From Chloropicon primus (lineage: Eukaryota; Chlorophyta; Chloropicophyceae; Chloropicales; Chloropicaceae): a DNA stretch of 64,000 nucleotides. Made by a program: the position numbers and the translations under genes. The stretch is taken from the NCBI GenBank assembly GCA_023205875.1, contig CP060764.1, positions 496,001 through 560,000 of the forward strand. The letters run 5' to 3'. Below are positions 1 to 64,000 of the stretch, in pieces; position 1 is the stretch's first letter; the number at the start of each line of letters is the position of its first letter. The notes under the pieces are model-generated. The model did no database searches. It saw only the letters and a program-made list of their open reading frames with translations, and had not been told where the DNA came from.

Positions 1-73
1 CGCCGTTGGCCTCTTCCTCTTCCTCTTCCTCACCAAACCAGGCTTGAGTTGACTTGAATCCGCGTCAAACGTA

Positions 74-96
74 TCAAGCGAGGGCTCTTTCGAAAG
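74..96 (+). promoter_or_regulatory. CTTTCGAAAG-type motif, copy 1
   Basis: Reads CAAGCGAGGGCTCTTTCGAA then AG. Member of a motif family in at least six 5' regions of this window. Confidence 0.5.
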
Positions 97-368
97 ATCC
101 CGAGCCGATCTATCGCTTCACGCCAACCACTTCCTTTCCCCTCCGGCCGCGGCCGCTCCCCCTTCCATCAAAGGTCTCCTCTCCCCCCCTCTCCCTTCGA
201 GGCCTCCGGGGTTGTCGATTGAGGGAGCGGAGCTGAAAACGTTATGAAAGAGAAAACCTCGGAACGCCGCGGCGAGGGACACTTGAAGGTAAGGTTTGTG
301 TTGGAGGTGGCGCCCGAGGAGAGCGGTGAGGGAGGGGAGGGGTCGCGTGGCACACGCATCGCGTCTCG

Positions 369-393
369 GTCTTTCCAAAGACCCCTCCCTCGA
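369..393 (-). promoter_or_regulatory. CTTTCGAAAG-type motif, reverse copy
   Basis: On the minus strand it reads GAGGGAGGGGTCTTTGGAAA then GACC. It lies about 150 bases upstream of the first gene. Confidence 0.4.
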
Positions 394-544
394 CAAGAAT
401 GGCGGAGTATGAGGCCTGACTCGTTGTCGTTTTGTCGTTTTGTCGTTTGTCGTTTTCTTTGGGGCATGATGTCACGTACAGGAGCACGAGGCAAGAGGTC
501 CGCGCGTTCGGAGGGAAGAGGGCTGCTGACTGCTGCGAGTGACG

Positions 545-1183
545 ATGTCGCAGCCTGGTGCGAGTCCAGGGACTCGCTTTAACTTGAAGAACATTCTGGG
601 GAGCAAGCCTCCGACCATGAACACGGGGAGGCAGGTCCCGAACAGCGCGGGGGGGAGGGAGAAGTGCTGCCTGTGCTTCGACCTCCGAGTGGGGGTCATC
701 ACGATTGCGGGGATCTACACCACCCTGTACCTGATAAACGTCGCGAACATGGTGACGAACTCTCTGGGCTGGCAGATGAGGTCCAAGGGCTGGCAGGGCT
801 TCGACATCTTCTGCGTCGTGGTCGGGCTTCCCCTCTGCGCGGTGGGGCTCTACGGCGCCATCAAGAAGAGGCCCAGGTTCGTGTACGCGTACTTCCTCTT
901 CAACGTTGTGTACTCCATCATGGCTTTCTTGGCCTCGATCGCGCTCTTGGTCCAGATCGGCCGAGGCGGGGTGAACGAAGACTTCATGAACAAGTGCATG
1001 AACGACCCCGGCCTTGATTACGAAAAGTGCAAGGAGGCCTCGAAGGTCACGCTAGGGGTCACAGGGGCCTTCAACTTCCTCTTCGCCTTTGTCCAGATTT
1101 ACTGGACTTACGTCATCCGAAGGTTCTACATGCAGATCTTGATCCAGAACGCCGGCAACTTTTCCAGCTACATGCAGGTCTAA
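545..1183 (+). CDS. Four-transmembrane-span protein of unknown function
   Basis: A 212-residue intronless protein. I start it at the ATG at 545 because the two codons before it are not a normal eukaryotic start. After a polar N-terminus of about 40 residues come four hydrophobic segments, near residues 47-70, 83-104, 113-136 and 166-190. The first is preceded by a Cys-Cys-x-Cys cluster (KCCLCFDLRVGV). A soluble loop with two cysteines lies between spans 3 and 4. A Cys cluster followed by LRxG and four spans recalls LAPTM-type endolysosomal proteins, but the match is weak, so I assign no function. Promoter-like motifs lie upstream. Confidence 0.8.
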   Translation: MSQPGASPGTRFNLKNILGSKPPTMNTGRQVPNSAGGREKCCLCFDLRVGVITIAGIYTTLYLINVANMVTNSLGWQMRSKGWQGFDIFCVVVGLPLCAVGLYGAIKKRPRFVYAYFLFNVVYSIMAFLASIALLVQIGRGGVNEDFMNKCMNDPGLDYEKCKEASKVTLGVTGAFNFLFAFVQIYWTYVIRRFYMQILIQNAGNFSSYMQV

Positions 1184-2133
1184 GTTGTGCGAGCCGGGGG
1201 GTCTGCAGGAGAGCCAAGCAGGCAGCTGTGCTCTGCGGCTCGCCCGTCTCTCTGTGCGCGCGTTCGGTGCCCGTGTCTGGGTGTACGGCGCCGAGGGGGA
1301 CACTTCGTCCCGCTTCGAGTAGTCCCAAGTCCCGGGTTCCGAGGAGGGCAGCCCTGCCGCCATCCACCCACACCATCGAACACCATCGAACACCAAACCT
1401 GTCACAAAATCTGTTGAAGAGACACAAGCTTTCTCCTCACTGGGAAACCCAAACCTTGTAATGAACCAAAGTCTTTGGAAGATCGAGTCATCCGCGGCCG
1501 GCGACGTGAGAGCTCTTGGGCCCGGGCTCCCACTCCACGACACAAGCTCGTGAGCCGGGTTGACTCATCAGCATCATCAATCGAAACTCAATCGAAAGAG
1601 GGCATCTCTCTCTCTCTATCTATCGAACCCGTCCACCTCCACTCCATTTCCTGTGGAAACCGAAACCACGGCAGGAGCCCAAGCCTCTTGGAAGGTCTTG
1701 AGGTCCAAGCGTGGGCCTCCATCCAATCCCTTGATGCACTGGGCCGTGATCCTGGACTTGGACGGCATCTTGGACGAGATTCTGATAGAGGAAAAGAAGA
1801 AAAGGACGGGCGAAGGAGCCAAAGGAGAGGAGAGAGGAGGTCGACCCTTGGGACGTCGAGGAGGGTGACGAGGTCGTCGTGCCTTTCATCGTCCCTTCGT
1901 ACTCGAACCGGAGAGGGACAGGGAGAGGGACGGAGTGACTCTCTCGAACACCTCGGCGCGCAGTTTTTTTTTTCTTTTTTTTTGGAGGGGAGGGTGTTGT
2001 GGTGTTGTGTTTGTTGTTGGCGCCAGGTTGTTGGGTCACGAACGGACGGGAAGAGGAGGACTTATGCTCTAGGGGAGGGGAGTTTCGGTTTTGACGACGG
2101 TCGGGACGTTTTGAGGCGAAGGCGTCCTCGTCG

Positions 2134-2168
<35 letters not shown>

Positions 2169-2204
2169 TGAGCGGGGGAGTAGAACGAGGGAACAAGGGG
2201 CAGA
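1184..2204. other. Intergenic region and probable Mei2-like 5' leader
   Basis: About 1 kb without a firm gene. It holds a TGTAA near 1457, a partial CTTTCGAAAG-like motif near 1465-1480, a T-rich tract near 1964-1982 and a (TG)n run at about 2135-2165. Around 1616-1769 both strands have coding-like codon use over about 50 codons, but neither reading gives a recognisable protein. Confidence 0.4.
2135..2165. repeat. (TG)n microsatellite
   Basis: A perfect TG dinucleotide run about 40 bases upstream of the Mei2-like start codon, in the probable 5' leader. Confidence 0.9.
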
Positions 2205-4310
2205 ATGAGTCATATGCTGAACATCGATAACGAGACGGAGTGGGAGGGACTCGTGTCAGACTTGCTCGTGGACGAAGGTGGCCAGGGCGAGAGAAGCAGC
2301 AGCGCGTTGAGCGACCTGCAGAACTCTTGGGGCGGGCGAATGGTGGAGGGGCAGCAGCACCAGAGGCACGTGTCCGTCCCGAGGGAGACGCTGAACGCGG
2401 TCTTGGGCGAGGAGGGGGAGGCTGGCTTCAGCCAGGGGCACCACGCGGGCCACCGGAGCTACTACTCCGATCAGCAGAACCCGTTTCACCAGGGCGTGTC
2501 GATTCGGCCGCCTCAGACTTTCTTGGGGCAGCCTCACCGGCAGGGCAGCTCGGCGGAGGACGTGGCCTTCGCCGCGTTCAGCCAAGGGCCAGAGGTCGAG
2601 GCGTACAGAGGAATTCAGGCCCAGAGGGGGTCGAGCAGGTCGCCGCAGAGCATGCCGCCGCAGAACATGCCGACGCAGAACATGCCGACGCAGTTCGGGG
2701 GCCAGATGGACTACATGAACAGGCAAGTCAACAGCGACATGTTGCTGCACACGCAGAACGTCGGTGGTGGTGGGAGCATAGATCTCGAGGACTTGGATAC
2801 GACTATGGACAGTCTTGGCGGTGTCCAGTCGCATGCGTTGGGGAGCAATTTCACCTTACAGAGCGACCACGAGTACACGTCCAGGACACTTTTTGTGAGG
2901 AACATAAGCAGCAACACGGAAGACCCCGAGCTCATCGACCTCTTTGGTGCCTACGGCGATATAAGGGACATGTACTCGGCCTGCAAGTACAGGGGCTTTG
3001 TGATGATCTCGTTTTTTGACGAGAGGAGCGCGATGGCCGCGATGGAGTGCCTTCAGGGGAAATCGCTTCGGAGGAGGAAAATGGATATACACTTCTCCAT
3101 CCCAAAAGAGAATCAAACGGACTGCGGGATGCTGATCCTATTTAACGTGGAGCAGAGCATGCCGAACACCGTGATCGCGAACCTGTTCCAGGCTTTTGGG
3201 GAGATCAAGTCGATGAAGTCCCTCCACATTCAGCAGACGTACCAGAGCGCGAGGACGACGGTGAGAATGATAGAGTATTACGATGAAAGGCACGCCGCCG
3301 CCGCTTTGAAGTCCTTGAACAACACGGAGCTTTGGAACAGAAGGATAAAGATCCAGTTTGGGAGGGTTGGGAGAGTTTTGAACATGCAGAGAATGCAGAG
3401 GATGCAGCCAAACCCGCAGAATCAGCACAGTCCGTCGGCCGGGCAAAGTATATCAGCAGCCGCAGTGGACTACGATGCAGGCGATCACCATGTCCACCAG
3501 GTGAGGCCTGAAGCCAGGTATTCCGCAAATGTTATGGGGGTGCAGGGCAACATGGATGCACCACCTCATGGGGTCGGGTCGAGCAGGGGATTCGTGTACA
3601 ACCAAAGCCCACCCGGGCAGCAGCAAGGACGCTTCCCTTATGACAATAGGAGCAGGGAGCAGCACCGCATGTCCAAGAGGGGTGGGGGGGAATCTTTCAA
3701 ATCCAAGAAGAAGTCCCACTTCAGCCTGAACCTGCAGAACATCGCGGAGGGCAAGGACACGAAGACGACAGTGATGATCAGGAACATTCCCAATAAGTAC
3801 ACACAAAAGATGCTCTTGGCCGAGGTCGACACGGAGCTGCAGGGCAAGTACAACTTTTTCTACCTGCCGATCGACTTCAAGAACCAGTGCAACGTGGGCT
3901 ATGCGTTCATCAACCTGACGGACCCCTTGTGGATTCTCAAGCTTAATGAGAAATTCAATGGCAAGAGGTGGTCTCACTTCAACAGTGGGAAAATCTGCGA
4001 GATCACTTACGCGAGGATCCAAGGCAAGGAGGCTCTGGTTGCTCATTTTAGGCACTCGACCCTGATGCAGGTGGACGAGAGCTGCCAGCCGCTACTTTTG
4101 AATGGGAACCAAGAGGTGGAAGAGATTTTTGCGTTTGCAGGGAGTCCGAACCAGTCGCGCAAAGGTGCACCACAGAATCGCCAGCACCGGCAAGGTGGGC
4201 ACCAGGGCCAGAATCAGAGAATGCAGCAGGGTATGAACAAGCAGAACCCGGGCGGTGTTGATTCTAAGAGCGATAGCGGCTCCCCTCCGCCGTTGGAAGT
4301 GGCGAATTAA
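2205..4310 (+). CDS. Mei2-like RNA-binding protein with three RRMs
   Basis: A 701-residue intronless protein. The N-terminal 220 residues are low-complexity (Gln, Gly, Met, Asn), including a short QNMPTQNMPTQ repeat. RRM1 follows at about 228-295 (TLFVRNISS as RNP2, YRGFVMISF as RNP1), and RRM2 at about 303-390. A third RRM with the Mei2 signature lies near 520-620 (TTVMIRNIPNKYTQ, then YAFINLTDP). That C-terminal RRM and the order of domains are diagnostic of the Mei2/AML family, which binds RNA and controls meiotic entry in fission yeast and growth and meiosis in plants. The role here is inferred from family only. The leader carries a TG repeat. Confidence 0.93.
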   Translation: MSHMLNIDNETEWEGLVSDLLVDEGGQGERSSSALSDLQNSWGGRMVEGQQHQRHVSVPRETLNAVLGEEGEAGFSQGHHAGHRSYYSDQQNPFHQGVSIRPPQTFLGQPHRQGSSAEDVAFAAFSQGPEVEAYRGIQAQRGSSRSPQSMPPQNMPTQNMPTQFGGQMDYMNRQVNSDMLLHTQNVGGGGSIDLEDLDTTMDSLGGVQSHALGSNFTLQSDHEYTSRTLFVRNISSNTEDPELIDLFGAYGDIRDMYSACKYRGFVMISFFDERSAMAAMECLQGKSLRRRKMDIHFSIPKENQTDCGMLILFNVEQSMPNTVIANLFQAFGEIKSMKSLHIQQTYQSARTTVRMIEYYDERHAAAALKSLNNTELWNRRIKIQFGRVGRVLNMQRMQRMQPNPQNQHSPSAGQSISAAAVDYDAGDHHVHQVRPEARYSANVMGVQGNMDAPPHGVGSSRGFVYNQSPPGQQQGRFPYDNRSREQHRMSKRGGGESFKSKKKSHFSLNLQNIAEGKDTKTTVMIRNIPNKYTQKMLLAEVDTELQGKYNFFYLPIDFKNQCNVGYAFINLTDPLWILKLNEKFNGKRWSHFNSGKICEITYARIQGKEALVAHFRHSTLMQVDESCQPLLLNGNQEVEEIFAFAGSPNQSRKGAPQNRQHRQGGHQGQNQRMQQGMNKQNPGGVDSKSDSGSPPPLEVAN

Positions 4311-4390
4311 AAAAAGTTTTGATACTTTTGCTTTTTTTGAAGGAACAACAACCTAGTTTATCTTTTGCAACAAATAAATGTGTTTCTTTC

Positions 4391-5497
4391 TCACAGGGGT
4401 TTGTTTTCTGGTATGCGATCATTCGCGGGCTGGCCACTTGTGAAGGAATTGTTTCCAGAGCTCGAAATCCCCAAGTTGTTAAAGTCACCCTGCACGTTCT
4501 CCACGTCCGTCAGAGCCTTTTTCAGGTCATGCACGGCACTTGACGACAGTGTCCTTGGCATGCCATTCCCCTTCTGCTTCTTCAGCTCCGGAGGCTTGGC
4601 GGCAGACAGGCAGACACAGACACAACTGATGTTGTCCGTGGTGTGCCTGTTTATCGCCTCCTCTATGAGCTCCTTGCTGCACTCAACCGGATCGTTGTGC
4701 TCCCTCAGTCTATCCCTCGCGAACGTCACTGCTCCTTGGGAGGAGAACACGTCCCACAAACCATCGCTAGCGAGGAGGACGAACTCGTCTTCCGCCTGGC
4801 AGAGGTGTACGTTGATATCCGGGTCAGCTATCAGTGGCCCAGGCGTCCCGTCTTTGTTCTTCTTCATGTCATCAAAGTGCCAATCCCCGATAGCCCTCGA
4901 GACCGCCAGCTTTCCATTCAGAAAGCCCTCCCCATCGATGTAGCCTCCTGCCTTCTGTATCCTCTCCCACTCGCTGAAGAGGTGCGGCTTCTGGTCCTGG
5001 GACAGCCCCATAGCCTGACCCTTCCTGCTAAGAACAGCCCTGCTGTCTCCGATGTTGGCGACCACTATCTTTTCTCCTAGGACCAGCATGGCTAGCGCGG
5101 TCGTCCCAGAGGCCTCCTCCGGCAGCGAGGTGCAAGCTTCCTCGAACTCTGCGTCGGTCTTCAAGCAGGCCTCTCTCAAGACTTCTATGGGCGTCTCAGG
5201 AAAGTGCTCGTGCGACACGATGTTGTCAAGCAGCCTGTTCCGCGCAAACGTCGCCGCACAGATGCCGCAGTGGCCGTCGAAAACCCCATAGAACGCCGAG
5301 GGAGACGGCAAGTTACTGAGGTCGACCGCCTCCTCTTCCTTCTTCTCGGCACCTCCTTTCTCTTCCCCGCCCGCATTCCCCGCCATCGTCTTCGCGGCCT
5401 TCAGCCTCTCCGCCAGGTCCGTCACCACCAGCGTCAAGTCTTCCTGGTACGACCTCGGCCCTTGGCTCGAGGCCAACCCGTGCCTGAGCTCCACCAT
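4391..5497 (-). CDS. PP2C-family protein serine/threonine phosphatase
   Basis: A 368-residue PPM/PP2C phosphatase. Metal-site and core motifs are visible in order: RSYQED near the N-terminus, YGVFDGHCG, SGTTALAML, VANIGDSRAVL, KLAVSRAIGDWHFD, LLASDGLWDVF and TDNISCVCV. These supply the Asp residues that bind the two metal ions. I chose the ATG at 5497 (MVELRHG) because it is the first ATG after a good 3' splice site on the minus strand at about 5663. A matching GTGAGT donor lies near 5813, so an intron in the 5' leader is likely. That intron holds a CTTTCGAAAG motif at 5710-5731. The C-terminal 60 residues are Ser/Asn-rich and outside the fold. Confidence 0.92.
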   Translation of the reverse strand: MVELRHGLASSQGPRSYQEDLTLVVTDLAERLKAAKTMAGNAGGEEKGGAEKKEEEAVDLSNLPSPSAFYGVFDGHCGICAATFARNRLLDNIVSHEHFPETPIEVLREACLKTDAEFEEACTSLPEEASGTTALAMLVLGEKIVVANIGDSRAVLSRKGQAMGLSQDQKPHLFSEWERIQKAGGYIDGEGFLNGKLAVSRAIGDWHFDDMKKNKDGTPGPLIADPDINVHLCQAEDEFVLLASDGLWDVFSSQGAVTFARDRLREHNDPVECSKELIEEAINRHTTDNISCVCVCLSAAKPPELKKQKGNGMPRTLSSSAVHDLKKALTDVENVQGDFNNLGISSSGNNSFTSGQPANDRIPENKPL

Positions 5498-6088
5498 CAA
5501 ATCGAATCCCTCGCAACGATAGTTCAGTCGAGGACCAAAGGACTCGACAGAACCAGATAAGGACGCGGTACTGACCCGACCTCTGCCTTGTTCGGACTCT
5601 TGACTTCCGTTCCCCTTGCCCTCCTTCGCTCTCTCCCTCGTCGTCGTCACAACCTGACCCCTGAAGCAAAAGCAAACGCAATCGGTCAGAACCACCGCGT
5701 CATTCCTTCCGAGGAAGGGCTCTTTCGAAAGAGGAAGAGGTCCTCTGTCCCGTGGTACCGATACGCGTGGCCTCAACCGCCGCCGCCGCCCTCAAATCGT
5801 GGCTTGAACTCACCTCCCTTCAACGTGCGCGCGCGCCCTGAAAAATGAATTGAAACCCCCACCACGGGAGAGGGGACCTCTTCCTGCTGGTGGCTCTGGA
5901 TGGATGGAGCAAGGCAGGGGCCTTGTTCGGGCAAGGGGGTGCATGGAGGGAAGGAGGGGGAGGGGAATGGCAGGCAAGTCCCCTTCCGAGCTTGCTGGCT
6001 TCCTTCGGCCTTGGGACTGGAGGGGAGGGCAAAACATGGACGTGATCAAAGGCAAAAGTGTGTGTTGTTTTGTTGTTGTTGTTGCCAA
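5498..6088. other. PP2C 5' leader with a probable leader intron
   Basis: On the minus strand a GTGAGT donor near 5813 and a TTCAG acceptor near 5663 suggest an intron of about 150 bases in the PP2C leader. The rest shows no gene. A CTTTCGAAAG-type motif sits at 5710-5731. Confidence 0.45.
5710..5731 (+). promoter_or_regulatory. CTTTCGAAAG-type motif near PP2C
   Basis: Reads CGAGGAAGGGCTCTTTCGAA then AG, about 215 bases upstream of the PP2C start codon, inside the inferred leader intron. Confidence 0.5.
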
Positions 6089-6317
6089 CCGAGTAGATCC
6101 ACTCCCCTTCCTTGAGCTCAAACACGGTGGTCTGGCACCCAGTGTTCCCATGAAAAGCGTTGCACTGGCACAAGGTCTGGCTGTACGAGTTGTGGAAGGC
6201 GGTGGTCCTCGAGAGGTCGGGCTGCAGCAGCGACGTGTCCGAGGAGTACGCGGAGGAGGCGGAAGACCCGTTCACCAGCTGCAGGTTCGCGTCGTAGACG
6301 ACAGTTTGTTGTTTGGA
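6089..6317 (-). pseudogene. Orphan coding-like exon or gene remnant
   Basis: Reading the minus strand from 6317, about 76 codons are nearly all G/C at the third position (VVYDANLQLVNGSSAS, then NSYSQTLCQCNAFHGN, then ELKEGEWIYSV). That matches real genes here and not the flanking DNA. There is no in-frame ATG; a TAG lies directly before the segment and could be a 3' splice site (ATGTAG). The peroxiredoxin gene ends only about 100 bases upstream on the same strand, leaving little room for earlier exons. Past 6089 the reading becomes low-complexity. The segment may be a duplicated or decayed exon, or the last exon of a gene I cannot assemble. The family is not recognised. Confidence 0.4.
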
Positions 6318-6424
6318 CTACATTTTTTATCTCCCATCGGGATCAATGGCTTGTGTGGTTGGTGGCGAGGCCCCTTCGGCCTGGGGAGGCCGCAGAATCA
6401 ACGTCGCTCGTCCCGACCGTTTCC

Positions 6425-7114
6425 TTACGCGCCGGCATCAAAGTCCTCGCCCTTCAAGTACTTGAGGATGTTCTCGGGGGAAGAGGCTCCGTATGGATCG
6501 TCGTCCACGCTTCCGTTCTCGCACTTTCCAGGTTCCACGAAAGTCTGCTCGATCTTCATGTCGTTGGCCACGACGGCGTACCTCCAGGACCTCTGGCCGA
6601 AGGCGTGGTTGTCCTTCTGGACGTTCATGTTCATGGCGTTGGTGAACGCGAGGGAGCCGTCGGGGATGACCTTGACGCTCTTGAGATCCTGGGCCTGGGC
6701 CCACTTGTTCATGACGAACGAGTCGTTCACGGAAAGGCAGTAGATCTCGTCGATCCCGAGCTTCTTGAACTCCTCGGCGTTGTTCTCGAACCCGGGGAGC
6801 TGGTACGTGGAGCAGGTCGGGGTGAACGCGCCCGGCAGGGAGAAGAGCACGACCTTCTTCCCCTTGAAGTAGTCCTCGGAGGAGAACGTGGCCCAAGTGA
6901 AGGGGTTGTCCCCCCCGATGGATTCGTCCCTCACCCTCACCCTGAAGTCCACGTTGGGAAGGGAGTCAGGAATCCCAGCAGCCATCACGACACTGGATCT
7001 GAAGCTCCTGTTCCTGTGGCCAACGAGAGGCCTCGAAGCGGCGAGCCTCCCCACTCTGCCGCGTCCCGGGGCAAAGGTGCGGGTCACATTAGCACACGTC
7101 TTCGTAAGCATCAT
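6425..7114 (-). CDS. Type II (Prx5-like) peroxiredoxin, probably organellar
   Basis: A 229-residue protein. A basic Arg/Ser-rich leader of about 43 residues looks like a plastid or mitochondrial targeting peptide. The thioredoxin-fold peroxidase follows, with PGAFTPTCSTYQLPGF; the peroxidatic Cys is residue 101. A second Cys at 126 (EIYCLSVND) is 25 residues on, the spacing of the resolving Cys in atypical two-Cys type II enzymes. The family reduces H2O2 and alkyl hydroperoxides using thioredoxin or glutaredoxin. No introns are needed. An (AC)n repeat lies just upstream of the start. Confidence 0.94.
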   Translation of the reverse strand: MMLTKTCANVTRTFAPGRGRVGRLAASRPLVGHRNRSFRSSVVMAAGIPDSLPNVDFRVRVRDESIGGDNPFTWATFSSEDYFKGKKVVLFSLPGAFTPTCSTYQLPGFENNAEEFKKLGIDEIYCLSVNDSFVMNKWAQAQDLKSVKVIPDGSLAFTNAMNMNVQKDNHAFGQRSWRYAVVANDMKIEQTFVEPGKCENGSVDDDPYGASSPENILKYLKGEDFDAGA

Positions 7115-7145
7115 CTCTTCTGGTATCTACCCCGTTCCCGCCAAA

Positions 7146-7170
7146 ACACACACACACACACACACACACA
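7146..7170. repeat. (AC)n microsatellite
   Basis: A perfect AC run about 30 bases upstream of the peroxiredoxin start codon. Confidence 0.9.
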
Positions 7171-7766
7171 ACAAAGAGCAACGCACAAACTCAAGTCAGC
7201 ATGCACTCCACCCCAAGCGAGCACCGCCCCTCCCACGCCACGAGAGATCCCGGAGCGCGCACAGGTCTCGATCCGACGCGCGTCCATGATACGGTGCCGA
7301 TGTCGTCGATGTCGTCGATGTCGTCGACGGTAGCCGCTTTGCCTTACCTCGTTGCCTCTGTCGTCGTCGTCGTCGCCTTCTTATCGTGATTCCGCCGTCA
7401 AGCTCGTCCTCAGCCTCAGAAATGTTGTTCTGGATAAGACGATACGGTTTGGGGGTCCGTACTTTGGGGTTTACTTAAGGCAATACGAAAGGGAGGGAAC
7501 GTCGTCACAAGGGATGCCTCAGGCAAGGAATCCCTCGTCTCTCGTCCTCTCTCGTCTCTCTCCATGAAGCGATGGGAGGAGCAGGATCCTTCGAGGGGAC
7601 GATGGGTCCCGTCCACCGTGCCCTGCTTGCGGGGGACGGGACAGAGGGAGGAGCATTTCCCTTCGTGTCGAAAGAACACCTCACGATCTTTCCATCGATG
7701 CCTCGGTTGACTTGTTTCATGCCTTGGGTGACCGACAAGGCCTTCGGCAGTGCGGACGACTATTGA

Positions 7767-7812
7767 TGGATTGGATTGGATTGGATTGGATTGGATTGGA
7801 TTGGATTGGATG
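7767..7812. repeat. (ATTGG)n pentanucleotide microsatellite
   Basis: About nine tandem copies of a five-base unit in intergenic DNA. A single ATTGGATTGG echo recurs near 11250. Confidence 0.9.
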
Positions 7813-8296
7813 GTTTGTTCTCGATTGGGTTGGGCTGAGGGGAGAGGGTGGGTGTCATGGCGCGTGGATCAAGGTCGACTGGAGGTCCATGGCGTCTCAC
7901 CCGTCTCTTCCCATCGGACACCCTCTAGCAGTATCCTCCTCTGCATCCTTCTCTCTCTCTCTCCTCCTCTGGTGGGTGAGTGACGTTAGAGAGAGAGAGA
8001 AGGGCAAGAGGGCGAGACGCGAGGAGGCAAAGAGAGAGTGAGAGAGTGAGAGAGAAGGGAGGGGGATCACCTGCAGAAGCTTCGTCCCTTCTTCTTCTTC
8101 TTCTTCGGTGGAAGGAAAGGACTTTGGCGGTGAGGATTGGAACGAAAGGAGGTACCGAGTTTCGCGCCGCGCGCGCGCGTGTGTGTGTGTGTCTTTGTGT
8201 TTTTTTGCTTGGCAGGCAACACGTTGGGTTGTTCGTTGGCCCTCGCTCCGCGTTCTTTGGCGACAGGACTGAGGGAAAGGTTCCGGGTCCTGCCGA

Positions 8297-8872
8297 ATGA
8301 GTAAGAACCGCAGGATGCCCCGAGAAAGGTCGAGTTTGTTTGGCGGCGGCGGTTCGTCCTCCTCAGGAGGCGCAGGGCCATCAGGAAGCTTCAATCAGTA
8401 TGACGAGGAGAGGGAGAACGACAGGGCCGTGGACGAGATAGCGAGCAGAGCTTCCGCGCTCAAGCGAATCACGATAGACATACAGGAGGAAGCAGAGCAG
8501 CAGCAAGGTGAGTGCGTGCGGCTGTGTCGCCCAAGGAGCGAAGTGACGCGCCGTCGACCCACCAAAAAAAACTCTGTGGTGGGCCGGAGAGCAGATTTGA
8601 ACCCCCGGAAGAAGGGAAAGCGCCAGCGCCGAGACCCTGGTCTCGCTTCAGCACGGTCCAAGCTGACTTTTGTCTCCACTTCGCCCTTTCCACCTCTTTC
8701 AGCGCTGCTGGACAACATGGGAAACTACATGGACAAGTCGAAGAACTTGGTTGGAAACGTCTCGCGTTACTTCAACAAGGTGCTCAAGGAGAACAAGCAC
8801 AGGCGTTACGCGTACTACGTCATGGGTCTCGTCGTCCTCTTCCTCCTTCTGTACCGGTGGATGTCCGGCTAA
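8297..8872 (+). CDS. Bet1/Sft1-type Qc-SNARE, two exons
   Basis: Exons 8297-8507 and 8703-8872 give a 126-residue tail-anchored SNARE. The donor is AAG|GTGAGT and the acceptor TTTCAG|CG. A Gly/Ser-rich N-terminus leads to one SNARE helix at about 46-105 (RASALKRITIDIQEEAEQQQ, then ALLDNMGNYMDKSKNLVG), with a Gln at the expected zero layer. The C-terminal membrane anchor is YAYYVMGLVVLFLLLYRW. Length and layout fit Bet1-like SNAREs of ER-Golgi traffic. The 195-base intron is a multiple of three and free of stops, so a retained transcript would encode a 65-residue insertion in the middle of the SNARE helix; the spliced form is clearly the functional one. Confidence 0.9.
   Translation: MSKNRRMPRERSSLFGGGGSSSSGGAGPSGSFNQYDEERENDRAVDEIASRASALKRITIDIQEEAEQQQGECVRLCRPRSEVTRRRPTKKNSVVGRRADLNPRKKGKRQRRDPGLASARSKLTFVSTSPFPPLSALLDNMGNYMDKSKNLVGNVSRYFNKVLKENKHRRYAYYVMGLVVLFLLLYRWMSG
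8564..8686 (-). other. tRNA-like antisense segment inside the SNARE intron
   Basis: On the minus strand the intron holds an A-box-like GGGCGAAGTGG (8676-8686), a B-box-like GGTTCAAATCT (8594-8604), an ACCA shortly after it and a run of eight T (8564-8571) like a Pol III terminator. A near-perfect hairpin with a 7-bp stem lies at 8630-8645. I could not pair a 5' acceptor strand with the 3' end, and the T-stem has a mismatch. It is therefore more likely a decayed tRNA, a tRNA-derived relic or chance than a working tRNA gene. Confidence 0.25.
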
Positions 8873-9355
8873 GTGGCGAAACCTGGCGGACGCGAAGCAC
8901 CACCTTCACACGAAAAAAGCCACCGACCGACCGAAAAAAAGCGGAGTGCCCTTTCCCCACCGCGCAGGGGATTGGGTGGACGGGCCAGACCGCGCCTAAT
9001 CACTGGTGCCACCCGTTGCAGAGCTGTAATTATACTAGTACGATTCACCGTTTGCTCTCTTGGCGCCCTCCCCAGGCAGCGGTACGAGTGGGGCCAAGCG
9101 AGGTCCTTCCTCCCTTCCTCTCGAGAAAGTGAGCTTGATTCCAGGAGAGGACCGATGCCAGGAGAGGGGCAACACTCCAATGCTCCATCAACCCTCCCCT
9201 CCCCCATTCCCTCCCCTCTTCTCTCTCTCTCTCTCTCTCTCTCGTGCATCCTCCTCCTGAGTCAGCAGCTGTGAAAAGGAAAAAGGAATATTTTTAGAAG
9301 GCCGTCTCTCCTCGGTTGCTCGGCGTTGGCTTGGTTTGGTTGCTCGCTAGGGAAG
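8873..9355. other. Intergenic region upstream of the S28 peptidase gene
   Basis: No gene is seen. A (CT)n run lies at about 9219-9243 and an AT-rich patch at 9275-9297 close to the expected transcription start. Confidence 0.5.
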
Positions 9356-11117
9356 ATGGTTCGCACGACGAGTGCTCTCTTGGTTGCCGCCGTGCTGGCG
9401 AGCACCTGCGTCTCGAGCGCCCGCGCTTTCAGCCTCGCGCAGGACGTAAGCTTTGTCCGAGACCAAGTCTCCCGTCGTGGTGGTTTAGGCGCTGGGCATG
9501 ACCATCACACAAGCGAGGTCGACGACGTGCCGGTGGACCGGTTGGAGTATTGGTACGATGGGCAGCTGCTGGATCACTTGAACGGCGGAGAGAATGGAGA
9601 GACTTGGAGCCAGAGGTATTTCATGAACGACACTTTTTTCGACAAGAACAAGCAGCTCGTGTTCCTCTGCGTCGGTGGGGAGGGTCCCGCGTTGCAGCCA
9701 ACCGTCGTGGTGACGGGTGGTGAGCACTGCGCGTGGATGATCAACCTGGCGGAGAAGTTCGGGGCCCTCATTGTCGCGGCGGAGCACCGCTTCTATGGCA
9801 AGAGCATGCCGAAGCCGGACTACTCGGTGGACTCCCTCCAGTATCTCAGCAGCCAGCAGGCGCAAGGCGACCTCAAGCGCTTGAGGTCGTTCGTGACGAA
9901 CACCACCGACGGCCTCGAGTCGTATGCCAAGTGGATCACCTTCGGAGGAAGCTACCCTGGCATGATGGCGGCCTGGGCGAGGATGCTCAACCCAGATCTC
10001 TTCCACGCTTCCGTCTCCAGCTCGGCGCCCGTGCAGGCCGAGCTCAACATGCAGGTGAGTACAGTAGTTCTCTTTTGAGACGGCGGGGGCGTGGACGGTG
10101 ACCTCGAACGAATTCGCTGACTCGGCGACCCTCTCCCCCTCTCTTCTTCTTTTGCCTGCTTCGTAGGGATACAACGACGTGGTGGCTTACAGCCTGACGG
10201 ACCAGAGCGTGGGAGGGTCCCTCTCCTGCTTGAAGAACGTCAAGTTGGCCTTCATGCACTTGGGCGACGTCCTGACCGGCGAGAGCCAGTCCGACATGGA
10301 GCAGCTCGCGAAGACGTACAACGTGTGCAACGTGAGCCAGATTTTCGAGGAGAGGAACCAGAAGATGTTCCTCGAGGGGTTCTGGGGCCTCTTCCCCTTG
10401 CAGTCCAACGACCCGAGCTGCGAGGGGGACTACTGCAACTACCAGAAGATTTGCGACCTGTTCGACAAGCAGGACGACCCCCGCCAGTCCCTGCTCACCC
10501 TGTTCCAGAGCCTCGGCCCCCAGGCCCCGCAGTGCTACGACATCAGCTGGAGCGAGATGATCAAGAGCATGCAGGACATCCACTCCCAGGACAGGAGCTG
10601 GATCTGGCAGACCTGCACCGAGTTCGGGTTCTACCAGACTTGCGACCCCAACACCTACTGCCCGTTCACCTCCTTTCCCCACGCGAGCGACTTGGACTCC
10701 TACTTGGACATCTGCAAGCAGGCCTACGGCATCGAGGGCTACGACGTCGCCAACGCCGTGATCGAGTCCAACCAGTTCTACAGCGGCTGGAACTGCAACG
10801 CCACCAACGTGTTCTTCGTGAACGGCGGGGTGGACCCCTGGCACGCCGCCTCGGTGCTCTTCCCCAACAACAAGGAGCAGAAGACCCTCATGGTCAAGGG
10901 GGCGAGCCACCACGCCTGGACGCACCCGCTGACAGGCCATGACCAGGAGTCGGTGACGGAGGCAAGAAAGGATATCGAGGAGATCGTCGCGAACTGGGTG
11001 GTCGGACCCGCCACGAAGGAGGACGTCGAGAGGAGGATGAGGAGAGGAGGAAGAAGATTAGGGAGGAGGAGGACGAGAGGAGGAGGATTAGGAGGAGGGA
11101 CAGGGATCGTCGTGTAG
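9356..11117 (+). CDS. Secreted serine carboxypeptidase of family S28 (Pro-Xaa carboxypeptidase/DPP2-like), two exons
   Basis: Exons 9356-10054 and 10167-11117 give 549 residues. The donor is CAG|GTGAGT and the acceptor CGTAG|GG, in phase 0. I start at the ATG at 9356, which begins a clear signal peptide of about 24 residues (VRTTSALLVAAVLASTCVSS). The nucleophile Ser lies in FGGSYPGMMAAW near residue 199, the Asp in NGGVDPWHA near 456 and the His in GASHHAWTH near 480, the S28 triad order. Many cysteines suggest disulphides and secretion or a lysosome/vacuole location. Family members cleave after proline. An Arg/Gly-rich tail of about 25 residues at the C-terminus is unusual. Confidence 0.92.
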
Positions 11118-11771
11118 AGGAAGGAGGTGGAATTCAGTTTTAGGACGTGTCTTTTTTCTCATTCCTTTGGGTGGATAATCTTTCTTAGAATTTAGAATAA
11201 TAACTTAAACTTTTTGACTTTTCTGCTGCTGCTGTGGGACCGAGGAGGGATTGGATTGGATTGGACTGCAGGGAGGACACCCAGACCGAAACGTGTTTTG
11301 GAACCCCAGGAAGAGCCGGACGACGCGAAACCAAGCAAGCCTGAACCCATCCTGATAATTGGCCGCCCCCACAACACACCACGGACAATTCCCATGCGCA
11401 TTGATCCTCACACCCTACCATCAAAAAAAACTCAACATGTTCGGAGATTTCTCCACGTCAGCTTCCTCGTGATCGCATGTGCGCCACAAATTTTCAAGTT
11501 TTTTTTTTGAATAGTAATGCTCGCCTTATTTTTTCCCCTTTTTCCCTCCTCCGATCAATCTTATCGCGTTTTTGTGCGCAAAACGTGCTGGTTAACCAGG
11601 AGCGGCCCAAGGCGCCGCGTGAAACGACGAGAGGCCAATTCACCGCCCTTCCCATTCGTGTTGTGCTTTGCTTTTGTTGGTCCGAAGCAACTCTCATTCG
11701 TTCCCACGCAAAGGCGACGACGCATTGGTCTTCAAGGCACCGCGCGGGCCGAAACGAGCAAAGCCGAAACC
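11118..11771. other. Intergenic region between S28 peptidase and GH2 genes
   Basis: An AT-rich 3' flank near 11170-11215, then no recognisable gene. An open frame continues upstream of the GH2 start to 11517, but its composition is unlike the coding part, so I treat it as leader. Confidence 0.5.
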
Positions 11772-14012
11772 ATGGTTCCTCCTTTGGCAGACCAAACGAA
11801 CGAGAGGGAGAACAAAATCGTCGTCGTGCCCTGGGCGCTCGACGACAACGACGACGAGGAGAAGTGCGAGACGTTCTCCTCGAAGTGCGCTCAATGGAGG
11901 GCCAAGGTGCACGGCCCTCCTTCCTCCCCCTCGTCGTCGTCGTCGAGCTCCTCCTCCCCCCGTCGCCGGCTGCTGACGAGGTGGGGGGAGGAGCTCGACC
12001 CGGAGGTCGGCGTCGTGCACTCCGAGTACCCCCGGCCCGCGATGGTGCGGGGCGGCGAGGAGGACTGGGTCTGCCTGAACGGGTTCTGGCAGTACGCCGT
12101 GAAGAGGATAGAGAAGGGCCAGCCGCCCAGGCAGTTTGACGGGGACATCCTCGTGCCCTTCCCCATAGAGAGCGTCCTCTCCGGCGTGGAGCGCAGGGTC
12201 ACCAAGGACGACTTCTTGTGGTACCGGAGGAAGTTCTCCCTGCCGAGGCACTACAGCAAGTCCGAGAGCAGGCTCGTCCTCCACTTCGGGGCGGTGGACT
12301 GGCAGACCATCGTGTACATCAACGGCCAGGCCGTGGGCGAGCACTCGGGGGGGTACGACCCCTTCGAGTTCGACATCACGAGGTTCCTGAACTTCTCCGG
12401 CACGGCCGAGCAGGAGGTGGTGGTGCGGGTGTACGACCCCACGGACGACGGGATCCAGCCCAGGGGCAAGCAGTGCGGGGACCCGTTCACCAGCAAGAGG
12501 GTGGTGGAGCCCCTCGGGATGTGGTACACCCCGAACAGCGGGATCTGGCAGACCGTGTGGCTGGAGTGCGTCCCCAAGGAGGCCTATATCCAGAGGATCA
12601 GGGTGATCCCCAACGTCGACGCGAACACGGTCACGGTGATGGCGAGCGTGCGGCAGGAGGTATTCAGAAGGAACCACGGCCTCTTCGTCAAGGTCCTTTG
12701 CGAGGGCGAGCTCGTGGGCTTCGCCTCGGGCTCGACCCACCACCAGGTGGAGATCAGCCTCAACGAGGGCCACAAGACCAGGCTCTGGACCCCGGAGAGC
12801 CCTTTCCTTTACGACGTGGAGGTCTACTTGCACGACTCGATCATCCCGAAGAAGTCGAACGACCACGTCGACATGGTCAGGAGCTACACCGCCATGAGGA
12901 AGGTCTCCGTGGGAACCGACGTGAACGGCGTCCAGAGGCTCAAGCTGAACAATAAGAACCTCTTCCAGTACGGGGTCCTGGACCAGGGCTGGTGGCCCGA
13001 CGGGCTCTACGCCCCGGCCTCCGAGGAGGCCCTCAAGTGGGACATCCAGATCACGAAGAGCATGGGGTTCAACATGATCAGGAAGCACGTCAAGGTGGAG
13101 AGCCAGAGGTGGTACTACCACTGCGACAGGATGGGGATGCTGGTGTGGCAGGACATGCCGAACGGGTCCAAGCCCGCCACTTGGGGGCCCAACGGGGAGC
13201 ACGACTACAGCGAGAACTCCTTGGACCCCTTGTTCGCGAAAATTTTCGAGGACGAGCTGCTGAACTGCGTGGACACGCTTTACAACCACCCCTGCATCGC
13301 GGTCTGGGTCCCGTTCAACGAGGCTTGGGGGCAGTACAACTCCGTTGAGGTCGTGAGCTGGCTGGAGCACTACGACAAGTCGAGGCTGGTGTGGCTGAGC
13401 GGGGGGAACGACTTTGGGGTGGGCGCCGCGATCGACAGGCACGTCTACCCGGAGCCCCGGATGCCCCCGTTGGACGACAAGAGGGTGTCCGTCCTGGGGG
13501 AGTTCGGGGGGCTGGGGCACGCCTTGGAGCAGCATGCCTGGGCGGTCCAATCAAACAGCCCCGTGGACTCTGGAGCCGAGGAGGAGGCCTCCTCTGAGGA
13601 TGACGCCTACGCCACCTTCGTGGAGTGGGGGTACGGCGAGTGCCCCAACCTGGACTCGCTCGCTCAGGACTACCTCGCGATGCTGGACAAGCTTCATCAG
13701 CTGGCGACGTCTGGCCTCAGCGCGGCGGTGTACACCCAGTTCAGCGACGTGGAGAGGGAATCCAATGGCCTGGTGACATACGACAGGAAGTTCATCAAGA
13801 TCGAAGTCAATCTGATGAAGCGGGCCCACAGGAGGCTGCTCTCGCGGGCCAGCACGATCTTCTCCAGGAGCCACATGGACCTCTTGGCCCTGAGCGAGGA
13901 AGCCAGGCCGGGAGTCAAGAAGTCAAGCTCGAGCCAGGACATCAAAGCAGTGAACGTGACAATGAAGCGGTCGAGCACAACGAACTACCTGAGCTGCCCG
14001 GTCTCGTCCTAA
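11772..14012 (+). CDS. Glycoside hydrolase family 2 enzyme (beta-galactosidase/glucuronidase-like)
   Basis: A 746-residue intronless protein. I chose the ATG at 11772 (context ACCATGG). An in-frame ATG at 11517 would add 85 residues of AT-rich, low-quality sequence. GH2 layout is clear: a jelly-roll sugar-binding domain (FLWYRRKFSLPRHY, then GAVDWQTIVYINGQAVGEHSGG), an immunoglobulin-like domain, then a TIM barrel (GFNMIRKHVKVE). The acid/base Glu is in PFNEAWGQ and the nucleophile Glu in SVLGEFGG. A poly-Ser stretch lies near residues 54-66. Substrate cannot be told from sequence. There is no clear signal peptide from this start. TGTAA follows the stop by about 20 bases. Confidence 0.9.
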   Translation: MVPPLADQTNERENKIVVVPWALDDNDDEEKCETFSSKCAQWRAKVHGPPSSPSSSSSSSSSPRRRLLTRWGEELDPEVGVVHSEYPRPAMVRGGEEDWVCLNGFWQYAVKRIEKGQPPRQFDGDILVPFPIESVLSGVERRVTKDDFLWYRRKFSLPRHYSKSESRLVLHFGAVDWQTIVYINGQAVGEHSGGYDPFEFDITRFLNFSGTAEQEVVVRVYDPTDDGIQPRGKQCGDPFTSKRVVEPLGMWYTPNSGIWQTVWLECVPKEAYIQRIRVIPNVDANTVTVMASVRQEVFRRNHGLFVKVLCEGELVGFASGSTHHQVEISLNEGHKTRLWTPESPFLYDVEVYLHDSIIPKKSNDHVDMVRSYTAMRKVSVGTDVNGVQRLKLNNKNLFQYGVLDQGWWPDGLYAPASEEALKWDIQITKSMGFNMIRKHVKVESQRWYYHCDRMGMLVWQDMPNGSKPATWGPNGEHDYSENSLDPLFAKIFEDELLNCVDTLYNHPCIAVWVPFNEAWGQYNSVEVVSWLEHYDKSRLVWLSGGNDFGVGAAIDRHVYPEPRMPPLDDKRVSVLGEFGGLGHALEQHAWAVQSNSPVDSGAEEEASSEDDAYATFVEWGYGECPNLDSLAQDYLAMLDKLHQLATSGLSAAVYTQFSDVERESNGLVTYDRKFIKIEVNLMKRAHRRLLSRASTIFSRSHMDLLALSEEARPGVKKSSSSQDIKAVNVTMKRSSTTNYLSCPVSS

Positions 14013-14029
14013 ATTTTTGGAGGTGACCC

Positions 14030-14034
14030 TGTAA
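14030..14034 (+). terminator. TGTAA poly(A) signal of the GH2 gene
   Basis: TGTAA, the usual chlorophyte polyadenylation signal, lies shortly after the GH2 stop codon. Confidence 0.55.
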
Positions 14035-14123
14035 AATACGGCGTGAGGGATCTCCTCCGCCAAAACCAAACGAAACGAGACCAAATACACAATTTTTTGG
14101 GAGAAAAATAAATCACCAAGCAA

Positions 14124-15395
14124 TTAAGAAGTTGCCTTTGGAGCCTTGCTCACCACAGTCTGCTCTGGAGACTCCGGCATGACCTCCTGGGCTTTCTCTT
14201 CCTTCATTTTCTGCACCTTCTTCTTGGCTAGCATTCCACGCGCCTTGCTCTGGATCTTCATCGCAGCCTCCTCTTCTTTGGTGTCAGTCTCCTGCTGAGC
14301 CTTGCTCTCTTCCGCCTTTTCGCCCAACTGGATCTCCCTCTCCTGCTGTGACTTCCTTCTCGCCATCCTCCCCCTGTGAACCGCTTGAATCCTCGTCGCG
14401 GCCTCCTCCCTCTCCTTCTTCATCTTATCTGTCGTCTTCCTAGCTTGATACCCGCGGTACTTGGACTGAACAATTGTTGCGGCCCCATCAGTCGTCATCG
14501 AGCTCTTCTTGGCTGGGGCGCTCCCGCCTGCCTCGCCGCCCTCGCCCTTGCCACCCGTGTTAATCACAACTGACTTGACTTTTTCCTTCTCCTTTTCGTC
14601 CTGCTGGGCACCTCCGCCCTCCGAGGCCGAGGTCGTGTTCTCAGCGTTTCTCAACGCCTCTGCGGTCTTGCGCAGGGTCAAGGTCAGGCTCTTCTGCTCC
14701 GTCAGCTTCCTCTGCACGGCCTTGCACTCTAAGTTCTTTGCCCTCACTTCCTTGTCCTTGTTCTCGATGTCCTGCTGGAGGCTCGCGATTTGACTGTCCC
14801 TCTCTTTGACTTTCTTGTTCGCGGCGTTCAAGCTGTGTCTAAATTTTTTGCCCTCCGTCTCTTTCGACTTGGTGAGGACCTCGACCCTATGCTCAAAGTC
14901 CCTCAGAGACCTCTCTTGCTCCTCTAGCTTTTCTTGGAGTTGCTCCTGGGTGAGAGAGTCCCCGTGGGACTTGGTCAAGGAGGCAAGCTTCTCGTTCAGG
15001 GCTGAGACTTTGTCCTTTAGCTTCAAGAGCTGCTGCTCTTGCGCCTTGACAGTCTGGGACGTCTTCGAGGCCTCCTCCTTGTACTTCTTCGCGCGGTCCC
15101 TCAGCACCCTGTTGTCCTCGATAATGGCTCTCAGCTTGGGGGGGAGGTCCGTCCCGTCCCCGGCAAATTCTTCGCCGAGCTTCGAGCGAACCGCAGGGTT
15201 CTTGGTCTGCCTCTTCCACACCTTGTTCTGCTCGTTCACCCTGTGTATCTCCTCCTTCTGCTGCTGAGCGAGGTTCTCCAGGTTCTCAATGTAGGACTGG
15301 AGCTCTTGTATCATGTGCATGCTCCTAATGGTGTTCAGATGCTGCGACTTGTAGCGCGGGGAAGCGTTCCCTTTCGTCGGGGACTCGTTCGCCAT
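14124..15395 (-). CDS. Coiled-coil protein with IQ motifs, lebercilin-like
   Basis: A 423-residue intronless protein. Residues 30-245 are coiled coil. They include MIQELQSYIENLENLAQQQ and a segment (LPPKLRAIIEDNRVLRDRAK) that resembles the lebercilin (LCA5) coiled coil. Three IQ-type calmodulin-binding motifs follow: ATIVQSKYRGYQARK, ATRIQAVHRGRMARR and AMKIQSKARGMLAKK. The tail is rich in Lys/Glu. Lebercilin acts at cilia with intraflagellar transport. That assignment is tentative because coiled coils match easily. It would fit the other microtubule-related genes in the window. Confidence 0.75.
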   Translation of the reverse strand: MANESPTKGNASPRYKSQHLNTIRSMHMIQELQSYIENLENLAQQQKEEIHRVNEQNKVWKRQTKNPAVRSKLGEEFAGDGTDLPPKLRAIIEDNRVLRDRAKKYKEEASKTSQTVKAQEQQLLKLKDKVSALNEKLASLTKSHGDSLTQEQLQEKLEEQERSLRDFEHRVEVLTKSKETEGKKFRHSLNAANKKVKERDSQIASLQQDIENKDKEVRAKNLECKAVQRKLTEQKSLTLTLRKTAEALRNAENTTSASEGGGAQQDEKEKEKVKSVVINTGGKGEGGEAGGSAPAKKSSMTTDGAATIVQSKYRGYQARKTTDKMKKEREEAATRIQAVHRGRMARRKSQQEREIQLGEKAEESKAQQETDTKEEEAAMKIQSKARGMLAKKKVQKMKEEKAQEVMPESPEQTVVSKAPKATS

Positions 15396-16358
15396 GGTGG
15401 TGACAACAACCTACTCCTCAACTTCAATCGGGTCCTGGTCCTTCAATTCCTCTCTCTCTCTCTTAAGCTCTCTCTTAAGCTCCTTTGAGTTGGCGAAAAT
15501 TGTAGTTCAGGGGAATCAGGAAGACTCCTCCTTCAATACCATCGAGCACTGTGGTTCGCAGCTCAATTCCTCCGACCACCCAAAGGGCCAACACTTCAGG
15601 TCTCAACGTTACCAAGGCACACACTCTCTGTTCGTTGCCAAGGTGGCAAACTATCACCTGTCTCCTTTGGCCCCTCTCGTTCGATGCCTCAGTTGTCCAG
15701 ACAACTCCCTCTCTCCTCTCCCTCACGAAACCCCCTCCTCCCCCCCCCCATCACCGCTTCACCAACTTCGTCCAGAGACGTCACACTTCGGGTCCCACAG
15801 CGTGGTCCCAACGTGGAGGAACTACTCCACACCCCCTTCCTGGGGTAAGGTCTTGTGTCGCAATCGTAAGCCACTGCCTTTTTTTCCTATCCTAAATAAG
15901 AAGCGTTTAGCACTTTGAGGCAAACGAACGAGGTGAAATGGTCAACTTTGCCTTGCAGAGTGCGAGCCGTGGTACACTCAACTCTCTCTCTCTCTCTCTC
16001 TCGGCCTCGCCTTGATCCTGCAAGGTGTGGGATCCATCGGAGGGAGGACGAACGTGGTCCCCCTGCCCAACCAAGCCTGGTCCGGTCTAGTCCCTTTCCT
16101 CCTAATCCTCCTCCTGTTCCAAAGATGGCACCTTGGGAGGTGTGAAACTGGCTAGGCCGCTAGGCTAGGACCCATCTTGGCCAGGAAGCAGTGTCCAGCC
16201 ACCAGAAAACGTTTCGTGGGTGTGACGTGAGGTGACGCGATACAGATAAGACAACCAGTTTGGTGGTTTGGCTGGCTGCCTGCTTGACAGGAGGACAGGG
16301 ATAATCCTGTTTCCATCACTGGTTCGGTATTGCCAGGAGCGCAAAAGCATTAGCATCA
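15396..16358. other. Divergent intergenic region between the IQ protein and the PstS-like gene
   Basis: Almost 1 kb with no gene I can support. CT-rich tracts lie near 15451-15470 and 15981-16000. I looked for a plant P1BS phosphate element (GNATATNC) near the PstS-like start and did not see one. Confidence 0.5.
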
Positions 16359-18164
16359 ATGCCGCGAACGCATTCGTATTGGGGTGTGGCCCTGTGCCTC
16401 AGCTTGGGATCCCTTCTGATCGCGAGCCAGGTGGAGGCCCAGGCCGAGAGGGTGGTCCAATTGCACGGGAGCGGAACGACGAACGTAAGTGTCTTGCTTG
16501 CGAAAAGGATTGATCAGGGGAGAGACTGACCCTCTTCTTGACGCAGCCTTCGAGATATATCTGGCAAGTCATGGACTTGCTGGAGGAGAGGACCAGGATG
16601 CCCATCAGGGCGACGTACAGAGCCGTCGGCTCGGGAACTGGCCAAGCCGAGTTCGTCGGGGACGCCAACAATGCCCACACGGCGTACAACCACTTTGGTT
16701 CTGGCGACGTCCCGATGACTGCGGACAACTACAAGAGTCTCGGTGACAACGGGAGGACTATGCTCCACGTTCCTTTCGCGCTTGGTGCAGTCTCCTTCTT
16801 TCACTCCATTCCTGGCCTTGATATGGCTCACAGGAGGCTGAACCTGACAGCGTGCTTGCTCTCCAAGGTTATGCAGAGAGAAATCACGACGTGGGATGAT
16901 CCAGGTGAGTGTGCACAAGTCTCGGTCTTTGTCGGACCTGACCAGAAGCGAAGTCTGACCCCGATTCCTGCTTCCCCCCCGTCCCTCCCTCTCTGCCCTT
17001 GATGGTGCTGCTGCAGAGATTCTCGTGGAGAACCCGAACATGCTGGAGTTCTCCCCTGACGTCGCGGGGAAGGACATCAAAGTAGTCCACCGGGCGCTGG
17101 GGAGCAGCTCCACCAGCGGGGCCACGCACTACCTTCACGACGCCTGCCCCACGGATTGGAAGCTGGGCTACGGCAAGACGGTCGCCTGGCCGGCGGGCAC
17201 GGTCTCCGCCCAGGGTTCCGGGGGGGTCGCGTCCTACCTTTCCTCCAACGAGTACGCCATCTCCTACGTCGACTCGGGGTTTGGGCACTCTGCGAACCTG
17301 AAGGAGATCCAGTTGCAGAACAAGGCCGGGGTTTTCCTGAACAGTCTTGAGGCGAACATCTCAAGCATTGCGGCGGAGGCCCTGAAGGAGAACATCCTGC
17401 CCTCGACCCCGGACGCGGACTGGAGCGCGGTGAATCTCTACAACCTGGACGGCGCCGACACTTGGCCGATCACCTCGTTCAGTTACTTTTACATCGACAG
17501 GGACGTCACGTCCTTGGGCGAGAGCGGCGCCCTCCTCAAGGCCTTCCTGGAGTTCGTCATGTCGGAGGCTGGCCAGGGGATGCTGTCCGAGTTCGGGTTC
17601 TCCCCGCTTCCCGCGGACCTGCTGGCGTACAACGAGGAGACCCTCGGCAACGTGCTGACTGTCGACCCGGCGGCCGCGCAGTGGCTCTTGGAGACCAAGG
17701 CCAAGACCCAGAAGTACCTCGGGGCGGGGAGCTACGTGCTGAGCGAGAAGAGGAGGAGCTACGGGGAGTACCAGCGCACGGTCTTCGCCTCCCAGCTCGC
17801 CAGCTTGGAGTTCACGATGGACGGGATGATGAAGGACCACGCTCAGCTGGTCGCCCACAACGAGAGCCTCGCCGCCCTGGAGAAGGAGCTGGAGGCGAGG
17901 AAGCAGGAGGACGGGGAGATGGCGACGTCGCTGGCCGTGCTCAGGGAGCAAGTGCTGAAACACACGCATTCGAAGCTGGAGGGCGGCGCCGAGTTGAACG
18001 AGGTCAGGGACGTGGCCATCGCTGGGATTTGCCTGACCTTCCTGGTGGTCTTCCCCCTTGCCGTGTTCAACCTGGTGTCCATCAGGAGGATCAAGGCCCT
18101 GAACGGGCTCGTGCTGGAGCGCAACGTGGGCATGACCAAGCTCGAGGGAGCCGGGCAGGTGTAA
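16359..18164 (+). CDS. Membrane-anchored PstS-like phosphate-binding protein, three exons
   Basis: Exons 16359-16484, 16547-16904 and 17017-18164 give 543 residues. The introns have GTAAGT and GTGAGT donors and GCAG acceptors. A signal peptide of about 27 residues (VALCLSLGSLLIASQVEA) precedes a periplasmic-type phosphate-binding fold. Ligand loops match PstS: LHGSGTTN at the mature N-terminus, VGSGTGQAEF, and SSSTSGATHYL at the third loop. A coiled coil at about 430-490 leads to one transmembrane helix near 507-529 (IAGICLTFLVVFPLAVF) and a short tail. The protein would hold the binding domain outside the cell or in a lumen. No ABC permease is nearby. Exact ligand and partner are unknown. 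Confidence 0.88.
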
Positions 18165-18258
18165 ACGACGGCGGATTGCGATTGATTGATTGACCAGAGT
18201 GGATGATTAGCTGTGTCTTCTTCCAGTAGTACCCTTGCCCTTGCCCTTCCCTCCCTTC

Positions 18259-18294
<36 letters not shown>

Positions 18295-18313
18295 GTTCTG
18301 TTTGCCTCTCTCC

Positions 18314-18619
18314 TCAGCCGTGCCCGCAGAGCTCCTGGGCCTTGACGTGCATCGAGTGGTAGAAGGTGCGGATGCACTCCCTCGAGGGAGCCCTCAGGGC
18401 CCTCGACAGCTTGTCCATCTGCGCGTCCGTGGGGTACGGCTCGAGCTTGTACGCCTCGCAAAGCTTGCCCTTGGCCGCTTCGGACGCGGTCGCGTACCAG
18501 CGGCCCGCGTTGGCCTCCTCGCTCCCCGCCAGGGTGAGGCGCAAGACCTCCGAAGCGGAGAAGGACCGCACGCACAGTCCGTCGCTCGAGAGGACCCCAG
18601 ACCCCGACCTTGTCGCCAT
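18314..18619 (-). CDS. Small protein with a degenerate homeodomain
   Basis: A 101-residue protein beginning MATRSGSGVLSSDG. Residues about 42-98 resemble the last two helices of a homeodomain (KGKLCEAYKLEPYPTDAQMD, then KLSRALRAPSRECIRTFYHS). Against the usual helix-3 core WFQNRR, this reads FYHSMH. The invariant Trp is Phe, the DNA-contacting Asn is Ser and the following Arg is His, so normal DNA contact is doubtful. An upstream in-frame ATG exists, but the added residues look non-coding. It faces away from a full homeodomain gene 600 bases away. It could be a dominant-negative-like partner, a diverged HD, or a helix bundle only resembling one. Confidence 0.6.
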   Translation of the reverse strand: MATRSGSGVLSSDGLCVRSFSASEVLRLTLAGSEEANAGRWYATASEAAKGKLCEAYKLEPYPTDAQMDKLSRALRAPSRECIRTFYHSMHVKAQELCGHG

Positions 18620-19226
18620 CCCGCCCTTTCTCTCGTGCGCGCTTTTGCTTTCGCTTCTTTCGAAAGTCCGACAGAGGAAGAGAGGCGTCAGAAGTGGAGC
18701 CGAGAGAACGAACGAACGAAGGAGGGAGGGAGGGGAGGAGCACACACGCACTCAACGATGATTGTCCTGTCCACTCTTTGCCCGACAGCCTTTTTTCTTT
18801 CTTTTTTTTTGAGCGCACAGTGAGCGAGGCTCGAGCGTTACGTTTAACCAAAAAGTGTAACGCCTGACAAACCTTGTTTCTTTTCTTTGCACGGATAGAA
18901 CGACTCCACGCTTAATGCGTGTTTTGTAATGCGTCTCGCTGTGGAGCAGTGATACTACGAGAGCAGTGGTCACGTCTCCAACCCCACCGCACTCTTTTTG
19001 TTCGTCGTCTTATCATCAACGCGAGCACCGCGACGACGCGCAAGGAGGACGAAGACGCCCAAGGGGGGGTTGTTGCTTCGTTGCCGGCATCGCGCAAGGT
19101 TAGACCGAGACCGAGACTTCCTGCCTTGTACGGGGCGTCGTACGCTCGTGCGCGTTGCGTGTTGTGTATCTCGTCTCTCTCGCTCTCTTTGCTTGTTTCG
19201 TTCCTTCGGAACGGGACTCGGGGAAG
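18620..19226. other. Divergent intergenic region between the two homeodomain genes
   Basis: A weak CTTTCGAAAG-type motif lies at 18650-18666, about 30 bases upstream of the small homeodomain gene. GA-rich runs (18713-18740) and a T-run near 18790-18810 follow. No further gene is seen. Confidence 0.5.
18650..18666 (+). promoter_or_regulatory. CTTTCGAAAG-type motif, weak copy near the small homeodomain gene
   Basis: Reads TTCGCTTCTTTCGAAAG, about 30 bases upstream of the small homeodomain start codon. Only the core matches well. Confidence 0.35.
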
Positions 19227-21266
19227 ATGCTTCAGCAGCAGTACCACGAGGTCGGGGTTCCGCCCCACCACCACCAAGTCGTCGGCGCGGAAGCCGGTGC
19301 CTCGGGCTACCACCGCCAGGAGAGCAGGAGCTCGAGCTCCCACTCCCAGGAGGGTTTGCCGCCCCATCCACCACCACCGCACCCGGGTGCGGGTGGGCCC
19401 GCGACCGAGGCGGTGTTCAACGCCCTGGGGTACGGCGGCCCGCCCGCCCAGTCCGCGAAGAAGCCCCCGAGCAGCAAGTACGGGTTCAGGTTCCTCAAGC
19501 ACGAGAGGCAGATCCTGGAGCAGTGGTACGCGGACCACGACGGGAGGACGGCGCCGATCGCGCAGCGCAAGCAGTGGTGCATGGTGTGGAACGACCACCG
19601 GAAGAGGTACAAGGAGTACCACACGGAGGTGACCCACCAGCAGTGCAAGCAGTGGTTCGAGAACATGCGCAGGACCAGGAACCAGAAGGGCGGTGGAGGG
19701 AGGGTGAAGCACCACCACCACCACCACCACCACATGGCGGGCGGCCCGCCGGGGCACTTTGCGCCCCACGGGCAGCCCGCGAGCGTCCACCCCGGCGTGA
19801 ACCCGCGGACCTACCTGGCCGCCAGCACCGCCAAGATGCACGACGCGATCACCCAAGCCGCCGCGACGGTGGCCGAGCACATGCACCTGCTCCAGGAGGG
19901 CTACGTCCCCCCGGAGGACGACGCCGAGTTCGGTTGGGAGGAGGCCGACCTGAAGGGCATCGTGGAGAAGCTGCTGGTCGCCCTGGAGTCCCAGTTCCAC
20001 AGCAACTCTGGGGTCCCGTCCCCCCAGTCCACAATCTCGCCCCAGCAGGAGTTCCACTTCCGGATCTTCCAGCAGATGCTGGCCCAGGACAGGCAGATGG
20101 ACGGCGAGTGGGAGAACCTGAACGACCTGTCCGCGATGCTGCAGGAGAGGACCGAGGGGGACGAGGACTCGCGGGAGTTCGCCCTGGAGAATGCCGGGAA
20201 GATCGTCGACATGTACCTGCAGAAGCTGGAGATGGTAGTGACGGAGAAGACCAAGATCATCATCAGCTTGCTGGGGAGCCTCCCAGTGCTGATTCAGCCG
20301 CCGGCCTCCGTCAAGTCGGAGGCCGCGGCCGTCAGCGACCCGGATGGGCAGAGGGACTTGGCCTGGAGCAGGGCTTGGACCGCCCCTCCCCGCGGCCTGG
20401 ACCACAAGAAGACCGCCACGACCAAGCTGGACATCTTCCAGGGCTGCTTCCTGAGCGACCACCAGAGGGCGAACTACTTCCTCGGGGTGCCCCTGCACGC
20501 CAGCGCCCTGGCCTCCGCCGTGTGCTTCAGCTTGGGCTCGGGCTCGGGCGACCAGGAGGAGAGGCTCACCTCCCAGCAGGCCGACAACCTGGTGAGCCTG
20601 TACGAGGTCGCCGCCGTGCAGGAGCTCGAGCTCACCCAGCAGCTCGACTCGCTGTGGAACTTGAAGCCCTTCGACTGCCAGAGCCTCGCCACGGACTCTT
20701 GGAGGATGTGGATCCAGAACCACAACAAGCCTGAGTTCTACTACCCTCTCAAGGTGCTAGCGGACGCGGTGCCCGCGGCGGACCAGAACTACGGCTTTGT
20801 GTCCGCAACGAGGAATTCTCTGGTCTTGTCCCTGAGCTTCCTCAAGGGCCTCAGGTACGCCTTGCCCCTCCCTCTGTTCATAAAGTGCATGATCCAATTC
20901 CACCAGGCGCACTATTTATTCTCCGCTTCTGCGATGCTCGAGGAGCTGACCGTGATGGCCGGCAATCTGGCGGGGTCCGCTGGGCCAAAGGATGCCAAGC
21001 AGGACGCCTCCCAGCCCTCCGATGCTCATCCAGCGGTGAAGGAGGAGAAGAAGGAGCCAGCCATGAAGCAGGAGGAGAAGGAGCCAGTTGTGAAGCAGGA
21101 GGAGAAGGAGCCAGCTGTGAAGCAGGAGGAGAAGGAGCCAGCTGTGAAGCAGGAGGAGAAGGAGCCAGCCGTGATGCAGGAGGAGAAGGAGCCAGCCGTG
21201 AAGCTTGAGTCGAAGACTACTACCGAGGGGGAGGAGGGTGACGCCGTCAAACCACAAGGGGTGTGA
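19227..21266 (+). CDS. Homeodomain transcription factor with an extended helix 2-3 loop
   Basis: A 679-residue intronless protein starting MLQQQYHEVG at 19227. The N-terminal 80 residues are His/Pro/Gly-rich. The homeodomain spans about 89-155: YGFRFLKHERQILEQWYADH, then QRKQWCMVWNDHRKRYKEYH, then QQCKQWFENMRRTRNQK. WFENMRRTR keeps the Trp-Phe-x-Asn core. The loops are longer than the usual 60 residues, as in WUSCHEL-type homeodomains, but I cannot place it in that class. A poly-His run (about 163-170) follows. The middle is acidic and helical without a recognised domain. The C-terminus has six or more tandem nine-residue repeats of the type KQEEKEPAV. Confidence 0.8.
   Translation: MLQQQYHEVGVPPHHHQVVGAEAGASGYHRQESRSSSSHSQEGLPPHPPPPHPGAGGPATEAVFNALGYGGPPAQSAKKPPSSKYGFRFLKHERQILEQWYADHDGRTAPIAQRKQWCMVWNDHRKRYKEYHTEVTHQQCKQWFENMRRTRNQKGGGGRVKHHHHHHHHMAGGPPGHFAPHGQPASVHPGVNPRTYLAASTAKMHDAITQAAATVAEHMHLLQEGYVPPEDDAEFGWEEADLKGIVEKLLVALESQFHSNSGVPSPQSTISPQQEFHFRIFQQMLAQDRQMDGEWENLNDLSAMLQERTEGDEDSREFALENAGKIVDMYLQKLEMVVTEKTKIIISLLGSLPVLIQPPASVKSEAAAVSDPDGQRDLAWSRAWTAPPRGLDHKKTATTKLDIFQGCFLSDHQRANYFLGVPLHASALASAVCFSLGSGSGDQEERLTSQQADNLVSLYEVAAVQELELTQQLDSLWNLKPFDCQSLATDSWRMWIQNHNKPEFYYPLKVLADAVPAADQNYGFVSATRNSLVLSLSFLKGLRYALPLPLFIKCMIQFHQAHYLFSASAMLEELTVMAGNLAGSAGPKDAKQDASQPSDAHPAVKEEKKEPAMKQEEKEPVVKQEEKEPAVKQEEKEPAVKQEEKEPAVMQEEKEPAVKLESKTTTEGEEGDAVKPQGV
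21036..21207 (+). repeat. 27-bp coding tandem repeat (KQEEKEPAV units)
   Basis: About six imperfect 27-base units at the 3' end of the homeodomain gene, each coding a nine-residue Lys/Glu/Pro unit. Units differ by single bases, so the array is recent or kept uniform. It is likely length-variable between strains. Confidence 0.9.
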
Positions 21267-21640
21267 TGGATCGCGTTGCTGAGCCCGGGCGGGTGCCCGG
21301 AAGGACAGACCACTCACCACCACGCTGTTGAGGAGATGACAGAGATGCAGATGCACCTATCGTTGACAGATAGGAGAGCGAGCGACGACCATTTTACGAA
21401 AGAAAGAAAAAATTGCATGCGGGTGTGCATGTGCATGTGCATTCTTGTGTTGATTCATGTACACTTAGTTGGATCTTTGAACCCTTTCCCTTTCCCGTGC
21501 CCCCCAATCTCCCTCCGTCCAACCCCCTCTCTTCTCGCTCGTGTCTCAGAAAAGTCCAGTCCAGGGGACCAGCCGGATCACGCGCGCCACCTCACCTGCA
21601 CATTGGCGGGCGTTAGGGAGGGCTTTAGAAGAGGGAAGAC
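21267..21640. other. Intergenic region upstream of arginine deiminase
   Basis: 3' flank of the homeodomain gene followed by the arginine deiminase leader. A GTGCATGTGCATGT-type run lies near 21423-21440. No gene is seen. Confidence 0.5.
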
Positions 21641-23117
21641 ATGGAGGGGAACCTGTTGTTACAGGCGGCGAAGGCTCGGAGCGCGAGCGCTCTTGACGTC
21701 GCAGCCGTGGCCGAGAGGTCGAAGAGTGGGTCGAGCGGTCCGTACGCGCAAGCCGCGGAACTGCTCGACAGCACCTCCTCTGACTTTGGGAAGAGCTCGC
21801 AAGTGCACGAGAACGACCTCGCGGAGGTCGTCGTGGTGTGCGAGCCCGGCTTGCAGAAGCAGATGGGTGCGTTGCACCCCGCGGCCGCGCTGTACGAGAG
21901 GTTCGTGAACATAGAGAAGTCCATCTCGGAGCACGCGAACTTCAGGGAAACATTGCGGAAGAGGGGCGTTAAGGTGCTGACGGTGAGGGAGATACTGAGG
22001 CACGGGCTTGACCGCAACCTGAGGTGCAGGATAGACCTCGAGGACCTCGCCATGGGGTTCCTGACGTACCAGGCGGACTCCGTCCAGGGTGAAAGCACGC
22101 CCACGTCGAGGGACAAGCTCAACAAGGACCTGAAGGAGCACATTTCGGACTCGTACAAGCGTCTCGTGCTGGAGAACATGTCGCCAGACCAGCTGATCGA
22201 CGTCATCCTGACCAAGCCCACCGTGACGGTGAAGCCAAGCTTCAGGGACACCGGGTTCACTGCGTCTTACGAGTTCGAGCCCCTGACCAACTTGATCTTC
22301 ACGAGGGACCAGCAGATCACGACCGCCAAGGGCATAGTCATGGCGTCGCTAAGGTCCTCCCAGCGGCAGCACGAGATAAAGGTGATGAAGTTCTGCTTCC
22401 AGAAGCTCGGCATCAACGTGCTGGGCCAGGTGGACCAGCCTGGCTACCTCGAGGGGGGTGACTTTTTCCCCGCGGGCGAGGGCCTCTGCTTCGTGGGCGT
22501 CGGGCTCCGGTCAAACGAAGAGGCGGTGGTGCAGCTGATGGAGAAAGACTACTTTGGAACGACGAGAGTGGCGATAGTGAAAGACATGTTCGAAAAGGAC
22601 CAAGACAGGTGAGTACCGAGGACAATTTTCTTGGGTCTGCGCACTCTTTTTTTCTTCTTTGTTCTGTGCTGAGCGCCCTCCCTGACCTCAGATCATTGTC
22701 GTTGTCTCTCTGCTCAGGATGCACCTCGACTGCGTCTTTAGCATCCTTTCGAACGACTGCGTGCTGATGCTGGAGGACATGATGGGCGCCGATTCTCCCA
22801 CGAGGAGACTCGTGGACGAGTACACCATCGGGGACGATGGGAAGTACACAAAGTCCAAGTCGGACGTCGAGTTCTCGCAGTACTTGGTGGACGGGGGTTA
22901 CAAGATCATACCGGTGACGGGGGAAGAACAGCTACAGTACGCTTGCAACGTTGTCAACCTCGGAGGCAGTCGTATCCTAAGCTGCCACGCTCCGACCGCG
23001 AGGAAGATTTGCAAGAGCCCTCATTTCTCGGGCACGATGGAGTACCTGGAGTACTCGGCGATCACCGCCATGTACGGCGCCCTCCACTGCAGCACTCAGA
23101 TAGTAAAGCGCTCTTGA
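21641..23117 (+). CDS. Arginine deiminase, two exons
   Basis: Exons 21641-22608 and 22718-23117 give 455 residues. The donor is ACAG|GTGAGT and the acceptor CTCAG|G. Arginine deiminase turns arginine into citrulline and ammonia. Guanidino-modifying enzyme motifs are present: EPLTNLIFTRDQQITTAKG, YLEGGDFFPAG, the His in MHLDCVFSIL and the nucleophile Cys (residue 447) in GALHCSTQ near the C-terminus. The FTRDQQ signature and length fit the eukaryotic and bacterial ADI family reported from green algae. There is no clear targeting peptide, though the first 35 residues are not conserved. Partner enzymes of the pathway are not nearby. Confidence 0.93.
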
Positions 23118-23239
23118 TTTTTTTTCTTTCGATAAATACCTTGGTATCTGCTGACTTCAAAACGACGATCTTTACAAGTATTAAGGCTTTGGACTGGGTG
23201 TCAAAGTGCACCCTCCGCCGCTCGCTTCTCAACCACCAA

Positions 23240-24854
23240 TTACTTTGGGATCGCCGGGATGGCTCCGAACTCCGTACCGACCTCTCCGCCCTTGATCATG
23301 TGCGCCTGCGCGGACATGAGAACGAACCAAGCGACAAAGAGCCCGAACCCAACGAGAAGGAATCCGATCCACAAGTGGTCGAGGGCGTCGATGCAGTTCT
23401 TGCAGTAGTTGTCGGTCAAGTCCTTGGCCGTAGTCCGCACGAACTTGCAAGTGATGAGATCCTCGGTCTCTGGCAAAATCCTGATCAAGTCGGATGCACC
23501 TTGGGACAAGTCCACCATCCTCAAGAAATCAGTCCTGATAATGGGCTTCCCGGCCTGTCGGCAGGACACCAGGTCGTCGTCGTCGCAAGCGAGAGGCTGG
23601 TAAGTCGCTTGGAATTGTGGGAGCGTCACCTTGTTGTCGGACGTAGGATAAGGGCAAGTGGATTGCACATATCTCGTGAGGGCGTTCGACATGGCGCTTG
23701 CGGTGCACTCGGAGGCAAAAGGGTTCAAGTTGCAGTTCACGAATGGCACGCACATGAGGTCCAGAGTGATGGCCTGGGCCCTGACCTGGTCGCAGACGCT
23801 CGACGTGATTCCCTGGCAGGCCGTCAAGGCGTCCGCGGTAGCCGTGTTCGCCTTGCCGATCTCCTTGTTGATCTCCGTCGCAAATTCGTTCAGGTTCTTG
23901 TACGCCTCCTCGAGAGACTCCGCGGCAGTCTCCCTGTCGGGACAAGGGATGTACTCGGTCAAAGTCGATTTCGCTGGAGTCTTCTGGTAAACAATCATCT
24001 CGTTGCAGGTGTCCGCGAAGAGCGCAGTCATCGGGAAGGAGACCCCGACGCAGGCCCAGGCGATCACACTGATGAGAGGCATGATGAGGGTGATAATGAT
24101 GGCCACGCTTCGCCACTTGCAGCCGGTGGCGAGGAGGAGGACCAAGCCAAAGAACATGAAGACGCAAGCCGCGATCAGGAAGGCAAGGTCCACGATCTTG
24201 AAAACGTCCTTCAGCTGCTGCTCGTAGTCGTCCACCTCGTTGGACATGTTGATGGCTTCCTCGGTGAGGTCCAGGACAACGTCCAGGGAGTCTTGGTCCA
24301 TGTTACCGAGCTTCTGCGCGGCTTGCACGAGAGCATCGCTGATTCCTATGATGGAGGCGACCACGGCGTCCTTGTTCTTCACGAGGCCGGAACTGAAGTC
24401 GTCCACCGAGGCCGTGGACTCCGCGCCGTAGATGTACACGATGGCCGATCCCGCGAACACGAGGAGGCAGAGGACCACGATGGCTATCGTGGAGCACAAC
24501 AGGCCCCTCTTCCTCTTTGCGGTCGGCCAGCATCCGCCTCCCCTGTCCTTCCTTCGCCACGAGCAGCACAGGCACCTGATGGTGAAGAAGAAAATTGGAA
24601 CAAGAAGGCTGAGCACCGCTAGCGCGACGCCGGGGATGGCCAAGAAAGCTGCAAGCGAGAGAGGTGAGATGAGGTGAGCAAAAGTGGCCCGTGCCTTGCT
24701 TGCGTCGTCGTTAGACGGACTCACCTAGCGAGTAACTGTACGCCTCTTCATCCGGATCGAAGCCACCCTCGTACTCCTCGAAATTGTCGCTGACGTCAAG
24801 CCGAGGTATATCGTCCCCTATGGTCGTAAACTCGAGTAGGGACCGCCCCTGCAT
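23240..24854 (-). CDS. Plant-type tweety-like multi-span membrane protein, two exons
   Basis: Exons 24725-24854 and 23240-24648 give 512 residues. The acidic first exon (MQGRSLLEFTTIGDDIPRLD) joins at CTAG|GTGAGT and TGCAG|CT. About five membrane segments are seen: 44-66, 86-112, 173-196 and 203-230, then a long Cys-rich outside loop (about 240-455) and a last span near 466-488. The layout and the Cys-rich loop match a plant protein family related to animal tweety chloride channels. Channel activity in plants is not established, so I give family only. The C-termini of this and the arginine deiminase gene converge 120 bases apart. Confidence 0.82.
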
Positions 24855-26160
24855 CTTGGCAACCGCGTGGGTCTGGTAATCACCTTGGCTCCCTCTCTCT
24901 CCCTCTGTCTCTGTCTCAACCTTTCCGACACAAGTTGTGGAAGCGGAAGCGTGGCCAAGGTCTCACGCAAGCGAGCACTGGAACTCCTCTCCAAAGGCGC
25001 AACCTTGGGACGACGGTCGTCGTCGTCGTCGTCGTCGTCGTTGTCCTCCTCGGGTCTCTCTGTGCTTGAGAAAGGTGCTGCTGGTCTCCAAGATAACGTC
25101 TCGCTAACATTTCCGTGGGATCAGGGGACAACGAGAGAGTAGGTTTCCTTTGTTCATTTTTTGGAAAGGAACTTTTCCGTGGGGACGCGGGCCGGGGGGA
25201 CCAAACGGTCACTTGGGTTGGGTTGGGTCCTGCAGGAGGAGGAGGAGGAGGAGGAGGAGACCGCTTACAGAGACCGCTTACAATGCTCTGCCCCCCCCCT
25301 TCCCCGCCGCCCCTCCTCTTTCCTTTCTTCGAGACCACCGCCACTCTCAAAGCACAAGCTTTGGGCGGCTCTCTTTCAAGGCTCAGAGACTCTCTTTTAA
25401 GGCTCAGAGACTCTCTCTCGAGGCTCTCCCAGGAGTCCTCGGCGGGGAGCGGGGCTGAGCTGCGCCCTGGAATCTCACGAAAGGGGCGTGCTTCCTCCTC
25501 TCCCATGGGGGGTGGGTGGATCATCCAGGATAATTTATCCTCGCTAGGATCATCACCGGTCCTCGTGGGTCCTCGTCCTCCTCCGGACCTGACCTGGACA
25601 CCCCCAGGCGATTGCAGCGAGGCCCTCCGGTCCCCCGTGCCGTCGTCTCCCCCGCGTTCCCCTCATGAGTCATCGCCAGGGTCTGTTTCAAGCCTTCAAA
25701 CGTTTGAAACCCGTCTCACGAGTCACGCACACGGCCTCCTCGTCTTGTCCATGGGATGACGGAACGGCTTGAACGTTAAACTTTCCCGAAATTCATATTT
25801 GACGCCTCCTGTGCGTTTCCTGTTCTTCCGTTACTTGATATTTGAAGTCTCCGAAACTTTTCCAGCCGAATTCTAAATTCTTCTCCCCCACAGATCACGG
25901 TCGCGGGGCGTCTTTGGGAGGAAGCCGGGGAGCCGAGCTCGAGAGTCGTGATGACGGTGGTTTCCTCCTCCTCCTTTCCTATACGTGCGCTCGACGGCAA
26001 ACCGTGGGACAGAAAGTTGAAGACCACGGCGACCGAGGACCAAGAACGAACCCTGCGACGAACGACCGTTACGAGAGAGAGAGAGGGAGCGTTACGCTTT
26101 ACGCACACACAGGAACAACAAGGACCCAAGCCATCCACGCAGAACGAGTTTGTGTTTGGA
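24855..26160. other. Long intergenic region upstream of the AP2 gene
   Basis: About 1.3 kb, the longest gap in the window, between divergent genes. It holds (GTC)n near 25016-25041, (GGA)n near 25237-25258 and a short direct repeat of GGCTCAGAGACTCTCT near 25380-25415. No protein is supported on either strand. Confidence 0.5.
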
Positions 26161-27162
26161 ATGTCGAGGTGCTTCACGATGGCGACGAGAGACGAGAGAA
26201 GAGACGTGCAGCTTCAAGTAATACTTGGGGACGTGATCAAGGAGAAGGGAGCCCTCTCCGACCGCGCGGAGAGTTTCCTCAACCGCACCAACCCCTGCTT
26301 CCGCGCCAACGCAGGGCTGAAGAGGAAATGGGTGGAGGACCAAGAGTGCGGTGCGGAGGCTCCGTCGGTCGAGGAGACTACCTGGAGCGCTCCCAGCGAG
26401 GGCTGCGAGTCCACGGGGAACGCGCCAGTGACCCCTCCCTTGGTTCGGCCGGAGGAGGAGCCCGAGGTGTTGAACTCCGCCGAGCCGAGCTTGCCCTCCC
26501 CGAGGGCGAAGAGCTCCGGCTACAGGGGGATCACGAGGAGGCGAAGGGGTTGGGAAGCGCACGTGTGGCGCCACGGTAAGCAGGCTTACCTGGGCGGCTA
26601 CAACGAGGAGAAGGACGCGGCCAGGGCCTACGACATGGCCGTCATCAAGATCAGGGGAATGGATTCCGAGACGAACTTCCCAGCAAGCGGGTACGTCGAG
26701 GACCTGAAGAGACTGAGGGCGGACGAGGTCTCCGTGGAGGAGTTCATCATCGCTCTGAGGGAGGAGGCCAAGGCTCTCACCAAGCGCCAGAAGGAGGAGG
26801 AGACGAAGAGGAGCTCCGACAGGCTTAGGGAGTTGTACCTCGAGCAGGGGAATCTCGCGCTTTCGAGCGAGCCGGCCGGCGATGTCGCGGCGGCACAGCG
26901 CGCGGCGAAGAGGCTGAGGCTGAGCGAGGCGGCAATCCTCTCGAACCTCAAAAGCCTCAGCAACGCGGACCCAAGCCCCCGAGTGATCAGGCCCACTCCA
27001 ATCGTGCCGAGTAGCCCGTGGGGAGAGCCCGTGATCAGCCTTCCAGCGAACGTGCAAAGCGTGGCGCAGCCATCTCCTGACCAGGCCACCCAGAATGTGA
27101 TCCACTACCTGGAGATGATGAAGCAAGCCCTCGCAATTATCGAGCTGGCCTGCAGGCTGTGA
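26161..27162 (+). CDS. AP2-domain transcription factor with one AP2 repeat
   Basis: A 333-residue intronless protein. I start at 26161 (MSRCFTMATRD); the frame is open further upstream but its composition changes. One AP2/ERF domain lies at about 117-181: SSGYRGITRRRRGWEAHVWR, then HGKQAYLGGYNEEKDAARAY, then TNFPASGY. The GGYNEEKDAARAYD pattern is nearer to AINTEGUMENTA-type AP2 repeats than to single ERF domains, although only one repeat is present. A Leu/Lys helix follows (SVEEFIIALREEAKALTKRQ). The family binds DNA and regulates transcription in plants and algae; targets are unknown. Confidence 0.9.
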   Translation: MSRCFTMATRDERRDVQLQVILGDVIKEKGALSDRAESFLNRTNPCFRANAGLKRKWVEDQECGAEAPSVEETTWSAPSEGCESTGNAPVTPPLVRPEEEPEVLNSAEPSLPSPRAKSSGYRGITRRRRGWEAHVWRHGKQAYLGGYNEEKDAARAYDMAVIKIRGMDSETNFPASGYVEDLKRLRADEVSVEEFIIALREEAKALTKRQKEEETKRSSDRLRELYLEQGNLALSSEPAGDVAAAQRAAKRLRLSEAAILSNLKSLSNADPSPRVIRPTPIVPSSPWGEPVISLPANVQSVAQPSPDQATQNVIHYLEMMKQALAIIELACRL

Positions 27163-27372
27163 CGAGACGCCGTTGTCCCCCCTAAAAAAACTACTAAAGC
27201 ATCTTTTTTTATCTATTATTGGACGTCCTTTTTTCACCCCTTGCACACTGTGTTGATCACCACTCTCGACGACGAGGACGAGGACGACGGACTTGGCTCA
27301 CGGGCTCCGCTCGTGGCTTGACCTCTCTCAAAGCAGGGAGTAAGTTTCTTGTACGCTTGGGTTTTACACTTT

Positions 27373-29769
27373 TTAGCAAGCAAGGTCAACTATTTTATCC
27401 CTGAAACTCTCGATGTTCGTCTTCGTCAGCGTCTTTATTTTCATCATGGAGAGCTCCTGCTTGGTGAATGGACACTTGCCCTGTTCGTCCAGGACGGCCC
27501 TCCAAGTCGCGATGCCCATGACATGGCCATACGGGGAGATGGCAGGGTTGACAACAGGCTCAAGCGTGATTGGGTCGATAAAACCAGGCAAGGGGTTGTC
27601 CACGTTTGCCTCGTCGTCGACGTTCTTATCCCCCCTGTCCTTGCATCTAGCCTTGTAACGCTCTGATCTGTTGACACTGTTCCAGCGGTTCTTCCCGTAG
27701 CCCTCTTCTACTTCCCCGTAGTCCTCGCCCTCACTGTCCGACCATTCGTTGTGACGCTTCCTTTTCGTCCTCCTCGAGCCCGATGCGTAGTTGGTCCTCC
27801 TCGAGCCCGATGCGTAGCTCTTGGGAGCCTTGGGAGGTTTGATTTTGTCCGCCCGCATCTCTTGCACAAAACCCGACGCAATGTACTCCTCCCTGTCCAT
27901 CTTGCCCGCCCAGTAAAGCTGCATTCTCCTCTCGGGGTCCTGCTCCTCGATCTGCTTGATGACATCGGGCTGGTTCAAACCAAAATACTCGGGTCCCGCG
28001 ATCGCTGTCTTGGGGGGAGGCGGCAAATCCTCTCCCTCCTTGATTCTCCTGTCGATCTCGTTGTTGATTCTCTTCAGGATCGCGCTCCAGCAAGCCGTCG
28101 CGCTTTTGCCATAAAAGGGCTCCTCAGGTCGGTCGTCCGCAACGATCTGGAACGTTGGAGCAGGCCAAAACTTTCCGCCTTGGCCTACAATCCTACATTC
28201 GTGGTTCACCAGCTGGTCCAACTCGATAGAGGATCTGAAGGGCGTCTTTGCCATGAAGCCGTCGGGGAAGATGTACCCCTTGTTATGCCACCCATCTTCG
28301 AAGCGGACCTGTCCGATCTCATGGACAGTCCCCCTCTTCGTGCTCTTTTGCCTCACTCGGCCCAAGCTCGGCTTCTTTCGAATTCCGCCGCTTCCCCTTC
28401 CCGTCTTTGCGTAGGACCCCCTCACAACCGTCTTTGCAGCCTCGGGAGAAGCAGCCTTGGCGGTTCCATCCGTAGACGAGAATTGCAGCCTCTTTCCCTT
28501 CCCTTCAGCAGCCTTGGGCCTCCTCGCCCCTTTGCCCTTGTCGGTGGACTTCACGCTCGGGGGCTCGTTCTTTGACCCCAGCAGCAACGTCGAGTTGCTC
28601 GCCAGGGATTTCGTGGCCTCGCTCTTGCACTCCTGCTCCTCCTTCTTCTTCTTGGCGGGGGACGCCTTCGCCTTGGCGTCTCTCAGGAGGGAAAGGGTGC
28701 TCAAAAATTTGGTGGGCTGCCGCGGGATTCTCAACCCCTTGGTCCTTTTCCCCACGGGGGATCTCTTGACCTCCCTGAAGGGGCTGGCGGGCTCCTCCAC
28801 GGGCTTCTCCTGGGCCTCCGCCTTGTCCTCAACGACGGCTGGACCCTTCACAATGTCGTCTATCTTTGCGTTCTCGCAGGGCGATTTGCTCGGACTCCTG
28901 AGCTTCAACTCGGACCTCTTCTTCCTGGCCGGCTTCGCCTGCACTTGCACCTTTGCGGCAACGACCGCCTGCTCCTTCCCGGCCGAAGGCTTTCTTGGCG
29001 AGTTTCTGGTGGCTGGTTTGTCCCCCTCCCCCTCGGTCTGGTCCTCGGCCCTGACGGCCTTGACCTCGACATTCTTGCTCCCCCCAGCGGACGCCCGCTT
29101 GCCGCGGAAGCCGCCGATGAAGATGCCGCCCTTCCCGCCCTTGGGGACGAACTTTTTCGGGTTGGGGGGTCCCCGGGTCGCCATGTACTCCTGCAGGGGC
29201 GTAGGCCCCTTCCTGGTCTCCCCGCTTCTCGGCGGGGCTCTGGGCACCGTCGTCCCGTTCGCCAGAGCCCTGACCCTCTCCTTCACTCTCGGCTCCGAAA
29301 CCAGGGCCATCGCGGTCTCCTCCTCGTTGTTGTCGTACATCTCCAGAGCGCACTCGACCTCCCTCTCCGTCATGTCCGGGCACACCACCATGAGCTCCTC
29401 CACCTTCCTCTTCTTCTCCCTCTCCTCGTAAACCTCGAGCATCTTCTGCATGTGAGCCGTCCTCGCATTCACGATCTCTTGCTCCTTCTCCGTCAGGTTC
29501 CTCCCCTGAAGCTCCTGGAACAGGTTGTTGTTCCTCGACGTCTCGATCCCGTCCTGACCCTGCTCGAACATCTCCGCCAAGGTCTGCGTCTTCTCCTCGT
29601 TCTCCTTCCCTTCCACGTGGCCCTCCATAACCGCTGCCATCTTCTCCTTCTTCCTCGGACTCCTTCGCACTCCCTTCCTCGCAGACGGCACCGGCACCGG
29701 CACCAACTCCTCCTTGGTCCTCGCGACACGTGCTCCTCCGCGACGCCGAGGCGTGCTTCGCTTTGTCAT
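27373..29769 (-). CDS. CUE-like, FYRN/FYRC and U-box multidomain protein
   Basis: A 798-residue intronless protein, strongly basic and rich in Lys/Pro/Ser. A CUE-like ubiquitin-binding segment sits at about 123-157 (VEELMVVCPDMTEREVECAL). The FYRN half of a FY-rich domain lies at about 483-530 (NKGYIFPDGFMAKTPFRS) and FYRC at about 535-585 (TFQIVADDRPEEPF, then GKSATACWSAIL). At the C-terminus, about 727-795, is a U-box-like fold (FIDPITLEPVVNPAISPYGH, then CPFTKQELS). FYR domains usually sit in chromatin proteins such as MLL-type methyltransferases and JmjC demethylases. U-boxes recruit E2 enzymes. I infer a chromatin-linked ubiquitin ligase. A short direct repeat (NYASGSRRT) lies near 672-690. 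Confidence 0.82.
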   Translation of the reverse strand: MTKRSTPRRRGGARVARTKEELVPVPVPSARKGVRRSPRKKEKMAAVMEGHVEGKENEEKTQTLAEMFEQGQDGIETSRNNNLFQELQGRNLTEKEQEIVNARTAHMQKMLEVYEEREKKRKVEELMVVCPDMTEREVECALEMYDNNEEETAMALVSEPRVKERVRALANGTTVPRAPPRSGETRKGPTPLQEYMATRGPPNPKKFVPKGGKGGIFIGGFRGKRASAGGSKNVEVKAVRAEDQTEGEGDKPATRNSPRKPSAGKEQAVVAAKVQVQAKPARKKRSELKLRSPSKSPCENAKIDDIVKGPAVVEDKAEAQEKPVEEPASPFREVKRSPVGKRTKGLRIPRQPTKFLSTLSLLRDAKAKASPAKKKKEEQECKSEATKSLASNSTLLLGSKNEPPSVKSTDKGKGARRPKAAEGKGKRLQFSSTDGTAKAASPEAAKTVVRGSYAKTGRGSGGIRKKPSLGRVRQKSTKRGTVHEIGQVRFEDGWHNKGYIFPDGFMAKTPFRSSIELDQLVNHECRIVGQGGKFWPAPTFQIVADDRPEEPFYGKSATACWSAILKRINNEIDRRIKEGEDLPPPPKTAIAGPEYFGLNQPDVIKQIEEQDPERRMQLYWAGKMDREEYIASGFVQEMRADKIKPPKAPKSYASGSRRTNYASGSRRTKRKRHNEWSDSEGEDYGEVEEGYGKNRWNSVNRSERYKARCKDRGDKNVDDEANVDNPLPGFIDPITLEPVVNPAISPYGHVMGIATWRAVLDEQGKCPFTKQELSMMKIKTLTKTNIESFRDKIVDLAC

Positions 29770-30330
29770 TCAAGTCTCTCGTTCAAGTTCGCCTTGGCGG
29801 GCTCGGCCTTCGACCTCGTCTTCCGATTGAATAGCGTTTTTCTCGCCCCTCGCTCCGTTTTGCGCGGGAAAGAAAACGGACAAGGGTCGGGAAAACGATG
29901 CAAACTTTGGGCAGAGAGTAGCGGGCGTTTCGATTCGCATGGGGGAGGGCCGCACAATCGAAGGTACTTGATGGGGGTTACCCCTGCGTGATGGTATCGT
30001 ATTAATCACGATGATGGTGCAGCACGTAGACGCAGCGCAGGCCTAGCTATAGCGAAGCCCTGCGGGTAGCGTCATGAGTGTGAGCGATCACTAGGATTCT
30101 AAATATGCTAAACTGATGTGTGGTGTGGATGGAGATCAGGACGAGATGAGGGGGAGCAAGCCCGAGTTTGTCCTCGGTGATGCCCGCAACCACCGCCATC
30201 GTCCTCGGCAGCAGCAGCATTGCACACCTGTGTGGGAAACAAGGGTGGGGCTCAGTCGTGCCAACCTTCAATTGCGTTGAAAATAATACCTCTCTTTCCT
30301 TTAGCTTAGCATCAGTAACCACGCAGCAAG
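29770..30330. other. Intergenic region between the MYND/2OG and FYR/U-box genes
   Basis: 5' leader of the FYR/U-box gene on the minus strand, then the 3' flank of the MYND-SET/2OG gene. No gene or strong repeat is seen. Confidence 0.5.
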
Positions 30331-32655
30331 TCAGCAGTGGTTGCAGGTTTCGTCCTCGCAACCGTCGCGGTGGTGCTCCTCCTGTTCCTCCTCCTCCTCG
30401 ACATCCTCCTCCTCCTCGATATCCTCGACATCCTCCTCCTCCTCTCTGTGGGAAAAGATGAAGAGGGCGATGATGTACCTGATTCCGGAGGTGATGTTGC
30501 GGCCGCCGTGGCTCAGCTCGCCTCCCCGAAACACGAAGGCCCCGCCCTCCTCCACTTTGACGACGTGCCCCTCGCCCTCCTCGAAGCCGCCGTCCTCGAC
30601 GATGATGATGCCCCCGCCCCCGTACTCGCTGGTGGGGTTCAACCCGATCGTAGCAGAGTAGTGGGACTGGTCCGTGTGAATCGGCAAAAACTTCTGGCCG
30701 TCCATCGAATACTTGATGACGAACGCGTCGTGGACTTGAAGATCCTCAAGCTCCTCCCCGAACTTGCTCGCGATCGCGGGGAAGATGTGATCTCTCAGGG
30801 ACCTGTTCAAGATCCCGAGGCACCCCGGTAGGGCGTGGGCGGGGAGGTCAGTCGTCGGCACGGAGTAGTGCCTCTTCGTCGACCACCCATTCTTTTCCCT
30901 GGCATGGCTCTCCGCCTCGTCGATGATTTCCTTGCATTCGTCCAAGGTCATTACCGGCGAGCCCAGGAAGAAGGCGTCCTGGCGAAGGTGTCTCGGGAGG
31001 CGGTCGTCCGCCTCGTCCTCCTCGCTCGGCTCAGCCCCGGCCGAATCTCGGTCCTCCGCATCTGTCGTCCTGTACGTGAAGTAGCGGTGCGCCGCCATCA
31101 GCGTTTCCAACTCATCGTGCGGCGAGCCGGATTCCCTCGTGACCTCCGCCCCGAGCTTCCAGGCCTCGTACCCCTTCGACCAGCGACCCATGTTCACCAG
31201 GGCTCTGCCGTAATTGCTGGAGAAAGGGAGTGAAAAGGGAGAGGGGTCAGTCCATCATGCAAGCGAAAAGCAACAACGTCTTACTTACTGCCAGGTCTCG
31301 CCATCCTGCTTCGACACTTCCAGCCGCTTCTCGTAAAGCTCGCAGGCATCGCTGTACCTCTCCTCGTCGAATGCCAGCTTGCCTAGCGCGTCAAGGGCCG
31401 AGAGATCGCCTTGTCGCGGTTGGCCGCCCTCGAATCCTTCCAGGAATTCTCTCGTCCTACAAGTCGAGCAAGAGCACTCCATCCTGATTCGTTTCAGGAA
31501 GTCAAGCGTCTCGGAGTGGCTCTCTGAGTCCCGAAGGTAACACCTCGTCATCCCCGCCCCGTCCCCAAGCAAGTGGTTTGCCTGGACGTCTATCTTGCTC
31601 TCCAGGGGCGAGAAGGACAAGGCGATGCTGGGCTTGCACGAGTGCGTGAATTTCGTCGCACCTTCCCAAAACACGAGAGCGGAGACGCTCGGCAAGTAGA
31701 GCTCCCCCTCGTCGTTATAATCCTGCAAGTCCTCCACGTCGTTGTCCTCCTCCGCGAACACGTAGAGGGCCTCCTTGAGCTCAGGAGCATCCTCTAGACG
31801 CCTTTCGATGTCACCGGCGTCCTCCCTCTTCAAGACCCCGTCGATGTACCTGCCCGCGGGGCTGAGGTGGTCGACACTGATGCAGGTCATGTCGAGCCAA
31901 GTCGCAGTCTTGGCGAAGTGGTCCACGCCCTCGGCCCTGAATCGAGCTGCCCCGGGGAGTCCCTTCTCCTCCAGAGTGGTGGCAAGGAAGCCGAAGCAGT
32001 CCTCGGTAATGCCTCGCCAAGTTTTTCCACCCCCGCCCGAGAGAGACTCGGCCACCTGCAAGACTTCTTCCCGGTAGCAGCCAGCGAGACTCGGCCCGTA
32101 GTCCGCGACATAGTCCCAGAAAGGCATCAGGCCCTCCGCCTTGTCCAGGCCGAGACCAGGCCAGCCGGACGGTTCCTTCTGCTTCGCCTGGTGCACCACC
32201 ACCTGCGCAAGCAGCTCGTACACGAGCAAGCCGTGCTCCAGAGTCAAGACCTTGTACTTGTAGATCGGATCCTCCTCGGTGACATTCCCGACGCAGAGCA
32301 CGTCGTGGTGGTCCTCGTCCGCCCTCCGAAAGCACTCCTCCGAGCAAAAGGCAGCGCCACACCCCCTGGGACATAGGTAGACACCTCCGGGCTGGAGCTT
32401 CCGAGCCCAGCGCGGTGACCAGGGCATCTCCTTGTCCCTTCTGCCATCGAGGAAGACCTCCCTCAGCGTCTTCTCCCCCTTGCAGGCGACCACCTGGTCG
32501 TACAGGGACCCCAGTGGCTTGAGGCACCTGTAGCAGCACGGCGAGGATGCCTTGGTCTGAGGAGTCTGCAAGCAAAAGGTTGGCTCAGCCCTCGCAATCT
32601 TGTCCCCGTACTCGTACCTCGAGGCGGTGAGAACCTCGCCAGCGCTCGATTCCAT
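30331..32655 (-). CDS. SMYD-like MYND-SET protein fused to a 2-oxoglutarate/Fe(II) dioxygenase, two exons
   Basis: Exons 31289-32655 and 30331-31216 join in frame (GGCA|GTAAGT donor, CTCCAG|CAAT acceptor) to give 750 residues. A MYND-type zinc finger lies at about 40-115 (CCYRC, then CPRGCGAAFCSEECF, then HHDVLC), inserted in a split SET fold as in SMYD lysine methyltransferases. A SET-like THSCKPSIALSF is near 338 and post-SET cysteines (CSCSTC) near 400. TPR-like helices follow. The C-terminal third is a 2OG oxygenase: HTDQSHYSATIGLN near 636 supplies His and Asp, GGELSHGGRN near 690 the second His, then an Arg for 2-oxoglutarate. The tail is a poly-acidic run ending in Cys/His. The start at 32655 is the first ATG. 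Confidence 0.85.
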
Positions 32656-32910
32656 CACGGCGACTCCTTCCTTTCGATCCCCCTCGTCCGCGCGCGCCAA
32701 CAAGGCCACCGCCAGCGAGCGAGCTCGAGGCGAACCGCTACGCCCTCTCCTGTCTTCGTTTTAATTCTCTTTCAAGGGGGACCTGCCTGGAGCTGCAGGA
32801 GAAGACGGCGGGGACTCGGGGGGGAGGAGAGAACAAAGCTGCGCTATAATAGGTTTTACAGGTTATTAATATGTTTCTTCGAACTCTTCGAACCCATATG
32901 TTGTGGTGGT

Positions 32911-33908
32911 TTACTTCATCTTGGAAGCTTCCTTGGCCTTGGCGGCCTCCTCCTCAGCCCTCTTCTGCCTAATACCAACGAGTCTGGCGTTAGCCCTCTC
33001 TACTCTCAGCTTCTGGTAAGCGTTGAAGGACTTCATCTCGTTCGTGACAGCAACCATCTCGAGCTCTGGCTTGTCAGCGGTCAGAGGCATGACGTTGGCA
33101 CCTCCCAACTGAGTGGCGGTGGCGCACTCGTCCCTAGAGGAGTCTCCCTTCTTTGGCTTGTTGGCCTTCTTTGGGAACACGACGAGCTTGCTCTTGTACT
33201 CCTTCAATCTCTTGACGTTGTCCTGCAGGGACTCGAGGGACTTGTTCTTCCTCCTGTGGTCGACGGCAATTCCGATGGTTGGGGCGACCTTGACTGGGAT
33301 ACCGGCCTCCTTGAGCTCCTCGAAGGAGAATCCCCTTCCGAGCCTAGCCTTGGTGTTGTAACGGATGGTTTGTCCGCGAACCTTTGGGCGCAAGGCACCG
33401 GCAACTGGCCTTGGGAAGGTGGCAGCAGCCTTGGCAGCACGAGCTGTTGTTCGTTGTTGCAGGAGTGCGAAGAAGAAGAAGAAAAAGAAGAGTCAGTGTG
33501 CTGCTCCGCGAAAAAAAGAAACGCCAAGAAAACCAAGGTTCGCTTGGCGGCGGCAGCGACAAAGACACAGACACAGACAAAGACGGCCCAAGCGAGAGAG
33601 CGAGAGGGAGAGAGGGAGAGAGGGAGAGGGGGGGGCAGGAGCGTGGCGCCTCTTGTTGGCTCCGTCCCGCCCGTCTCCTCTTCCAAACAACTGTGCTCTC
33701 CCACGTCGCGTTCGCCTCCTCCTCCGCCCGTCTTCGTCTTCGTCTTCGTTGTTCTCCTCCTCTTCGCTCGCCCGTTCGAGTAGCGTGGTTTCAACTTACC
33801 CTTTCTTCTCCTCATCTTCCTGCCTGGCTGGTTGAACCAGGTGACGACGTTCCTGGCCCACCATTTGTGGAAATGCCCGTTTGGGACCACGTTGTTGTGA
33901 CGCACCAT
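32911..33908 (-). CDS. RPL13: Cytosolic ribosomal protein eL13, two exons
   Basis: Exons 33800-33908 and 32911-33443 give 213 residues, the usual length. Exon 1 carries the family start ([16 protein letters not shown], then [14 protein letters not shown]) and exon 2 continues [20 protein letters not shown], then [15 protein letters not shown]. The donor is AAGG|GTAAGT and the acceptor CAACAG|CT. eL13 is a structural protein of the large cytosolic subunit. Its codons favour CCA for Pro and GGA for Gly, unlike most neighbours, which use CCC and GGG; this is expected of very highly expressed genes. It is divergent to uS9 and shares a 570-base promoter with it. Confidence 0.95.
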
Positions 33909-34477
33909 CCTCCCTTGTTCCTCTCTACCTCACTGCTCGAGCCAACGCGAGTTCAAGTGATGATGATTCCCAAAAAAGAGAAACAAGAGGAAAACCTTTG
34001 GGGTCAGTGGCTTCGTTCGGTTCGCTCCGCCCGTCGTTTTTTTCTTCCGAGGGGTCTATCGAGAGGTCGATGGAAGGCGCTTCGATCGGTTCCCTCGTCC
34101 TTCCCCTCCCTCCCCGTTCTTCTCACTCCAAAACCCAAGGAAGCCCTTACCTCTCTTCTCTCTTCCTCTTCGCCGTGGGGATCGCACTTGCTAATTGCTT
34201 TCCTTCCCGTCCGCCGCCGATTTCCAGTGGCGGCGGCTCGGGCTCAAATTTGACATTTGGAAAACTCGGGGAGGATTCGAGCGAGATCGAACCCCCGTGG
34301 ATTTCGCATCTTAGTTTTCCACACGAAGGATTCGAGTTTTGGAAAGGTTGGTAAAAGTTCACATTTGAAGGAGCTCCCCTCACGGAGAGTGGAGAAAGGG
34401 CAAGCGGAGCAGTCACAAGCATCGATCGATCGACGAGAGCGTGAGACGACGACGACGAGACAAGGAGAGGAGACAAC
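33909..34477. promoter_or_regulatory. Shared divergent promoter of eL13 and uS9
   Basis: A 569-base region between two ribosomal protein genes. It holds the two-part element also found between the plastid ribosomal genes: GACATTTGGAAAACTCGGG at 34252-34270 and a second part at 34329-34370 (starting GGATTCGAGTTTTGGAAA and ending GTTCACATTTGAA). Confidence 0.6.
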
Positions 34478-35253
34478 ATGGAGGTAGGTGGACGGAAGGG
34501 GAATACCCTCGGGTCGGAGGCGAGTGGTTGGAGGAACCGCTCGCTCGGTCGCGTGGTCGCTTGGTCGCTCGTTCTTTTCTTTCTTTTCTTTCTTTTTCCG
34601 GGGGTCGACGGGGAAAAGGGGAGGTCGTTTCTTTGGGGTTTCCCCGAGGGGAACGGCCGCCCGGAGAGACTTCCTCGCGACGACGAGCTCGTCCCGCTCG
34701 CTCGCGCAATTCGTGCGAGTCCCTCGATACGAATCGTTCGTTCGCTCGTTCCGTGTTCATTTGTTCGTTCTTTCGTGCTAACAACACTTTCGTCGTGCTT
34801 TGTTTTTCTCCTTCCTCCTTCCTCTCTCCCTCGCAGTCTGTTCAGTGCTTTGGACGCAAGAAGACCGCGGTGGCCGTGTGCCACTGCAAGAGGGGCAAGG
34901 GTCTCGTCAAGCTCAACGGAAAGCCACTCGAGCTCGTGGAGCCAGAAATTTTGAAGTTCAAGGCCTTCGAGCCACTCATGCTTCTCGGCAAGGCTAGGTA
35001 CTCTGGACTCGACCTCAGGGTCAGGGTGAAGAGCGGAGGACACGTCTCCCAGATGTACGCCGTCAGGCAGGCCATCGCCAAGGCCATCGTCGCCTACTAC
35101 CAGAAGTACGTCGACGAGGCCACCAAGAAGGAGATCAAGGATACCCTCTTGGAGTACGATAGGACCCTCTTGGTCGCTGACCCAAGGAGGTGCGAGCCTA
35201 AGAAGTTCGGAGGTAGGGGCGCCAGGGCGAGATTCCAGAAGTCCTACAGATAG
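34478..35253 (+). CDS. RPS16: Cytosolic ribosomal protein uS9 (S16), two exons
   Basis: The coding part of exon 1 is only six bases (34478-34483, Met-Glu) and exon 2 is 34837-35253, giving 140 residues. The donor is ATGGAG|GTAGGT and the acceptor TCGCAG|TCT. The mature start [20 protein letters not shown] and the end RARFQKSYR are hallmarks of uS9, a small-subunit protein whose C-terminal tail reaches the decoding site. Codon use resembles eL13 (CCA for Pro). The 353-base intron is long for this window. Confidence 0.95.
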
Positions 35254-35478
35254 ACTGTAAGCTTCTTGCTTCTTTACCATACAAAAAAAAAACAATGTCA
35301 TATATTATCTTTGATTGATCTCTATCTCTCTCTCGTTGCGCGCGCGAGACAAAAGCAGCCCAAGCTGGCTCGAAGCCAACCACGACGCCTTTCGATGGAT
35401 CTTGATTACATGAATACTTGACAAAACAAAACAAAACAAGCTACAAAGTCGACCTCCTGTGTCAAGGCCTACTCGGGC

Positions 35479-38400
35479 CTACTCGACCTCCCTGTGCTCT
35501 TTCTCGAAAAAGCCCTTGAGCACGTCCAGCCTGGCCTTCCTCACCTCATCGGAGTTCACCTTCTGCAAGGCTCCCTTCCCCAGGATCTTCTTGCCTTCCT
35601 GCATCTCCAGTATCTTCCGCTCGACAGAACCTCGGGCGACGAACCTCACCACCTTGACCGGCTGGGTCTGACCGATGCGATGGATTCGATCCATGGCCTG
35701 GTCTTCCACCGCAGCGTTCCACCACAGGTCCATGAGGTAGGCCCTGTTGGAGCAGGTCAGGTTGATGCCGACGCCCCCAGCCCTCACGCTCACCAGAAGG
35801 CAGGCCGGAGAGGTGGCGTCCGGATTCCCAAAGCAGTTGATGGAAAAACTCCTCTGCTGCCCCGACATCTTGCCAGTGAGGAAGTGCAGCTCCATCCCTT
35901 TAATCATGCAGCTCAGGTAGCTCCCGATGACATCGAGGTAATCCACAAACTGGGAGAACACAACAAATTTTTGCGTGGGATTCTCCTTCAGGACCTCCTT
36001 CATGTCCTTCACGAGCGCCGCTATCTTTGCGGGGCACGACGGGACCGCGTCCGAATCTGAGTACTCGTCCTTCACGTCCCCCCCGGTTTTCTCAACGCGG
36101 GACAACGTCTCCTTGAGCTTCTTACTTTGGGCCAAATCGCGCTCCTCGCGCTCCAACTTCTCCAGGCTCTTGATGTCCCCATGGCGAAAAGACGTGCGGC
36201 ACAAGGGGCAAACGTACTGCCCAAGCTTTTCCAAGCAAACTTGGCAGAGCGTGTGCTTGCACTTCGCCAGGATCCGAACCGATTCGGGAGGGGGTACATC
36301 AAAGCAGATGCAGCATTCTGCATCCTCCCCCTCCAGCTCGATCGTTCCTTGGAGCATCTCTTGGAGTTCTTTGATCTCCTGCATCGTCAAATTCTTCTCC
36401 TCAACTTTCTTGGCGTACTCCTCCACCACTCTCCTTGCTCCCGCAATGCGTTTCTCTGGGATCAGGTACTTGTAGCAGCAAGCCTGCCTGAGCCTCAACA
36501 GGCACTCCAGCACGTGGCTGTAATTTTTCATCACCTCTGTGCCACCCTGGTCCAAAGCAAGCAGACTCTCGAAAAGAATCTTTGCTCCATCGAACAGGAT
36601 GTCGTACGTCTCCCTCTCCCCCTCGAAGAGCTTGATGTACTCCATTTCCACTGTCTTTGGAGGAAGTTTGTCCTTCAGAAGGTCTTTTGTCCTCCTCATG
36701 CAGATCGCCGACAGGAGAACTCTGAGCTTGCCGAGTGCGACGGGGTCGCCACCATACCTCAAGCGATCCCCGATCGCTCTGTTCCAGGTCGGATAATGAT
36801 TCAGCGGTGACGACTTCAGAAACGCGCAAAGGGACTGGATGTCACCTGGCTTGTTCACGTATGGAGTGCCTGTCAAACACCATCGAGTCTCTCCTTCCAA
36901 CAGAGCAGCGGCCGAGAAACCTCGGGTCGCCCTGTTCCTGATAATGTGTGCTTCATCCAGCACAATCCGTTTCCATTTGATGTCGATCAAGCAGTCCCAG
37001 TCCAGCTTGGACTTCTTCTGCACTCTTTCTTCCTCGGGCAAGCGTTTGCCTTTCTTCACGACAATCTCCATACCCAAGGTTTGGTACGTGGTAATGACCA
37101 GATCATAGTCGCAAGGAATGTCCTTAACGGCTTTGTTGCGGCCTTGTCCGTGGTACACGAGCACGCGAAGGGCACCCGGGTGGAGGTGTTCTGCCACCTG
37201 ACTCTCCCAATTATGGATCACTGACAAAGGGCAGACCACCAGAGTGGGCCTTTCTACGTTCTTCGCCTCCCTCCTTGTCATCGCCATCAAGCAAAGGACC
37301 TGGATCGTCTTCCCAAGGCCCATATCATCCGCGAGTATCCCTCCACGCACATTGCTCGGACGATGATAATCGCTCGAGTTCGTGATCGAATTGAAGAACA
37401 CCTGGTGACCTGCCTCTTTCCTCAACTCGTAGAACGGAGGCAATCCCCCGCCATCCGGCTTGGTCTCCCTCCCATACATCCACGCAACAGCTTCCTTCTG
37501 GTGCTCCAGGAGCGTGGCCTTGATGCATCCAAAGTCAAGCTCTTCGGCGGCGACGGCCTCCTTCTTCTTCAGCTGCGAGTCGAAGAACTCGTCCAGTTGT
37601 TCCACCGAGAACGGTTTTCTCTCTTCTCTTCTGCGATAAAAGACTCCAGAGTGATAACTCCCGCGCGAAAATGGACGTCTAGCGCTTGAGGTCGAAGCAC
37701 CGGAACTGGAAGAATAAGGAACCAAGGAGGGTGGCAGCTCCCTTTTGACGTCCAGCCTTCGCAATTCCTTCTCATACCGCGACAAGTGCTGCTTGACGGA
37801 CTCCAAGTGGTCAGGATGACCGAAAATCTTAAAGGTACCCTTGAAAGTGAACCTGTTGAAGGGGTTGCATTCACAGGAAACTTCGATCCTATACTTCTTC
37901 ACCTTCCTCAAGTGCGAAGGTGGTTTCTTCAGGACTTCCTTGATGTCCTCCTCGTTGGGCACCTTGTTCTGGCATCCCGTCGCCGCAGGAGGACACTCCT
38001 CCGGCAGTTCTTCGTCCATGAGTGGAGCCATGAAGGCGGCAGACGTCCTGTTTACGTGGCCCACTCTTGTGCCGTTCATCTTGTTCACCATTATCGCGTT
38101 TCGGTCGTAGCTGTTGTTTGGATCCCTCACGAGGTCGAAGAACTCTCCAAGGTGGACCGTCCCCTCGTAGTGTCGCAGGCCAACGACGTCCTCTTCGAGG
38201 ATCCCGTACAACACCTCGTTCTCCGCACGGTGCGACCCCTCCAAGTCCACCTCGATTGCCTGGAAAAGCCCGAAAGGAGAACCCATGACAGGAGGCACCG
38301 CGAGAGGATTAACCGGGAGAGGAGGAAATCCATTCCCTGACAGACCTTGTTGTGGCGCGCCTCCGATGTGATTCGCGTCCTTCCGATAGTTCGCCTCGAA

Positions 38401-38544
38401 CTCTTCGTCACTGTCGCTGCTCAGCACGATTTCTTCACCATCACTGCTCAACACCACAAACACCTCCCCCTCCTTCTTGACCTCCTTCCCCTTCCCCTCT
38501 TCGTCCTCGCGCCTCCGCTTCTCAGAACCGTCCCCCCTGAACAT
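35479..38544 (-). CDS. Rad5/HLTF-like SNF2 translocase with HIRAN and RING domains
   Basis: A 1021-residue intronless protein. A HIRAN domain lies at about 105-200 (YEGTVHLGEFFDLVRDPNNS, then YDRNAIMV). The SNF2 ATPase begins near 345 (Walker A ADDMGLGKTIQ; DEAH in VLDEAHIIRNRA). A C3HC4 RING is inserted near 755-805 (CCICFDVPPPES, then CKHTLCQVC, then CPLCRTSF). The C-terminal helicase half follows (QFVDYLDVIGSYL, then MDRIHRIGQTQPV). HIRAN + SNF2 + RING is the Rad5/HLTF/SHPRH-type layout of ubiquitin ligases that poly-ubiquitinate PCNA and remodel stalled forks in the nucleus. The N-terminus has an acidic SSDSDEEFE stretch. Confidence 0.93.
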   Translation of the reverse strand: MFRGDGSEKRRREDEEGKGKEVKKEGEVFVVLSSDGEEIVLSSDSDEEFEANYRKDANHIGGAPQQGLSGNGFPPLPVNPLAVPPVMGSPFGLFQAIEVDLEGSHRAENEVLYGILEEDVVGLRHYEGTVHLGEFFDLVRDPNNSYDRNAIMVNKMNGTRVGHVNRTSAAFMAPLMDEELPEECPPAATGCQNKVPNEEDIKEVLKKPPSHLRKVKKYRIEVSCECNPFNRFTFKGTFKIFGHPDHLESVKQHLSRYEKELRRLDVKRELPPSLVPYSSSSGASTSSARRPFSRGSYHSGVFYRRREERKPFSVEQLDEFFDSQLKKKEAVAAEELDFGCIKATLLEHQKEAVAWMYGRETKPDGGGLPPFYELRKEAGHQVFFNSITNSSDYHRPSNVRGGILADDMGLGKTIQVLCLMAMTRREAKNVERPTLVVCPLSVIHNWESQVAEHLHPGALRVLVYHGQGRNKAVKDIPCDYDLVITTYQTLGMEIVVKKGKRLPEEERVQKKSKLDWDCLIDIKWKRIVLDEAHIIRNRATRGFSAAALLEGETRWCLTGTPYVNKPGDIQSLCAFLKSSPLNHYPTWNRAIGDRLRYGGDPVALGKLRVLLSAICMRRTKDLLKDKLPPKTVEMEYIKLFEGERETYDILFDGAKILFESLLALDQGGTEVMKNYSHVLECLLRLRQACCYKYLIPEKRIAGARRVVEEYAKKVEEKNLTMQEIKELQEMLQGTIELEGEDAECCICFDVPPPESVRILAKCKHTLCQVCLEKLGQYVCPLCRTSFRHGDIKSLEKLEREERDLAQSKKLKETLSRVEKTGGDVKDEYSDSDAVPSCPAKIAALVKDMKEVLKENPTQKFVVFSQFVDYLDVIGSYLSCMIKGMELHFLTGKMSGQQRSFSINCFGNPDATSPACLLVSVRAGGVGINLTCSNRAYLMDLWWNAAVEDQAMDRIHRIGQTQPVKVVRFVARGSVERKILEMQEGKKILGKGALQKVNSDEVRKARLDVLKGFFEKEHREVE

Positions 38545-39022
38545 ACTGCCCTAGCGACCACCGTAACGCCTGCCTCGGAGCGGAGCTTCTTCTCTCCAAA
38601 CCATACGCTTCACCACCACCACCGTAACGTAATGCTGCTGATGATGAAGATGATGACGCTGCTGCTGCTGCTGATGTTGTTCTTGATATTGTTCTTGTTC
38701 AACTGACTGTTCGTTCGTTCGCCGCTTCGGAAGAGGCTTCCACGAGGCTTCGACGTGGACGACGCCCGCCCGCCGGACCCGGGGGGTCGACGCCAACGTC
38801 GTCGTCGAGTTCACTCCGTCCCTTCACCCGCCAGTCGCTGCCTCGCACTGATCGTGTTGGCGGGAGGGGGAACGAGGGGAGGAGGAAAGCGAGGAGAGAA
38901 ACAGCGAGGAGTGGAGGGCCAGAAGTGGAAGCAGGGAGGAGGGGGACTGAAAAGACGGAAGCGTTGTCTCTTGCTGTTTCCAAAGAGCCGTCGCTTGAAA
39001 AATTCGACGCTCTGGGGACAAC
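38545..39022. other. Divergent promoter region between the Rad5-like and 2OG genes
   Basis: A (TGATGA/CTGCTG)-rich stretch lies near 38637-38690. A reverse copy of the CTTTCGAAAG-type motif at 38977-39000 ends about 20 bases before the oxygenase start codon. No gene is seen. Confidence 0.5.
38977..39000 (-). promoter_or_regulatory. CTTTCGAAAG-type motif upstream of the 2OG oxygenase
   Basis: On the minus strand it reads TTTCAAGCGACGGCTCTTTG then GAAAC, ending about 23 bases from the ATG at 39023. Confidence 0.5.
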
Positions 39023-40039
39023 ATGGGGGACAGCAACAACTCGATGCCGATACCTGTGCTGGATCTGTCGGAGAGCGAGGAGGTGCAGCTCAGGGTTCTG
39101 CGCGAGGCTTGCTCGACGACGGGGTTCTTTTACCTGACGGGACACGGGGTGCCACGGGAACTGATCCGCCGTGTGTTCGGAGGGGCGGCCAAGTTCTTTC
39201 AGTGCGCGGCGGAGAGGAAGGACGAGTTCAAGGCCGGTCCTGGTGAGCATCCTTTAGGTTACCAGTCTGCGGTGCTGGAGAACATCAAGCTGGACCCGGA
39301 GACCCAGGAGCACCCGGATCAGCGCGAGCAGCTCAAGTTCGCCAGGAGGAACTACGTGAGGGACTACAACGCCTTCATTGAGGGCGCGGGGGGCTTGGCC
39401 TCCGCTTCGGAGAGGGAGGACGACCGCAGGATCGTGTGGCTGGCCAAGGCCCTGACGGAGGAGGAGGAGGAGTGGCGGTCCCAAGTGAACTCGTACTTTG
39501 AGAGAGTGAGCTCCCTGGGCCACGGGCTCCTGAAGCTTCTTGCGAAATCCTTGGGGCTCGAGGAGACTCACTTTTCTCCCTTCTTCAAGCGGCCGCTTGA
39601 GCTCATGAATCTCAACTACTACCACGCGCAGAAAGCTCGTTTAGGCTGTGGGAGCCACACCGACTACGGAATGCTGACGCTGCTGATCACCGACGAAGTT
39701 CCGGGACTCCAGGTCTGCAAAGACAAGAGCAAGCCCGCGCCAGAGCGGGAGTACGTCGACGTCAAGGCTCCTCCCGGCCATTCGCACTTCGTGATCAACG
39801 TGGGAGACATGCTGGAGCGGTGGACCTGCGGGGAGTTCGTATCCAACCTCCACAGGGTTGAGAATGTCACGGGAAAGGAAAGGTTCTCGATTGCGTTCTT
39901 CTTCGAGCCAGATGTGGACGCCCTCATCTCTCCGATCGATCGGAGCTCGGGCAGCGTTCCCGCCTCCGATCCCTTACCCCCCGTCGTCTACGGCGATTGG
40001 CTCAAAGAAAAGTACAACAAGACGGGCGAAGTGATCTAG
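39023..40039 (+). CDS. 2-oxoglutarate/Fe(II)-dependent dioxygenase of the isopenicillin-N-synthase-like family
   Basis: A 338-residue intronless protein. The N-terminal DIOX_N half is seen as IPVLDLSESEEVQLRVLREA, then TGFFYLTGHGVP. The catalytic jelly roll has the iron ligands His and Asp in GSHTDYGMLTLL, the second His in NLHRVENVTG and the 2-oxoglutarate Arg in KERFSIAFF. Plant and algal members hydroxylate or desaturate small molecules such as flavonoids, hormones and amino acids. The substrate cannot be read from sequence. No targeting peptide is evident. Confidence 0.93.
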   Translation: MGDSNNSMPIPVLDLSESEEVQLRVLREACSTTGFFYLTGHGVPRELIRRVFGGAAKFFQCAAERKDEFKAGPGEHPLGYQSAVLENIKLDPETQEHPDQREQLKFARRNYVRDYNAFIEGAGGLASASEREDDRRIVWLAKALTEEEEEWRSQVNSYFERVSSLGHGLLKLLAKSLGLEETHFSPFFKRPLELMNLNYYHAQKARLGCGSHTDYGMLTLLITDEVPGLQVCKDKSKPAPEREYVDVKAPPGHSHFVINVGDMLERWTCGEFVSNLHRVENVTGKERFSIAFFFEPDVDALISPIDRSSGSVPASDPLPPVVYGDWLKEKYNKTGEVI

Positions 40040-40117
40040 GGGCAAAACCTTTATAATTTTATTGTACTTACTATTGCACAACTCGGAGTGGAGCGGCGTT
40101 CCTCCACCATCGACCCT

Positions 40118-40996
40118 TCACCACGGGATCTTCTGCCCATCCCAGGCGAAAAACGAGCCGTTATCCTGCTCACGCAGCGAATCGATGACCTCCAGCATCC
40201 TTCGAACGCCGAATTCCTTGGTGAAGAGCTTCCCCTCGGGCACGTTGCGCTGGAAGGGCTTGCTCAAGTCCGTGTCATTCGTGCCAGGGTGGAGCGCGAC
40301 TGCGGCAACTCGTGGATTCTTCCTTGCGAATTCGAGGGACATGGTCTTCGTCAGCTGGTTCAGGGCCGACTTGCTGGACCGGTAGCTGTACCACCCGCCC
40401 AGCCCGTTGTCCTCGATCGAACCCACCCTGGCGCTGATGTTCACCATCGTCGGCAGGACTCTCCCGTCGGCCTTGGCGCTCTCCTGGAGCAGGGGCCAGA
40501 AGGCTCTGCACACGAGGGCGGGGCCGATGGCATTCGTCTGGAAGCTCAAGAGCAGCTGGTCGTAGTTGACGCGGTCCAGAGAGGTCTCTGGCATCATCTT
40601 CCCTGGAATATGGAGCACGCCCGAGACGTTAAGCAGGAGATCGACCTTTGCGCTGAAGTTTTCCCGCACCAGCTTCGCGGCCTCCTCGATCGTGGCAGGC
40701 TTGGTCAGATCGATGGGCGCTGTGTACAAGCGGTCGCGACCGTACTTGTCCTGCAGCTCCAGCAGGCTCTGCGCGGTCTCCGGGGACCTGCAAGTCGCTA
40801 TGACCCTGCTGTCCCCCTGCCTCCCCAGCAGCTGCGAGACGAACTCCAGGCCCAGCCCCCTGGACGCTCCTTGAACCAAGGCGACCTTGCGCACCTCGCC
40901 TTGCGCTGCCGCGTGGTGGTTGGAGCACCGCACTTGAATACTCCCAAGGGAGCTTCGGACCCTCCTTCCCGAGACCTTGGCGATCAAGCAGTTCAT
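40118..40996 (-). CDS. Short-chain dehydrogenase/reductase
   Basis: A 292-residue intronless protein starting at the first ATG (40996, MNCLIAKVSGRR). A basic leader of about 40 residues could be an organelle-targeting peptide. The Rossmann start is KVALVQGASRGLGLEFVSQL (GxxxGxG) near residue 38. The catalytic set follows: NVSGVL, Ser in MVNISARVGS, and the Tyr-x-x-x-Lys in YSYRSSKSALN. The pattern fits classical SDRs of the C-factor or sniffer carbonyl-reductase type, which are NADPH-dependent. The substrate is unknown. It is convergent with the oxygenase gene. Confidence 0.9.
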   Translation of the reverse strand: MNCLIAKVSGRRVRSSLGSIQVRCSNHHAAAQGEVRKVALVQGASRGLGLEFVSQLLGRQGDSRVIATCRSPETAQSLLELQDKYGRDRLYTAPIDLTKPATIEEAAKLVRENFSAKVDLLLNVSGVLHIPGKMMPETSLDRVNYDQLLLSFQTNAIGPALVCRAFWPLLQESAKADGRVLPTMVNISARVGSIEDNGLGGWYSYRSSKSALNQLTKTMSLEFARKNPRVAAVALHPGTNDTDLSKPFQRNVPEGKLFTKEFGVRRMLEVIDSLREQDNGSFFAWDGQKIPW

Positions 40997-41294
40997 CCAA
41001 GCTCTGCCCACGAGTCGAAAGCAGATCCAAAGATCCAGTAGTTCCCTCCTGCGCCCGGCCGAGTAACAGAACGAATCCCGAAGACGCACTTGAGTTGTGT
41101 TGCGGTTCCCCCCCCCCCTCTCTCTCTCCCTCCTCCTCTCTTATCCGTCTGTCGTTTGTGGCTGAGGAGAGAGAGGGGAACGATAGAGACGCGCTGGCTT
41201 GTTCCCAGGCTCCCAGTGAGGCCAAGGCCAAGCCCAAGGCAGGGAGGAGGAGGAGAGGAGAGGAGAGTCAAGAGAATTCTTGCACCTCCCGGCC

Positions 41295-42725
41295 ATGGGT
41301 AGCGCTTGGTGGAGGCAGCGGGCAGTGGACGTCGTGGAGGCGCTGCGGGAGAAGCGGGTGACGCCTTTGGAGCTCGTGAGATCGGCGAGGAGGAGGATCG
41401 AGGAGGTGGAAGGGAAAATCAATGCCGTGCCAACGACCTGCTTCGAGAGGGCGGAGCGGAGAGCTCGGGAGATGGATCATCCCGCGAGCCCTCCCAGAGG
41501 ATATCTGTATGGCCTTCCGGTGCTGATCAAGGACACTCTCGCGGTGAGTGGCGTGCGCTTCACGAGGGGCTCCCTCGTTCACGAGCACGACGTGGCCGAC
41601 CACGACGACCCCGTCGTCAGTGTCCTGGAGGCCAAGGGCGCGATCATCATGGGGAAGACGAACACTCCCGAGTATGGCCTTGGCTCGAACACCTACAACG
41701 ACGTGTTCGGAGAAACGCTGAACCCTTTCGACATCAGACTGACCTGCGGAGGTAGCTCCGGCGGAGCGGCGAGCGCTCTCGCTGCAGGGGAGGCTTGGAT
41801 TGCGATCGGGACGGACCTCGGGGGATCTCTGCGCATTCCCGCCAGCTTTTGCGGCGTGGTCGGACTCAGGCCCACGCCGGGGGTCGTTCCCAACGCCGGT
41901 TCGAGGACAGCGGCGGAGGACAATCTTCACGCAGTCGTGGGTCCAATGGCTCGGAACGTGACCGACCTCGCGCTGCTGATGGACGCTATCTCAGAGAAGC
42001 ACCCCGAAGACGGCAACTCGGTGGGCGCCGGGGACGGGGAGAGCTATGTCGACCGCCTGAAGGCGTACCGGGAGAACCTCCCGACCACCATCGCCTGGAG
42101 CTCTGACCTGGGGGGGAGCGTCCCAATGCAGGGGGAAGTGGCGAGGATTTGCGAGCGGGCGGCGAAGGAGCTGGCTCGAATCGTGGGCGCCGCATTCGTG
42201 GACGAGGCTTGCATGGACCTTTCCAAGGGAAGAGAGACCTTCCACGTTCTGAGGGCGGAGATGTTCAAGGACAAGGGGGCGCTCCTGCACCACGAGGACG
42301 TCGTCAAGCCGGAGCTCATTTGGCAGGTGAACCAGGGCTTGAGCCTGAAGGACTCGGACTTGGACAGGGCGAGGGAAAGCCACAAGAAACTGCTGGAGAG
42401 CACGCTGGATTTCTTCCAGAGCCACGACCTGCTGTGCTCGCCCTGCACGATGGTCCCGCCCTTCGACGTCAAGACGAGGTGGCTGAGGGAGTGCGAGGGC
42501 TGGGAGCTCGAAACGTACATCGATTGGCTCCTCCCGACGTCCGTCCTCTCCCTGACCAATTGTCCGTCCATCTCCTTGCCATGCGGATTCACCGAGGCCG
42601 GCCTTCCGGTCGGGCTTCAACTCACAGCCCCAGCCTCGAAGGAGGCCGAGCTGATGTGCGCCGCTTACGCGTACGAGCGGGCCAATGGCCACCACGAGGT
42701 CGTCCCGATCGACCCGCGGCCGTAA
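41295..42725 (+). CDS. Amidase-signature family hydrolase
   Basis: A 476-residue intronless protein. The Ser-cisSer-Lys triad of amidase-signature enzymes is visible: Lys in LPVLIKDTLAVSG, then the Gly/Ser-rich signature CGGSSGGAASALAAGEA and TDLGGSLRIPASFCGVVGLR, which supply cisSer and the nucleophile Ser. The family includes fatty acid amide hydrolases, acetamidases and GatA. The sequence lacks features that would mark it as GatA, so I call only the family. The start at 41295 is the first ATG. The 300-base gap to the divergent SDR gene holds a CT-rich run and likely promoters. Confidence 0.92.
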   Translation: MGSAWWRQRAVDVVEALREKRVTPLELVRSARRRIEEVEGKINAVPTTCFERAERRAREMDHPASPPRGYLYGLPVLIKDTLAVSGVRFTRGSLVHEHDVADHDDPVVSVLEAKGAIIMGKTNTPEYGLGSNTYNDVFGETLNPFDIRLTCGGSSGGAASALAAGEAWIAIGTDLGGSLRIPASFCGVVGLRPTPGVVPNAGSRTAAEDNLHAVVGPMARNVTDLALLMDAISEKHPEDGNSVGAGDGESYVDRLKAYRENLPTTIAWSSDLGGSVPMQGEVARICERAAKELARIVGAAFVDEACMDLSKGRETFHVLRAEMFKDKGALLHHEDVVKPELIWQVNQGLSLKDSDLDRARESHKKLLESTLDFFQSHDLLCSPCTMVPPFDVKTRWLRECEGWELETYIDWLLPTSVLSLTNCPSISLPCGFTEAGLPVGLQLTAPASKEAELMCAAYAYERANGHHEVVPIDPRP

Positions 42726-43104
42726 CACGTAATGCGACGTAATGCGACCCAAGATGGCGTCATATCCCATCATCCCCCAGCCTCTCCTCTCCATCCCACC
42801 CAATCGTATGCGAACAACAGCCTGTGTTGTGCGTTGTGTTGATCCCGCCGGCAGTGGGTCCCGCGGTCTAGCAACGCCATGTCTCCATCCCTCAAGGGCA
42901 TCCCATTCAGAGAATCTTCACGAGGATCTCTCTCCCGCCGGCAGTGGGTCCCACGGTCTCGCCCCCTTGTCTCCATCAAGGGGATCTCTCAAAGAATCTC
43001 AGAGGATCTCTGATGACTGAGGTGGAAGACCAGAGACCAGACGAGAGGAGCGACAGACGAGAGTGACTCTGGTCTCGCACGGACGAGGGAGGGAGAGAGA
43101 GAGG
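42726..43104. other. Intergenic region with an 85-90 bp direct repeat
   Basis: A short duplicated CGTAATGCGA lies just after the amidase stop, then two copies of a longer unit (see repeat entry). The rest is GA-rich leader of the SPX gene. Confidence 0.6.
42844..43012. repeat. Two tandem copies of an about 89-bp unit
   Basis: CCCGCCGGCAGTGGGTCCC begins at 42844 and again at 42933. Each copy is followed by CGGTCT, TGTCTCCATC and an AGAATCT...GAGGATCTCT tail. The copies are imperfect, so the duplication is not brand new. I did not notice the unit elsewhere in the window. Confidence 0.75.
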
Positions 43105-44433
43105 ATGAAGTTCGGGAAGCAGCTAGGAAAGGGTGCCATCCGCAGGTGGGTGGCGTTTTACATCAACTACAACTTGGTCAAAACCACGCTCGGCGGCGAG
43201 GGGGAGAGTAACGCTCGGGCAGAAAACGCCTCCCAGCAGGAGCAGCAGCTGAGGGGACCTCGGAGTGTTTCGGATTCCTTCGCCGCGGCGCTTCAGTCGG
43301 AGGTTCACAGGTGCTCGTCCTTCTTCGTCGAGAAGGTCGAGGAGCTCGAGGCCCTCGTGAAGAGGGGGGAGGGCACGGAGTCGACGGACGAGCAACTCGC
43401 GGAAGCTTGCCTCGAAGTTCTCGAGCTCAGGAGGTTTGCTTTTCTGAACTGCATGGCTATCGTGAAAGTCGTGAAGAAGAGGAACAAGGTCCTGCGTGAC
43501 GCCATAGCGAGCGGGAAGGTCGAGGAGATCTCCGCCCTCTCCGTTCTCATGCACCAGAGCTTCTTCTCGTGTCCTCGGTTTGGGGCGCTCGTAGGGACCG
43601 CCGAGTCGGTTTTCCTGGGCCTCTCGGAGGCGAAAACGGGGGAGGAGGGGGCGGCCTCGAGCTGGACCAGCCACGGGCCAATCAGGCGGACGAGGGCGCT
43701 GGGGAGGCTGACGGTGGTGCTGGACCTCGACCAGACTATGATCCTTTGCCTGGCTCAGTCCAAAATCCTCAGCTTGTCGAGATCGAGAGAGGCTGAAGAG
43801 AATGTCAAGAGCCTCCAATTTTGGAACGTTCAGATGGAGCACGTCCGGTACCCTGTGAAGGTGTTCATTAGGCCCGGGCTGAGGGAATTCTTGCGGGGCC
43901 TGGCTTCGATGAACGTCGACGTCATTGTGTTCACGGCCGGTATCGAGGCTTACGCTCGTCCGATCCTCGACAAAATCGAGGCCTTTGCATCCATCAAGTT
44001 CCTTCGGAGGTTGTACCGCAACTCGACGACGAGGACCGAGCAGTACAACACCGTGAAGGACCTGAGCACCCTGGATCTCGATCTCGCGAGGACGGTGCTG
44101 CTGGATGACAACCCCATGAGTTTCAGCCTTCAGCCCAACAACGGCGTTCCGGTGATGCCTTTTTCCCCGCTGGTGAGCGAGCAAGAAGGTTATCTGGTCC
44201 AGCTACTTCCGGTCCTCGAGGCCTGCGAGAGGGAGCCTGACGTCCGACCTTTCCTCAGGCAAAAGTACAAGATGCACGGTTGGTTCACCCAGCTCGGCGT
44301 CCATTGCCCGGAGGAGGAGCAGGGAGAAAGGCCAGGTCTGCAGAGCTTGGTTCGCGACTTTGCCCAGCAAATTCCGGTGCATCACGGCACCACGAGCATG
44401 CCGCCATCGCCGCGGCGACTAAGGATGGCTTGA
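43105..44433 (+). CDS. SPX domain fused to an FCP/SCP-type HAD phosphatase
   Basis: A 442-residue intronless protein. It opens with a standard SPX start, MKFGKQLGKGAIRRWVAFYI followed by NYNLVK. The last SPX helix is at about 122-144 (NCMAIVKVVKKRNKVLRD), with the Lys cluster that binds inositol pyrophosphates in known SPX domains. From about 203 comes a CTD-phosphatase-like HAD domain: LTVVLDLDQTMI (catalytic DxDxT), FIRPGLREFLRGL, VIVFTAGIEAYA, and YNTVKDLSTL then VLLDDNPMSFSLQPNNG. The enzyme would be a phosphoprotein phosphatase controlled by phosphate status. That control is inferred from the domains. I do not recall this pairing among known SPX proteins. TGTAA lies three bases after the stop codon. 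Confidence 0.92.
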   Translation: MKFGKQLGKGAIRRWVAFYINYNLVKTTLGGEGESNARAENASQQEQQLRGPRSVSDSFAAALQSEVHRCSSFFVEKVEELEALVKRGEGTESTDEQLAEACLEVLELRRFAFLNCMAIVKVVKKRNKVLRDAIASGKVEEISALSVLMHQSFFSCPRFGALVGTAESVFLGLSEAKTGEEGAASSWTSHGPIRRTRALGRLTVVLDLDQTMILCLAQSKILSLSRSREAEENVKSLQFWNVQMEHVRYPVKVFIRPGLREFLRGLASMNVDVIVFTAGIEAYARPILDKIEAFASIKFLRRLYRNSTTRTEQYNTVKDLSTLDLDLARTVLLDDNPMSFSLQPNNGVPVMPFSPLVSEQEGYLVQLLPVLEACEREPDVRPFLRQKYKMHGWFTQLGVHCPEEEQGERPGLQSLVRDFAQQIPVHHGTTSMPPSPRRLRMA

Positions 44434-44435
44434 CT

Positions 44436-44440
44436 TGTAA
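44436..44440 (+). terminator. TGTAA poly(A) signal of the SPX-phosphatase gene
   Basis: TGTAA lies only three bases after the stop codon, implying a very short 3' UTR. Confidence 0.5.
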
Positions 44441-44577
44441 TTCTATTATTCTTTAAAAGCGTTTCGTTTCTTTAAAAGGGAAAAAAATCACACTACACGC
44501 GCTACGAACTTCTTGAACTTCTTGAACACACACTACTCTCTCTCTCTGTTGTGCCTTGCCTCTTGCTTCTTGGAACC

Positions 44578-45177
44578 TCAAGCGAGGATCTCCCTTCTGC
44601 TGTCCTTGTAGAGGGCGCTGCTGGAGAACCCGAAGAACTCGTCTACGAACTTCTTCTTCGCCTCCTCGTTCGGCATGCCCTTGACGACATTCCAAGAGTC
44701 CCAAACGAACCTGCCGTGAAAGTCGATGTTGCCGTTGTCGGCAAACATGGGGCAGTCCTCGGTCAAGTCACCCTCGAGGGCCTGCTTCATCAGGCCGAAG
44801 AGCTTGTAGTACATATCAGCCTTCCTCGTGGCACCGCCAGGCATCTTCACGATGCGCCACTTGAGCTTCAAGTACGTGTCGCAGAGCTGCTTGAACTTCA
44901 TGTCACTCTCGACGAACTTCTTCAGCTTCTCGGAGTCATCCCCAGCAGACTGGAAGAGGGACTTCCTGCTGTCAGCGTCTGCCTTGAGCAGAGCTCTCTT
45001 CAGCTTCCTCTTGCTGGCCCTGAGCGTCTGTCTCTCTGGGCTTGGGACGTTCTCGAGGAAGCTCGCGCTCTTCACCGCTTCGATGAGCTTCGAAACGTCG
45101 TCACCAGCATCAAGCAGACGCTTCATGGCAGATGCTGCATCGTTGTAGTACTCATTGTAGTTCGTGCGGTCAGGCAT
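44578..45177 (-). CDS. Acyl-CoA-binding-like protein with an N-terminal helical extension
   Basis: A 199-residue intronless protein. The C-terminal 95 residues resemble acyl-CoA-binding proteins: ADMYYKLFGLMKQALEGD matches the usual LYgLYKQAtxGD, and RFVWDSWNVVKGMPNEEAKK matches the KWdAWxxlkGmsxeeA helix. The N-terminal 100 residues are charged and helical (RQTLRASKRKLKRALLKADA), with no recognised fold. ACBPs bind long-chain acyl-CoA and move it within the cell. The extension may add a protein or membrane contact. The spacing in the binding loop differs from typical ACBPs, so ligand binding is not certain. Confidence 0.75.
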   Translation of the reverse strand: MPDRTNYNEYYNDAASAMKRLLDAGDDVSKLIEAVKSASFLENVPSPERQTLRASKRKLKRALLKADADSRKSLFQSAGDDSEKLKKFVESDMKFKQLCDTYLKLKWRIVKMPGGATRKADMYYKLFGLMKQALEGDLTEDCPMFADNGNIDFHGRFVWDSWNVVKGMPNEEAKKKFVDEFFGFSSSALYKDSRREILA

Positions 45178-45850
45178 CCTTCCTTCCTTCCTTCCTTCTT
45201 TCTTCCCTGCTCTTCCCCGATTGCTTTGCTCAGCAGCTTTGTGTGGCTTGACTCAATCCCTTGGCTTGGTCGAACGGGTCTCGCCTTCAACTGATACGCC
45301 CCCCCCGCAGGGGGGGCACAGGGCGGACCAGCTGAAGACGAAACGTCACATCGATGCCAACGTCCTCTTACCTGTAGCAAAAAACCTGCGAGCTGAAGAT
45401 ATGATTCCAACGGCAGTCAATAGTCCATCTGCCTGACTGTCCTCGTCAGCCCGACGAGACGGCGTTCCAGCGACGGCGTTCCAGACGCGTGGCCCACGCC
45501 TGGTTGAAATAAAAACGCTCGGTGATGACTAGGAAGGCCGAGGACTCTGTTCCACCGTTGCTTGCCTCGAACAAACACGTGGTCCCTCAAAAAAACCGAA
45601 GCAAAAAAAACGCTCGGAAGGGGTCTTGCCTGCAAGGAGACAAAGTACGAGGCTTCCGCACCCCAGCGAGGGTCCGAGCGAGCGAGGGATCAAGCAAGTG
45701 ACTCATGCCACCTCTGGCCCGTCTCCGTGATGCCACAACCCTCTCCTCTCCTCTCCTGTGCCCAGCGCAACCCCCTCCCTCTGAATTTTGATTCCCCTGA
45801 CGCTCTCCTCTCCTGCTGTGCCCCTCCCTCCCCCACGATGACGCCACTCC

Positions 45851-45875
45851 TTTCGAGCGACGGCTCTTTCGAAAG
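45851..45875 (+). promoter_or_regulatory. CTTTCGAAAG-type motif, best copy
   Basis: Reads TTTCGAGCGACGGCTCTTTC then GAAAG, about 340 bases upstream of the IQ/WW start codon. Confidence 0.55.
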
Positions 45876-46030
45876 CGCGCGACGAGGAGCTTCCACCGGC
45901 CCACTCCACCTCTTCCCACCTCCTCGTCCTCCTCCTCGTCGCCTCCCTCGTCGCTCGCCTCCCTCCCCTCGTTCTCCTTTCAAACTGAAAACGACAGAGA
46001 GAGAGAGAGAGAGCAAGAGCAAGCCAGAGC

Positions 46031-46037
46031 CCTCGTC

Positions 46038-46077
<40 letters not shown>

Positions 46078-46103
46078 TGGTCGTGGTCGTGGTCGTGGTC
46101 GTC
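46031..46103. repeat. (TCCTCG)n and (TGGTCG)n hexamer array
   Basis: Tandem hexamers that change from TCCTCG to TGGTCG along the array, about 110 bases upstream of the IQ/WW start codon, probably in its leader. Confidence 0.85.
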
Positions 46104-46215
46104 GCGTTTTGCTGCGGGATGCCGGCGCGCGCAGGAGTGTGCCTCGTCGTTGTTGTTGTTGTGGACGAGAAGGAATAGGATTCCTGTTAGATTCAGAGGA
46201 TAGGAGCAGGACTTG

Positions 46216-48192
46216 ATGAAGATGACGACGACGGGTGGTTTGAGTCCGATACAGGAGAATGTGAGAGCGGGGACGACGGAGAGGTTGGTGTTCAGCGACT
46301 TGGTGAGGACGAGCTTGAGCAGGCAGGAGGACGCGTCCCTCCTGAGGGTGATACTTGCTGGGAAGGATGGGCTTCGGAGTCAGGAGAAGAGGACCAAGGC
46401 GATCAGGGAGGTGGAAGTGAGGGAGTGCTGGAGGGTGGCGAGGGAGAAGGAGATCCTCGCAAGGGCGAACGAGTTCGGACTGGTCTCGGTGGAGAATCCG
46501 GAGGAGAGGCGAAACCTCGCGGACCAGATTGCCTCGTTCACTCGCCTCTCGCGTTTCCAGGCCACAGACTTTGAGTACAACAACAAGGCCTCTTCGCAGA
46601 GGGACTTGTGGCTGGGCGGAGGGCAGGATGCGAGGCGGACGGCGACGAGGAGGTCCCCGTCTCCCTACGGCGGCGTCTCTGGGTCGCAGAATGGGAGGGT
46701 GAGGCCGAGCTCCGCGAGACCGTCCTCCTCGGGGAGGACCTCCAGGTCCATGACGGCGAGCGCGTACGGTGTCGCCCAGGGCAAGACGACCGCTGAGAGG
46801 AGGAAGGGGCTCCTCAGCAATGGAACCAACGCGAGGTCGGGTCAGCTGACGTCGTCTTCGTCGTCATCGAAGGCTTCCACGGGGCGCCACGCCTTGCCGC
46901 GGAAGGAGGAGCAGCCCAGGCGGACGAGAGTGCGACCCAGCAGCGCCCCCGTGATGAGGAAGAAAACCCAAACCGAGACGAAGCTCCTCGACATCACGAA
47001 GACGCTTCTCAAGGGGCTGGAGAATCACAAGTCGGCCGACGGCACGACTGACGCGCTCAAGGCCCTCGAGAAGAACGTCAGCGAGGCTCAGACCCAGCTG
47101 TCTGACCTCGTCGCGGCGGCGGGGAAGAAGTTGCAGGCTCCCCCCTCCACCCCGGTTGCCCCGATGACTTCCTCGTCCGTCACCGCGACCTCGCCCAGCG
47201 ACAGGTTCCGCATGCACCTGACCAAGCTGGGCTACTTTGGCTCCACCAAGGCCGACCTCGTGATTGCCGAGCACCAGAGGCAGAGGCACGCCATCCTGGT
47301 GATCCAACGGGCGGCGAGGAAGCTTCTTCAGCGGAAAGCCCTCGAGAAGAAGAAGCAGGAGGAGGTCGAGGAAAGGAAGAGGAGGGCGCTGGAGTTCAGG
47401 CACGATTGCGCGAGGGTCATCCAGGCCTGGTACCGCTCTAAAATGGAGGAGAGAGCTCAGCGGGCGGGAACACTGGAAAGGTGCAAGAAGGGTCTTGCCG
47501 CCAGGGCGATTCAGAAGCACTACAGGTACCACCGACTCATCAAGGTCTTCCGGGCAGAGGCGCCGGATCACATCTCGGGGGCAGGCGCGCCGGCGGGGGG
47601 GAGGGGCGCCATCCCATCCGCGTGGAGGGCCGCCAACATCATACAGAAGTGCTTCAGGATGCACAGGGTCCAGAGGAGGCTCCGGGCCGCGAGAAGCGAG
47701 GCGTCCGAGTTCCTGCAATGGAGGCGGGCGATGAAAGCCTCGTGGTCGGACCACAAGAGGCAAACTCTCGAGACCCTTGGCGCCCAGTCGTACCTCGTCT
47801 TCTTGTTTTTCTCTTCGGGAAGAGAGACGGAGAAGGTGATGGCCCACGTGAGAGAGGAGGAAAAGATGTTCTCCACATCGTGGCTGAAGTACGAGAGGAA
47901 GGTGAAGAGGAAAGCTCTCCACAAGCCGCTGCCTAGGAATTGGGTCCCGCACAACGACGCAGTCACGGGAAAGATCTACTTTATCAACACGAGGACGAAC
48001 GAGGCTTACACCACCCACCCCAACTTGCGGGAAATCGCTCCAGACTTGGCAGCTCAGAGGGAGAGAGCTAGCATCGCGAAGTACACGAGAATCTCGGTCC
48101 TCCTCAAGTACATCGAGGCCATCGATGGCCGGGCCAGCAAGCTTCAGTCTCACGTCTTGCAGCAGATGGTCTCCAACAAGGGGCAGCAGTGA
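46216..48192 (+). CDS. IQ-motif and WW-domain protein, probably centrosomal or ciliary
   Basis: A 658-residue intronless protein starting at the ATG at 46216. The N-terminal half is Ser/Arg-rich and disordered. IQ-type helices follow near 358-500: AILVIQRAARKLLQRKALEK, CARVIQAWYRSKMEERAQ, AARAIQKHYRYHRLIK and AANIIQKCFRMHRVQRRL. Near 575-610 is a WW domain (LPRNWVPHNDAVTGKIYFIN, then THPN), with the first Trp and the Tyr-Phe pair but no second Trp. IQ motifs bind calmodulin and WW domains bind proline-rich peptides. This mix is common in basal-body and axoneme proteins. That localisation is inference. Confidence 0.78.
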   Translation: MKMTTTGGLSPIQENVRAGTTERLVFSDLVRTSLSRQEDASLLRVILAGKDGLRSQEKRTKAIREVEVRECWRVAREKEILARANEFGLVSVENPEERRNLADQIASFTRLSRFQATDFEYNNKASSQRDLWLGGGQDARRTATRRSPSPYGGVSGSQNGRVRPSSARPSSSGRTSRSMTASAYGVAQGKTTAERRKGLLSNGTNARSGQLTSSSSSSKASTGRHALPRKEEQPRRTRVRPSSAPVMRKKTQTETKLLDITKTLLKGLENHKSADGTTDALKALEKNVSEAQTQLSDLVAAAGKKLQAPPSTPVAPMTSSSVTATSPSDRFRMHLTKLGYFGSTKADLVIAEHQRQRHAILVIQRAARKLLQRKALEKKKQEEVEERKRRALEFRHDCARVIQAWYRSKMEERAQRAGTLERCKKGLAARAIQKHYRYHRLIKVFRAEAPDHISGAGAPAGGRGAIPSAWRAANIIQKCFRMHRVQRRLRAARSEASEFLQWRRAMKASWSDHKRQTLETLGAQSYLVFLFFSSGRETEKVMAHVREEEKMFSTSWLKYERKVKRKALHKPLPRNWVPHNDAVTGKIYFINTRTNEAYTTHPNLREIAPDLAAQRERASIAKYTRISVLLKYIEAIDGRASKLQSHVLQQMVSNKGQQ

Positions 48193-48268
48193 GGCAGTGA
48201 GTGAGTGAGTGAGGAGTAAGCATCAATCATCATCAAACCACCTCCGTCCTCTAACGCTTCGTTCGTAC

Positions 48269-49303
48269 ATGCCATTTGTCCATGGGATCATGGCGACCCT
48301 GCAGGGTGAGGAGCTGGCGGAGGAGCTGGCGGAGGGGAGCGGCGTCGTGGCGGTGGAAGGGGAGGAGGACGCGCTCCAGGGGACGCCTTCCGCCACGCTG
48401 GAGGTCATCAAGAAGTGCATGCTGAGAGAGGCTTCGTTTCGGAGGCCGGCCAAGGGAAAGGGAGGAGGAGGTGGTGGTCGTGGTGGTCCCAGGAAGAAGG
48501 GAGGAGGGGGAAAGAAGAAGGCCAAGGCCGCCACTGCAGTCGACGGCGAAGGGGACTCGATGAAGGTGGAGACCTTCCGGTGGGAGGGCCACGAGAACGT
48601 TCTCTTCATCGTCTTCCCGAACAAGATAGCGCTCCGGAACGGACTGACCCGTCTCTCCGTCTTCCTCGAGGACCCGGTCGAGGCCGGCACGATCATGGCG
48701 GCGAACGACGTGCGTCCGGGAAAGTACGTCGCTGCCTCTTACACGGGTCACAACTTTCGGCCGAGCGACTACGCCAAGTTCGCGGCGAAGGCGAGGGAGG
48801 AGTCGAAAGCCTTGGAGCCAGAGGAGGAGGAGCTCTGGGGGATCCTGCTGAAGGAGTTTCCAGGCTTCGAGGGCGGGGGGGGCGAGTGCTGGGGGTGCAT
48901 AGCGACGGCAAGGGGGCTGAACAAAGGGGAAGTGGCGAACACCCTCCTGCACGAGTCCATGCATGGCCTCTTTTACGCGCACAGCGAGCTGAGGGCGGTG
49001 ACTTGGAAGTTTTGGGACGAGGTGATGGACGCCTCTGAGAAGAGCTTGTGGCTGCACTTTTTGAGCTCGATCGGGTACAACTCGTCGAACGAGGAGGTTT
49101 GCGTCAACGAGATGCTGGCTTATCTTACGACAGAGAAAGAACTCCTGAGGAAGTATTCTATCAAGCCCTTGGAACAGGTGGACGGGCGCGGCGGAGTGCT
49201 GACGATGGAGAGACTGCAAGAACAGTTTGTAAAGTACGTTGAGGGTCACATTCCTTTTCCGAAGCCGCATCTGCGGGGGCAGTACTGCGCGTTCAAGGCG
49301 TGA
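48269..49303 (+). CDS. Putative zinc metalloprotease-like (zincin) protein
   Basis: A 344-residue protein from the ATG at 48269; a second ATG at 48290 (MATLQGEELAEEL) is an equally good start. After a Gly/Lys-rich linker (about 68-90) comes a globular part. It contains HESMH (LLHESMHGLFYAHSE), the HExxH zinc motif, and about 45 residues later NEMLAYLTTE, which suits the third (Glu) ligand of gluzincins. I do not recognise the family, and the activity is predicted only from these motifs. Six bases may separate the preferred start from the previous gene's tail region; it lies 77 bases after the IQ/WW stop on the same strand. Confidence 0.72.
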   Translation: MPFVHGIMATLQGEELAEELAEGSGVVAVEGEEDALQGTPSATLEVIKKCMLREASFRRPAKGKGGGGGGRGGPRKKGGGGKKKAKAATAVDGEGDSMKVETFRWEGHENVLFIVFPNKIALRNGLTRLSVFLEDPVEAGTIMAANDVRPGKYVAASYTGHNFRPSDYAKFAAKAREESKALEPEEEELWGILLKEFPGFEGGGGECWGCIATARGLNKGEVANTLLHESMHGLFYAHSELRAVTWKFWDEVMDASEKSLWLHFLSSIGYNSSNEEVCVNEMLAYLTTEKELLRKYSIKPLEQVDGRGGVLTMERLQEQFVKYVEGHIPFPKPHLRGQYCAFKA

Positions 49304-49343
49304 TCGCGCCGGCAATGATGTATTTATGTGTCAAGGGACTTTT

Positions 49344-52300
49344 CTAATTTTTTACTTCTTCACTGGACCCGATCCACGAGATCGCCCTCTGCGTGAGGGA
49401 GAGTGGGAAGCGGTGCTCGAGCGCGAAACGATCCACCTCTTTCGTGTCCATCTCGGCCTTGTTCTTCCCCTTCTCAAGGTACACCCTGACGAACTTTAGG
49501 CTGACGTTCCTCTCCGTCACCTCCCTGTTCCTGTCGTTCTTAAAGCACGCCGCGAGCAAGGTTGGGTTCAGCACCTTCTGCAGCTCATCCGTGAAAAAGT
49601 AGTTGAACGGCAGCTGGCACAGCTTCTCGAGAATCGTGGGACTCTTGCCCCAGTGCAGCACCGCCTGGTTCGCGGGATTCAACACCACGAAGTTTCCCAC
49701 GAGGAGGATCACCTCGTTCAAAAGCTTTGACGCCGAAGATTCGTGATTCATGCTCGTGGCCTGCAAGGAAGTGCAGTACGACAGAAGAGAACTCAGCAGG
49801 TGAAAGGACTCGGCCTTCATGTCAGCTGACCCCATAATCTTCTGCAGTGACTGGTAGTCGTGGGCAGCCATGTTGTTGAGAATTTTCACCACAAAGTACG
49901 CACTGGTGGTGAAGTTGCGAGGGAACTTGCTGGGATCAATCTCCGAGGTCTGGGACGTGTGCAGAAGGACCGTGGTAATGAGGGACGGCAGGCCAATCAT
50001 ACTCGCGTCCTTGAAGGCAGCGAGCAAGCACCTCGTGGACGCCTTGAGCCTCGAAGCCCTGTCGAAAATCTGCGTCTCCTGGCACCTCGAGAAGGCGTCC
50101 AGCATCCTCAAGCAGCTCTCTATCGAGGTGGGAATGGCATCGTTCTTCACCTTGGACGGGTCGAAGAGGGAGAAAGAGTCCCTTATCTGGTGGAGCAGGC
50201 CGCTGCAGCTGAAGAACCCGGTGGCGCTCTCAAAGTCCTCCAAGTTCTTCTCCTGAGCAACCAAGAGGAGCTTGCTCATGACGGGCAGCAGGATGTCCAC
50301 GGCATTCGAATGCAGGGATCCCTGGCCAGGGTTGAAGCAGTCCGCCTCGGTGTACAAGAGGAGCAGATTTGTGATCTCGCTGAAGTAATCCTTGGACAGG
50401 ATGTAGGACGCAGTGTCCGTGCTGTTGCACGTCATCACTTTCAGCAGCCTCAGGAGCAGCAACTTTGTCCGCGCGGGCCACGACTCCCTTCGGTTTGAGA
50501 GGCCCTCCAAGACGTAGTCCACCAGGCCGCACTCCCTCGCGAGGTTCAAGTGCTCGTCGTTCTCGCTGTTGAGCAGGTGCATGGTATCCATGCACAGGGA
50601 GTGGATTCCCTCGACATTGTTCTTCGACGAGTGCTTCTTCAGATCCCTCATTCTCTTCTGGAACCTTTTCTTCAGATGGTCATCCCCGCCCTTCTTGCGG
50701 GCACCCGCCTTTGGCGCAGGGATGCTGAAATGCTGGATCTTGCTCGTGAACTCCTCCAAGTGCCTCTGGAGGTACTCCGATTCCCTGTTCTCCCCGATCC
50801 TGGGAGATTCGGGAACTTTCTTGTCCTTCGCGGGGGACAGCAAGTAAGGGATTGACGTGAAAGCGCCGCTGTCCCTCCTTTCCCCGTCCTGCTTGTTCAG
50901 GGACGCCTTCTCCTTGATCTGCCCGAGGTACAGGGACCTCCTGGTCCTCGCCTCCTCCAGCCTGCCAGCGATCTTCTTGCGGATGAGCTCGGCCTCGTGC
51001 TCCTGCACCCTCTGGTTTTCCTCCGCGGCCATCCTTTGCTTCTTGGCGAGGGCCTCCCTCGCTTCAGCTGCCTGCTGCCTCTCCTGCTGCAGCTTGAGCT
51101 GAATTTGCTCTTTCCTCTGGATCTCCTCGGCAAGAAGCTTGAGTCTCTCCTCCTCGAGCTTCTGTTTCCTTTTCTGGACCTCCTCGATGGCGGCGTCCGT
51201 TTGCCTTTGCCTTTCCACGACAGCGGCAAGGATTTCCTGCCTCCTGGCTTCCGTCTCCTGCATCCTCTCCTTCAAGGCCGAGCGTTTGTCCTCAGCCTCC
51301 AGGGACGTGATCTGGATCACCTCGTTCACCTTCATGTTTTCGCTCTTGGCCTTTCCCGCGATTGCGGCAAGGTGCTTGTCTCTCAGCTGCCTGCCCCGCT
51401 GAATCTTTTGGTCCATGTCTTGAATCTTCTTCTCGAGCTTGTCAGCTTGCTGAGACCGGATGGCTTGCCTCGTCTCGTCCGCTTTCGCGAGCCTTTCCGC
51501 CAGGGCCCTCGATCGCTTCTTCCGCAGCAGGCTCGCCCGCGCCTGCTTCTCGTCCGCCCTCTTTTTGGCCTCCAGGGGGGTAAGCTTTTGCCTATCCGGG
51601 GACAAGAGCTTCGCTTGAAGGTCCCTCGCTCTGTTGGCAAAGATATCTCCCCAGTTCCTCTCCTCTCTCCAGGCACAGTTGCTCCTCGACGAGGTACCGT
51701 CCTTGACCGGTTTGGCCAAGTCTGATTCTTCCTTCTTGCTCTTGGCAGGCTTGTCGTAACTCTGCGCCCGTTTCCGCCCCCCTGCGGGCGCCTTTGATTC
51801 GCTGTTCACGCCATTGTTCTCGTCCGCCTCCCTGGTCAAAAAACCCTCGAAACTAGTCTCCGAGTCCAAGCTCGACTCCTCTACGGAGGTGTCCTCATCG
51901 CTTTCCAGGGTCGAAAGCAACTCGAGGTGCTTTGGCGACACCTTGATGGTCTTCTTCACATCCCAGGCCACAGTCATCCTCTTCCTCTCCGAACCTTTGC
52001 TCGCCTCTTCCCTCTCCTTCTCGAAGTGCTTCTGGCTCTCTATGCTCGACGCCAGGGACTCGAAGTCTTTCATGGAGTTCCTGATCACTTTCTGCACGAT
52101 CATGACCTGCTCCGAGTCGCACTCGACCTCGCTCATGAAGTACACGTCGTCGATGGCTCGGGTCAGGTTGTTCATCAGCCTGTTCCAGATGTCCAGCTTC
52201 TTGCTTGACAGGCTCTTTTGGGAGCTGCTCCTCCTCCCGGTCGACGCTCCGCCCTTCCTCCGCCTGCTGCTCGCCGAGGCCGCCTTGGACGTCGCCACCG

Positions 52301-52607
52301 GCGTCACGAACAAGCTCTCGCTCACCATAACCTCGTCACCCCTCCCCGCCGGGCTGCTCACGTCCAAGTCGATCGGAAAAGACGCCAAGACGTTAAAGTC
52401 GTCTCCCCTCTTCGCTTGGGCCTTCACATTCTCGCTCGCGTTGTCGTTGTCACCACCCGACTCGAACGCTACGCCGTTCACCACCGCGTTGTTCGTCTTG
52501 AGCGCGAGCTGCTGCTGCTGCTGCCTCGTCGCCCGCCTCCCCGTCACAACCGACCACGCGCTGCCCTTGTTGCCGCCCGAGGCTCCCTTCCTGTGTTTGT
52601 CTCCCAT
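49344..52607 (-). CDS. SCAPER-like protein
   Basis: A 1087-residue intronless protein, started at 52607 (MGDKHRKGASGGNKGSAWSV). The SCAPER signatures are an N-terminal SAWSVVTG followed by a helical domain near 195-250 (WNRLMNNLTRAIDDVYFMSE). A second helix block reads NWGDIFANRARDLQAKLLSP, and a long charged coiled coil runs at about 400-620. The C-terminal half is armadillo-like helices. Animal SCAPER is an ER and microtubule-associated protein linked to cyclin A, ciliopathy and mRNA decay on ribosomes. Upstream codons to 52853 lack an ATG and look non-coding. It ends about 40 bases from the convergent zincin gene. Confidence 0.82.
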   Translation of the reverse strand: MGDKHRKGASGGNKGSAWSVVTGRRATRQQQQQLALKTNNAVVNGVAFESGGDNDNASENVKAQAKRGDDFNVLASFPIDLDVSSPAGRGDEVMVSESLFVTPVATSKAASASSRRRKGGASTGRRSSSQKSLSSKKLDIWNRLMNNLTRAIDDVYFMSEVECDSEQVMIVQKVIRNSMKDFESLASSIESQKHFEKEREEASKGSERKRMTVAWDVKKTIKVSPKHLELLSTLESDEDTSVEESSLDSETSFEGFLTREADENNGVNSESKAPAGGRKRAQSYDKPAKSKKEESDLAKPVKDGTSSRSNCAWREERNWGDIFANRARDLQAKLLSPDRQKLTPLEAKKRADEKQARASLLRKKRSRALAERLAKADETRQAIRSQQADKLEKKIQDMDQKIQRGRQLRDKHLAAIAGKAKSENMKVNEVIQITSLEAEDKRSALKERMQETEARRQEILAAVVERQRQTDAAIEEVQKRKQKLEEERLKLLAEEIQRKEQIQLKLQQERQQAAEAREALAKKQRMAAEENQRVQEHEAELIRKKIAGRLEEARTRRSLYLGQIKEKASLNKQDGERRDSGAFTSIPYLLSPAKDKKVPESPRIGENRESEYLQRHLEEFTSKIQHFSIPAPKAGARKKGGDDHLKKRFQKRMRDLKKHSSKNNVEGIHSLCMDTMHLLNSENDEHLNLARECGLVDYVLEGLSNRRESWPARTKLLLLRLLKVMTCNSTDTASYILSKDYFSEITNLLLLYTEADCFNPGQGSLHSNAVDILLPVMSKLLLVAQEKNLEDFESATGFFSCSGLLHQIRDSFSLFDPSKVKNDAIPTSIESCLRMLDAFSRCQETQIFDRASRLKASTRCLLAAFKDASMIGLPSLITTVLLHTSQTSEIDPSKFPRNFTTSAYFVVKILNNMAAHDYQSLQKIMGSADMKAESFHLLSSLLSYCTSLQATSMNHESSASKLLNEVILLVGNFVVLNPANQAVLHWGKSPTILEKLCQLPFNYFFTDELQKVLNPTLLAACFKNDRNREVTERNVSLKFVRVYLEKGKNKAEMDTKEVDRFALEHRFPLSLTQRAISWIGSSEEVKN

Positions 52608-53080
52608 GCCTTTCACACCCTTCTCTCTTCGCTTCGCTCGTTGTTGCCGCCCTCCGGCTAAAAAAAAAGGAGGCAAAGGCGCGATCTTTCGGGACAAACG
52701 AACGCGATGAAGTGTTCGCCCAAACCTCCTCACCTCGTGAGGCTTCAAAGGAGTCTCGCCCTCGTCAGAGACTTTAAGCGCTCCCTCCCTCCTGGCGCCA
52801 CTGCTTCTTTGTCTGTTTCGACTCGGATTTGAAAATCGGAGCGCTCCAATCAATCAAAGGAGATGGAGGATGGAGGGGGGGTTGCCTGTGCGCAGGGTGC
52901 GGGGAGGGAGTTGTTCCCCGGTGGAACTCCATTCCATCCCTTTCCCTACTCGATCTGTCTCCATTTGCGTCGTCCTGGGCTTGAAGACATCTTTCCTGTA
53001 TCCAGCAACAGATGGATTGCTTTTGGATGTCTTTGTTCTAACGTTTTGTTTTACAATCCATCAATGCTACTTGCTGCACG
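52608..53080. other. SCAPER leader and cytochrome b561 3' flank
   Basis: 473 bases between two minus-strand genes. No gene, repeat or strong motif is seen. Confidence 0.5.
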
Positions 53081-53881
53081 CTATGGCACCGGCTCGGTCG
53101 GCTCTGAATGTGTCCTCCTCGTGAGTTCTTGCTCGCTCGCGACGAGCACGGGGCTTTCCGCGACTTGGACAGGCAGGTCGCGCCCGGCAGCAGCCCTTGC
53201 GACCTTCCGGGAATCCGACTCGTATTTGTCCACGACGCCGTCCAGCAAGAAGACGAGGACTAGCCAGCCGACAGTCCACCCAGCCCACTTCTCGACCCCC
53301 TCCTCGTCCAGGTACCCAATCGACTTCATGAGTGCGACCCCGGTGAAGCAGTTGATCAGCCCCAGCGCGAGGACAACCTTCCCGAGCACGGAGTGCAAGT
53401 ACTCGAAAGACCGCCGCAAGCACAGCCGAAGGACAGGCCCCTGCCGCAGCTTCGAGAGCAGACCCTTCCCTCCCCCCAGCATTGCCATTTCCTCTTGGGA
53501 CACCGGCTTCGGTCGCACCACGCCCAACAGTCCCTGGAAATAGCACAAACCCATCACCCATATCCCAAGCGTCCCGTGCTTGTACTGCACGTACTCGTAA
53601 GGTATCTCGAACTTGGTCATCGAGTAAACGAAGCTTCCGGTGCCGAGCCCCAACCCGACCACCTGAAGCACGACGTGGGACCAGAAAAGTATCTTCGACC
53701 TCTTCCTCCACCAACCACCACCATCAACAACAACAACATCATCCTGCCCCTCCTCGCCTTTCGCCTTGCGTTCTTCCTTTACGAGTCTGTTCCCCGCGTA
53801 CGCGCCAAGGTAGTGGCAGAACACGAACGCCACCGTCATGAGCACGCCATGGACGAGCCTCACGTAGTAATACTCGATCAT
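53081..53881 (-). CDS. Cytochrome b561-domain membrane protein
   Basis: A 266-residue intronless protein started at the ATG at 53881 (MIEYYYVRLVHG). About five membrane helices are present. The conserved haem-ligand histidines of the b561 core are in successive helices: RLVHGVLMT, FWSHVVLQ, YKHGTLGIW and EYLHSVLGK. The domain carries two haems and passes electrons across membranes, often from ascorbate. No DOMON domain is attached. A Trp/Lys-rich loop with DDVVVVDGGG joins helices 1 and 2. The C-terminal 50 residues are soluble. Confidence 0.85.
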   Translation of the reverse strand: MIEYYYVRLVHGVLMTVAFVFCHYLGAYAGNRLVKEERKAKGEEGQDDVVVVDGGGWWRKRSKILFWSHVVLQVVGLGLGTGSFVYSMTKFEIPYEYVQYKHGTLGIWVMGLCYFQGLLGVVRPKPVSQEEMAMLGGGKGLLSKLRQGPVLRLCLRRSFEYLHSVLGKVVLALGLINCFTGVALMKSIGYLDEEGVEKWAGWTVGWLVLVFLLDGVVDKYESDSRKVARAAAGRDLPVQVAESPVLVASEQELTRRTHSEPTEPVP

Positions 53882-54518
53882 ACCGGCCGCCCCAACCTCT
53901 TTGGCTCCAGACCAATCCAACCTCGCTCAATTAAAAAAAAAACTCTCTCTCTCTCGCTAGCTTCCACCGAAACGTTGGACCGAGATGGACGACAGCTCTC
54001 GAGGGGCGACGGTTCCCCTGGGTAACCTTATCCTCCGCCTCCGCCAAGCCACGCTCTCCCCTGTGCCTCTGCACTGCAGACACTCCCTTCCCTCCCTCGG
54101 CCGATGGATTCTCCACCTCAAATAACCGACGCCCTCGTCGCCCTCGTCGGTCGAGGAGGACACGAGAGAGAGAGAGAGAGAGAGAGAGGTGAGCCTTGGG
54201 AGCCGAAGGGACGGAAGCGGAGGGGAAGGGGGCCGAATCGAGCGACGGAACACAAACCGTCATCTCCCGAGCTTTCGAAAGACCCGTCGCTCGAAAGCTT
54301 CGGCACCGGGAAAGGCATTGACACGACGTTTGCTTCTTTGTGTCTCATCCCTCAGACGGGAGAAGGACGAGAGCGTTGAGTTCTTTCCCTCGTGCGTTGC
54401 GTTTGGAAGCTCGGGTTCGTTTCGAGGGCTGCGAGGTGGTGGGTAATCGCCTCGCTCGAACGCCTTGGCGGTGGTGGGTTGCAGCGGCAAGGAAGGAACG
54501 ACGCAAGGGCGAGAGGTG
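53882..54518. other. Divergent promoter region between cytochrome b561 and INO80C-like genes
   Basis: A (GA)n run at about 54166-54188 and a reverse CTTTCGAAAG-type motif at 54271-54298 are present. No gene is supported. Confidence 0.5.
54271..54298 (-). promoter_or_regulatory. CTTTCGAAAG-type motif upstream of the INO80C-like gene
   Basis: On the minus strand it reads GCTTTCGAGCGACGGGTCTT then TCGAAAGC, so the whole element is framed by two GCTTTCGA half-sites. It lies about 220 bases upstream of the ATG at 54519. Confidence 0.55.
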
Positions 54519-55015
54519 ATGGTGGGGAACGAGGTGGTGCGCCTCGAGGACTACCTGGCGGTGACGGATGAAGACGCCGACCGGAGGTTCAAGGGGAAGA
54601 GCGTCGAGGTCAAGGCGACGGGTGGATCACCACCGGCAAAGAAGAAGAGGAAGAAGTTCACGATGAAGAAGGTTTTGGACAGCTCCTCCTTTGACAAAAT
54701 GGCGCCAGGAAAAGCAAACTGTGAGTAAACGACGACCCGGGGAAGAGTGGCCCCTCAAACTGCTTGTTAGCCTGTTTTTTTGACACGATTTTCTTCCTGA
54801 TGGATGCTTTCGCAGGGGGAAACATTGAGGTGGGGCCATCCATCGCGCCCAAGAAGAAGTACAGCGACATCAGCGGCCTGGAGGCAACTTACACGGACCC
54901 CAAGACGAAGCTCAGGTACGCCACCGTGGAAGAGTACAAGCAGCTGAAGAACATGTCACACGAGGTGGTCCAAGCCACCCTGTCACTTCGAGGGGCAAAC
55001 GTTGTCATAAGGTGA
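54519..55015 (+). CDS. INO80 complex subunit C/Ies6-like protein (YL1-C domain), two exons
   Basis: Exons 54519-54720 and 54816-55015 give 133 residues. The donor is AACT|GTGAGT and the acceptor TCGCAG|GG. A Lys-rich patch (KKKRKKFTMKK) precedes a YL1 C-terminal domain: APKKKYSDISGLEATYTDP, then KLRYATVEEYKQLKNM. This domain marks Ies6/INO80C, which with Arp5 couples the INO80 remodeler to nucleosomes, and also YL1 of SWR1/SRCAP. The short length fits Ies6/INO80C. TGTAA follows about 40 bases after the stop. Confidence 0.9.
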
Positions 55016-55053
55016 CCGGACTGATCGCGCGACCGGCCGGCCGCCCGACCTTT

Positions 55054-55058
55054 TGTAA
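55054..55058 (+). terminator. TGTAA poly(A) signal of the INO80C-like gene
   Basis: TGTAA about 40 bases after the stop codon, followed by an AT-rich tract (TATATATATATA). Confidence 0.55.
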
Positions 55059-55123
55059 TTGTTTCATTTATATATATATATACCTGTAAATTGTTTTGCA
55101 AAGTCCAACTAGCCAGTTGTTTT

Positions 55124-55124
<1 letters not shown>

Positions 55125-55154
<30 letters not shown>
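55125..55154. repeat. (AC)n microsatellite
   Basis: A perfect AC run between the convergent INO80C-like and FASS-like genes, just beyond the stop codon of the latter. Confidence 0.9.
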
Positions 55155-55157
<3 letters not shown>

Positions 55158-55167
55158 GCCCGCCCCC

Positions 55168-56661
55168 CTACTGCTCCTCTTCCTCCTCCATCTGCATCAG
55201 GTACTCCCGGTTGTCGTACCTCCAGAAGCCGTTGTAGTCCGAGAGCACGTCCACGAGGGTCTCCTGCACGCTGCTGTCAAGAATGTCTTTCATGGTGATC
55301 ATACCCGGAGTTTCCTGGTTGACCATGTCGAAGATCTCGTCCCTCACGTCCTCCATCCTAATGTCGTTGTACTGGTTGTTCTCCAGATACTTTTCGAACA
55401 CTTCCCTGAAGAAGGAGTGGATTTGGACGTGGGTCAGGTAGCCCTGGCTCTCGAGGTCGAGGACCGTGAAGAAATACTTGAGGGAGATGGGGTCCGACTT
55501 GTCCTTCCACGCGACCATGAAAGTGAGGTAGTCGTTGTAGGACATGCAGCCCCTCTTGCTCTTTCTGGAGGTCTCCATCCGCTTTCTCATCATCAGGACG
55601 GACGACCTCCTCTTCAGGGAAAGCTTGGGAGGCGTCTGATTGCCGTCAACGGCGTTGGGATCGAAAGACGTGACGTGCTCGCCGAAAATCCTCTCCACGA
55701 ATATATCTGTCATCCCAGGCTCAAGCTTCCTGAACTCCTCCTTCGTGATGAAGCCGTCGTTGTCCTGGTCGAGGTTCAGGAACGCCCTGTGCACCTGCTG
55801 CGCCGACTGCAGGGAGAACCAGTTCGACTCGATCTTCTTCATCAGCGGACCTTGGTAAAAGATGTTCATGCTCAGCGTCGGAAGCTCGGTCAGCTGCCTG
55901 AAGGGCCTGCTCCTCAAGATTGACTTGATGCTGAAGCGGTCCGTCGGCCTCACGCGCCTGGACCTGGACAAGTGCACCACGAACTTGTGCAGGGCGATCC
56001 TTTTCCAAGCCGTGCGGAAGCCGCTTTGGGCCAGGGGGACGTCCTGTATCATGTTCTTCTCCACGATCTCGTCGAAGACGGACTCAAGACCCTCCATCGT
56101 GATCATCCCGCTCCCATCCCTGTCGTGGCTCAGAAGCAAAAGCTTGATCTTGAGCCTGAGGTTGCGCTGGCAGATGGCGGTGAAGTAGCACACGGAGCTT
56201 ATCCCGCCGACGGGGTTCCTCCGGAAGGACAAGAACTTGGAGGGCGTGAAGTGAAAGGACAACATCGGGCCAAGCATCTCGAACAGGGTCTCTGCCATGT
56301 TGCACACGCCGGCGTACGTTACGAACTTGTCCTTCGTGTCCGGGTGCTCCTCGCTGTTCTGCACGAGCATGCCCCAAACCCCCTCCAGGTTCCAACCCGA
56401 AAGGATGCGCTCGTTCGACGATTTCACGTACTCGTGTATTGTTGCCAGCTTCACGTGCTTGTCGAAGGTGTCCTCAGTGACTCTGGGCTTGAAGAACGGC
56501 GGTATCTGACCCAGCTTGTCCAACTTTCCCTCCCTCCTTGGAGGTGCCTCGGTCGCCCCCTCGCCGGAGGCTCCGCCCGCTTTCGCGCGAGCTGCGGCCT
56601 TGGCCTTGGCCTCCGCATTGTATTCCTCGAGGGCCAAGGCCCAAGACGGCTTCTCCCCCAT
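55168..56661 (-). CDS. PP2A regulatory subunit B'' of the TONNEAU2/FASS (PPP2R3C) type
   Basis: A 497-residue intronless protein started at the ATG at 56661 (MGEKPSWALALEEY). The B'' fold is clear: IPPFFKPRVTEDTFDKHVKL, then SHDRDGSGMITMEGLESVFD as one EF-hand-like motif and LDQDNDGFITKEEFRKLEPG as another, then YNDYLTFMVAWKDKSDPISL. These calcium-binding loops are intact (DRDGSG, DQDNDG). In plants FASS targets PP2A to cortical microtubules and sets division planes; in animals PPP2R3C acts at centrosomes. An insertion rich in Arg/Lys/Met near 355-385 separates the EF hand from the C-terminal part. Confidence 0.92.
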   Translation of the reverse strand: MGEKPSWALALEEYNAEAKAKAAARAKAGGASGEGATEAPPRREGKLDKLGQIPPFFKPRVTEDTFDKHVKLATIHEYVKSSNERILSGWNLEGVWGMLVQNSEEHPDTKDKFVTYAGVCNMAETLFEMLGPMLSFHFTPSKFLSFRRNPVGGISSVCYFTAICQRNLRLKIKLLLLSHDRDGSGMITMEGLESVFDEIVEKNMIQDVPLAQSGFRTAWKRIALHKFVVHLSRSRRVRPTDRFSIKSILRSRPFRQLTELPTLSMNIFYQGPLMKKIESNWFSLQSAQQVHRAFLNLDQDNDGFITKEEFRKLEPGMTDIFVERIFGEHVTSFDPNAVDGNQTPPKLSLKRRSSVLMMRKRMETSRKSKRGCMSYNDYLTFMVAWKDKSDPISLKYFFTVLDLESQGYLTHVQIHSFFREVFEKYLENNQYNDIRMEDVRDEIFDMVNQETPGMITMKDILDSSVQETLVDVLSDYNGFWRYDNREYLMQMEEEEEQ

Positions 56662-57182
56662 CGTGCCCCCGACTGCCTCCAAAGAGCACCGTCTTCTGCT
56701 CCCTTGCCTTGCCTTCTCACCACCTTGCTTGTGTCACACAACCACCTTTTCGTTCCGAGAAACGAGAACAATATCGGTTCTAGGTATCCAAAGAAAGAGA
56801 TCCAGGGGTAGAGTGAGAAGACTCAATCGGTTCCTCCCTCTCCTCTCTCGGTAGCCTTACCAAAGCGTCCACTTCAAGCTCCTCACCAAGCTCCTCCAAG
56901 CTTCCTCTCGGGAACTGGCATCACTTTTTTTTCAAACTGTCCATGGGATCACGTGACCCAGGTGGTGATCGAGGCGACCAGACACATAGCGGAAAACGAC
57001 GCGGACGCGCGAGGCGGGGCGAGGAGAGACGTTTGCAGAACGATAGATCGTCTCACGATCTTTCGATTGAACGTTCCCTTGGCTCGTTTGACGCCCGATT
57101 GGGTCGGCGACGCACGGATCAGGACAAATTGACCTGGTCACCTGACCTGAGCACGACCCTGTGACGAAGCTGGTGAGAGGGG
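56662..57182. other. FASS-like 5' flank
   Basis: 521 bases with no gene. It continues into the decayed oxidoreductase. Confidence 0.5.
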
Positions 57183-57618
57183 ATGGGTGGTGAGAGAACG
57201 CGGGCCAAGGTTGCCGTCGTTGGTGGAGGCCTCGCCGGGATGATCCACGTTCGATTTCGCGGAGAGGTTGCTGCGGCAGCACCCCCCGCAGATCAACTTC
57301 AAGTTCGTCGAGCAGACCGAAGATTACTTGGACCCCATCCAAGAGGCGCTCTTCTCCGCGTTCTAAGCGCTGGTGGTCAAGTTCGCGACCCCAGAAGCTT
57401 GCCTCGACCGAGCGTCCTATGTGAAGGCCCAGAGGTGGGGGGGCGCCTTCTATTCGAACGCCGACGCGGGGGACATGATGTGCTTCGTAGACCGAGCCAG
57501 GAAGCTGGCGCTGTGCGGGGACTGCTGCGCGCCGAGTTCCACGGCCGAGAACGCGATGCTCAGCGGCGTCGCGGCCGGGAAAGCGATCGCCGAAGCGCTG
57601 GGTAAAACTGCTTTGTGA
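57183..57618 (+). pseudogene. Decayed FAD/NAD(P)-dependent oxidoreductase (amine-oxidase or renalase-like)
   Basis: The start reads a dinucleotide-binding motif (AKVAVVGGGLAG). A different frame from about 57257 reads LLRQHPPQINFKFVEQTEDY, then EALFSAF, then a stop near 57364, and continues with VKFATPEACLDRASYVKAQR and a typical C-terminal FAD segment (ALCGDCCAPS, then GVAAGKAIAEAL) to 57618. At about 145 codons it is a third of a normal flavin amine oxidase. A large internal deletion, a frame change and one stop codon make it a host gene remnant. Codon bias is still strong, so decay is recent. An alternative is a mis-assembled multi-exon gene, but no good splice sites fit. Confidence 0.6.
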
Positions 57619-57717
57619 AATCGAAAAACCTTAAACGTGTTTTTGGTTTTGTTTTTACAATGAAGTCGCACACACACACACGGCAAAAGGATTGTTGAGC
57701 CTCCGCGCGCACATAGT

Positions 57718-58172
57718 TTACTTCATCTCAGCCTTAGCTCCCGCCTCCGCCAGTTGCTTCATGGCGTCCTCGCAGTCCTCCTTCGACCTTCCCTCAAAGA
57801 GAGTGTGTGGCAAGTTGGTGACGGCGTCCTTGGCCTCCTTGAGTCCCAAGCTCGTGAGCGCCCTGACGACCTTAATGCAAGCGATCTTCTTGCTCGCGTC
57901 GGCCTCGGTGATCACGAGGTCGAACTCGGTCTTCTCCTCCGCGGCGGCACCGGCGTCTCCGCCGGCTCCACCGGCTCCTGGAGCGGCAACCATCACCCCA
58001 GCGCTAGCGCTAGCGTCCACTCCGAAGGTCTCCTCAATCTGCTTCACCAAGTCCGCGGCCTCGAGGAGGGTGATCCCCTTGAGCTTCTCCACGATCTCGT
58101 CCGTCACGGCGGAGCGGCAGGCCAGGCTCCTTCGGACGGTCGCCACGCGGGGCGCACGCACCGCGGCAACCT

Positions 58173-58213
<41 letters not shown>

Positions 58214-58498
58214 TTGATGGGATTCCAACAAGCAAGGGAGAAGCCAGAAGAAGACAAACAACCGAAGAGCGCGTGTGAGTGTGAGTGTGCGTGTGGGTGT
58301 GAGAGTGCGGGCGCGCGCGCGTCAGATGATCTGATTTGGCCCGCTCGAGCAGCTTGGAGAGAGGGGGAGGGTCACGGGACCACCAGCACCAGCAGCAACA
58401 AGATGGCGGGTTGGGGCGCCGAGGTCCCCTCTCCTCGTCCGTGAACTTACCTGTGCGGTCCTGACGTTGGTGGTTGGTCTAAGCCTCAAGCTCTTCAT
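57718..58498 (-). CDS. RPL12: Plastid ribosomal protein bL12 (L7/L12), two exons
   Basis: Exons 58451-58498 and 57718-58170 give 166 residues. The join is GCACAG|GTAAGT to GACAG|GTTGCC in phase 0. Residues 1-40 (MKSLRLRPTTNVRTAQVAAV) form a plastid transit peptide rich in Arg/Thr/Val. The N-terminal dimer domain (VEKLKGITLLEAADLVKQIE), the Ala/Gly hinge and the C-terminal domain (KTEFDLVITEADASKKIACI, then LKEAKDAVTNLP) are standard for the ribosomal stalk that recruits translation GTPases. The intron ends in a (GAC)n run instead of a pyrimidine tract. It is divergent to bL35. Confidence 0.93.
58173..58213. repeat. (GTC/GAC)n microsatellite at the bL12 intron 3' end
   Basis: About 13 trinucleotide units that, on the transcribed strand, read GAC and run right up to the 3' splice site. 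Confidence 0.9.
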
Positions 58499-59215
58499 GG
58501 TGGGTTGTCCTTCGCTTCGGGGTCGTGTCTTTGTGGTCTTCACACGCACGGGAATCGTCAGGTCGTGCCGCTCTCTGCCTTGTCTCTGCCGCTTTCTCTC
58601 GCTCTGCGTCGCAGCGCTTCTCGCTTTCGACTTTTGGAAAACTTCGGGTCGCGGTTCCACCAAACGCAAATATCGCACTAAATCGACCCAGCTTTTCTTC
58701 CTTCCTTCCCAAGACCACGTTACCACGTACTTCCTTGAGCCTGGGGTTCCGATTATTCTTGAATTCTGGTGTGTAGAGGATTCGAGTTTTGGAAATGTTG
58801 ATTTTGTTCACATTTGAACCAAATCTCGTGGTTCTTATCGCGACGCCGCAATCCGCTCTTGAATCTCCCCTCAAGACCGGTTTAGCACTCTCCCCAAATG
58901 GATAATGTTCCCACTCCTTCGGAGCCTCAAATTTTATCCGATAACTCGAGAGAGAGAGAGAGAGCCGCGCGAGGCGAAGCACGAGAACGAGATTGTCAAG
59001 AACATTGCATTGTTCTGTCCTCTCCCACGACGACGACGAGAGAGGGGCTAGGCCAAGGTGAGTGCGCCACGAACACGAGGAGGGCGTCCTGCTGTCGCGA
59101 AACCACCCCTCCGCTCTCGCTCTCCACCGTCGTCAAGGCGAGGGGAGGTGGACCCAACCCACCACGCAACCCGGCGCGGGACTGAACTGACAAACGACGA
59201 CGGCACCACTCCTCT

Positions 59216-59250
<35 letters not shown>

Positions 59251-59405
59251 TTCCTCTTCTTCTCCGCGCTTGTTTTTGTCGTCGTTGCTGCTGCTGCTTG
59301 CGAAAACGGCCCAACCCAACAACCTAAAGTAGTAGCGATCATTCATCGATACGACTCGTATCGAACCAAGGCAGAAACATCAACCGTCATTCATCATCAA
59401 TATTC
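58499..59405. promoter_or_regulatory. Shared divergent promoter of plastid bL12 and bL35 genes
   Basis: A 907-base region between two plastid ribosomal protein genes. The two-part element found between eL13 and uS9 recurs in the same order and orientation: GACTTTTGGAAAACTTCGGG at 58629-58648 and a second part at 58778-58818. A (TTC)n run lies at 59211-59263. Confidence 0.6.
59211..59263. repeat. (TTC)n microsatellite
   Basis: Interrupted TTC/CTC trinucleotide run about 140 bases upstream of the bL35 start codon. Confidence 0.85.
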
Positions 59406-59840
59406 ATGGCGTCGAGTAGTGCGGTGACGAGGGCGATGAGAGGGCTTGCGGTGGGCGGGCCGCGCAGGGTCGCCAGGGCGCCCAGGAACGCCAGGGCTGC
59501 CCGCGCCCCCCGTGGAAGCCTCGCTCCCTCGGCCTTGGGCTCCAAGGCCGCCGTGTCGAGCGTGGCCAGCCTCGGGGTGGTGGACTCCCCCGCGCGCGTG
59601 GAGGCCCCCACGAGGGAGGTGACGACGAGCAAGTACAAGCTGAAGACGAGGAAGGCGGCCGCGAAGCGGTTCAAGGTGACAGGAAACGGCAAGGTGCTGC
59701 GAAGGAAGCAGGGAAAGCAGCACTTGAACACCAAGAAGAACGCCAAGAGGAAGCGTTTCCTCAGCGCTCCGGCCGTGGTCGAGAAGAGCGACATCCCCAA
59801 CATCAAGGGGAGCATGCCGCTTCACAAGATCAAGGGCTGA
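59406..59840 (+). CDS. RPL35: Plastid ribosomal protein bL35
   Basis: A 144-residue intronless protein. The first 75 residues (MASSSAVTRAMRGLAVGGPR) are an Arg/Ala-rich plastid transit peptide. The mature part is a full bL35 of about 65 residues: YKLKTRKAAAKRFKVTGNGK, then VLRRKQGKQHLNTKKN, then KRKRFLSAPAVVEKSD. bL35 is a bacterial-type large-subunit protein present in plastid ribosomes. TGTAA follows about 40 bases after the stop. Confidence 0.94.
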   Translation: MASSSAVTRAMRGLAVGGPRRVARAPRNARAARAPRGSLAPSALGSKAAVSSVASLGVVDSPARVEAPTREVTTSKYKLKTRKAAAKRFKVTGNGKVLRRKQGKQHLNTKKNAKRKRFLSAPAVVEKSDIPNIKGSMPLHKIKG

Positions 59841-59879
59841 GCCTCACGAACTCTATAAAAGAGTGGGGGCGACGGGCAT

Positions 59880-59884
59880 TGTAA
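59880..59884 (+). terminator. TGTAA poly(A) signal of the bL35 gene
   Basis: TGTAA about 40 bases after the bL35 stop codon. Confidence 0.55.
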
Positions 59885-59978
59885 CACTATTCTTTCACAC
59901 AATTCCAAAACAAGAAAAGAACACGAGAGAGAGAGAGAGAGAGAGACGCGTGCTTATCTCGTGTGTGTTGTTTTATTA

Positions 59979-60002
59979 CGATACGATACGATACGATACG
60001 AA
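59979..60002. repeat. (GATAC)n pentanucleotide repeat
   Basis: Four to five tandem copies between the convergent bL35 and CHD genes. Confidence 0.85.
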
Positions 60003-60029
60003 ACAGACCTCTCTCCGCGGTCGTTTGAT

Positions 60030-63000
60030 TTACAGCTGCCTCTGCGCGTTGAAGGCGTTGAAGGGGGGGCTGAGGTACGCGTTGCTCAAGGGGGGCGTCG
60101 CGGTCGCGGTCGCGGTCGTGGTCTCCCCGCCGGCGGCGCCACTGTTGGCTTGGTTCCCATTCCTGATCATCTGGTTGATGTCCATGATCAGGGCGTTCCC
60201 GTTCAGCGCGCTGAGCCCCGCGAGGGCCCCTCCTCCGGTTTGCCCCGCGAGCTGGCGCAAATTGGATTGGTAGCTCATCATCTGCTGCACCGGGTTCATC
60301 AGGGGCTGCCCCGCTCCCCCGTAGGGGGGGAGCGAGAACATCGGCAGGGAGAAGGGCACCGTGGAGACGTTCAGTGGCCGGAAAGCCATGGTGGGCGTCT
60401 GCGGAAGCAAGCTTCCAATCGGGTGACCGCCACCGCCACCGCCACCGCCGCCCGTGGCGGAGGCGGGGGGGAGGCGAACGCTCTCCGAGACGATGACGCA
60501 ATCATTGTCGTCGTCACCGCCGTCGTCGTCGTCCTTCGAGGCAGCGCCAGCAATATTCGTGTTCCCTCCCGCGGTCTTCTCGTGCACGATGACAGGCTCG
60601 TCGTCCTCCTCCTCGGCCCGACCCAGCGCCGCCCTCGCCTTCCTCAGCCCCTTGTCCCTGGAATAGCTCGCCCTCAGCTTCTTCGCGTGCCTCCTGACCC
60701 TGCACATGATCCAGTTGGGCCTCATCCTGGGGTCGGGAACTAACTTCGACATGAGCTCGACGTACATGAGGGTCTCGTCCTCCGCGATGCTCTTCCACGA
60801 CCCATACCCGTGCTTCAGCACCCCCTCCAGCACGGAAACGTCGTGCTCTGGCGTCCAGCCAGCCTCCGCCAGTCCCGCGTTTGGACGGAAGGGCACCAAA
60901 TCAAAGACGTGCGTCCTCTTCACATCCCCCCCTTCCCTCGCATTGTTCTTGCTCTCCTCCACCTTGAGCTTGATCAGGTGCAGGTCAGCTATCCTCGTGG
61001 CGATGGCCTCCCTGTTGCCGTCCACGTGTATGGATTCCTTGACGAAAGTTGTATGAGCTTCCGAGTACTCGAATTCGTCCTCGTTCATCATCAAGTATTT
61101 CATGAAGAAGACTTTGTACGCCTCGACCTCATCCGCGGACTTGGCGGGCAGGGCGTACAAGAAATTCCTGTACTCGTCCTGCTCGTCAAAGCCAAACCTC
61201 ATCAGAGTACTGTAATACCGCTTGCGCTCACTCTTACTGAAGGTCTTCAAGTTCTGAAAATCTTCGATCGCTCCGTCACTGAGAGGGCGGTGGGGAAGAA
61301 CCCCCGCATCCTTCTTGACTGCACCCTTGGCCTTGGATTCACCGCTCTCCTCCTCCTCCTCCGTAGAAGACTCCTCAGAAGATGACGGGTCGTACTCTTG
61401 ATCGTACATTCCTTTAGGCTGGTCCTCACTCGTGGACCCTCCCCCTCTGCCCCTTTTGGGGGAGGGAGCCTCGTTCATCCAGTCCACGACCGCCTGGTCA
61501 AGCCTTCTCTTCTCCCTCTTGCCCTTTCCAAGCTCCTCTTCTGTGGCCGCTTCCTTCGGCATGTCTTGAAAGACGTCCTCCCAGAAATTGCCTTCTTGGA
61601 TCTCGAAATTGGCCACCTTGAAGGCTTGCAGGTGCTGACTCTCCTTGACTTTCTGCTCATCGTCGTCGTCGCCCTGTTCCCAGGCGAGTCTCCTGTCGAG
61701 AAGCTTGTCCAGAGCCGCGTCATCGTAGTAGACCCCCTTCCCCTTGTTGCCTCCCTCCCTGCCAGCATCGATCTCCCTCTGCGCAGTGGTGCTCTTTCCT
61801 TGGCCTTTGAAGCCGTCCTTGCCCGCCGCCTCCGGAGAGGAGCAGTCTTCCTCCTTCTGGAAAAGTTCCGAGACGCCATACTTGAGCACATCGTCGATTT
61901 CCTCCTGCTTCATCGTTTGCTCCTTGCCCCCCTTGCTCACCACCAGGTGTTCCAGAACCATCTTTCTCTTCGCCACTTCAACCATCCTCTCCTCAACCGT
62001 CGCGCGAGTGACCAGTCTATAGATCATGACCTCCTTGGATTGCCCTAGCCTGTGAGCTCGGGCCTGAGCTTGAATGTCATTGTGGGGGTTCCAATCCGAG
62101 TCGAAGATGATGACCGTGTCAGCAGTTGCGAGATTGATGCCCAGGCCACCGGCTTTCGTGGACAGGAGGAACACCGAATACTTTCCATCCTTGTCAGAGT
62201 TGAAAGTGTCCACAGCTTTTTGCCTTTCCTTTCCTTTTACGCTGCCGTCCAAAAGCAGGGGCTCAATGCCCTTTATTTCCAACCACTCCTGCACCATGTC
62301 AAGGACCAGCACAAACTGGGAGTAGATCAACACCCGGTGGCCACCCTTGAAGAGCTTCTCTAGCATCCTCTCCAGCAGCTCGAGTTTCCCCGACCTCTTG
62401 GTGAAAGTCTCTATCCTCCTCTTCGACAGGGTGTTGAAGTTCTTCGTGATCAGAGACGGGTGCTGACAGCATTTTCGAAGGTCCATCAAAAGGTTCTTCA
62501 GGCCGCTGACTTTGGTCTTACTCTTGCTTGACAGCAGCTGAAAGTTCTCCATCAAGAGGGCCTTGTACACATCCTTCTGCTCGTGGCTCATTTCAACCAG
62601 AACGATCTGCTCCTTTTTCGGAGGAAGCTGCTTGAGGACGTCGCGTTTCATCCGCCGCAGGAGGTGAGGTTTCAGCAGCTTGTGGAGCTCCTCAATCTGA
62701 TCCTCGGTGCTGATGTCCGAAAAATCCTCCAGGAACTCGTCCACCTGGTTGTAGCTGAACTTCTTCGGATCAATGAAGTGCATCAGCATGAACAGCTCCT
62801 CAAGGTTGTTCTGCAGAGGCGTGCCGGTTAAAATCACCCTCTGCTCGCAACTGAACCTTGTCAGCGCCCCGAAGAGCTTTGAAGCCCTATTTTTCAGGCG
62901 GTGCCCCTCATCTATGATCATGCTCCCGTATTCCAGCTTGCCTAGCTCGCTCCCGCCCTGAAGGACCATCTCGTACGTCGTCAAGATGAGATGAACCTTC

Positions 63001-64000
63001 ACCCGGCGGCTCAGGGGAACCTTCTTGCCAACCGCATGAGCGCTGGCGAATTCGTGCTTGTATATGACTTTCCTGTCTTCCGCGTTCCCCGAGTAATTCA
63101 CGACGTTCAAGTGAGGTGCCCACTGCTCGGCCTCCCTCTGCCAGTTCAAAATCGTTGACAGCGGCGCTACCACGAGGTGCGGCCTCGCGCACCCCCTTGA
63201 CACGAGAGAAGCCACCAGAGATAGCGCCTGCACCGTTTTGCCCAAACCCATTTCGTCGCCCAGTATCACGTTCTGCCCGGTCTGCCACGAGAACTCCAGC
63301 CAGTTCAGGCCCTCCAGCTGGTAAGCGTAGAGCTCGTTCTTGTCGTCCCCTATCTTCAGGAAATCTGGCGTGGCCTCGTATTTTTGGAACGCAGACCTCT
63401 TCTTGATCGACCCGAATTTGCACAAAGAGAACGGGTCCTTCTTCCTCGTTCCCAGAACCCCCTTCGCGAGCTCGTAAATCGGCTTTCTTTCCCTCCAAGC
63501 CTTCAAAGCAGCTTCGAAACCGACTCCTTTCTGCCGGCAAAACTCGACCTCCTCCCAGGTCGCTTCCCCGTAAGGGAGCCCCTTCCACTTGACGTAGAAC
63601 TGCTCCACCTCTGTGTTCTTGTTGAACTTTCTGCCGATCACCCTTTCGACCGTGATGAAGTCGGGGTCGAAACCCATCGCAAAGGCGCTGCCTGGGTCTT
63701 CGCCCTTTCCCTTTCCGTTCTTCTCCCGAAAGCTCTTCAGCTTGGACCTCAAGCTGATCTGCGCCCTCGAGTAACCCTCCTCTTTTCGAGCGCAGGCCCT
63801 CTCCACCTCCGCCTCCGGCTCCCACGTGGTGTGCAGGTACGACAGATCCTTCCATCGCACCTGAAGCTCCCTCTTGTACCCCCCGTCCTCCCCCTCCTGC
63901 GTCTGCCTCGAGCTCAGGATCTGCTGTATGTCCGTGTAGTCCGTTTCCTTTTCTCCCGAAGACTCTGTCGTCGTCGTGCCCAAGGACTCGCTCTCCGAAC
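60030..64000 (-). CDS. CHD-type chromatin remodeler, 5' end beyond the window
   Basis: About 1320 residues are visible and the frame runs off the right edge without an in-frame ATG, so the N-terminus is missing. Two chromodomains come first (KRELQVRWKDLSYLHTTWEP; then QFYVKWKGLPYGEATWEEVE). The SNF2 ATPase follows (LGDEMGLGKTVQALSLVASL, DEGH in MIIDEGHRLKNRA) and the helicase C half (AHRLGQSKEVMIYRLVTRAT). C-terminal to this are an acidic stretch and SANT-SLIDE-like helices (AGWTPEHDVSVLEGVLKHGY). The tail is Gly/Asn/Met-rich. No PHD finger is seen in the visible part, so the CHD1 or plant CHD5-like group is possible. It slides nucleosomes using ATP in the nucleus. Confidence 0.92.
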   Translation of the reverse strand, partial: SESESLGTTTTESSGEKETDYTDIQQILSSRQTQEGEDGGYKRELQVRWKDLSYLHTTWEPEAEVERACARKEEGYSRAQISLRSKLKSFREKNGKGKGEDPGSAFAMGFDPDFITVERVIGRKFNKNTEVEQFYVKWKGLPYGEATWEEVEFCRQKGVGFEAALKAWRERKPIYELAKGVLGTRKKDPFSLCKFGSIKKRSAFQKYEATPDFLKIGDDKNELYAYQLEGLNWLEFSWQTGQNVILGDEMGLGKTVQALSLVASLVSRGCARPHLVVAPLSTILNWQREAEQWAPHLNVVNYSGNAEDRKVIYKHEFASAHAVGKKVPLSRRVKVHLILTTYEMVLQGGSELGKLEYGSMIIDEGHRLKNRASKLFGALTRFSCEQRVILTGTPLQNNLEELFMLMHFIDPKKFSYNQVDEFLEDFSDISTEDQIEELHKLLKPHLLRRMKRDVLKQLPPKKEQIVLVEMSHEQKDVYKALLMENFQLLSSKSKTKVSGLKNLLMDLRKCCQHPSLITKNFNTLSKRRIETFTKRSGKLELLERMLEKLFKGGHRVLIYSQFVLVLDMVQEWLEIKGIEPLLLDGSVKGKERQKAVDTFNSDKDGKYSVFLLSTKAGGLGINLATADTVIIFDSDWNPHNDIQAQARAHRLGQSKEVMIYRLVTRATVEERMVEVAKRKMVLEHLVVSKGGKEQTMKQEEIDDVLKYGVSELFQKEEDCSSPEAAGKDGFKGQGKSTTAQREIDAGREGGNKGKGVYYDDAALDKLLDRRLAWEQGDDDDEQKVKESQHLQAFKVANFEIQEGNFWEDVFQDMPKEAATEEELGKGKREKRRLDQAVVDWMNEAPSPKRGRGGGSTSEDQPKGMYDQEYDPSSSEESSTEEEEESGESKAKGAVKKDAGVLPHRPLSDGAIEDFQNLKTFSKSERKRYYSTLMRFGFDEQDEYRNFLYALPAKSADEVEAYKVFFMKYLMMNEDEFEYSEAHTTFVKESIHVDGNREAIATRIADLHLIKLKVEESKNNAREGGDVKRTHVFDLVPFRPNAGLAEAGWTPEHDVSVLEGVLKHGYGSWKSIAEDETLMYVELMSKLVPDPRMRPNWIMCRVRRHAKKLRASYSRDKGLRKARAALGRAEEEDDEPVIVHEKTAGGNTNIAGAASKDDDDGGDDDNDCVIVSESVRLPPASATGGGGGGGGGHPIGSLLPQTPTMAFRPLNVSTVPFSLPMFSLPPYGGAGQPLMNPVQQMMSYQSNLRQLAGQTGGGALAGLSALNGNALIMDINQMIRNGNQANSGAAGGETTTATATATPPLSNAYLSPPFNAFNAQRQL

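Follow-up and report, generated by a model that had tools for sequence, protein, structure and literature searches.

In eukaryotes, inositol pyrophosphates are perceived by SPX domains, which act as their receptors. An earlier note on a stretch of DNA from Chloropicon primus had read one open frame as an SPX domain fused to an FCP/SCP-type phosphatase. Is this fusion a genuine gene, and what would a protein do that carries both a phosphate sensor and a phosphatase? The host is a picoplanktonic green alga with a compact, intron-poor genome. This small alga lives in the ocean and is frequent where the water is moderately nutrient-poor (PMC12301720). The whole stretch that was analysed (the window, 64,000 nucleotides) corresponds to positions 496001-560000 of contig 11 of the C. 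primus assembly, and this assembly (17,584,162 bases, 20 contigs) was the genome searched. Features of the gene, referred to here as SPX-NIF, are collected in Table 1 in window coordinates.

Table 1. Coordinates of the SPX-NIF gene and of its domains, motifs and putative ligand site.
Feature	Residues (aa)	Positions	Strand	Remarks
SPX-NIF fusion gene		43105..44433	+	one open frame from ATG to TGA, 442 aa, stop codon included
SPX domain	1-178	43105..43638	+	helices 9-18, 22-41, 56-90, 95-129, 157-177
Putative inositol-phosphate site, N-terminal part (Y22 and K26)	22-26	43168..43182	+	spacing as in AtSPX1 Y25/K29; invariant in the three N-terminally complete fusions
Lysine cluster K121-V-V-K124-K125-R-N-K128	121-128	43465..43488	+	spacing as in AtSPX1 K136/K139/K140/K143; four lysines invariant in 4/4 fusions
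Interdomain linker	179-198	43639..43698	+	pLDDT <50 at aa 182-196; low identity between fusions over aa 161-198 (19-29%)
NIF / Dullard-like HAD phosphatase domain	199-388	43699..44268	+	
HAD motif I, DLDQT	207-211	43723..43737	+	D207, D209 and T211 invariant in 4/4 fusions; Q210 is Gln or His
HAD motif II, F276-T277 of FTAG	276-277	43930..43935	+	invariant in 4/4 fusions
HAD motif III, lysine K318 (VKDL)	318	44056..44058	+	invariant in 4/4 fusions
HAD motif IV, D334-D335 (LLDDNP)	334-335	44104..44109	+	invariant in 4/4 fusions
C-terminal extension DVRPFLRQKYKMHGWFTQLGVHCP	379-402	44239..44310	+	common to plant CTDNEP1-like proteins

A single gene encodes both domains

One uninterrupted frame contains the three motifs singled out in the earlier note: MKFGKQL, KVVKKRNK (aa 121-128) and DLDQT (aa 207-211). 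Profile searches rejected neither the SPX nor the HAD assignment. Pfam SPX (PF03105) scored 37.3 bits in two stretches, 10 bits above the cut-off of 27.8, and Pfam NIF (PF03031) scored 123.5 bits against a cut-off of 21.8. When the SPX profile was run against the genome in six frames, three other genes were found and SPX-NIF was omitted; its SPX half hence matches weakly and becomes visible in the direct protein scan. The start at ATG 43105 aligns with the MKFGK start of the relatives P0003 and P0004, and a GTG-started version of the frame (456 aa) adds 14 upstream residues only. G+C at the third codon position was high in both halves of the gene, 0.80 for aa 1-170 and 0.757 from aa 201 to the end. 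When the genome was searched with the protein in six frames, one full-length match and three weaker NIF-only places were obtained.

Co-occurrence of the SPX and NIF/FCP1 Pfam domains, which the earlier note had named as a check, was found in three other proteins. The protein search with SPX-NIF, in which the best 8000 candidates were scored, returned 10 proteins: SPX-NIF itself, P0002, P0003, P0004 and six with NIF only. The three fusions are 41-54% identical to the C. primus protein, and the search matches showed 53% identity over 74% of the query (P0002), 44% over 96% (P0003) and 53% over 41% (P0004). P0003 passes both Pfam cut-offs. In P0002 and P0004, NIF is well above its cut-off and SPX lies below 27.8 (17.9 and 20.2 bits, respectively); the P0002 record begins within the SPX domain, so that the first SPX helices are missing. 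A profile search with the four fusions (8000 candidates scored) revealed no further fusion among 9 proteins. All searches together gave 52 distinct proteins; 20 were scanned with Pfam, and the other 32 are without SPX in the precomputed domain column. The four fusions form one group in the tree of NIF domains (support 99/91). An alignment-based search of viral contigs yielded 139 pattern matches and no relative among them, and a viral origin or spread of SPX-NIF was rejected.

These relatives also bear on the possibility that two adjoining genes had been misread as a single frame. A GA-rich stretch upstream of the start, noticed by eye, could speak for such an artefact. However, the frame is uninterrupted, both halves are coding-like, and P0003, P0004 and the partial P0002 have the same domain order and the same join. 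The two-gene artefact is largely refuted, and we give it next to no credence. A chimeric assembly or a missed gene boundary is likewise disfavoured because the same fusion occurs in P0002, P0003 and P0004. The fusion is confirmed: a single gene joins a phosphate-sensor domain to an intact protein-phosphatase domain.

The upstream neighbour of SPX-NIF is an amidase. The convergent neighbour (44578-45177, minus strand) encodes 199 aa with an acyl-CoA-binding domain, and its stop lies ~145 bases from that of SPX-NIF; no functional inference is drawn from either. In the 5' intergenic DNA, ~120 bases (42755-42873) have one counterpart found elsewhere in the genome, at C6:54335-54459 (minus), with 90% identity; this counterpart overlaps an ORF of the PEP-mutase/isocitrate-lyase family at its 5' end. 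A second, partial copy of this repeat (81%) lies just downstream in the window at 42933-43011. A large ORF at 46213-48192 (plus strand) contains repeated IQ-like motifs, seen by eye, and a WW domain below threshold (22.2 bits, cut-off 26.9). The sequence GNATATNC, which we take to be a PHR1/PSR1-type (P1BS-like) site, occurs once in the window, at 3083, where ~1.9 occurrences are expected by chance. As this site is not near the gene, it lends no support to starvation-responsive transcription.

Putative ligand site, linker and phosphatase motifs

The inositol-phosphate residues of AtSPX1 are Y25, K29 and K139 in the phosphate-binding cluster and K136, K140 and K143 in the lysine surface cluster (PMC7810988). 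The corresponding six-residue site is complete in SPX-NIF, with identical spacing: Y22, K26 and K124 in the former cluster, K121, K125 and K128 in the latter. All six residues are invariant in the three fusions whose N-terminus is complete, and 4/4 fusions retain the K..KK..K pattern. Given 38 invariant columns among 128 ungapped SPX columns, 6/6 invariant site residues would arise by chance with a probability of ~5e-4, a figure that treats columns as independent and serves as a guide only. The pattern K..KK..K is found once in the 61,233 residues of stop-to-stop frames of at least 100 aa in the window, and this occurrence is that of SPX-NIF itself. The Vtc4/Spx1-type SPX motif is YxxxKxxxK (PMC8749416); its third lysine is replaced by Gly30 in the C. 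primus fusion and by Ala in P0004, is Lys in P0003, and is not part of the six-residue AtSPX1 set. Since all six ligand-binding residues have been kept in three diverged fusions, continued ligand binding is favoured.

Structure comparison of the predicted model recovered the helical-bundle SPX fold for the N-terminal domain, and both folds, SPX and phosphatase, were retrieved by structure search from the models of the C. primus protein and of P0003. The C. primus model was built with 15 of the 22 rows of a wide alignment (P0011, P0040, P0043, P0045, P0048, L002 and L003 were dropped); the 22-row alignment was discarded because SPX-only rows were misaligned. Both models had a pTM of 0.53 and for this reason do not fix the arrangement of the two domains. 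The interdomain linker had been placed at 43600-43720 in the earlier note. A linker is present there, but it is narrower, and the model stretch of lowest confidence (aa 182-196) corresponds to 43648-43692. Identity between the fusions amounts to 53-64% in NIF, 32-55% in SPX and 19-29% in the linker. A diverged linker between two kept domains looks like the pattern of selection on two working domains.

The same linker is relevant to a reading in which SPX serves for docking or localisation and phosphate status does not gate the activity of a constitutive phosphatase. Such a role would be compatible with two domains joined only by a flexible, poorly conserved linker, in an arrangement that the models do not predict with confidence, whereas the exact retention of the six ligand-binding residues in three diverged fusions argues against it. 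We regard it as rather improbable.

In the phosphatase half, D207 and D209 of DLDQT are presumably the nucleophile and the acid-base, respectively, by HAD rules. In the alignment, P0002, P0003 and the four plant proteins P0005-P0008 share an ending of the type DVRPxLxEKFHMxEWFxKHGI, which is absent from P0004. The best-scoring NCBIfam model was the Dullard-like TIGR02251, which at 135.7 bits remained just below its cut-off of 139.15. P0002, P0003 and P0004 were all below this cut-off as well (115.3, 131.3 and 111.8 bits), and the plant protein P0008 passed it with 173.4 bits. The FCP1 model TIGR02250 scored 42.7 bits against a cut-off of 135.25, and FCP1 identity was rejected. Among solved folds, SCP2 and SCP1 had the highest Z scores for the phosphatase model.

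Position among NIF phosphatases

The NIF-domain tree contained 59 rows: 51 search hits, four C. primus proteins and four PDB chains. Support at its deep forks is modest (80-90), many branches are long and five rows have an odd composition. P0011 comes out as sister to the four fusions (100/96), a join that was flagged as possibly due to long branches, and these five rows group (99/97) with a 35-row clade that contains every flowering-plant row. Human CTDSP2, CTDSPL and CTDNEP1 lie elsewhere, together with L006 and L007 of C. primus, in a six-row group (89/87). CTDNEP1 pairs with P0048 (96/95), away from the fusions; both are long branches, and the placement is unsure. TIM50 sits with L008. SCP1 identity was rejected, as SPX-NIF falls outside human CTDSP2/CTDSPL and the genome has better SCP candidates in L006 and L007. 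Judged from the tree and the profile scores, the phosphatase of SPX-NIF adjoins the plant "CTDNEP1-like" clade and is neither FCP1 nor SCP1. The label "FCP/SCP-type" in the earlier note consequently holds at the superfamily level only and fails if it is read as an FCP1 or SCP1 orthologue.

The plant CTDNEP1-like/SCP1-like phosphatases (P0005-P0009, P0012-P0035, P0037 and P0038) bear, where their sources give a name, such names as CTD nuclear envelope phosphatase 1 homolog, small phosphatase 1-like or FCP1 homology domain protein. They resemble SPX-NIF in the NIF region (36-44% identical), in forming a supported sister clade and, in four aligned plant rows, in the C-terminal DVRPxL...MxxWFxxxGI ending. 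They differ in that most have a hydrophobic N-terminal helix (e.g. LLNWLAFFFQIF; P0032 shows none) and that SPX is found in none. By this comparison, SPX occupies the place of the hydrophobic N-terminal helix of most plant members. The plant homologue is, we assume, At3g55960; a literature search by this gene name matched nothing on its function in the titles and abstracts of open-licence papers, as far as these were available. Human SCP1/SCP2 (CTDSP1/2) are set apart by the place of CTDSP2 and CTDSPL in another tree group, SCP1 itself not being a row; their solved chains have no SPX, and the matches to them cover the phosphatase half only. The CTDNEP1/Nem1 lipin phosphatases are separate in the tree, and SPX-NIF is without an anchor-like N-terminal helix.

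P0011 (530 aa), whose NIF domain is nearest to the SPX-NIF group, is itself fused to a PHOSPHO1/PECP1-like domain (PF06888, 79.9 bits). In PHOSPHO1/PECP1-like domains GDGxGD is the expected motif. By eye, the second domain of P0011 has no DxD nucleophile motif and has GQERGD at the place of GDGxGD, so it may be a pseudophosphatase. Plant PECP1/PS2 belong to the PHOSPHO1 family. They are starvation-induced phosphocholine/phosphoethanolamine phosphatases (PMC6549246). P0011 is another hint that the NIF branch of the fusion belongs to phosphate economy.

The C. primus genome has eight NIF-domain places, the SPX-NIF gene included. Besides the SCP candidates, L010 combines NIF with a BRCT match just below the cut-off (20.2 vs 21.3 bits), a layout which we take to be FCP1-like. 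L012 (C6:170164-170658) and L013 (C12:99456-99821) are diverged NIF proteins with 39.6 and 27.5 bits, respectively (cut-off 21.8). At least three other SPX genes are present (SPX-EXS, SPX-VTC and SPX-only). Near the beginning of its SPX region, the SPX-EXS protein (L001:49-2475, minus strand) has an unusual, strongly hydrophobic and Cys-rich stretch, VLTWIVLTILWIKSWVCCCCGKG, which may represent an insert or an intron that was misread. Further parts of the pathway are a PPIP5K N-terminal domain and a MYB-CC match (33.6 bits, cut-off 29.1). One lipin, with Lipin_N and LNS2, was found in the genome. A profile search of the genome for NEP1R1 (Tmemb_18A) gave no match, and neither did the control.

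Proposed function and comparison with known SPX systems

SPX-NIF is probably a soluble, inositol-pyrophosphate-controlled protein Ser/Thr phosphatase, in which InsP8/InsP7 on the SPX domain would gate activity or substrate access. From sequence and models we infer inositol-pyrophosphate binding, phosphoserine/threonine phosphatase activity and the gating of the one by the other. The PPIP5K-type kinase of the alga would make InsP8/InsP7, which at plentiful phosphate would bind the SPX lysine cluster. Binding would displace the SPX bundle with respect to the phosphatase, and activity or substrate access would in this way track phosphate status. Two candidate substrates lead: lipin, with a role in phospholipid remodelling at limiting phosphate, and a phosphoprotein on the side of transcription, for example the RNA polymerase II tail, than which lipin is no less plausible. 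In VTC and XPR1, InsP8 binding relieves inhibition. By analogy, the enzyme would be active in phosphate plenty, but a lipin role in starvation would need the reverse; we claim no sign for the control of SPX-NIF by InsP8.

With lipin as substrate, SPX-NIF would replace Nem1/CTDNEP1 and dephosphorylate lipin according to InsP8; at low phosphate, phosphatidate would thereby be directed to diacylglycerol and to the remodelling of phospholipids into glycolipids. The Dullard-like model as the best NCBIfam score, the sister relationship to plant CTDNEP1-like proteins, the lipin gene in the genome and the join of the sister NIF of P0011 to a PHOSPHO1-like domain are all consistent with this role, and as of 2016 the phosphatase that activates PAH1 in plants was still to be identified (PMC5299491, which cites work of 2009 on the lipins of Arabidopsis under phosphate starvation). 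However, human CTDNEP1 lies outside the fusion clade, SPX-NIF lacks an N-terminal helix of anchor-like type, InsP8 would need to act as an inhibitor to suit starvation, and there is no physical or genetic link to lipin. A lipin switch is in our judgement unlikely. A related scenario, in which SPX replaced the anchor-like helix of a CTDNEP1-like enzyme in a green-algal lineage and the resulting inositol-pyrophosphate-gated phosphatase controls by direct action how far lipin (or a different lipid regulator) is phosphorylated, appears quite doubtful.

Alternatively, the phosphatase would act on the RNA polymerase II tail or on a transcription regulator, and InsP8 would then act on transcription directly. 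This fits the SCP2 and SCP1 folds retrieved for the model, and it is kept as a rival because fission yeast Spx1, an SPX-RING protein whose deletion reverses the effect of CTD mutations on pho1, is needed for the InsP8 effects on transcription of PHO genes (PMC8749416). The polymerase tail, named as a possible target in the earlier note, is nevertheless not favoured by sequence, because the low FCP1 score indicates that SPX-NIF is not FCP1, because it lies outside the human SCP rows of the tree, and because better candidates exist elsewhere in the genome, namely the separate SCP-like genes L006 and L007 and the NIF/near-threshold-BRCT gene L010. We consider action on transcription decidedly unlikely.

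If SPX-NIF is indeed an SPX-controlled protein phosphatase, phosphoproteins could be rewritten in a single step according to phosphate status. To our knowledge, the targets of known SPX effectors are transport, polyphosphate, lipid headgroups or ubiquitin (compare PMC8717665 and PMC8749416), and this would be the first to edit protein phosphorylation itself. Should lipin be the substrate, phosphate sensing and membrane-lipid remodelling would form a one-protein pathway. SPX-NIF is in this respect a candidate for a question open in 2016, that of the plant lipin-activating phosphatase (PMC5299491).

The earlier note knew of no description of an SPX domain paired with an FCP/SCP phosphatase. In keeping with this, no description of SPX with NLI interacting factor, FCP1, CTD phosphatase or HAD was found in the open-licence literature, as far as its texts were available. 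The main text of the Chloropicon comparative paper and that of the C. primus genome paper make no mention of SPX. SPX fusion classes have been catalogued from algae to legumes, with Chlamydomonas, Ostreococcus and Chara as the green-algal sampling, and NIF is not among them in the available part of that work (PMC8717665). The claim of novelty concerns the description and not the first detection; public automated annotations may already list both domains, as the precomputed Pfam column does.

The S6PP_C-SPX protein of Selaginella (PMC8717665) is similar in joining a domain derived from a sugar phosphatase to SPX, but there, according to the part available, SPX is C-terminal and its partner is the C-terminal part of sucrose-phosphatase, not NIF. 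The layout of SPX-NIF, an N-terminal SPX domain with Y/K and K..KK..K followed by an effector, is that of VTC4 (SPX-VTC), PHO1/XPR1 (SPX-EXS), Gde1 (SPX-glycerophosphodiesterase) and the SPX-RING proteins. SPX-NIF would be a further member of a class already known, that of SPX-gated effectors, differing from these proteins in that its effector is a protein phosphatase.
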